From: Planctomycetota bacterium
GTDB taxonomy: Bacteria > Planctomycetota > PLA2 > JAEUHO01
Assembly (NCBI GenBank): GCA_030066775.1
Contig: JASJAY010000039.1
Span: 1 to 32,975, forward strand
Direction: 5' to 3'
DNA length: 32,975 nucleotides
Shown here: positions 1 through 32,975 of the stretch, piece by piece
Numbering within the stretch: position 1 is the stretch's first letter
Layout: each line of letters starts with the position of its first letter
Program-made: the position numbers and the translations under genes
Notes under the pieces: generated by a model
What the model was told of the DNA's origin: nothing
Seen by the model: the letters and a program-made list of their open reading frames with translations, nothing else
The model's database searches: none

Positions 1-2348
1 AAGTACTTCTCGTCCGACGGCGGGCCGCCGCCGTACTCCACCCACCAGTTGTAGCCGAAGCGGATCTGGTCCGCAGGCTCGAACAGGTGCGCGCTCGCCG
101 TCGCCATCTCGGCGGTCACCTGCCGCAGCGGGCTGATGTCGTCGAGGATCCAGAAGCTGCGTCCGTGCGTGGCAATGCAGAGATCGCCATCCTTGATCTT
201 CATGTCGTGGACGCCTACGCGCGGCAGGTTCAGGTTCAGGCGCTGCCACGAGCCGCCGTCATCGAGCGAGGTGAACACACCCGTCTCCGTCCCGACGAAG
301 AGCAGCCCCTTACGCTCGGTGTCCTCCCGGATGGTGCGCGTGATCTCCTCCTGCGGGAAGGCCGCGCTCAGGTTGGTCCACGTCTTGCCGTAGTCGGCCG
401 TCTTGAAGATGTAGGGCTTGAAGTCGTTGGCCGTGCGGTAGCGGCTCAGCGTGACGTAGCACACGGCCGGATCGTGAGGCGAGGCCTCCAGCTCGTAGAC
501 GTCGCTGTCGACCGGGACCGGGATCTTGGTGTCCGTCCAGGTCTTGCCGCCGTCGAGCGTCACGTGGACGAGGCCGTCGTCGCTGCCGGTCCAGATCACG
601 CCCTTGCGGATGGTCGAGCACACCATGCGGTGAATCGTGTTGTAGGCCTCCTGGCCGGACGTCTCGAGACTCGAGACCGATCCACCTGCCTTCTGCTTGG
701 AGGGATCGTCCTTGGTCAGGACCGGGCTGATGACCTCCCACGACATCCCGCGGTCCTTGCTGCGGAAGACGACCTCGGCGGCGACGTACACGGTCTCGGG
801 ATCGAAGGGGTCGATCACGATGGGGCAGTGCCAGTTGAATCGGTACTTCGCCTCGTCCTGGCCGCGGCCGAACGTGATGACCGGCCAGACGCTGCGGTGC
901 TCCCACTGACCCGTTTTCAGGTTCACGAGCTGAATGGGTGCGCCGCCTGCCGCCATCGTGCTCTGCGCGAGATGGTAGATGAGGTGCGGCTCGGTCGGAT
1001 GTGGCACCGACATGCCGGACTCACCGCTCCCGATGACGGTGACCTCGGAGAGCGAGATGCCGCCGTACAACGAGCGACTGGGCACCTTGTAGCCGATCAG
1101 GTCCTGGCAGTTGCCGTAGAGGTTGTAGGGAAACTGGTTGTCGACGTTAACGCGGTACACCTGCTGGTTGGGCTGTGTGAAGTGGTGCGACCACGTGACA
1201 CCGCCGTTGCGGGTGCACATCGCGCCACCGTCGTGCGTGACGATCATCCGATCCTTGTCCTTGGGATCGAACGCCATGTCGTGGAAGTCGTCTTTGGTGC
1301 CCGTCCGTTGGATCCAGGTCGTGCCGCCATCGAGCGACTGCCAGAGCTTGTTGCTGGGCACCCACAGCTCGTTGCCATCATGCGGGCTGGCGTGGAGGTG
1401 GTAGTAGTAGAACGGCCGTTGGGTAATTCCGACGTGGCTCGATACGTGCTTCCACGTCTTGCCGCCGTCCTCGGACTGATACAGGCCGGGCTTCTCCTTC
1501 GACTCGACCATGGCCGAGACGCGATCCGGCATCGTCTTGCTGTGAGCGACGCTGATGCGGCCCAGCGGCCCCTTGGGCAGGCCGGGGTTCTCCGTAATGT
1601 CCGTCCAGGTGGTTCCGGCGTCAGTGCTCTTGAAGATGCGGCTGTTCGGGCCGCCCGCCTTGAGGCCCCAGGTACGGCGGATGATCTCGAACGTCGAGGC
1701 GTAGAGGATGTTCGTGTCGTGCTCGCAGAGCCAGAGGTCGATCGCGCCGGCCTGCTCGTGCTGGAAGAGGACCTGCTCCCACGTCTTGCCGCCGTCCTTC
1801 GTTCGATAGACGCCGCGATCCTTGCTCGGGCCGAACGCGTTGCCGACCACGGCGACGTAGACGAGATCCGGGTTGGTCGGGTGGACGCGCACTCGCGCGA
1901 TGTGGCGTGAGTTCTTCAGGCCGATGTGTGCCCACGTCTTCCCGCCATCGGTCGTCTTGTACATGCCGTCGCCCCAGCTGACGCAGTCGCGCAGCTGCGG
2001 CTCGCCCGTCCCGACATACATGACGTCCGGATTGGACGGCGCGATGGCCATGGCGCCGATCGAGCCGACGTTGAAGTGCTTGTCGCTAATGGGGACCCAG
2101 TACTGGCCGTTATCCTCTGTCTTCCAGAGCCCCCCCGACGAGTGACCGTGGAAGAACACGTTCTTGTCGGTGGGGTGGACCGCCACCGTGCAACCGCGGT
2201 TGCCCACGTGGGGCCCGACACAGCGCCACTCCAGCCCCCTGAGGGCTGCAGGTGCACTCCGTGTCTCCTCGGCGTCTGCGTGAGGGGCCGAAGGCAGGCC
2301 AGTCAGGATGATGAGGGCGAACGCGGCGAGAAGGGGGGTGCGCGGCAT
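1..2348 (-). CDS. Secreted BNR/Asp-box (VPS10/sortilin-like) repeat protein, 3' end outside window
   Basis: An uninterrupted frame of about 782 codons runs from the ATG at 2348 off the left edge, so the C-terminus is missing. GGAG lies 8 nt before the start. The protein opens with a signal peptide (residues 1 to about 24, hydrophobic core LLAAFALIILTG, cleavage near HADA). The rest is a series of about ten Asp-box motifs of the type T/S-x-D-G-G-x-T-W (for example TTDGGKTW, TKDGGKTW, SEDGGKTW, SLDGGTTW, TLDGGKTW, TADYGKTW). This is the hallmark of BNR/sortilin-type beta-propellers often annotated as glycosyl hydrolase or exo-sialidase-like. The motif ATHGRSFWILDD near the visible end is typical of the roughly 1000-residue VPS10-like bacterial family. 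It is probably exported. I see no catalytic signature that proves hydrolase activity, so the substrate is unknown. It is divergent from an AraC-type regulator gene, with 138 nt between the starts. Confidence 0.88.
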   Translation of the reverse strand, partial: MPRTPLLAAFALIILTGLPSAPHADAEETRSAPAALRGLEWRCVGPHVGNRGCTVAVHPTDKNVFFHGHSSGGLWKTEDNGQYWVPISDKHFNVGSIGAMAIAPSNPDVMYVGTGEPQLRDCVSWGDGMYKTTDGGKTWAHIGLKNSRHIARVRVHPTNPDLVYVAVVGNAFGPSKDRGVYRTKDGGKTWEQVLFQHEQAGAIDLWLCEHDTNILYASTFEIIRRTWGLKAGGPNSRIFKSTDAGTTWTDITENPGLPKGPLGRISVAHSKTMPDRVSAMVESKEKPGLYQSEDGGKTWKHVSSHVGITQRPFYYYHLHASPHDGNELWVPSNKLWQSLDGGTTWIQRTGTKDDFHDMAFDPKDKDRMIVTHDGGAMCTRNGGVTWSHHFTQPNQQVYRVNVDNQFPYNLYGNCQDLIGYKVPSRSLYGGISLSEVTVIGSGESGMSVPHPTEPHLIYHLAQSTMAAGGAPIQLVNLKTGQWEHRSVWPVITFGRGQDEAKYRFNWHCPIVIDPFDPETVYVAAEVVFRSKDRGMSWEVISPVLTKDDPSKQKAGGSVSSLETSGQEAYNTIHRMVCSTIRKGVIWTGSDDGLVHVTLDGGKTWTDTKIPVPVDSDVYELEASPHDPAVCYVTLSRYRTANDFKPYIFKTADYGKTWTNLSAAFPQEEITRTIREDTERKGLLFVGTETGVFTSLDDGGSWQRLNLNLPRVGVHDMKIKDGDLCIATHGRSFWILDDISPLRQVTAEMATASAHLFEPADQIRFGYNWWVEYGGGPPSDEKY

Positions 2349-2486
2349 GGCGAGAGCTCCGAGACGTTCCGAAGGGCGGGAGACTAGAGACGTTCGCCTT
2401 CCCCTGCCTTGTCATCACGCGCCAACGCTCGAAGTTGTCCAGAGTCCGTATCAAATTCTGCTGACCGAAATGCGAGAATATGAAGC

Positions 2487-3482
2487 ATGAGCCTTCCGCT
2501 AATCCGCGCCAGCCAGATCGAGCCCTTTCGGGCGGCGGTGCGGGCCGCGGGGGAGCCAACAGAACCCCTGGCCAGAAGGCTCGGTCTCTCGTCCGATCGG
2601 ATTAAGGGCAATCCCAACGCGCTCATTTCGGAGTTCGCTGTGTGGGCCTTCGCCGACCTCTGCGCGGCCGCCTTGGATCACGATACGTTCGGCTTCGGCG
2701 TCGGAATCGAGACGCCGGTCGAGGCAATCGGGGCCTTGGGGGAGCAGATTGGTTCGGCACCGACGCTGCGCCACGCCCTCGATGTGTTCCTAACCGAAGT
2801 CACGCGACACAGCTCCCATGCGCACTTCTCCGTTGTGCGGGATGAATCGGCGCTCTGGTTCTGCCGCCACGGCATCGATGGAATCGACGTTGGCGAATGG
2901 CAGGTGGAGCAGTACGTCGTGGGTCTGATGGTCCGCGTCGTACGCCAAGCGCTCGGCGACCACTGGCGGCCTGCATCGGTGCGTCTCAAGCAGCCCCGTC
3001 TCGAGGGCCTCACGCTCCCGCCCCTCCTCGAAGGATGCAACGTGACGCCCGGGTGCGCGGTCACCGCAATCGAGCTGCCAGAGGACGCGCTCGATGAGCA
3101 AGGAAGAGCCGCGTCCACAGTCGTGCCGCGCCCCGCCATCGGACGAATCGACATGGCCTTCGTAGATTCCCTGCGCGTTGCCCTCGAGGCTCTACTCCCG
3201 TCGGGTGACGCCACTCTCAAACGCGTCGCGTCGCTGGTCGGGGCATCCTCACGGTCGATCCAGCGCTGGCTTCGGCAGGAGGGACAGACCTACGCGCTCG
3301 TGGTGGACGATGTGCGGCGTGAGAGCGCGCTCGAGCTGATCCGCAATCCACACGTCCCGATTGGTGAGATCGGCGAACGTCTGGGCTACACCGAGGCCGC
3401 GAACTTCACCCGCGCGTTTCGCCGCTGGACAGGCATGCCGCCGTCGACGGCTCGGCGTCGGTTCGGCTCGAGTGGGCCTTAG
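2487..3482 (+). CDS. AraC-family transcriptional regulator
   Basis: 331 residues. The C-terminal ~95 residues (about 235-328) form an AraC/XylS double helix-turn-helix: a first HTH around LKRVASLVGASSRSIQRWL and a second around IGEIGERLGYTEAANFTRAF, followed by RRWTGMPPSTARRR, the usual end of the family signature. The N-terminal ~220 residues resemble the arabinose-binding-like sensor domain of OruR/ArgR-type AraC proteins (PF12625 type). That is judged from length and layout only. It is transcribed away from the BNR-repeat gene and toward the porin gene, which starts 144 nt after its stop. Control of either neighbour is plausible but inferred. The 138-nt divergent region 2349-2486 contains a more AT-rich stretch just before the start; I could not fix promoters in it. 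The ribosome binding site is weak. Confidence 0.9.
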   Translation: MSLPLIRASQIEPFRAAVRAAGEPTEPLARRLGLSSDRIKGNPNALISEFAVWAFADLCAAALDHDTFGFGVGIETPVEAIGALGEQIGSAPTLRHALDVFLTEVTRHSSHAHFSVVRDESALWFCRHGIDGIDVGEWQVEQYVVGLMVRVVRQALGDHWRPASVRLKQPRLEGLTLPPLLEGCNVTPGCAVTAIELPEDALDEQGRAASTVVPRPAIGRIDMAFVDSLRVALEALLPSGDATLKRVASLVGASSRSIQRWLRQEGQTYALVVDDVRRESALELIRNPHVPIGEIGERLGYTEAANFTRAFRRWTGMPPSTARRRFGSSGP

Positions 3483-3613
3483 GGACGGCATGGCGCTCGA
3501 CGCTCCATCGCTACGAATCGCGTGCGCCCTCCCCCGCTGGTCGGGGCCGGAGCACGCCTGAGGGAAGAGATCAAGAGGGGCCGCCCGCGCCTTGATGCGG
3601 CCCCACGAGGACA

Positions 3614-3622
3614 GGGAGGTGA
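3614..3622 (+). promoter_or_regulatory. Ribosome binding site that fixes the porin start at TTG 3627
   Basis: GGGAGGTGA at 3614-3622 is nearly the full anti-16S complement and lies 4 nt before an in-frame TTG at 3627. No such site precedes the in-frame ATG at 3522. Confidence 0.8.
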
Positions 3623-3626
3623 TTCC

Positions 3627-4922
3627 TTGGGCAGAGGCAGACTCGCGCGTCGGATCGGCGCGGTGCTGATCGGCATGGCATCGGCGTGCTTCGCCGCGCC
3701 GGCTGCCGGCGCCGACGAGGTGGATGACACGGACACGGCAGCCGCTGAAGCAGACCCCACGGCAGCAGACCGGTCAGGGGGCTTCGGCGGACCGTCGAGC
3801 GTCGGAGGGCAGATCGAGGAAGACGCACAACCCTCGGGCCCCAGGCCGCGCATCTGCGCGTTCGACGGCGTGCTGCGCGGGTACTACGACTGGAAGTCGT
3901 ACCTGGACTCGTGCAAGGGGCTGCAGATCGCGGCCGACTACACGTTCCTGCATCAGCGCGTGACGGACAGCCTCGGAGACGAGGAAGCCACGGCGGGCAT
4001 GTTCCGCTTCTACGGGACCTGGACCGCACTTGGCCGTGGGCACCCCAACAGCGGCGCGCTCGTCTTCAAGGTGGAGAACCGTCACACGTTTACGGACACG
4101 GCCCCCTTGAATCTCGGCTTCGCGGCGGGCCAGTCGAGCGTGACAGGGCCTCCGTTCAGTGACGCCGGCTGGATCCTGACCAACCTGTATTGGCGACAGC
4201 GGTTCTGCGGCGGGAAGGGTGCGTTCGTCGTGGGCGTCGTCGACGTGACCGACTACCTGGACCTGTACGGGTTGATCAATCCGTGGACAGCGTTCCAGAA
4301 CCTGAACTTCCTGACCAACCCCACCATCGCATCGCCCAACCAAGGGCTGGGCGCCGCCGTCGCCGTTCGACCGGACCCCAATACGTACGTCATCGCGGGT
4401 GTCGCCGACGCGAACGCCGATCCCGCCGATGCCAACGCGGATGTATTCGACGACGGGGAGCTGTTCAGCCACTTCGAGTGGGGCTGGAACAGCGCACCGG
4501 AGCGGTTCATCTTCGACAACGTCCATTTGACGCTGTGGCACGCGGATCGGCGCGAGGCGGCGGGCGTCCCGCAGAGCTACGGCGCCGCGTTCTCGGCCGC
4601 CAAGTTCGTCGGCGACTGCTACATGCCGTTCTTCCGTGCGGGATGGTCGACGGGCGGTGCCAGCCTGCTCCGCGCACACGCCGCGGTCGGCATCGGCCGC
4701 TACTTCTACCGGCACGGGGACCTGGCCGCGATCGGACTGTCCTGGGGCCGCCCGTTCGGCGACGACGTGAACGACGAGTACGTGAGCGAGATCTTCTACC
4801 GCTTCCAGGTGACCAAGGAGCTGGCGATCACGCCGAGTCTCCAGCTCCTCGTCAACCCGACGAACAACCCGGACGAGGACGTCGTCGGGCTCTTCGGCCT
4901 GCGGATTCGACTCGCGCTCTGA
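3627..4922 (+). CDS. OprB-like carbohydrate-selective outer-membrane porin
   Basis: Chosen start is TTG 3627 (431 residues). The upstream ATG 3522 would add 35 Arg/Pro-rich residues ahead of the signal peptide and has no ribosome binding site. From the TTG the protein opens with a classical signal peptide: basic GRGRLARR, hydrophobic GAVLIGMASACFAA, then cleavage near AGADE. An acidic, Ala-rich spacer follows, then alternating aromatic and polar beta-strand segments to the end. Typical porin features are RGYYDWKSYLD near the start of the barrel, tracts such as GALVFKVENRHTF, and repeated F/Y-rich strands. The C-terminus ends in LFGLRIRLAL. The layout and length match OprB-type sugar porins (PF04966). 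Specific substrate is unknown. It lies between the AraC regulator and rtcB; a GC-rich hairpin at 4953-4984 may end the transcript. Confidence 0.82.
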   Translation: MGRGRLARRIGAVLIGMASACFAAPAAGADEVDDTDTAAAEADPTAADRSGGFGGPSSVGGQIEEDAQPSGPRPRICAFDGVLRGYYDWKSYLDSCKGLQIAADYTFLHQRVTDSLGDEEATAGMFRFYGTWTALGRGHPNSGALVFKVENRHTFTDTAPLNLGFAAGQSSVTGPPFSDAGWILTNLYWRQRFCGGKGAFVVGVVDVTDYLDLYGLINPWTAFQNLNFLTNPTIASPNQGLGAAVAVRPDPNTYVIAGVADANADPADANADVFDDGELFSHFEWGWNSAPERFIFDNVHLTLWHADRREAAGVPQSYGAAFSAAKFVGDCYMPFFRAGWSTGGASLLRAHAAVGIGRYFYRHGDLAAIGLSWGRPFGDDVNDEYVSEIFYRFQVTKELAITPSLQLLVNPTNNPDEDVVGLFGLRIRLAL

Positions 4923-4952
4923 CCAAGGCCCGCTTCGGCGAGCAGCGCGGCT

Positions 4953-4984
4953 GGGCCGGACGGCACGATGGGCTGTCCGGGCCC
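4953..4984 (+). terminator. Candidate terminator hairpin after the porin gene
   Basis: GGGCCGGAC at 4953-4961 pairs with GTCCGGGCCC at 4975-4984 with one bulged C; the loop is 13 nt. It begins 30 nt after the porin stop and is followed by TCCCCC rather than a T-run, so termination strength is uncertain. Confidence 0.4.
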
Positions 4985-5030
4985 TCCCCCGAGCGGATAG
5001 GATCGGCTCCCCCACCGGAGCCATCCCGCC

Positions 5031-6260
<1,230 letters not shown>

Positions 6261-6839
6261 CTAGGGGTATCTGCGGGCGAGTAGGCGAGCGCTGTGGCGC
6301 TTGTCCTCGCCCCACCCCTCTTCGTACTCGAGCACCTCGAGCTCGGGTGCGTGCGCGACGAGCAGCTCGGGCAGCTCGCCGTCCTCCAAGAGCCAGTGGC
6401 CCGACGGACGCTCGTGGCGCTCGAGGTTCGTGCGCGTCGGGTGATCGAGGACGAAGAGCCCGCCAGGGGCCAGCACCGCGGCGTACTGCGTGAAGAGCGG
6501 GCGGTGGAGGAAGCGCACCTGCACGAGCACGTCCCACGGACCTTCGGGCAGCCCGTCGGTCTCGACATCGTGCTCGAGCGTGCGGATCGCGACACCCGCT
6601 TCACGCGCCTCGCGCTCGGCGATCTCGAGGCCGGCAGGCGAGACGTCGGCCAACGTCACGTCGAGACCGTGCGCGGCGAGCGGGCGTGCGTTGCGTCCCG
6701 TGCCACCAGCCACGTCGAGGCAGCGACCGGTTGTCGGGAGCCGATCGAGGACCGACAGCACGAACGGCGACGGCGGAAAGATCGTCTCACCGCGCGCGCG
6801 GTACTTCGCGTCCCACTTCTCGCGGTCGGCCGCGGGCAT
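6261..6839 (-). CDS. Class I SAM-dependent methyltransferase (TehB/UbiE-like)
   Basis: 192 residues. The Rossmann methyltransferase motif I is clear: LDVAGGTGRNARPLAAHG (about 41-58), followed by an acidic motif II position in VTLADVSP and the post-motif segment GPWDVLVQV. The N-terminal WDAKYRARGE...PSPFVLSVL is typical of small TehB-like methyltransferases. Substrate cannot be read from sequence. It is the last gene of the minus-strand block, 12 nt after frr, and has only a weak ribosome binding site, so translation may be coupled to frr. It converges on rtcB with no intergenic base, hence no room for a terminator between them. Confidence 0.88.
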   Translation of the reverse strand: MPAADREKWDAKYRARGETIFPPSPFVLSVLDRLPTTGRCLDVAGGTGRNARPLAAHGLDVTLADVSPAGLEIAEREAREAGVAIRTLEHDVETDGLPEGPWDVLVQVRFLHRPLFTQYAAVLAPGGLFVLDHPTRTNLERHERPSGHWLLEDGELPELLVAHAPELEVLEYEEGWGEDKRHSARLLARRYP

Positions 6840-6851
6840 CGTTGAAGCCCG

Positions 6852-7412
6852 CTAGACCTCCATCAGCTCGTCGGTCTTCTTCGCGACGAGCTCGGAGACC
6901 TTGCCCTCGAACTTCTTGGTGAGGTCCTGGATCTCGTCCTTGACGCGCTTGCAGTCGTCCTCGGTGAGCGTCTTGTCCTTCTGCGCGGCGTCGGCTTCCT
7001 TGTTGGCATCGCGGCGCACGTTGCGGATGGAGACGTTGGTCTTCTCGCCGCTGTCCTTGACGTGCTTGGCGAGCTGCTTGCGACGCTCCTCGGAGAGCGG
7101 GGGCAGGTTGAGGCGGATCACCTTGCCGTCGCTCTGCGGGTTGAGGCCGAGGTCGGAGGCCTGGATCGCCTTCTCGATGTCCTTGATGATCGAGGGGTCG
7201 TAGGGCTTGATCAGGATCTGGCGCGGCTCGGGGCAGCCGATCTGGCCCAGCTGGCCGAGCGGCGTGGACGCGCCGTAGGCCTCGACGTTGAGCTTGTCCA
7301 CCAGCGCAGGGCTCGCGCGACCGGACCGCAGTCCGGCGAGCTCGCCGGCAAGGTGGCTGACGGCGCCCTCCATGCGCTCCTCGGTGTCCATCAGGATCTC
7401 TTCGAAGTCCAT
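6852..7412 (-). CDS. frr: Ribosome recycling factor
   Basis: 186 residues, full family length. RRF with EF-G splits the post-termination ribosome. Signatures include GLRSGRASPALVDKLNVEAYG (the RTGRA-like tRNA-mimic region), IKPYDPSIIKDIEKAIQ, LNPQSDGKVIRLNLPPLSEERR, and the long charged helix VSIRNVRRDANKEADAAQK. AGGAG lies 7 nt before the ATG. It follows pyrH by 28 nt in the order rpsB-tsf-pyrH-frr, the classic translation operon found across bacteria. Confidence 0.98.
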   Translation of the reverse strand: MDFEEILMDTEERMEGAVSHLAGELAGLRSGRASPALVDKLNVEAYGASTPLGQLGQIGCPEPRQILIKPYDPSIIKDIEKAIQASDLGLNPQSDGKVIRLNLPPLSEERRKQLAKHVKDSGEKTNVSIRNVRRDANKEADAAQKDKTLTEDDCKRVKDEIQDLTKKFEGKVSELVAKKTDELMEV

Positions 7413-7440
7413 CGCTCGCTCCTGTCCGTCGGCCCGGCGC

Positions 7441-8166
7441 TCAGACGCCGCCGACCGTCGTTCCCAGCATCTCGCCTTCGAGCATACGCCTGAGGTTGCC
7501 CGGGACCCCCATCTCGAAGACCACGATCGGCAGCCCGTTCTGCTCGCAGAGGGTGAAGGCCGTCTTGTCCATGACCTTCAGATCCTTCTGGATCACCTCG
7601 TCGAAGGTCAGGCTCTCGAAGCGCGTGGCGCCCTCGAACTTGTTCGGGTCGCGGTCGTAGATGCCATCGACCTTCGTGCCCTTGAGCAGCACCTGCGCAC
7701 CGATCTCCGTGCCGCGAAGCGCGGCCGTGGTGTCGGTGCTGAAGAAGGGCTGGCCCGTCCCACCCGCGAGGATCACGACACGGCCCTTCTCCAGGTGCCG
7801 CATGCAGCGGCGCCGGATGTAGGGCTCGGCGACGCTGCGCATCTCGATCGCCGTGAGCACGCGCGTGGGCACGCCCTTGCTCTCGAGCATGTCCTGCAGC
7901 CCGAGCGCATTGATGATCGTGGCGAGCATGCCCATGTAGTCGGCGGTGGCCCGCTCGATGCCCTGGATGCTCGCCTGGGCCCCGCGCAGGATGTTGCCGC
8001 CGCCGTTGACGATCGCGATCTGCGTCCCCAGCTTGTGGGCTGAGACGATCTCGTCGGCCAGGGTGGCGACGGCGTCGCCGTCGATCGGACGCCCCGCATC
8101 ACCGGCAAGCGCCTCCCCGGAGATCTTGAGGAGGACGCGGTTCCAGCGAGGGGCGCCGTCCGGCAT
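7441..8166 (-). CDS. pyrH: Uridylate kinase (UMP kinase)
   Basis: 241 residues, the normal length. It phosphorylates UMP to UDP in pyrimidine supply and is an amino-acid-kinase-fold enzyme unrelated to eukaryotic UMP/CMP kinases. Motifs: RVLLKISGEAL near the N-terminus, IVNGGGNILRG, the UMP-contacting GTGQPFFSTDTTAALR, and KGTKVDGIYDRDP. All match the family closely. It starts 4 nt after the tsf stop, so its ribosome binding site lies inside tsf and translation is probably coupled. Confidence 0.98.
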   Translation of the reverse strand: MPDGAPRWNRVLLKISGEALAGDAGRPIDGDAVATLADEIVSAHKLGTQIAIVNGGGNILRGAQASIQGIERATADYMGMLATIINALGLQDMLESKGVPTRVLTAIEMRSVAEPYIRRRCMRHLEKGRVVILAGGTGQPFFSTDTTAALRGTEIGAQVLLKGTKVDGIYDRDPNKFEGATRFESLTFDEVIQKDLKVMDKTAFTLCEQNGLPIVVFEMGVPGNLRRMLEGEMLGTTVGGV

Positions 8167-8170
8167 GGGC

Positions 8171-9028
8171 TCAGGCGCCGATCTGGAAGAGCGCGAACGC
8201 GCTCAGGTCGGCGTTCCACTCGTTCAGGTGGTCCTGCACCTTCGTCTTGCCACCGTCGCGGTACCAGCCCTGCTCGAGCAGCACGCGCTCGCCGAAGAAG
8301 TTCTTGTCGAGGCGCCCCTTGAGGATGCCGGCGATCGCCTGCTCGGGCTTGCCGGCCATCTTCGGGTCCTCGGCCAGCTGCTCCTTGAGGAAGGCCGTCT
8401 CCTTGGCGATCTCGTCCTCGGAGATCTCCTCGCGCGACTTGGCGATCGGCTTGGCGAAGACGATGTGCTGGCAGAGGTCCTTGGCGTGGTCGTTGGTCGC
8501 CGTGCCGCCGGTGAGCGAGACGAGCGCGCCCGTCTTGTGGTTGAAGTGCACGTAGCCGCCGACGAGGCCGTCGCCGTCGACCGTGAAGGTCGCGACGTGG
8601 CCGAGCTTCATGTTCTCGCCGATGCGGCCGATGAGCGCCTTGAGCGCCTCGCCGACCGTGGCCGACTCGCCGTCGTCCCAAGCCTGCTGCTCGAGCTCCT
8701 CGACGCTGTTGGCGCCGGTCGCGAACGCGACGTCGGCGGCCTTGTCGACGAAGGAGACGAAGTCCTCGGTCTTGGTGACCGGCTCGGTCTCGCAGAGCAC
8801 GATGACCATCGTGCCCTTCTTCTGGTCGTCGCTGTAGCGCTCGCGCACGAGGCCCTCGCCCGTCGCGCGGCCGGCCTTCTTGGCGGCCTTGGCGCCGAGG
8901 CTCTTGCGGATGAGATCGGCCGCGGCTTCCATGTCGCCGCCCGTCTCGATCAGGGCCTTCTTGCAATCCATCATGCCGGCGCCCGTCATCTGGCGCAGCT
9001 TCATCACGTCCTTGGCACTGAAGTCCAT
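8171..9028 (-). CDS. tsf: Translation elongation factor Ts
   Basis: 285 residues. EF-Ts recycles EF-Tu by exchanging GDP. The N-terminal UBA-like segment and first signature are visible: VMKLRQMTGAGMMDCKKAL. The EF-Tu-contacting motif appears as KTEDFVSFV (usual TDFV with one residue changed). The core segment IGRIGENMKLGHVATF and the C-terminal VLLEQGWYRDGGKTKVQDHL complete the protein. GGAGG lies 8 nt before the ATG. A strong GC hairpin at 9098-9122 separates it from rpsB and may tune the S2 to EF-Ts ratio, as the rpsB-tsf intergenic terminator does in E. coli (known for that species, inferred here). Confidence 0.97.
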   Translation of the reverse strand: MDFSAKDVMKLRQMTGAGMMDCKKALIETGGDMEAAADLIRKSLGAKAAKKAGRATGEGLVRERYSDDQKKGTMVIVLCETEPVTKTEDFVSFVDKAADVAFATGANSVEELEQQAWDDGESATVGEALKALIGRIGENMKLGHVATFTVDGDGLVGGYVHFNHKTGALVSLTGGTATNDHAKDLCQHIVFAKPIAKSREEISEDEIAKETAFLKEQLAEDPKMAGKPEQAIAGILKGRLDKNFFGERVLLEQGWYRDGGKTKVQDHLNEWNADLSAFALFQIGA

Positions 9029-9097
9029 CTTGGAATCCTCCGGCGGTCCATCTGCCGCCGCGATCTCGGGTTCAGGTGATTTCGCCTGGCAAACCGA

Positions 9098-9122
9098 CGC
9101 GCGCGTCGAAGGGACGCGCGCG
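9098..9122 (-). terminator. Attenuator-like hairpin between rpsB and tsf
   Basis: CGCGCGCGTC (9098-9107) and GACGCGCGCG (9113-9122) form a perfect 10-bp stem with a 5-nt loop in the 125-nt rpsB-tsf gap. On the transcribed strand it is followed by TCGGTTTG, not a full U-tract, so partial termination or mRNA processing are both possible. Confidence 0.5.
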
Positions 9123-9153
9123 CAGGCTGTTCAGCTGGTTGGCGCGTCGGGGG

Positions 9154-10161
9154 TCAGGAGCTCTTGGCGTCGCCTTCGCCCTCGCCCTCGGCGGGCGCGT
9201 CGGGAGTCGTGGGCTCGGCCGGAGCCTCGGCAGCAGGCGCCTCGTCGGCCGGCGGCGCATCGGCCACGGCCGTCTCGGTGCTCGCCTCGGCGGGCGCGTC
9301 CTCGGCGGCAGCCGGATCGTCGGGCTTCGCGGTCGAGCGCTTGCGGCCCGCTTCCTCGCGCAGCTTGCGCTGCCAGTCCTCGGTCACGCGCTGGCGCTGC
9401 AGGTCGGCCTCGCGCTTCGCCTGCTGGTCGCGACGGCGGGCCTCCTCGACGCGCTCGCGCTCGGCCAGGATGACGGCGAACGACTTCCAGCCCTCGGCGA
9501 CGGCCTCGCCCAGGATGCCGAGCAACGTCGCGACGGAACGCATGGCGTCGTCGTTGCCGGGAATGGTGATGTCGACGGAGTCGGGGTCGCAGTCCGTGTC
9601 GAGGATCGCGATCACGGGGATGCGCATCTTGTTCGCTTCGGCGACCGCGATGTGCTCGTGCTTCGGGTCGACGATGACGAGACACGCCGGCAGTTCGTTC
9701 ATGTCGCGCAGACCCTCGAGGTTCTTGAGGATCTTCTTCTTCTCGATGCGGTGGCGCGACTGCTGCTTCTTGCTGAGCAGGGCGACGGTGCCGTCGGCCT
9801 CGAGGCCCTCGAGCTCGTCGAGGCGGCCGAGCCGGCTGCGGACCGTCTTGAAGTTGGTGAGCGAGCCGCCGAGCCAACGCTCGGTGACGAACGGCTGGCT
9901 CGTCTGCGCGGCGATGTTGCGTACGGCTTCCTTGGCGGAGCGCTTCGTGCCCACCCAGAGCACGCGGCCGCCCTCGGCGGCGGTGGCCTGCAGGAAGGCC
10001 CGGGCGCGGAGCAGGCCGCGGACCGTGGCGCGCAGATCGATGATGTGGATCTGGTTGCGCTTGCCGTGGATGAACGGCTTCATCTTCGGGTTCCAACGGC
10101 TCGCGCGATGGCCGTAGTGAACGCCGTTCTCAAGCAGGTTGTCGAGCGTGATGGTGGACAA
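9154..10161 (-). CDS. rpsB: Small ribosomal subunit protein uS2 with acidic C-terminal tail
   Basis: 335 residues from the preferred TTG start at 10161, which has GAGG 8 nt upstream and gives the canonical opening STITLDNLLENGVHYGHR. A GTG at 10179 would add six residues (YEDLTL) and lacks a ribosome binding site. Other S2 signatures: SRWNPKMKPFIHGKRN, LWVGTKRSAKEAVRN, ERWLGGSLTNFKTV, LPACLVIVDPKHEHIAV and IPVIAILDTDCDPDSVDI. The core ends near residue 250. A basic linker follows and then a ~65-residue tail of Ala, Glu, Pro and Asp that standard S2 lacks. It begins the rpsB-tsf-pyrH-frr operon and has its own promoter and a 5' stem-loop upstream. Confidence 0.95.
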   Translation of the reverse strand: MSTITLDNLLENGVHYGHRASRWNPKMKPFIHGKRNQIHIIDLRATVRGLLRARAFLQATAAEGGRVLWVGTKRSAKEAVRNIAAQTSQPFVTERWLGGSLTNFKTVRSRLGRLDELEGLEADGTVALLSKKQQSRHRIEKKKILKNLEGLRDMNELPACLVIVDPKHEHIAVAEANKMRIPVIAILDTDCDPDSVDITIPGNDDAMRSVATLLGILGEAVAEGWKSFAVILAERERVEEARRRDQQAKREADLQRQRVTEDWQRKLREEAGRKRSTAKPDDPAAAEDAPAEASTETAVADAPPADEAPAAEAPAEPTTPDAPAEGEGEGDAKSS

Positions 10162-10213
10162 GGTCAGGTCCTCGTACACCCGGGCGGCAGGGCCCCCCGG
10201 GGCGTGTCTTCGC

Positions 10214-10240
10214 GTTTGCGCCCGGATCTTGGGCGCAAGC
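10214..10240 (-). promoter_or_regulatory. Stem-loop at the predicted 5' end of the rpsB mRNA
   Basis: GTTTGCGCCC (10214-10223) pairs with GGGCGCAAGC (10231-10240) around a 7-nt loop, giving ten pairs including one G-U. It starts almost exactly at the start site expected from the promoter at 10246-10273. It may stabilise the transcript or act as an S2 autoregulatory leader. The latter is inferred from rpsB leaders in other bacteria; no family match could be tested. Confidence 0.5.
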
Positions 10241-10245
10241 AGGGG

Positions 10246-10273
10246 AGTGTAGCCCTGCCCCTTCGGCGGTCAA
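10246..10273 (-). promoter_or_regulatory. rpsB: Predicted sigma-70-type promoter of the rpsB operon
   Basis: On the minus strand TTGACC (10273-10268) and TACACT (10251-10246) are 16 nt apart. The site lies in the 171-nt gap between the Gfo/Idh gene and rpsB and matches the expectation that rpsB-tsf starts its own transcript. Confidence 0.55.
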
Positions 10274-10332
10274 GCCGGGGGCAAGCCCCTCTCGGGGCCC
10301 GCAAGGCCCCATTTGGCGCGGAATTCGGCGGT

Positions 10333-11394
10333 TCAGCCGCGCGCGGGCTGGCGGCCCCGGATGTCGGCCAGGACGCGCTCCGCGAGGCGCAGCGCCCGCA
10401 GGCCCTCCATGCCCCCGACGACCGGCCGCCGGCCCGTGCGCACCGCGCAGAGCAGGGCGAGGATCTCCTCGCGCAGCGGCTCGCTGTCGGAGATCGGCAC
10501 CCGCTCCGTCTGGAGCAGGGACTCGAAGTCCGGGCCGGCGCCGTTGACGCGCCCGGGCTCGAGATCGGCGCCGCGGGCGGCGAGCTCGGCGAACAGGGCG
10601 CTCCAGTCCTCGGCGCGCTGGCGACGGCGCACGATGCGCGCCTCCCGGCGGTCGTAGTCGAGGCTCAGGTAGGCGTGGTGCGAGAAGATGCGGGTGCGGC
10701 GCATGCGCTGCTGGGCGACCCGGCTCGCGGTGACGTTGGCCACGCAGCCCGAGGGGAACGTGATGCGCACGTTCGCGACGTCCTCGTAGTCGCTGGCGAG
10801 GGACACGCCGACGGCCTGCACGTCGACCGGCTCCTCGTTGACGATGTGGCTCACCAGGTCGAGGTCGTGGATCATCATGTCCATCACGACCCCGACGTCC
10901 ATCGCACGGCCGGCGAAGGGCGCGAGGCGGTGGACCTCGATGTACTGCGGCGGGCTGCCGAGCTTGTCGATCGCGGCGGTGACCGGGTTGAAGCGCTCGA
11001 GCAGACCGACCTGCATCTGCGCTCCGCCGGCCTCGGCGGCGCCGACCAGGGCGCGCGCGTCGCTGGTGCTGCCCGCCACGGGCTTCTCGACGAGACAGCT
11101 CACGCCGGAGCGCAGGAGCGGCTCGGCCACGCGGCGGTGCACCGACGTCGGCACGGCCACGCTCACGATGTCGGGCATCTCGGGGAGCTCGTCGAGAGAA
11201 CCCACGAGCGGCACCTGGAGCCGGTCGGCGACCGGCTTCGGCCCGTCCAGATCGATGTCCACGAGACCCACGAGGCGCACGTTCGCCTCGTCGGCCCCGA
11301 GGCCCCTCTGCTGTTCCAGCTCGCGGTAGACGCGTGCGTGGTGGCGGCCGAACGTACCGACCCCCACCACGGCGGCTCGCAGCTCGCGCGTCAT
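10333..11394 (-). CDS. Gfo/Idh/MocA-family oxidoreductase, lpxA-linked (GnnA-like candidate)
   Basis: 353 residues. The N-terminal Rossmann fold has GVGTFGRHHARVY (about 11-23) for NAD(P) binding, then the family motif VEKPVA near residue 100 and the conserved MDMMIHDLDLVSHIV, holding the catalytic-type Asp/His pair. The C-terminal half is the alpha/beta sugar-binding domain. GGGAGGGAGAG precedes the ATG. It lies 129 nt after lpxA and is the last gene before rpsB. In Acidithiobacillus and Leptospira the Gfo/Idh enzyme GnnA oxidises UDP-GlcNAc at C3, so that the aminotransferase GnnB can make UDP-GlcNAc3N for LpxA. The lpxA linkage here suggests a similar role, but no gnnB is in the window. 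Function is inferred; family assignment is firm. Confidence 0.88.
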   Translation of the reverse strand: MTRELRAAVVGVGTFGRHHARVYRELEQQRGLGADEANVRLVGLVDIDLDGPKPVADRLQVPLVGSLDELPEMPDIVSVAVPTSVHRRVAEPLLRSGVSCLVEKPVAGSTSDARALVGAAEAGGAQMQVGLLERFNPVTAAIDKLGSPPQYIEVHRLAPFAGRAMDVGVVMDMMIHDLDLVSHIVNEEPVDVQAVGVSLASDYEDVANVRITFPSGCVANVTASRVAQQRMRRTRIFSHHAYLSLDYDRREARIVRRRQRAEDWSALFAELAARGADLEPGRVNGAGPDFESLLQTERVPISDSEPLREEILALLCAVRTGRRPVVGGMEGLRALRLAERVLADIRGRQPARG

Positions 11395-11523
11395 GCTCTC
11401 CCTCCCTGCCTAGGAGTCATGCCTGTCGTCGTCCGGCACGCAGTGCCGCACGCTTCTTGTCCCTCACCGCCCGGCGCGGTGTTGTCTGGGCCCCGGCTCG
11501 TCCCCGACCCTGCCTTCGGGAAT

Positions 11524-12327
11524 CTAACCGCGCGGCCGCTCCAGGGCCCGGCCCTGCCGACCGGCCTGGGACGCCCGCAGCGCCTCCAACAGCTCACCAA
11601 TGTACCTGTTCCCGTCCGAATTCCGCTCGGCTTCCTCGATCGCCTCGGACGAGGAGACCCGCTGGGAGATGAGGATGCGGTGCAGGGTGCGCTTGACCGC
11701 CTGGACGTCGTCCTCGTCCATGCCGGAGCGGCGCATGCCGATCACGTTGGCCGCCCGGACGCGTGCCGGATGGCCCTCCACGATGCTGAAGGGCGGCACG
11801 TCGACCGTGATCCGGGTGAGCCCGCCGACGTAGGCCAGTCGGCCGATCGTCGTGAAGTGATGGCAGGCGCTGGCCCCGTTCATGATCGCGCCGTCCTGGA
11901 CGTAGACGTGGCCGGCGAGCAGCACGTGGTTGGACAGGATCACCCCGTCCCCCACCACGCAGTCGTGCGCCACGTGGCAGCCCACCATCAGGAGGTTCCG
12001 GTTGCCGATCCGCGTGAGCCCGCCCGCCTTGCCGGTCCCCGGATGCACCGTGACGTGCTCGCGGAAGATGTTGTGATCGCCGACCTCGAGCCGCACGGGC
12101 TCGCCCTCGTACTTGAGGTCCTGGGGCACCGCGCCGATGACGGCCCCCGGGAAGATCCGGTTGCCCTCGCCGAGGGTCGTGTCCCCCATCACGCACGCGT
12201 TGGCCATGACCTCCGAGCCCGCGCCGATCCGCACGGTGCCTTCGATCACGGCGTACGCGCCCACGACCACGTCGTCGGCCAGCTCGGCCCTCGCATCGAC
12301 TACGGCGGTGGGATGGATGGTGGTCAT
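11524..12327 (-). CDS. lpxA: UDP-N-acetylglucosamine acyltransferase LpxA
   Basis: 267 residues (E. coli 262). It performs the first lipid A step, transferring a 3-hydroxyacyl chain from ACP to UDP-GlcNAc. The left-handed beta-helix hexapeptide repeats are evident from IHPTAVVDARAELADDVVVG onward. The catalytic histidine lies in MVGCHVAHDC, equivalent to the E. coli MINAHIAHDC segment. NIFREHVTVHPGT and DVPPFSIVEGHPARVRAANV match the substrate-binding and C-terminal signatures. The E. coli-like HQF is HHF here. The start ATG 12327 overlaps the lpxC-fabZ stop (ATGA), so translation is coupled. The reading frame stays open upstream to 13365, but only this part is lpxA. Confidence 0.96.
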   Translation of the reverse strand: MTTIHPTAVVDARAELADDVVVGAYAVIEGTVRIGAGSEVMANACVMGDTTLGEGNRIFPGAVIGAVPQDLKYEGEPVRLEVGDHNIFREHVTVHPGTGKAGGLTRIGNRNLLMVGCHVAHDCVVGDGVILSNHVLLAGHVYVQDGAIMNGASACHHFTTIGRLAYVGGLTRITVDVPPFSIVEGHPARVRAANVIGMRRSGMDEDDVQAVKRTLHRILISQRVSSSEAIEEAERNSDGNRYIGELLEALRASQAGRQGRALERPRG

Positions 12328-13613
12328 GCGCTCGGCGGCTCCGTGAGCGCGAAGTTGAGTCTCGCCTCCGACACCAGCGCCCCCTCGACGGTGGAACGAC
12401 AGCGGACCCGACCGCGGCCACTCGAGAGGCGGATCGTCGTGGCCTCCATTCGGATCTGGTCGCCGGGCACGACGGCGCGCCGGAACTTCACGCGATCGAT
12501 CGAGAGCAGCACGGGCACCTTGCCCGTGAGCTCGAGCTTGCGCAGCAGGAGGATGCCCGCGAGCTGCGCCATGGCTTCGAGGATGAGCACCCCCGGCATG
12601 ATCGGCTCGCTGGGGTAGTGGCCCTGGAAGAAGGGCTCGTTCACGCTCACGTTCTTGATGCCGACGGCGCGCTGGAAGCCGTCGACCTCCACCACGCGAT
12701 CGACGAGCAGGAACGGATAGCGGTGCGGGAGGATGCGCCGGATCTGCACCGAGCCGAGGCTCGAGGCCTTCTTCCGGCGCGGCTCGAGCAGCGCGCGCAC
12801 GAGCCGGAGGTTCGCGACGTGCCCGCTCTTGTAGGCGATGACGTGCGCGTCGAGGTCGCAGCCGAGCAGGAACAGGTCGCCGAGCAGATCGAGCGTCTTG
12901 TGCCGCGCGAACTCGTCGGGGAACCGCAGCTCGTTGTTGATCGGCCCGTCGGCCCCCACCACGAGGGTGTTCTCGTACGTGGCCCCCAGGCCGAGGTTCA
13001 TCTTGCGCAGCGCCTGCGCCTCGGACTCGAGGCAGAAGGTGCGCGCGCCCGCGACCTCCGCCTTGAACGTCTCCGGCGTCACGCGCAGCGAGAAGTGCTG
13101 CACGTCGAGGTACTCGTGCCCGTAGTCGAGCGTGTACGACGCCGTGAGCCCCGACGGCGCGGGCATCGCCACCACGGTGGCGTCGCCGCTTGCCTTCACG
13201 CTGATGGGCTGGGCCGGCTTGAGCACGGTGCGCTCGGCCTCTTGCTCTTCGATCCCGAGGCTCTCCAGGAGCTCGAGGAAAGGGCGCGCCGACCCGTCGA
13301 CGCCGGGGCACTCCGGCCCGTCGAGGAAGACGTCGAGGTTGTCGATGCCGAGACCCGTGCAGCACGCGAGGAAGTGCTCGACGGTGTGGACGTCCGCGTC
13401 GCGGTCGCCGATCAGGGCGGTGCGACGCTGCATCTCGCGGAGGTTCTCGGAGCGCGCGGGCACGCGCGGGCTCTTGGGCAGATCGTCACGGATGAACGTG
13501 ACGCCCGCGTTCTCCGCGGCGGGCTCGATGCGCAGGGAGGTCGACTTGCCGGAGTGGAGGCCCACGCCGGAAATCTCGCCCTTCCGTCGAACCGTCCTCT
13601 GCTTGCGGGCCAT
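12324..13613 (-). CDS. lpxC-fabZ: Bifunctional LpxC-FabZ: UDP-3-O-acyl-GlcNAc deacetylase / 3-hydroxyacyl-ACP dehydratase
   Basis: 429 residues from ATG 13613 (CGGAG 3-4 nt upstream); an in-frame GTG at 13634 would add seven residues before the conserved KGEISGVGLHSG. Residues 1 to about 280 are LpxC, the committed Zn-dependent step of lipid A synthesis: HTVEHFLA (E79, H80), RHKTLDLLGD (H238, D242) and SGHVAN (H265) hold the zinc ligands and catalytic residues. After a short RRKKASS linker, residues from ~287 are FabZ: ILPHRYPFLLVDRV (H297) and MPGVLILEAMAQLAG (E346) carry the dehydratase dyad. The fusion is known in Bacteroidota and some other diderm phyla and ties lipid A to fatty acid synthesis. 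It follows skp by 37 nt and overlaps lpxA by 4 nt. Confidence 0.97.
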   Translation of the reverse strand: MARKQRTVRRKGEISGVGLHSGKSTSLRIEPAAENAGVTFIRDDLPKSPRVPARSENLREMQRRTALIGDRDADVHTVEHFLACCTGLGIDNLDVFLDGPECPGVDGSARPFLELLESLGIEEQEAERTVLKPAQPISVKASGDATVVAMPAPSGLTASYTLDYGHEYLDVQHFSLRVTPETFKAEVAGARTFCLESEAQALRKMNLGLGATYENTLVVGADGPINNELRFPDEFARHKTLDLLGDLFLLGCDLDAHVIAYKSGHVANLRLVRALLEPRRKKASSLGSVQIRRILPHRYPFLLVDRVVEVDGFQRAVGIKNVSVNEPFFQGHYPSEPIMPGVLILEAMAQLAGILLLRKLELTGKVPVLLSIDRVKFRRAVVPGDQIRMEATTIRLSSGRGRVRCRSTVEGALVSEARLNFALTEPPSA

Positions 13614-13650
13614 GCGCTCCGCGGGCCCTCCCACCGGCCTCGTGTGGCGT

Positions 13651-14211
13651 CTACTTCTTCTCGAACATCTTCGCGACCTCGCCGGTGATGTCGAGGGGCG
13701 TGTCGAACCAGACGACGGAGCGCAGCGCGACCTTCATCACGAAGTCGTTGCGGTCCGTGGCGTTGAGCTCGTCCTGGGTCATCTGCAGGACCAGGGTGAT
13801 GCCGTTCGTGCGCGCGTACGTCGCGACGTTGGCGCGGACGGCCGCGTGGATGCTCTCGAGCTCCTTCACGTACTGGCGCCGCGCCGTGTTGATCTTGAAC
13901 TTGAAGTCGTACTCGTCGAGCCAGGCCTGCTTCTCGAACTGAGACTGCTTGTTGATGCGACGGGTGTCGCCCTCGGGCAGCTCGAGGATCTCCTTGCGCA
14001 GGCGCTCGAGGCGCTCCTTGCTGCGCTGCAGGAACTCACCCGCCTCCTGCTCCTTCGTCTCGAACAGCTTGCGAAGGGCCGCCGTGTCGGGGTGCTTGTT
14101 GATCAGCTCGAGCATGTCGACCACGGCCACCTTGACATCGGGGGCGGCGGTGGCGGACGGGGTGACCGCGAGGATCAGCAGGACGGCGAGTACGGGCACG
14201 ATGCGAAGCAT
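13651..14211 (-). CDS. skp: OmpH/Skp-family periplasmic chaperone
   Basis: 186 residues. AAGGAG lies 8 nt before ATG 14211. A signal peptide (MLRIVPVLAVLLILAVTPSA, cleavage near ATAA) is followed by DVKVAVVDMLELINKHPD, the family's opening beta-strand. Then comes a long charged coiled coil (about 45-130, for example KERLERLRKEILEL and FEKQAWLDEYDFKFKI). The C-terminal strand segment NGITLVLQMTQDELN ends the typical Skp fold. Skp shields unfolded outer-membrane proteins on the way to BamA. The next gene upstream is bamA (56-nt gap), the usual pairing. The open frame continues upstream to 14955 in antiphase to bamA, but that part is not coding. lpxD, often located between skp and the lpx genes, is absent. 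Confidence 0.93.
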   Translation of the reverse strand: MLRIVPVLAVLLILAVTPSATAAPDVKVAVVDMLELINKHPDTAALRKLFETKEQEAGEFLQRSKERLERLRKEILELPEGDTRRINKQSQFEKQAWLDEYDFKFKINTARRQYVKELESIHAAVRANVATYARTNGITLVLQMTQDELNATDRNDFVMKVALRSVVWFDTPLDITGEVAKMFEKK

Positions 14212-14267
14212 GCGTGGGCTCCTTTCCAGGGGTAGCGCGTCATTCTGGCCGCTCCGGAGGGCCGTCA

Positions 14268-17072
14268 CTAGAAATCGCGACCGAGGTTGAAGGAGACGAC
14301 CTGCTCGTCGTCCTCGTCCTCGGAGAAGATCGGGAAGCCGAAGTCGAAGGCGAGCGGGCGGCTGCCCAGCATGGGCACCACGAGCCGGATGCCGAAGCCC
14401 ACGGAGAGGCGCCAGTCGCCGGCGTCGTCCTCCCAGAGGCTCGTCGCCACCGTGCCGAAGTCGGTGAACGCGACCACGCCCAGGGTCTTGGCGATCAGCG
14501 GGTACTCGTACTCGAGCGAGCCGGTCAGCAGCCACTCGCCGCCGATCGGATCGCCGGCCACGTGCGGGCCCACCCCGCGGAAGGCGAAGCCGCGGAAGGT
14601 GCTGCCGCCCGCGTAGTAGCGCTCGTACGGGGGCAGCTCGGGCGTGTCCTCGAGGGCCTCGCCGTAGCCGAGGTTGAGGCGCGAGGAGAAGCGCTGCCGC
14701 TTGCCCTCGTCGTCTTCGCTCAGCACGCGCCGGTAGGACAGGGAGCCGTTGAGCTTGTAGAAGTCGAGGTCGCCGCCGAGCGCCGTGCCCGCGAGCTCCG
14801 CCACGGCCGAGGCGGAGAACTCCCAGCGCTGGGTACGGATGTCGTCCCGCGCGCTGTAGCGCAGGCTGGCGGAGAGGCCGCGCAGCTCCTGCTCGTCCCG
14901 GAACAGGAAGGCGCCGGGGATGGCGTCCGCCTCGAGGTCGTTGATGTCGATCCACTCGTGGCGCCAGCGGAGGTTCGTGGTCAGGCGGTTGCGCTCGTCG
15001 CGCGACTCGTAGAGCGGGTAGCCGAAGGCGACCGTGTAGCCGGCGCGATCGACCACGTAGTCGTCGCGGAAGCTGAAGGTCTTGTAGGCCGCCGTCTCGA
15101 ACGAGAGCAGGCTGCCGAAGAGGCGCGGCTCGCGGAAGCGCACGCGGAACGCGGACTCCACGGTGCTGGGCTGGATGAAGATGTCGAACTCCTGCCCGGC
15201 GCCCGTGAACGTCCGGCGCGAGATGAGCTCGTCCGTGGAGCGCGGGGGGCGCGCGAGGTCGAAGTTGCGCTTCGTGAACTGGATCGAGCCGAACGCGCCA
15301 CCGTTCGTGCTGATCCCGAGGCCGAAGTTGAAGTTGCCCGTCTTGCCCTCGACCACCTCGTACACGACGCTCTTCCAGCCCTCCAGGGGCTCGTCGTCCG
15401 GCCCGAAGGCATCGCTCATGCGCATGCTGACGCGATCGAACCAGCCGGTGCGGCGGATGCGCGCCTCGCCGCGCTCCAGCTCGCCTCGATCGACGTAGCC
15501 GCCCGGCGAGAGCTTGACCTCGCGGCGCAGGATCTTGTCGCGGGTGTACTCGTTGCCCACGAAGTCGATGCGCGCGATGCGCAGCTTGGGGCCTTCCTTC
15601 ACGACGATCTTGAGATCGACGACCAGCTCGTCCTCGCGGCCGCGCTGCTCGGGGATGTCGATCGAGGCCTCCAGGTAGGAGCGCTTGAAGTACTCGTCGC
15701 GGATCTTCTCGATGCCTTCCTTGAGCTTCGTGCCCGAGAAGGCGCCGCCGTCCTCGAGCGGGATCCAGCTGCGGAGCCGATCGACCGTGAAGTACTGGAT
15801 GTCTTCCAGCGTGGGCCCGATCGCGGGGTTCTCCTCGTAGCGCTCGATCTCCAGCTCGAGCCTGCCCAGCCGGTAGGGCTGGTGCTCCTCGATGACGATC
15901 GAGACGATGACCTTCGACTTGTCGTCCGAGAAGCGCGGCGTGTCGAGGAAGACCTCGGCGTCGAGATAGCCCTCGTCGCGGTAGGCCTGCTTGATTGCGA
16001 TGACGTCCTCGATCAGCGCGTCCTCGCGATACGGCGCGCCGCCGAAGATGGCCTGCAGCCCCTCGGGCTCCTTGATGAGCATCACCTCGCGCAGCTTCTT
16101 CTGCGGAATCGCGAAGTTGCCGCGGAAGACGATCCGCTCCACCTCGACCTCGGGGCCTTCGACGATCGCGATGTCGACGCGCCTGCCGCCGTTGGCGAGC
16201 GTGGTGATCTGCGGCTCGGTGACGTGGGCGAAGTGGTAGCCGCGCAGCTTGTAGGCCGCGACGATGTCCTGCGCGTCCTCCGACAGGTGGTACGGGTTCA
16301 GGGGGAACCCGACCTTCGTGCGCATGAGCTCGCGGATCTCGGGGGCCTCGAGCGCCGCGTTGCCGCGCACGTTCAGCTCCACGACGAGCGGGTTCTCCGC
16401 AACGCGGATGCGCAGGACGATCCCGCCCGGCACCTCCTCCTGGCGGATGTCCACCTCGCGGAAGTACTGGAACAGCGTGACCATGTCGGCCTCGAGCGCC
16501 ACCTCGTCGAGGCGCTGCCCCTCCTTGTTGCGCATCAGCACCTTGATGCTGGACGGGCTGTAGACGACCGTGCCCTCGAACTCGATGCGCCGGATGATCG
16601 GCGCCGGGGCGTTCGGATCACGCGGCGCCGGAGGCTGGTCGTCGGGCGCCGCAGGCTGCGCGGGAATCGGTGCCGGCTGCGGTGCGGCGGGCGTCGCGGG
16701 GCGCGGCGCCGGAACGGGCGCCAACGGCCGACGCGGGACCACGTCGGGCGGCGGAGGTGGCGGCGGGACGCGATCGTCGCGCGGTGCGGCGGGCATCGCG
16801 GGGCGCGGCGGCTGCACCGGTTGCACGGGCTGCCGCGGCTGGGGCGGTGCAGGCTGTCGCGGGGCGGGTTGCGAGCGACCGTCCGGCGGCCAGTTGGGTG
16901 GCGGCGGAGGCGGCGGCGGGGGATCGGCGTAGGCCGCGCTCTGGAGCGCGGGCGTGGACACGACGAGCGGTGCCGCGACGAGCAGCAGCAGTCCCGCCAC
17001 GGCGAGCCATGCGATCCGCACCGGACGCACGCCATGCGGGCGTGCGCGCGCGAGTCGTCGGGCGCTCACCAC
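14268..17072 (-). CDS. bamA: Outer membrane protein assembly factor BamA with proline-rich spacer
   Basis: 934 residues from GTG 17072 (GGGAG about 8 nt upstream; GTG 17069 is an equal alternative). An upstream GTG at 17309 would add 79 basic residues before the signal peptide and is rejected. Signal peptide: basic n-region, core AWLAVAGLLLLVAAPLVV, cleavage after AYA near residue 49. Residues 51-158 are extremely Pro/Ala/Gln rich, including runs of nine and seven prolines. Five POTRA-like repeats follow (about 159-575; openings such as IRRIEFEGT, VVELNVRGN, VERIVFRGN, IARIDFVGN). The Omp85 barrel then runs to the C-terminal NLGRDF, ending in Phe as outer-membrane barrels do. BamA folds and inserts outer-membrane proteins. 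The long spacer is unusual compared with proteobacterial BamA. Confidence 0.95.
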   Translation of the reverse strand: MVSARRLARARPHGVRPVRIAWLAVAGLLLLVAAPLVVSTPALQSAAYADPPPPPPPPPNWPPDGRSQPAPRQPAPPQPRQPVQPVQPPRPAMPAAPRDDRVPPPPPPPDVVPRRPLAPVPAPRPATPAAPQPAPIPAQPAAPDDQPPAPRDPNAPAPIIRRIEFEGTVVYSPSSIKVLMRNKEGQRLDEVALEADMVTLFQYFREVDIRQEEVPGGIVLRIRVAENPLVVELNVRGNAALEAPEIRELMRTKVGFPLNPYHLSEDAQDIVAAYKLRGYHFAHVTEPQITTLANGGRRVDIAIVEGPEVEVERIVFRGNFAIPQKKLREVMLIKEPEGLQAIFGGAPYREDALIEDVIAIKQAYRDEGYLDAEVFLDTPRFSDDKSKVIVSIVIEEHQPYRLGRLELEIERYEENPAIGPTLEDIQYFTVDRLRSWIPLEDGGAFSGTKLKEGIEKIRDEYFKRSYLEASIDIPEQRGREDELVVDLKIVVKEGPKLRIARIDFVGNEYTRDKILRREVKLSPGGYVDRGELERGEARIRRTGWFDRVSMRMSDAFGPDDEPLEGWKSVVYEVVEGKTGNFNFGLGISTNGGAFGSIQFTKRNFDLARPPRSTDELISRRTFTGAGQEFDIFIQPSTVESAFRVRFREPRLFGSLLSFETAAYKTFSFRDDYVVDRAGYTVAFGYPLYESRDERNRLTTNLRWRHEWIDINDLEADAIPGAFLFRDEQELRGLSASLRYSARDDIRTQRWEFSASAVAELAGTALGGDLDFYKLNGSLSYRRVLSEDDEGKRQRFSSRLNLGYGEALEDTPELPPYERYYAGGSTFRGFAFRGVGPHVAGDPIGGEWLLTGSLEYEYPLIAKTLGVVAFTDFGTVATSLWEDDAGDWRLSVGFGIRLVVPMLGSRPLAFDFGFPIFSEDEDDEQVVSFNLGRDF

Positions 17073-17245
17073 GTCAGGAACTCCCGTCCTTCCAACCGGA
17101 CGGCGTGTCGCCTCCGGCCCGCTACCGCGATCTGCACGTGTCCTCCCTGCCCGTCGCCGCTCCGGTAACGGCGTGTCCCTGGGCACTCGAGAGGAGCGTC
17201 GACCGAGCGCCCTTCGGACAGGGCCCCCCCGCATCGTGCAGCGGG

Positions 17246-17272
17246 ATTGTAGTGCCCGGGAGGGGCGGGCAA
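17246..17272 (-). promoter_or_regulatory. Predicted promoter of the bamA-skp-lpxC operon
   Basis: In the 264-nt dnaB-bamA gap, the minus strand carries TACAAT (17251-17246), five of six consensus bases, with TTGCCC (17272-17267) 15 nt upstream. The predicted 5' leader to bamA is about 165 nt. A small GC hairpin (17325-17338, AGCCCC/GGGGCT) overlaps the dnaB stop and could weaken read-through. Confidence 0.5.
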
Positions 17273-17336
17273 GAGCGCCCTTCCAGCGCCTGTCCCGGGG
17301 TGTCACCACCGCGTCATCGCCGCGAGCCCCCAGGGG

Positions 17337-18728
<1,392 letters not shown>

Positions 18729-18832
18729 CACCACCTCCGCGGGACGGCACGCCCTGTCGAAGGCGAGACCACTCCACGCTCCAATTGTCCGGATGTGGCG
18801 GACAGCCCCGCGCAAGGCCGGCGGACCGCGGG

Positions 18833-18895
18833 TTCCACAGGCTTTCCGCCTTCTTCCCGCAGGGTTTGACGCCGGTTTTCCACGGGGTTTTCCAC
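18833..18895 (-). repeat. Three DnaA-box-like repeats upstream of dnaB
   Basis: GGTTTTCCAC occurs twice as a direct repeat 12 bp apart (18874-18883 and 18886-18895), and TTCCACAGG lies at 18833-18841. Read on the minus strand these are GTGGAAAACC, GTGGAAAACC and CTGTGGAA, close to degenerate DnaA boxes (TGTGGAAAA type). DnaA binding is an inference. Confidence 0.45.
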
Positions 18896-18907
18896 CACTT
18901 TTGAACG

Positions 18908-18957
18908 TAAGTCGTTGAACCAGAACGACTTATGTCATCCCCGCGGGCGCCCTGCAA
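18908..18957 (-). promoter_or_regulatory. Predicted dnaB promoter overlapped by an operator-like inverted repeat
   Basis: On the minus strand TTGCAG (18957-18952) and CATAAG (18934-18929) are 17 nt apart. TAAGTCGTT at 18908-18916 and AACGACTTA at 18924-18932 form a perfect 9-bp inverted repeat with a 7-nt centre, covering the -10 box and the expected start site. This is the usual position for a repressor operator. The cognate protein is unknown. Confidence 0.5.
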
Positions 18958-19028
18958 GCACAATCCGAGCCCGGTCCCTTGATTTGCGGCCCTGCTCAGC
19001 GGGCAGGGTCGGTCGGGCGCGCCTGACG

Positions 19029-19649
19029 CTACTCGGCGTCGGCGCGGGGCAGCTCGGCGTCTTCGGCGGCGGCGGCGGGCTCCGCGTCGGCGGTCTCGCC
19101 CTCGGCGGCCGGCGTCTCGCCCTCGGCACCCTCACCCGCCTCTTCGGCGGCGGCGGCCTCGGCCGCCTCGAGCGCGCGGGCCTTGAGGCTCTCGATGTCG
19201 CGCGCGTCCTGCACGACCCACAACTTCACCGGGCTCTCGTGCTCCCGGCTCAGGCGGACCATGACCTCGTACTCGCCGATCTCGCGAACGGGCTCGAACA
19301 CGATCTGGCGATCCTGGAACTCGTAGCCCCGCTCGATGAAGGCGGCGATCACGTGCTTGCTCGTGACCGAGCCGTAGAGGTGGCCGTCCTCGCCGGCGCG
19401 GGCCTCGACGGTGAGCTCCATCTCGCCGAGCTTCTCGACGAGCGCGGCGTTGTAGAGCGAAAGCTCCGCCTGGCGCTTCGCCTCGACCTCTTTGTCCCTC
19501 TCGATGCGACGCATGGCGTCGGGGCTGACGCGCGCGGCGTAGCCCTTGGGCAGGAGGTAGTTGCGGGCGAAGCCCGGCTTCACCTTCACGATCTCACCGA
19601 CATCCCCGACGCCTTCGATGGTCCGTCGGAGCAGCACTTCCATGGCCAT
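19029..19649 (-). CDS. rplI: Large ribosomal subunit protein bL9 with acidic tail
   Basis: 206 residues; standard L9 is about 150. The N-terminal signature EVLLRRTIEGVGDVGEIVKV and PGFARNYLLPKGYA is canonical. The connecting helix (about 45-75) and the C-terminal domain (LYGSVTSKHVIAAF and RQIVFEPVREIGEYEVMVRL) are complete. From about residue 157 a ~50-residue Ala/Glu-rich tail follows that is not part of the L9 fold. An internal ATG two codons in (19643) is an alternative start. It follows rpsR by 35 nt. Confidence 0.96.
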   Translation of the reverse strand: MAMEVLLRRTIEGVGDVGEIVKVKPGFARNYLLPKGYAARVSPDAMRRIERDKEVEAKRQAELSLYNAALVEKLGEMELTVEARAGEDGHLYGSVTSKHVIAAFIERGYEFQDRQIVFEPVREIGEYEVMVRLSREHESPVKLWVVQDARDIESLKARALEAAEAAAAEEAGEGAEGETPAAEGETADAEPAAAAEDAELPRADAE

Positions 19650-19684
19650 GACTCTCTCCGTCCTCCGGGTGCCTGGGGTTCGGG

Positions 19685-19942
19685 CTACCGACCCATGTAC
19701 GGCAACAGCGCGAGGAAGCGCGCACGCTTCACGGCGGTCTTCAGCTTGCGCTGGAAGTGCGCCTGGGTGCCCGTGCGCTTACGTCCGTAGATCTTGCCCT
19801 GCTGGCTGACCATCTTCTGCAGGGTCTGTACGTCCTTGTAGTCGATGTACTCGACGCGCGAACGCGTGAAGCGGCACTTGTTGCGGCTCTCACGCTTCTT
19901 GAGGAGCTTCTTGAGGTTCTTGATCTTGGTGTTGCTGGCCAT
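19685..19942 (-). CDS. rpsR: Small ribosomal subunit protein bS18
   Basis: 85 residues, complete. The sequence runs from a basic N-terminus ([17 protein letters not shown]) through [20 protein letters not shown] to the conserved [20 protein letters not shown] and [11 protein letters not shown]. Only one cysteine is present, so this is a zinc-free form. It binds bS6 on the platform of the small subunit, and its gene follows rpsF after 41 nt. No ssb gene lies between rpsF and rpsR. Confidence 0.98.
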
Positions 19943-19983
19943 CGTCTCGATCCTGATCGCAGTCGCTGGGGAAGCCCCTCGAG

Positions 19984-20559
19984 CTACGTCGTCTCCTCGG
20001 TTGCCGCCTTGACGGTGTCTGCCTGGGGCGCGTCGGCGGCGGGCGTCTCGCTCTTAGCAGCGGGCGTCGCGGCTTCGGCGGCCGGCTTGTCGCCCTCGGC
20101 TGCGGCCGGCTTGTCACCCTCGGCCGTCACCGGCTTGGGCCCCGCGGGCTTCTCGTCACGCTTGCTGCGGCGGTCGCGACGACCCCAACCGCTGAGGCTG
20201 TGCTTGCGGCTGTCCTCGGCGAGCAGCTCACGCTCCTTCGCACGCTTGTCGACGTGCACCTGGATCGGCTCTTCGAGCTTGATGAACAGGTGCCGCAGCA
20301 CGATCTCGTTCAGACCGAGGTCGACCTCGACCTCGTCGATGCTCGCCGGCGGCGCGCGGAAGTAGACCAGGTAGTAGGTCGCGCGGCGCTGCCCCTTGAT
20401 CTCGTAGGCGAGCTTGCGCTCGTCCCACTTCTCCTTCATGACCAGCTCGGCGCCGTGCTTCGTGAGGATCTCGTCGACCTGGCCGGCCGTCCCCTCGAAG
20501 TCCGCAGTGGCGGCGTTGTTCTCGAGCAGGAACATGGCCTCGTACTCGTTCGTGCGCAT
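19984..20559 (-). CDS. rpsF: Small ribosomal subunit protein bS6 with long C-terminal tail
   Basis: 191 residues from ATG 20559; an in-frame ATG at 20604 would add 15 residues lacking similarity. The S6 fold is the first ~105 residues: [57 protein letters not shown] and [16 protein letters not shown]. The remaining ~85 residues are a basic linker ([14 protein letters not shown]) and an Ala/Glu/Pro/Thr-rich low-complexity tail with the repeat AEGDKPAA. Tails occur in some S6 proteins, but this one nearly doubles the usual length. Gene order pth-rpsF-rpsR-rplI is standard. A candidate promoter is at 20612-20639. Confidence 0.95.
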
Positions 20560-20611
20560 GGATCGTCCCGGGTCTTGCAAACGTGCGCCAATCGGGCGCG
20601 ACAAGCGCGCG

Positions 20612-20639
20612 AAGGTACCACGGTCGAGTTCGGTGAGAA
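20612..20639 (-). promoter_or_regulatory. Candidate promoter of rpsF-rpsR-rplI
   Basis: On the minus strand TTCTCA (20639-20634) and TACCTT (20617-20612) are 16 nt apart in the 118-nt pth-rpsF gap. TACCTT is also the -10 box predicted before the coiled-coil gene at 30171. Confidence 0.35.
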
Positions 20640-20677
20640 GCGGAGGGGGGAGCGCGGTCCGAGCCGAAATTCGGGCC

Positions 20678-21286
20678 CTAGGCGGGCTTCTCCGGGGGCT
20701 CTTCCGGCGCCTCCGCCGCCTTGGGGTTGTAGCGGTTCATGGCCTCCGTAAGCCCCGCCTGGACCCAGAATTCGGAGGCGTCCGCGCCCCGGGCGAGCAG
20801 CTCGGGGAGGGCCTCCTTCTGGCGCCGGTCGTAGCCCCGGAGCACGTAGTCCGCCCAGCGCGCCCCGGCGGGCGCCGGACCGATCCCGATCTTGAGGCGC
20901 GGGTACTGGGCGGTGTTCAGGATCTGCTCGATGCTCTTCAGCCCGTTGTGGCCGCCGTGGCGCCCCCGCCCGCGGAGCCTGAGTCGCCCCATCTCGAGCT
21001 GGAAGTCGTCGACCAACACGAGCGCCTCCTCGGGCGCCAGGTCGTAGACGTCGAGGCAGCGCAGGTAGACGGGCCCGACGAGGTTCATGTACGAGTGCGG
21101 CTTGATCAGCCGGACGACCTCGTCGCCGACGCGGGCGTCGGCCACCTCGCCCTTGAAGAGGCGCGTCTTCTTGAAGCTCGCGCCGGCGCGGGCCGCGATG
21201 ACGTCGAGCACCTGCCAACCCGCGTTGTGGCGGGTCTGCTCGTACTTGGCCCCGGGGTTGCCGAGGCCGAAGAGGATGCGGGCCAT
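20678..21286 (-). CDS. pth: Peptidyl-tRNA hydrolase
   Basis: 202 residues. It recycles tRNA from peptidyl-tRNA dropped by ribosomes. Active-site elements are present: FGLGNPG with the conserved Asn, YEQTRHNAGW with the catalytic His, VDDFQLEMG with the catalytic-type Asp, and GGHNGLKSIEQIL with the second Asn. The usual HDD is VDD and the Gly-rich loop reads RGRGRHGG, mild variants that keep the key residues. The last ~15 residues are a Glu/Pro/Ala tail. It lies 24 nt after rplY, the common rplY-pth pair. Confidence 0.97.
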   Translation of the reverse strand: MARILFGLGNPGAKYEQTRHNAGWQVLDVIAARAGASFKKTRLFKGEVADARVGDEVVRLIKPHSYMNLVGPVYLRCLDVYDLAPEEALVLVDDFQLEMGRLRLRGRGRHGGHNGLKSIEQILNTAQYPRLKIGIGPAPAGARWADYVLRGYDRRQKEALPELLARGADASEFWVQAGLTEAMNRYNPKAAEAPEEPPEKPA

Positions 21287-21310
21287 GGCCCTCTCCCGGC
21301 TGCGGGCTCG

Positions 21311-21943
21311 CTAGGCGTCGCCGCCCTCGGCCGCGGGGGCCTCGCCGCCCTCGGCCGGTGCTTCGCCCTCGCCCTCCTCCTCGGTCGGCTCGGCGGTGAC
21401 CTTGGGGGTCGTCACCTGCGCGAGGAGCATCTCGGCGGCGCTCACGAGCGTCACGCCGCTCGGGAGCTCGACGTCCCCGGCGTGCACGCCGTCGCCCAGC
21501 TCGAGGCCGGCGATCTCGATGATGAGCTCGGAGGGAAGGTCCTTCGGCTTGCTGCGGATCGCGATCGCCTCTTCCAGCGCCTGGAAGACGCCACCCTTGG
21601 TGGTGCCGATCGCCGTGCCCTTGTAGGTGAGGCGGACGAGGTTCTCGATCTCGGCGTCCTCGTCGACGCGCAGGAAGTCGACGTGCAGGATCTCGTCCGT
21701 GAGCGGATCGATCTGCACCTCGCGCACGATGGCCTGGCGGCCCTTGTCGCCCATGCGCAGCTCGACCAGGTTGCTCGGGCCGTCGAAGAAGCGCGCGAGC
21801 TCGTCGCCCGGGATCGTCAGGTGGACGTTCGGACGACCCAGCCCGTAGAGGTTGCCCGGGACGTTGCCCGCACGGCGCAGACGGCCGATCGGGCCCTTGC
21901 CCACGTCCTCACGGTTCGTGACTTCGATCTGGAAGAATTCCAT
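21311..21943 (-). CDS. rplY: Large ribosomal subunit protein bL25 (CTC/TL5 form)
   Basis: 210 residues from ATG 21943, with GAGG 9 nt upstream; ATG 21952 is possible but GAGG would touch it, and 22006 is too far. Residues 1 to about 90 are the 5S rRNA-binding L25 domain (GKGPIGRLRRAGNVPGNLYG, then EVQIDPLTDEILHVDFLRV). Residues ~95-175 are the TL5/CTC C-terminal domain (LVRLTYKGTAIG, then GVFQALEEAIAIRSKPKDLP). A Glu/Gly/Ala/Pro-rich tail ends the protein. It lies between prs and pth. Confidence 0.96.
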   Translation of the reverse strand: MEFFQIEVTNREDVGKGPIGRLRRAGNVPGNLYGLGRPNVHLTIPGDELARFFDGPSNLVELRMGDKGRQAIVREVQIDPLTDEILHVDFLRVDEDAEIENLVRLTYKGTAIGTTKGGVFQALEEAIAIRSKPKDLPSELIIEIAGLELGDGVHAGDVELPSGVTLVSAAEMLLAQVTTPKVTAEPTEEEGEGEAPAEGGEAPAAEGGDA

Positions 21944-22061
21944 GGCGAGCATCCTCGGGGCCCCCGGAGGCGCATCCTGCGCGCGTGGCGCGGAAACCGG
22001 GGCCAAGGGGGCAGAGGGTACGGCCCGCCCGGCGGCGATCCAGTCGAGACGGGAGCGTCCG

Positions 22062-22077
22062 GGGCCGAATTCGGCCC
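22062..22077 (-). repeat. 16-bp perfect palindrome just after the prs stop
   Basis: GGGCCGAATTCGGCCC can fold as a 6-bp stem with an AATT loop, 6 nt after the prs stop codon. There is no T-run, so it is a weak terminator at best. Related GCCGAATT or CCCGAATTTCGG sequences follow the stops of pth (20662-20677) and the Gfo/Idh gene (10320-10330). Confidence 0.5.
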
Positions 22078-22083
22078 GTTGCG

Positions 22084-23043
22084 CTACGACATCCCGATTT
22101 CGCGGTTCTTGAAGAGGGCCGAGATCGAGCGCTCCTCGTGGACCCGGATGATGGCCTCGGCCAGCAGCGGGGCGGTCGAGAGCACCGTCAGGTTGTCGAT
22201 CCCCGTGCGGTCCACGGGGATCGTGTCCGTCAGGGCGAGCTCGTCGATCGGCGCGTTCTTGAGACGCTCGCGGGCCGGGCCGCAGAGCACGCCGTGGGTG
22301 GCGGCGATGCGGACCGAGAGCGCCCCGTTGTCGCGACAGATGCGGGCCGCTTCCGTGATCGAGCCGGCGGTGGAGATCATGTCGTCCACCATCACGACGT
22401 TGCGGCCCTCGACCTCGCCGATGACCGCGCCGACCTCCGTCTCGCTGGCGGACACGCGGCGCTTGTCGATGATCGCGAGCGTGCCGCCCATGCGCTCGGC
22501 GTAGCCGCGCGCCATCTTCGAGGAGCCCACATCCGGGGCGACCACGGTCAGATTGGGGATGTTGATCCGGTCGAAGTAGCGCCGGATCACGGGCGCCGCG
22601 TACAGGTGGTCGACGGGGATGTCGAAGAAGCCCTGGATCTGGGCCGCGTGGAGATCGACGGTCAGGACGCGGTTGGCGCCCGCCTCGACCAGCATGTTCG
22701 CGACCAGCTTGGCCGTGATGGGCACGCGGCCCTCGTCCTTGCGGTCCTTGCGGGCGTAGCCGAAGTACGGGATGACCGCCGTGACCCGGGAGGCCGACGC
22801 GCGCCGTGCGGCGTCGATCAGGATCAACAGCTCCATCAGGTTGTCGTTCACCGGCGGGCTCGTCGACTGGACGATGAACACGTCGCCGCCGCGAACGTTG
22901 TGCTGGATGTGGACGTCGATCTCGCCGTCGGGGAAACGCCCCACCCGCGCACTGGTTCTCTGGATCGTCAGCTCTTCACAGATCCGGTCCGCGAGGTCCG
23001 GACACGCGTTGCCCGCGATGAGCTGCAGCTTGTGGTCGCTCAC
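22084..23043 (-). CDS. prs: Ribose-phosphate pyrophosphokinase (PRPP synthetase)
   Basis: 319 residues, the normal length. It makes PRPP from ribose 5-phosphate and ATP for nucleotide, His and Trp synthesis. Signatures: GRFPDGEIDVHI, VIPYFGYARKDRKDEGR (the ATP-binding flexible loop), TVDLHAAQIQGFFDIPVDHL, VVAPDVGSSKMARGYAER, and the PRPP loop VMVDDMISTAGSI, where DDMIDTAGT is more usual. The start is GTG 23043, overlapping the glmU stop as GTGA, so the two are probably translationally coupled. Confidence 0.98.
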   Translation of the reverse strand: MSDHKLQLIAGNACPDLADRICEELTIQRTSARVGRFPDGEIDVHIQHNVRGGDVFIVQSTSPPVNDNLMELLILIDAARRASASRVTAVIPYFGYARKDRKDEGRVPITAKLVANMLVEAGANRVLTVDLHAAQIQGFFDIPVDHLYAAPVIRRYFDRINIPNLTVVAPDVGSSKMARGYAERMGGTLAIIDKRRVSASETEVGAVIGEVEGRNVVMVDDMISTAGSITEAARICRDNGALSVRIAATHGVLCGPARERLKNAPIDELALTDTIPVDRTGIDNLTVLSTAPLLAEAIIRVHEERSISALFKNREIGMS

Positions 23044-24383
23044 CCAGCCGCCTCCTCGGTATCGGACGCCGCCTTGGGTTCGCGCGTCTCCCCGAGGACG
23101 CGGGCGGGTACGCCCACGACCGTCGCGCCGGGCGGTACGTCCTTGCCTGCCGTCACTACCGCGTTCGCACCCGTCGTGCCGCCGTCGCCGACCTTGACCG
23201 GTGCGACGAGGACCGTGCCCGAGCCGATGCTCGCGCGCGGGCCGATCTCCGTCTTGTGCTTGTTCTTGCCGTCGTAGTTGGCCGTGATCACGCCACAGCC
23301 GACGTTCGCGCCGTCACCTACGCTCGCGTCGCCGAGGTAGGTGAGGTGCTTGGCCTTCGCCCCGGGACCGATGTGGCTGTTCTTCACCTCGACGAAGTTT
23401 CCGATCTGGGCGCCGGCCTCCAGCACCGCCTTGCCGCGCAGGCGCGCGTACGGGCCGACCTCGGCACCGCGACCGATCTTGCAGCCGCGCTCGATGTAGG
23501 TGAACGGCAGAATGCGCGCGCCGGCCTCGATCTGGACGTCGGCCTCGATGACCGTGGTGTCCGGATCGACGATCGTCACACCGCGCGACATGTGGTCGGC
23601 CGCGATGCGCCGGCGCAGGAGGCCGTACGCGTCGGCGAGCTCGGCCCAGTCGTTCACGCCGCGCAGGGCATCCGGGTGCTGCGCGACGACGAGCGCGACG
23701 CGATTGCCCGCGTCGGCGATGTGGCGCACGGCATCGGTGGCGTAGAGCTCGCCCTGGGCGTTGTCGCTGGTGAGCGCGGCGATCGCCGGGCGCAGCGTGC
23801 GCGCGTCGAACGCGTAGATGCCGGAGTTGAACTCCTTGATGGCGAGGATCTCGGGGCGGTCCGCCGCGTCCTTCGCCTCGACGATGCGGCAGAAGCGACC
23901 GTCCTCGTAGCGCAGGATGCGGCCGAGTGCGTGCGGATCGTCCGTGATGCCGGTGAGCACCGTTGCATCGGCAGCCAGCTCGCGGTGGCGGCGCAAGAGC
24001 AGCTCGAGATCCGACGGGGAGAGCTGCGGCACGTCGCCGTACACGACGACGACGTCGCCTTCGAAGTCGGGGATGGCGGCCATCGCGAGCTGGAGCGCGT
24101 GCCCCGTGCCGAGCTGCGGCTGCTGCAGCACCGGCGTGGCCTCGGGCCAGTGTTCGCCCAGCCACGCGTCGACGATCTCGGCCTTGTGGCCGGTGACGAC
24201 CGCCGTGCGCGTCGGCCCCAGCCGCGAGACGGCGCGGCGCAGGTGTTCGATGAGCGGTACGCCGAGGCACTCGACGAGCACCTTCGGGGGCGTGTCTTCG
24301 GTTGCCGTGAGTCGCGTGCCCTTGCCGGCGGCCAGCACGACGAGGGCGAGCGGCCGGGCGTTCCCGCTGCCGTGGGGGCTCAT
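23040..24383 (-). CDS. glmU: Bifunctional GlmU: GlcN-1-P acetyltransferase / GlcNAc-1-P uridylyltransferase
   Basis: 447 residues. It makes UDP-GlcNAc for peptidoglycan and lipid A. The N-terminal pyrophosphorylase domain (about 11-235) has LVVLAAGKGTRL, QLGTGHALQLAM, VVVYGDVPQLS and IKEFNSGIYAF. The C-terminal left-handed beta-helix (~255-435) has GPYARLRGKAVLEAGAQIG, NFVEVKNSHIG, AKHLTYLGDASVGDG, ITANYDGKNKHKTEIG and LVAPVKVGDG, including the Lys/His/Tyr/Asn positions used in acetyl transfer. The residues at the acyl-CoA end read GTTGANAVVTAG. It overlaps prs by 4 nt and follows a small membrane-protein gene by 4 nt. Confidence 0.97.
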   Translation of the reverse strand: MSPHGSGNARPLALVVLAAGKGTRLTATEDTPPKVLVECLGVPLIEHLRRAVSRLGPTRTAVVTGHKAEIVDAWLGEHWPEATPVLQQPQLGTGHALQLAMAAIPDFEGDVVVVYGDVPQLSPSDLELLLRRHRELAADATVLTGITDDPHALGRILRYEDGRFCRIVEAKDAADRPEILAIKEFNSGIYAFDARTLRPAIAALTSDNAQGELYATDAVRHIADAGNRVALVVAQHPDALRGVNDWAELADAYGLLRRRIAADHMSRGVTIVDPDTTVIEADVQIEAGARILPFTYIERGCKIGRGAEVGPYARLRGKAVLEAGAQIGNFVEVKNSHIGPGAKAKHLTYLGDASVGDGANVGCGVITANYDGKNKHKTEIGPRASIGSGTVLVAPVKVGDGGTTGANAVVTAGKDVPPGATVVGVPARVLGETREPKAASDTEEAAG

Positions 24384-24387
24384 GGGG

Positions 24388-24597
24388 CTAGTCCTTGCCG
24401 CGGATGGCCAAGAGGATCAGGGCCAGGCCGGCGAAGACGCCGGGGCCCTGCTTGAAGACCTTCTCGTACCAGCCGTCGACGAGGATCCCCTTCCACCAGT
24501 CCTCGTACTGCGTGTACTGCTCCTGGCCGAGGAACCACTGCGGGGTGTAGAGCGCCAGGGCGGCGCCTCCCAGGATGAACGCGATCAATCTGCCCAT
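24388..24597 (-). CDS. Small two-helix membrane protein of unknown function
   Basis: 69 residues from ATG 24597 (GGGAG 6 nt upstream); a longer frame to 24639 has no ribosome binding site. The N-terminal segment LIAFILGGAALALY and the C-terminal segment GVFAGLALILLAIR are predicted membrane helices. The middle is aromatic and acidic (QEQYTQYEDWWKG, then GWYEKVFKQG). I do not recognise the family. The gene is 4 nt upstream of glmU and heads the minus-strand block, so it is probably co-transcribed with glmU-prs. A good ribosome binding site and tight spacing support it as real. Confidence 0.75.
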   Translation of the reverse strand: MGRLIAFILGGAALALYTPQWFLGQEQYTQYEDWWKGILVDGWYEKVFKQGPGVFAGLALILLAIRGKD

Positions 24598-24697
24598 GTA
24601 GAGCTCCCTAGCCGCCGTGCACTTGGTACTCAACCACAAGGGCGGGTGGAGGGGAAGTCCGGGACGGCGTCGAAGGAGGTAGGATCAGACGTTGCGT

Positions 24698-24773
24698 TCC
24701 CCGGTGGTGCAATTGGTAGCACGCCAGATTTTGGATCTGGATGTTGCAGGTTCGAGTCCTGCCTGGGGAACCA
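24698..24773 (+). tRNA. tRNA-Gln (anticodon UUG), CCA encoded
   Basis: The cloverleaf folds by eye: acceptor TCCCCGG/CTGGGGA (one G-U pair), D-stem GTGC/GCAC with an AATTGGTA loop, anticodon stem CCAGA/TCTGG with loop TTTTGGA (anticodon TTG, reading CAA), variable loop of five, and T-stem GCAGG/CCTGC with loop TTCGAGT. Discriminator A is followed by genomic CCA. A possible -10 box TAGGAT lies at 24680-24685. It stands alone and is divergent from the glmU block. Confidence 0.96.
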
Positions 24774-24797
24774 CCCATCCACGCAGTGGATGGGTGG
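24771..24797 (+). terminator. Perfect 12-bp inverted repeat starting in the tRNA CCA end
   Basis: CCACCCATCCAC (24771-24782) and GTGGATGGGTGG (24786-24797) pair perfectly around GCA. The first three bases are the tRNA CCA. It probably acts as a terminator or 3' processing signal for tRNA-Gln, though no T-run follows. Confidence 0.6.
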
Positions 24798-24825
24798 CCC
24801 TGAGCGAGCGGAGCGAGTCGAAGGG
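24798..24825. repeat. REP-like intergenic element
   Basis: CCCT...AGGG ends flank a direct repeat of GAGCGAG (24802-24808 and 24811-24817), followed by TCGAAGGG. Elements of this style recur in intergenic regions of many high-GC genomes. Only one copy is in the window, so repeat status rests on resemblance. Confidence 0.4.
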
Positions 24826-24860
24826 ACTGCTGCCTTTAGGGCCTGCGGCCTTCTGACTCT

Positions 24861-26099
24861 CTAGGCCTCCTGCTGCAGCCCCCGCCGCAGCAGATCCAAC
24901 GCCGCCACCGCGGCCCGTCTCCGCACCACCGCCCGCGACGCCGGCACCTGCAGCTGCTTGACCACCGTCTCCTGCCCGGCCATCGCCAGCGCCACGACCA
25001 CCCGCCCCGCGGGCACCTCGCCGCCATCAGGCACCTGCCAGGCCCCCGGGCCCGCGGCCCCCGTCGTCGCGAGCGCCGCGTCGGCGCCGGCCCGCGCCCG
25101 GGCCCCCTCCGCCATCGCGGCCGCCACGGCCTCGGAGACCACCCCGTGCTCGGCGATCAGCGCTTCGGTCACACCGAGCTCGCGCGTCTTCGCCTCGGTG
25201 CCGTAGCTCACCCACGCCGCCCGCAGCACGTCGCTGGAGCCGCTGACGCGCGTGAGCATCTCGGCGATCAGTCCGCCCGTGACGGACTCGGCCGTCGTGA
25301 CGGTCAGGCCGCGCGCGGCCAAGGTCGCCACGACCACGTCCTCGATGCGGCCGCCGGCGGGCGGCTCGTAGGCCGCCGGCCCCAGCGCCTCCACCACCAC
25401 GGCATGTGCGGCGGCCACGCGCTCGGCCGCGCCCGGCCCGCGGGCGAAGAGGCGCACCTCGACCTCGCCGTGATGCGGGTAGAAGCCGACGCGCACGTCG
25501 TGGCCCTCGAGCGGCTCTCGGATCGTCTGCTCCACGGCCGGCTCGCCCAGTCCGGCGGCGAACGCCGAGCGTTCCTCGACGTCGCCCTCCCCGAGCAGCG
25601 GCAGCACGTGCAGCGCGAACATGGCGCGCAGCTCGGCCGGGACGCCGGGCAGCGCCAGGACATCGGCATCACCCACGCGGCAGGCGATGCCGGGCGCGAC
25701 GCCCTCGACGTTCTCGAGCCAGCGCCCGCCTTCCGGCACCGTGGCTTGGCGGTGGTGGTTCATGAGCGGCTTGATGCCGCGGCGGGAGAGGGCCGCGGTG
25801 ATGGCGTCGAAGGCGTCGGTGTGCTCGACGAGCGGCTTGCCCGACGCGATGGCGAGCGCCTCGCGCGTGCGGTCGTCCTCCGTCGGGCCGAGGCCCCCAC
25901 TCACGATCACGAGCGCGGCGTCGGCGGCGGCGTCGGTGACGGCGCGCGCCAGCGGCTCGACGTCGTCGCGGCATGCGCGCAGCCCGGTGACGAAGGCGCC
26001 GCGCACGGTGAGCTCGTGGGCCATCCACGGTCCGTTGCCGTCGGCGCGGTGTCCCTCGCAGAGCTCGTCCCCGGCCAGCACGAGCGCGACGCGCAGCAT
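24861..26099 (-). CDS. cinA: CinA-family protein (nicotinamide-nucleotide amidohydrolase type)
   Basis: 412 residues, full two-domain length. The N-terminal MoCF-like domain (1 to ~170) carries VSGGLGPTEDDRTREALA and LPGVPAELRAMF; in characterised CinA it has ADP-ribose/FAD pyrophosphatase activity. The C-terminal domain (~255-412) has TTAESVTGGLIAEMLTRVSG, YGTEAKTRELGV, and ATTGAAGPG, the NMN deamidase signatures that regenerate NaMN in the pyridine-nucleotide cycle. Its ATG shares one base with the ychF stop (TGATG), so translation is coupled. It is the last gene of tatC-ychF-cinA and ends near a GC-rich hairpin (24837-24850, GGCC/GGCC). Confidence 0.95.
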   Translation of the reverse strand: MLRVALVLAGDELCEGHRADGNGPWMAHELTVRGAFVTGLRACRDDVEPLARAVTDAAADAALVIVSGGLGPTEDDRTREALAIASGKPLVEHTDAFDAITAALSRRGIKPLMNHHRQATVPEGGRWLENVEGVAPGIACRVGDADVLALPGVPAELRAMFALHVLPLLGEGDVEERSAFAAGLGEPAVEQTIREPLEGHDVRVGFYPHHGEVEVRLFARGPGAAERVAAAHAVVVEALGPAAYEPPAGGRIEDVVVATLAARGLTVTTAESVTGGLIAEMLTRVSGSSDVLRAAWVSYGTEAKTRELGVTEALIAEHGVVSEAVAAAMAEGARARAGADAALATTGAAGPGAWQVPDGGEVPAGRVVVALAMAGQETVVKQLQVPASRAVVRRRAAVAALDLLRRGLQQEA

Positions 26100-27175
26100 C
26101 AGAGGCCGCTCCGGATGTGCACGATGTCGCCGTCCTGGACCACGTAGTCCTTCGACTCGAGACGGATGCCGCCCTTGGCCTTCAGGTCACGCATGCTGCC
26201 GGCCTCGAGCAGGTCCTCGTGCGGGAAGACCTCCGCGCGCACGAAGCCCTTGGCGAGGTCGGTGTGGATCTTGCCGGCGGCCGTGACGGCGTCGTCGCCG
26301 GCGTTGATCGTCCAGGCGCGCACCTCGTCGTCGCCGACGGTGAAGAAGGAGCGCAGGCCCACGCCCGCGTAGACCTCGCGTACGAAGCGCTCGGCGGCGG
26401 ACTCCTCGATCCCGAACTCCTCCATGAAGGCGGGTCGGTCTTCCGGGTCCATGGCGGCGAGCTCGGCCTCGAGCCCCGCGTCCATGGCGAACACGCCCTG
26501 CATGGGAATCGGCAGACCCTCGCCCATCCCCGCCGGCGGCTCGTCGGCGCCGTTCCAGAGCACGAGGAACGGCTTGCGCGCGAAGAACTGGAAGCCGCGG
26601 ATGCGCTTGTCCTCGGCGTCGCCGAGCCCGACCTGCGAGAGCGGCGTGCCGGCTTCGAGGCTCGCGAGGCACTTCTCGAGGACGGTCAGCTCCTGCTTGT
26701 CCTGCTCGAACGTGCGCGTCTTCTTCTGCACGCTCTGGCGCAGCTTCTCGGCGCGCGTCTCGGCGATGACGAAGTCGGCGGAGACGAGATCCTCGACGAC
26801 GCGCGTGAGGTCGGCCTTCGGATCGGCGTCCGCGCGCAGGTAGGGATACGCGTCCGAGCGGAACGCGCGCAGGACGAGCACGTAGGCATCCGCGTCGCGC
26901 AGCTTGCTGAGCAGTCGCGTGCGGCGCTCCTTGTCGCCCTCCGTCGTGCCCTCGGGCAGCCCCGGCGGATCCCAGAGCTCGAGGCCCGCCGGCGTGAACT
27001 TCTTCGGGTTGAAGATGTCGCGGCAGGCATCGAGGCGCGGATCGCGGACCTTCACCACCTGCACATGGGTCTCGGTCTGGAGCGCGCCGGGGGTCGTGTC
27101 CACGGGATCGTCGGCCACCGCGTTGAACACGGTGGTCTTTCCGGAGCCGGCGAGTCCGATCAGGGCGATGCGCAT
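26099..27175 (-). CDS. ychF: Divergent YchF-family (Obg-type) nucleotide-binding protein
   Basis: 358 residues. The C-terminal TGS/DUF933 domain is unmistakable: RAWTINAGDDAVTAAGKIHT, DLAKGFVRAEVFPHEDLLEA and RLESKDYVVQDGDIVHIR. The N-terminal P-loop reads IGLAGSGKTTVFNAV, where typical YchF has GxPNVGKST. The G3 segment is WDPPGLPEG and the G4-like position is LWNGADE rather than NMxE. An internal coiled coil (~140-180) matches the YchF helical domain. YchF proteins bind ATP or GTP and associate with ribosomes and stress responses; which nucleotide this variant prefers is unknown. It overlaps cinA by one base and follows tatC by 16 nt. Confidence 0.88.
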   Translation of the reverse strand: MRIALIGLAGSGKTTVFNAVADDPVDTTPGALQTETHVQVVKVRDPRLDACRDIFNPKKFTPAGLELWDPPGLPEGTTEGDKERRTRLLSKLRDADAYVLVLRAFRSDAYPYLRADADPKADLTRVVEDLVSADFVIAETRAEKLRQSVQKKTRTFEQDKQELTVLEKCLASLEAGTPLSQVGLGDAEDKRIRGFQFFARKPFLVLWNGADEPPAGMGEGLPIPMQGVFAMDAGLEAELAAMDPEDRPAFMEEFGIEESAAERFVREVYAGVGLRSFFTVGDDEVRAWTINAGDDAVTAAGKIHTDLAKGFVRAEVFPHEDLLEAGSMRDLKAKGGIRLESKDYVVQDGDIVHIRSGL

Positions 27176-27191
27176 GCCGGAACGATACCGG

Positions 27192-28157
27192 CTAGCCTCC
27201 GGAGCCGGGCGCGCTGCCGGGACCGCTTCCGGGGGTCTCCGGCACGCCTTCCGTGGGCGCCTCCGTGGCCGCCTCGCCGCCGGAGGGGAACGCCTGCGCC
27301 ATGAGGTCGTTGAGCTCCTGGGAGTAGACGATCATCGCGATGAAGACGCCGAGGCCGAGCACGATGGGCCAGGCCTTGTACCAGCGGAAGCGCTCGCCGC
27401 CCTCGCCGACGAACTTGCCGCCCCAGATGCCCATGAAGTAGAGCCCGACGACGGGGATGGCCATCATGATCTGGGTCACGGGGCTCGGGTCGGTGAGGAA
27501 CATGCCGAGCACGACCGAGAGCACGACGGCCCAGCGCCAGCCCTTCTTGAACGTCTCGCGGCGCACGATGTCGACCGCCTGCAGGAAGAGCATGATCAGC
27601 GGCAGCAGGAAGACGAAGCCCATGGCGATCGTCATCCGGATCATGGTCGAGAGGTACTCGTCCGCCTTGTAGGTCGGATCCACGCCGAGGTTCGCGTCGA
27701 AGCCGATCAGGAAGCGCAGGCCGAACGGGATCAGGATCTTGTAGGACGCCACGAGCCCGAGCCCGAAGAGCAGGAGCGAGATCGGGAAGAAGATGCGCAC
27801 GTACTTGCGCTCGTGGGGATAGAGCCCGGCGGCGATGAAGCCCCAGAGCTGCCAGATCACGAGCGGCCCGCAGACGACGAGGCCGACCAGGAAGCAGAGC
27901 TTGAGCGCCTGGAAGAAGCCCTCGCCCGGGCCGGTCCCCATCAGGTTCTTCGGCGGGTCGATGCCGGCAGCGACCTGCGCGACGTGATACGGCCCCTGCG
28001 CGAAGTCCCAGATCTCGACGTGCCAGAAGAAGGCCACGACCATCGAGACGACGATCCCGATGACCGAGATGAACAGGCGCCGGCGGAGCTCATCGAGATG
28101 CTCGCTGAGCGTCATCCGCGGCAGGTCGGCCTCGGGATGGGGCAATTCGCCGGTCAT
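27192..28157 (-). CDS. tatC: Twin-arginine translocase subunit TatC
   Basis: 321 residues from ATG 28157; starts at 28199 and 28115 are alternatives and none has a good ribosome binding site. The conserved opening MTLSEHLDELRRRLFIS is followed by six hydrophobic helices. The usual loop FFQALKLCFLVGLV...PLVIWQLWGFIAAGLYPHERKY is clear, and the second half has SPVTQIMMAIPVVGLYFMGIW. TatC recognises the twin-arginine signal of folded exported proteins. No tatA or tatB is in the window. A Pro/Gly/Ser tail ends the protein. It begins the tatC-ychF-cinA operon. The 243-nt upstream gap holds the terminator of the preceding gene (28347-28374) and a second hairpin (28226-28250). TATCCT lies only 7 nt before the ATG. 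Confidence 0.95.
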   Translation of the reverse strand: MTGELPHPEADLPRMTLSEHLDELRRRLFISVIGIVVSMVVAFFWHVEIWDFAQGPYHVAQVAAGIDPPKNLMGTGPGEGFFQALKLCFLVGLVVCGPLVIWQLWGFIAAGLYPHERKYVRIFFPISLLLFGLGLVASYKILIPFGLRFLIGFDANLGVDPTYKADEYLSTMIRMTIAMGFVFLLPLIMLFLQAVDIVRRETFKKGWRWAVVLSVVLGMFLTDPSPVTQIMMAIPVVGLYFMGIWGGKFVGEGGERFRWYKAWPIVLGLGVFIAMIVYSQELNDLMAQAFPSGGEAATEAPTEGVPETPGSGPGSAPGSGG

Positions 28158-28346
28158 TGGTCGAAGGATAGCGCTGGTCACGCCATTGGCTGCCGCCAAC
28201 CTTGGGTGTGATCAGGGGTTCGTAGGGAGCGCCCCTTGCGGGCGCCCTCCTGTCGTGGGTGCCCTTACGCCGATCTTGGCCATTCGCGGTTCCGCACGAC
28301 TGCCGCCGGCCGCGGATGCGATGGCCCGCTGACCTGGAATTGAGAA

Positions 28347-28374
28347 GGGGCCCGGCGCGTGCGCGCCGGGCCCC
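28347..28374 (-). terminator. Strong terminator hairpin after the coiled-coil gene
   Basis: GGGGCCCGGCGCG (28347-28359) and CGCGCCGGGCCCC (28362-28374) form a perfect 13-bp stem with a TG centre. It lies 27 nt after the stop at 28401, and on the minus strand it is followed by TTCTCAATT. It separates this gene from tatC. Confidence 0.8.
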
Positions 28375-28400
28375 CCGGATTCAGGGTCGTGTTCGCGGAC

Positions 28401-30080
28401 CTAGTAGTTCAGGAACGCGTCGAAGAGGCTCTCGCTGATGACCTCGGCACCGACCTTGCGGGCGTTGTTCTGCATGGCCTCGATGGGCGACTTCGCACCC
28501 ATGTCTTCCTCGTCCGCATCCTCGTCCTCGTCGCCGCCCTCGGCCTTGGCCTGCTCGGCCACGACCCACGCGTTCGGGATCACGATGTAGTCCGTGTCGC
28601 CGTTGATCGCGCTCTGGAGGTTGACGTTGATCGAGGCGAGACGCTGCTTCGCCATCGTCGCGGGCCACTTGGTGATCGGGCCGGCGAAGAAGACGTTGAT
28701 CGTCTCGTTGGGGCTGTAGAAGGGGTTGTGAATGAAGTCGCCCTGGGTGAGCGGGGCGGTCATCGAGACGATGCGGCAGCGAGCGGAGCTGTTGCCCGTC
28801 ACCTTCGTGACCATGACCATGCCCTTGGCGACGCGGTCACCGACGCGATCCAGCGCGCTCACGTTGAAGCGCTGGCCGACGTAGACCTTGTCGTTGAAGC
28901 CCAGGTTGATGATGGCGGTGCGCAGCGTGTTGTTGGCCGCCACGATGTCACCATCGGGATCGTCACGACGCACGATCAGGTCGCGCGTCTGCTTCAGGAT
29001 GCGCAGCGCTTCCTTGCGGGCATCGAGCTCGGAGCTGAGGCGCGCCACGTCCTTGCGACGGCTCTCCTTCTCGGCCGCGAGGGCGTTCTGCGCGGTCTGC
29101 TTCTCGAGGTTCGCGTCCGAGACCTGCTGCTGCAGGTCGCCGATCTGCGAGTCCTTGGCCGTCAGATCCGTGGCGTACTGATCTTCCTGGTCCTTCAGGT
29201 TCTTGTTCAGCTCGGAGATGTTCGTCTCCTTCTGAGCAAGGATGCCGGTCAGGCGCTGGATCTCTGCGACGTCCGCCTGCTTGTTGGCGGCGAACTCTTC
29301 GCGCATGGACTGGGGCACGCCGCGGACGGCGTTGAGGAACTCCTCGACCGTCTGCTCGGGCAGCGCCTTCATGAAGGTGACCTTGATCAGGTCTTCGGCG
29401 TTGGGATCGGTCACCGCGTAGTTGGTGATCGTCTCGGCCCACTCCTTGAAGCCGTCCATGCTGGCGGCCTCGTCGAAGAGCTTGTGCCAGGCGGCGATCG
29501 CCTGATCGTGGTTGTTCTTGGCCGCCTCGTACTCCGCGGCGGCGGCCGAGTCATCCGGATCGTGATCCGGGATGGGCGCGGCCGGGACCTCGAACTGCGA
29601 GATCTCCGCGAGCTTCGACTTGAGCGCGTCGCTCATCGTCGCGTACTTGAAGTCCTTGGCCTCGGCCTTCGGGCTCCCCGTGCGGCGCTCACGCTGGTAC
29701 GTGAGGTACGCCTGCTCGATGAGCTCCTTGAGCGTGCCGTTCGCCTGCGTGTCGCCCACCGCGACCATGCCCTGGTCGTTGAGGTGCGGCGCAAGACGCG
29801 CGACGTCGACGCTGGTTGCCTGGTCGACACCGAGCGCGTCGTTGCCGGCGACGATCTTCTTGAAGCCCACGATGTTGGACACGGTCTTCAGCTCTTCGCC
29901 GCGCGCGTTGGCGATCGCGCGAAGATCTTCGATCTGGCCCTTCTGGTCCTCGATCGTCTTGAGGTTGTCGTCCTTCTGGTCCTGGGCGTTCCACCACATG
30001 TAGATGAACGCCAGGAGCGCAATGAGGACGATGACGAAGGGCCAGTTCACACTGCCCCGCTGTCGGTTGAGAGAACGCAT
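28401..30080 (-). CDS. Membrane-anchored coiled-coil protein with C-terminal BRCT-like domain
   Basis: 559 residues; GGAGG lies 5 nt before ATG 30080. A basic N-terminus (MRSLNRQR) and one helix (~13-30, FVIVLIALLAFIYMWW) make a membrane anchor; positive-inside bias suggests the bulk is periplasmic, not proven. Heptad-rich coiled coils occupy ~35-65 and ~262-370. Residues ~377-450 form a beta-rich segment (GDIVAANNTLRTAIINLG, then VYVGQRFNV). Residues ~461-558 look like a BRCT domain: INVFFAGPI, the helix MAKQRLASI, TDYIVIPN, an acidic insert (~512-527), then ARKVGAEVISESLFDAFL, which closely resembles the end of LigA-type BRCT domains. I know of no named gene for this architecture. It is a single-gene unit with its own promoter, 5' hairpin and terminator. 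Confidence 0.8.
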   Translation of the reverse strand: MRSLNRQRGSVNWPFVIVLIALLAFIYMWWNAQDQKDDNLKTIEDQKGQIEDLRAIANARGEELKTVSNIVGFKKIVAGNDALGVDQATSVDVARLAPHLNDQGMVAVGDTQANGTLKELIEQAYLTYQRERRTGSPKAEAKDFKYATMSDALKSKLAEISQFEVPAAPIPDHDPDDSAAAAEYEAAKNNHDQAIAAWHKLFDEAASMDGFKEWAETITNYAVTDPNAEDLIKVTFMKALPEQTVEEFLNAVRGVPQSMREEFAANKQADVAEIQRLTGILAQKETNISELNKNLKDQEDQYATDLTAKDSQIGDLQQQVSDANLEKQTAQNALAAEKESRRKDVARLSSELDARKEALRILKQTRDLIVRRDDPDGDIVAANNTLRTAIINLGFNDKVYVGQRFNVSALDRVGDRVAKGMVMVTKVTGNSSARCRIVSMTAPLTQGDFIHNPFYSPNETINVFFAGPITKWPATMAKQRLASINVNLQSAINGDTDYIVIPNAWVVAEQAKAEGGDEDEDADEEDMGAKSPIEAMQNNARKVGAEVISESLFDAFLNY

Positions 30081-30127
30081 TCTGCCTCCGAGAACGTCGG
30101 GTCGGGATTACGACGTACGACCAGCCG

Positions 30128-30154
30128 GAACCGTCCGGTACCTCCGGACGGTTC
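30128..30154 (-). promoter_or_regulatory. Leader hairpin of the coiled-coil gene
   Basis: GAACCGTCCGG (30128-30138) and CCGGACGGTTC (30144-30154) form a perfect 11-bp stem with a 5-nt loop. It is predicted to begin about 10 nt into the mRNA, 48 nt before the start codon. Roles as an RNA stabiliser, attenuator or protein operator cannot be separated by eye. Confidence 0.6.
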
Positions 30155-30170
30155 TCCCTCCCAGGGCGAG

Positions 30171-30200
30171 AAGGTAGCACCCGCTCCGACAGACGGTCAA
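30171..30200 (-). promoter_or_regulatory. Predicted promoter of the coiled-coil gene
   Basis: On the minus strand TTGACC (30200-30195) and TACCTT (30176-30171) are 18 nt apart. The start site would be near 30164. Confidence 0.5.
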
Positions 30201-30269
30201 CATCCACGGGACCTGAGTGGGGAATCCACCCTAACGTGCTTTCGGGCAAGGAGGTTGGGGCCCCGCGCC

Positions 30270-30297
30270 TTGACCGAGCCGACGAGAGACCTATCGT
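30270..30297 (+). promoter_or_regulatory. Predicted promoter of coaE-rho
   Basis: TTGACC (30270-30275) and TATCGT (30292-30297) are 16 nt apart on the plus strand. The same TTGACC box is used in the promoters predicted for rpsB and the coiled-coil gene. Confidence 0.5.
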
Positions 30298-30463
30298 GTA
30301 GGCCGACGCGGAGGAGGCCTTCGATGCCGTCGCCGGCCTGGCGACGCGCCGCGGGCGCAGCCGTGAGAGGCGCCCCCCCGCCCCGCTCCACGTCGACTCC
30401 GCGCGCGGTGGCCGGACGTCCCGGCCCCCGACCGCACCGCGGCGGACCGTCTCTTCCCCCCCT

Positions 30464-30470
30464 GGGAGGA
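30464..30470 (+). promoter_or_regulatory. coaE: Ribosome binding site that points to a CTG start for coaE
   Basis: GGGAGGA lies 7 nt before the CTG at 30478. No in-frame ATG, GTG or TTG exists between the upstream stop (TGA 30364-30366) and 30505. Confidence 0.7.
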
Positions 30471-30477
30471 CCATCCC

Positions 30478-31101
30478 CTGGATTCCAAGCGACTCGTTAT
30501 CGGGTTGTTAGGCGGCATCGGTGCCGGCAAGTCGTACGTCGCCCGCCGTCTGGCGGCGCTGACGGGCGGCACCCTCGTCGATGCGGACGCCCTGGCGCAC
30601 CAGGCCCTGGACGCCTGTGCGGCCGACGGACGCCTGACGGAGGCGCTGGGACCGGGGTATGTGACGGCCGAGGGGGGCGCGAATCGGGAGGCCCTGGCCC
30701 AGGAGGTCTTCTCCGACCCGGCACTTCTGGGCCGCCTCGAAGATCTGGTGCACCCGTTGGTCTTTGCGCTGATGGACGACCTGATCCAGAATCACGGCCG
30801 AGGAGACGGGCCGGCGGTCCTCGTGCTGGACGTGCCGCTGCTCATCGAGGTCGGCCTCGACCCCAGGTGCGATGTCCTGTGGTTCGTGGACGTACCGGAA
30901 GCGCTTCGCAAGGAGCGCACGGGCAGACGAGGCCTCTCCTGGGAAGAGACGAAGCTCCGGGAGCAGAGTCAGACCCCGCTCGAGGAGAAGCGCGAGCGGG
31001 CGGACTGGATCATCCGGAACGACGTCGAGGACGCACTGCTGGACCAGCAGATCCGCGAAGCCCTCGACGCAGTGGGAGTTCGAACACCGACGGGGAGTTG
31101 A
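30478..31101 (+). CDS. coaE: Dephospho-CoA kinase, probable CTG start
   Basis: 207 residues from CTG 30478. It phosphorylates dephospho-CoA in the last step of CoA synthesis. The P-loop strand and loop read LVIGLLGGIGAGKS, followed by LVDADALAHQAL (the DAD...H substrate motif), VLDVPLLIEVGLD, the lid region RTGRRGLSWEETKLREQSQ, and ERADWIIRNDV. The first conventional start, TTG 30505, would begin the protein at LGGIGAGKS and delete the first beta-strand of the P-loop fold. The CTG gives the normal N-terminus and has a strong ribosome binding site. An initiator Met is expected despite the CTG. The gene is followed by rho after 66 nt, probably on one transcript. Confidence 0.93.
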   Translation: MDSKRLVIGLLGGIGAGKSYVARRLAALTGGTLVDADALAHQALDACAADGRLTEALGPGYVTAEGGANREALAQEVFSDPALLGRLEDLVHPLVFALMDDLIQNHGRGDGPAVLVLDVPLLIEVGLDPRCDVLWFVDVPEALRKERTGRRGLSWEETKLREQSQTPLEEKRERADWIIRNDVEDALLDQQIREALDAVGVRTPTGS

Positions 31102-31167
31102 GTCGCACCACCTACGGGCGCCTCGGGAATCCGATTCCCCCTCGAACGGTGTCGGGACAAAGCCAGC

Positions 31168-32940
31168 ATGGCAGCGAAGAAGAAAACAGCGAAGACGTCA
31201 GCCAAGAAGGCCGCGAAGAAGAAAGCGGCCAAGAAGAAAGCCGCCAAGAAGAAGGCGGTGAAGAAGAAGGCTGCCAAGAAGAAGGTCGCGAAGAAGAAGG
31301 CGACCAAGAAGAAGGCAGCCAAGAAGAAGGCGACGAAGAAGAAGGCCGCGAAGAAGAAGGCCGCGGCGCGCCGCAAGAAGGTCGAGCCCGAGGAAGCGGA
31401 CGAGGCCCCCGAGCTCGAAGCCGAGCCCGAGGTCGCGGCCGAGACGCCGGCGCTCGTCGAAGCGGCCGTCGGGGCCGAGGCCGAGGCGAGCGAGGACGTG
31501 CCCGCGCCGCGTCGGCGCGCGCGCGTGATTCCGCCGCTGCCCGACGAGGACGAGGAGTACGTCCCGTTCGAGGAAGCGGACGCGCCCGAGGCACCGCGCG
31601 ACGCACCGACGGACGCCTCGCCGCAAGAGCTGCTCGAGGGCGTCCGCGCGGGCGACCTGCACGTCTCCGCGCTCGAGGGCTTGAGCGAGCGCCAGGTGCG
31701 CACGCTCGCCCGCAAGAACGGCGTGCGCACGCGCCGCAACGACTCGCGGGAGTCGATCATCGAGCGACTGGTCAGCGCCAAGGAGCGCACCTCCAGCGCG
31801 GAGGAAGACTCGACGCCGGCGCTGCCGCGCGAGCGCGTCTACACCGAGGGGCTGCTCGAGATGCACCCCGACGGCTACGGCTTCCTGCGCAAGGCGGAAC
31901 GCAGCTACCAGCAGCACCCCACCGACATCTACGTCTCGGCGGGCCTGATCCGGAAGTACCAGCTCAAGCCCGGCCACTGGATCACCGGCTACGCCGAGCG
32001 GCCCAACCCCAAGCAGCCGCAGCTGGCGCTCAAGACGGTGGACCAGGTCAATCACGAGGATCCGGCGCGCCTCGAAGGCATCGTCGCCTTCGAGTCGCTC
32101 ACCGTCGTGTACCCGGACCAGCGCTTCATCCTGGAGACGGGCCAGCAGGATCTCGAGACGCGCGTCATCGACCTGTTCTGCCCGCTGGGCATGGGGCAGC
32201 GCGGGCTGATCGTGGCACCGCCGCGTACCGGCAAGACGGTCCTGTTGACCAAGCTGGCGGACGCGATCGCCATCAACAATCCGAGCGTGGACATCGTCGT
32301 GCTGCTCGTCGACGAGCGGCCGGAAGAGGTCACGAACATGCGCCGGTCGGTGAAGGGCGAGGTCGTCGCCTCGACCTTCGACAAGCCGGCCAGCAACCAC
32401 GTGCGCGTGGCCGAGCTCGTGGTCGAGAAGGTCAAGCGCATGGTCGAGTTCGGCCGCGACGTCGTGCTGTTGCTCGACTCGATCACGCGTATGGGCCGCG
32501 CCTACAACAACCAGACCGGCGGTAGCGGCCGCCTGCTCTCGGGTGGCCTCGATGCGAACGCGCTGACGAAGCCCAAGCGCTTCTTCGGCTCGGCCCGCAA
32601 CGTCGAGGACGGCGGCAGCCTGACCATCGTCGCGACGGCCCTGATCGACACGGGCAGCAAGATGGACGAGGTGATCTTCGAAGAGTTCAAGGGCACGGGC
32701 AACATGGAGATCGTGCTGGACCGCGACATGGCGAACAACCGTGTCTGGCCGGCCATCGACCTGCCTGCTTCGGGCACGCGCAACGAGGATCTCCTGCTGC
32801 ATCCCGACGAGCTGCGTCGCACCACGATGCTGCGCCGTGGCATCACGGGCCAGGATCCGATCACCGTCATGACCGCGCTGCGCAAGCAGCTCCTGAAGTT
32901 CGGCACCAACGGCGAGTTCCTGCTCTCCCTCGGCGGCTAA
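31168..32940 (+). CDS. rho: Transcription termination factor Rho with H1-like lysine-rich tail
   Basis: 590 residues; E. coli Rho has 419. Residues 3-71 are near-perfect AAKKK repeats resembling histone H1 tails; ~73-150 are acidic and Ala/Pro-rich. The conserved protein then follows: the Rho N-terminal helical domain (~151-208), the RNA-binding cold-shock-like domain with GYGFLR (236-241), and the RecA-type ATPase. The ATPase has P-loop GLIVAPPRTGKT (K356), VVLLVDERPEEV, Walker B VVLLLDSITRMGRAYNN, the Q-loop region TGGSGRLLSGGLD and the R-loop KGTGNMEIVLDR. The catalytic core looks fully functional. N-terminal extensions of Rho are known in Actinobacteria and other phyla and can alter RNA binding; an effect here is inferred. 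The ribosome binding site is weak. Confidence 0.97.
   Translation: MAAKKKTAKTSAKKAAKKKAAKKKAAKKKAVKKKAAKKKVAKKKATKKKAAKKKATKKKAAKKKAAARRKKVEPEEADEAPELEAEPEVAAETPALVEAAVGAEAEASEDVPAPRRRARVIPPLPDEDEEYVPFEEADAPEAPRDAPTDASPQELLEGVRAGDLHVSALEGLSERQVRTLARKNGVRTRRNDSRESIIERLVSAKERTSSAEEDSTPALPRERVYTEGLLEMHPDGYGFLRKAERSYQQHPTDIYVSAGLIRKYQLKPGHWITGYAERPNPKQPQLALKTVDQVNHEDPARLEGIVAFESLTVVYPDQRFILETGQQDLETRVIDLFCPLGMGQRGLIVAPPRTGKTVLLTKLADAIAINNPSVDIVVLLVDERPEEVTNMRRSVKGEVVASTFDKPASNHVRVAELVVEKVKRMVEFGRDVVLLLDSITRMGRAYNNQTGGSGRLLSGGLDANALTKPKRFFGSARNVEDGGSLTIVATALIDTGSKMDEVIFEEFKGTGNMEIVLDRDMANNRVWPAIDLPASGTRNEDLLLHPDELRRTTMLRRGITGQDPITVMTALRKQLLKFGTNGEFLLSLGG
31174..31380 (+). repeat. Coding tandem repeat (AAKKK units) in rho
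   Basis: About thirteen imperfect 15-nt units of the form GCC-GCC/ACG-AAG-AAG-AAG encode the Lys/Ala tail. The plus strand is strongly purine-biased here. Unit number could vary between strains through slippage. Confidence 0.75.
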
Positions 32941-32975
32941 TCTGCCGCGTTCGTACCGGGGAAAACTGCGGCGCG

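Follow-up and report, generated by a model that had tools for sequence, protein, structure and literature searches.

A membrane-anchored coiled-coil protein family of Planctomycetota, often encoded beside tatC and ending in a predicted BRCT domain with a lost phosphate pocket

The window, that is, the whole stretch of 32,975 nucleotides that was analysed, carries ychF, tatC and the gene at 28401-30080, in this order, on its minus strand, and coaE and rho on its plus strand. The features of this region are the following:

27192-28199, minus strand: tatC, the conserved neighbour downstream of the gene and the single TatC detected in this genome
28347-28374, minus strand: perfect 13-bp GC stem-loop 3' of the stop codon, resembling a terminator but with a weak T tail
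28401-30080, minus strand: complete gene for a protein of 559 amino acids with the predicted order transmembrane helix, coiled coil, FlgT_C-like beta barrel, BRCT
28404-28706, minus strand: predicted BRCT domain, residues 459-559, with substitutions at the phosphate-pocket positions
28494-28538, minus strand: predicted disordered acidic insert within the BRCT domain, residues 515-529, typical of the window protein's own family
28725-28955, minus strand: predicted beta domain, residues 376-452, structural match to the FlgT C-terminal domain
28971-29348, minus strand: predicted long coiled-coil helix, residues 245-370, AlphaFold2 pLDDT about 80-94 over most of its length
29376-29861, minus strand: predicted mixed alpha/beta insert, residues 74-235, mostly missing beyond the window protein's own family
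29982-30056, minus strand: predicted transmembrane helix, residues about 9-33, with MRSLNRQR (net charge +3) on its N-terminal side and an acidic flank (net charge -2) on its C-terminal side
30128-30154, minus strand: perfect 11-bp inverted repeat GAACCGTCCGG/CCGGACGGTTC, 48 to 74 bp upstream of the ATG
30505-31101, plus strand: coaE, conserved divergent neighbour
31168-32940, plus strand: rho, conserved divergent neighbour

The reading frame at 28401-30080 comprises 559 codons plus the stop codon without interruption, and its coordinates and strand were verified. A chance ORF is excluded, because a protein search found homologues in 48 of 59 relatives, the best match being at 1e-110 and the identity falling to 20-30%. 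An earlier note on this DNA had described one N-terminal helix, coiled coils and a beta-rich segment, which matches both the hydropathy profile and the AlphaFold2 model. A second hydrophobic stretch was not found in the window protein, the maximum mean hydropathy outside the transmembrane helix being 0.83. In the full-length model, which was built on an alignment of 45 homologues, long helices span residues 12-71, including the single transmembrane segment, and 245-370, and strands are predicted at residues 377-451, while a separate model of residues 366-559 reached a mean pLDDT of 89.6. Searches of Pfam and NCBIfam with the window protein alone returned just weak coiled-coil matches, regarded as noise, with no Pfam match for residues 71-236, and Foldseek with the full model gave nothing informative outside the two C-terminal domains. 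The beta domain starts at the near-invariant DG of the PDG motif of the family.

The flanks of the gene only partly bear out the picture of a single-gene unit with its own promoter, leader hairpin and terminator that the earlier note had drawn. The leader hairpin has a counterpart in the perfect inverted repeat at 30128-30154, which is a candidate for either a leader hairpin or an operator between the divergent genes. The proposed terminator gains a perfect 13-bp stem, but the tail after it is merely TTCTC and the stem was not among the results of the terminator scan. A promoter of its own was not confirmed, since the promoter scan detected no sigma-70-like site on the minus strand. Moreover, the gene is less isolated than was claimed: in much of the phylum it keeps its place between coaE-rho and tatC.

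The search for orthologues in Planctomycetota that had been proposed in the earlier note showed the family to extend through most of the phylum. A profile of the last 194 residues matched 292 of 294 Planctomycetota genomes, a figure that overstates the presence of the family as LigA is also caught, and about 240 of the 294 remained when only best matches stronger than 1e-14 were counted. Taxonomic families with weak matches throughout, for example f44 and f71, probably lack a member. The named records in a profile search of contigs comprised only Planctomycetota, one titled 'bacterium' and Candidatus Uabimicrobium amorphum, hence a restriction to Planctomycetota is not proven. The N-terminal transmembrane helix, coiled coil, beta domain and BRCT domain recur across the family.

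The assignment of the C-terminal domain to the BRCT fold is supported by family profiles and structural models. For the window protein itself it runs via intermediates and the model, because on its own this protein matches no BRCT profile; phmmer with its last 104 residues against the PDB found nothing, and the BRCT profile of its own family reached LigA only at a non-significant E value of 0.88. Pfam PF00533 was matched by 27 of 45 full-length family proteins and by 19 of 20 isolated C-terminal domains, a diverse subset from taxonomic families other than that of the window, one of them scoring 36.4 bits against a cut-off of 21.3. The full family profile retrieved the LigA BRCT domain 1l7b with an E value of 1.1e-14, a profile match to the RFC1 BRCT domain reached 3e-8, and hhalign joined the window protein's own family to the 20-domain BRCT set with a probability of 97.8 (E value 7e-13, 82 columns). 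The full-length model shows C-terminal strands at 461-465, 486-489, 498-501 and 546-549 and helices at 474-482, 532-543 and 550-557, i.e. the beta-alpha-beta-beta-alpha-beta-alpha order of BRCT domains, and the separate model of residues 366-559 shows the same order. Foldseek matched the C-terminal domain to the RFC1 BRCT domain 2ebu (E value 7e-4), to LigA (3e-3) and also to 9a6z, although with modest TM-scores. The BRCT-like ending suspected from the sequence is thus met again in a BRCT-like predicted fold and in strong BRCT matches of the family profiles, and its likeness to LigA in the best PDB match; neither of the two results that the earlier note had named as refuting the idea occurred.

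The LigA BRCT domain (PF00533; PDB 1l7b and 2owo) provides the best sequence relatives in the PDB and shares with the family the order of strands and helices, the structural glycines, a TD motif, the helix-2 alanine and the glutamate before helix 3. The family differs from LigA in that it lacks ligase domains, is predicted to be membrane-anchored and has lost the T, GSK and K residues of the phosphate pocket, and the window protein's own family has an extra acidic insert. Adenylation, OB and HhH domains of NAD-dependent DNA ligase were not detected in the window protein by Pfam/NCBIfam, and the genome carries a separate LigA.

Phosphate-binding BRCT domains, as in LigA, RFC1 and BRCA1, have a threonine or serine after strand 1 together with basic residues in helices 1 and 2, and the RFC1 BRCT domain binds 5'-phosphorylated double-stranded DNA with the residues T415, R423, K458 and K461. 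In LigA from the same and related genomes these positions are almost invariant (T in 24/24, R in 24/24, K in 24/24 and K in 23/24). The family members, counted in an alignment built with the family profile on which these numbers depend, show T or S in only 3 of 75, a basic residue in 40 of 77, K or R in 3 of 75 and K or R in 21 of 75, and the window protein has A, A, M and N. More than two of the four residues occur in none of 81 family members, whereas all four are present in 23 of 24 LigA proteins. The residues of RFC1, the top BRCT match by fold (PDB 2ebu and 2k6g), are accordingly mostly replaced. The structural glycines after strand 1 and before strand 2 are found in 68 of 75 and 69 of 77 members, with G and N in the window protein, and the helix-2 alanine in 67 of 75. 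Judged from these aligned residues, the BRCT domain of the family keeps its structural positions and its phosphate pocket is lost, which argues against the binding of DNA ends or phosphopeptides.

The beta domain preceding the predicted BRCT domain has a predicted fold that resembles the C-terminal domain of FlgT (PF16538), a periplasmic protein of the flagellar basal body. Foldseek matched it to FlgT in the LPHT ring (8z5n, E value 1.8e-4) and to FlgT 3w1e (2.1e-4), though matches to F1-ATPase cover a similar length, and the Pfam profile FlgT_C gave a weak match in 2 of 45 members (E value 0.0011). Unlike FlgT, the family lacks the other FlgT domains, and no flagellar genes were seen among the neighbours checked.

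The orientation in the membrane was predicted from the charges beside the transmembrane helix. Among 69 members with a plausible start, the start codons being chosen by rule, the N-terminal flank is more positive than the C-terminal flank in 55, less positive in 4 and equal in 10 (Wilcoxon p 4e-10, a value that overstates independence as the members share ancestry, so that the charge statistics are indicative only). By the positive-inside rule, which single-TM proteins may break, this asymmetry puts the C-terminal part into the periplasm. Hence, an N-in/C-out topology with the BRCT head outside the cytoplasm is predicted; the charge asymmetry and the FlgT-like adjacent domain agree with the earlier guess that the protein faces the periplasm, which is still a prediction.

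Collectively, we regard it as rather likely that the protein is an inner-membrane-anchored periplasmic rod with the pocketless BRCT domain as a protein-docking head. As a type II membrane protein it would keep its N-terminus in the cytoplasm and expose everything past the transmembrane helix to the periplasm, as suggested by the positive-inside pattern. Two chains might pair via the coiled coil to form the rod, of which residues 245-370 alone would account for about 19 nm at 0.15 nm per residue, and the rod would carry the barrel and the BRCT head away from the membrane. The head would then dock another envelope component rather than read DNA ends or phosphopeptides, and the partner or client might act in protein export or envelope biogenesis, a speculation that starts from the linkage with tatC. 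SteB of Mycobacterium is a single-TM periplasmic coiled-coil dimer docking the hydrolase RipA (PMC12977500). SteB/MctB of Mycobacteriales (PF11382), with a single N-terminal transmembrane helix, a periplasmic coiled-coil dimer and a partner-docking globular part, serves here as a working analogy and not as a relative, its head domain being different. One weak match had prompted a search for MctB/SteB homology, in which PF11382 was over the cut-off in 0 of 40 genomes. For the family as a whole, descent of the head from an ancestral LigA-like BRCT domain that lost its pocket and now serves phylum-wide as the docking head of a periplasmic rod, possibly together with Tat, appears about equally probable. 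The main rivals to the rod are a DNA tether on the cytoplasmic side and a role as a Tat subunit.

The first of these would have the protein face the cytoplasm, where the BRCT domain tethers the inner membrane to DNA, to a repair protein or to the nucleoid. To our knowledge, BRCT domains function exclusively in DNA metabolism, in the cytoplasm or the nucleus, and the closest relatives of the domain with a solved structure, LigA and RFC1, fit such a role. However, most members have a basic N-terminal and an acidic C-terminal flank, the opposite of what an N-out/C-in protein should show, the DNA/phosphate pocket is lost family-wide, the adjacent domain resembles periplasmic FlgT, and none of the adjoining genes in the window acts in repair. 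This tether is therefore considered unlikely.

The second rival starts from the neighbourhood. At 28 sampled loci, which represent about 20 taxonomic families, the family gene lies directly upstream of tatC, and nearly all of them have a divergent coaE on the other side; the linkage is conserved and probably old. The protein might accordingly be an accessory subunit dedicated to the Tat translocase, for example an arm in the periplasm that docks TatC clients or controls their quality, and it is the genome's only tatC that lies here, the tatA-like genes found by a whole-genome PF02416 search being on other contigs (e.g., G000:C178:12562-12708). TatA and TatB resemble the family in having one transmembrane helix and a gene beside tatC, but the window protein is not a PF02416 member and TatA-like genes exist elsewhere in the genome; nor was a hidden tatA seen between the family gene and tatC when the small ORFs of the gaps were inspected by eye. 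Against such a subunit it counts that the positions of coaE and rho are equally conserved, so that the gene order may be frozen without function, and that several genomes have two adjacent family copies. Furthermore, the linkage is missing in several lineages (L101 and L110-L116) while the family gene is still there, hence Tat is not a required partner. The gaps to tatC are mostly 60-450 bp, and the stem-loop intervenes in the window; co-transcription with tatC is thus at most a possibility. A dedicated Tat subunit is as improbable to us as the cytoplasmic tether.

Two further explanations are far weaker. An RG motif stands just before the transmembrane helix or opens it in 28 of 69 members, for example at 30050-30062 of the window, and could be read as the prepilin peptidase site of a prepilin- or pseudopilin-like protein, but this is very improbable, as many members do not have the motif, long coiled coils together with a BRCT head are foreign to pilins, and eight N-termini gave no match to the Pfam profiles N_methyl, PilX, TadE and GspK even at an E value of 1. 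Mere convergence on a BRCT-like alpha/beta fold in the window protein's own family, to which the absence of a significant BRCT match for this protein and its own-family profile and the modest TM-scores might point, is hardly credible in view of homology along the full length to members that match Pfam BRCT strongly, the hhalign alignment joining both sets and the identical order of secondary structures.

BRCT domains are treated as markers of DNA repair or replication, and automatic annotation would file the family there. Should the head lie in the periplasm and lack the pocket, as predicted for the proposed rod, the BRCT fold would have taken on a structural docking role outside the cytoplasm, and the literature searched offered no precedent for this. 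The earlier note had called a membrane-anchored BRCT protein new or at least undescribed; searches combining BRCT with Planctomycetes, Gemmata or periplasm yielded no relevant title or abstract and no description of the family, and within the limits of this literature neither the architecture nor the predicted compartment has been described before, nor have the loss of the pocket and the synteny across the phylum. Since the cell envelope of planctomycetes is unusual and poorly understood, a family that is apparently old, syntenic and present nearly throughout the phylum lends itself to genetic work in cultured species.

Some variants of the common theme were also recorded. The adjacent copies lie on the same strand and are diverged (L116, L122, L034, L035, L040, L044 and L048), which suggests a heterodimer. 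In a paralogue (L045/L105, the latter being G040:C2, the second copy there) the signal-peptide-like sequence MRFACPLLLILVIGIADAQS replaces the transmembrane anchor, which also speaks for the predicted periplasmic location, and L105 does not adjoin tatC. The member at L047:1868-3220 apparently has two copies of the beta domain ahead of the BRCT domain. Finally, the neighbouring rho has a lysine/alanine-rich, histone-H1-like N-terminal extension (31168-31380 of the window, MAAKKKTAKTSAKKAAKKK...) that matches Pfam HC2 with an E value of 2e-4.
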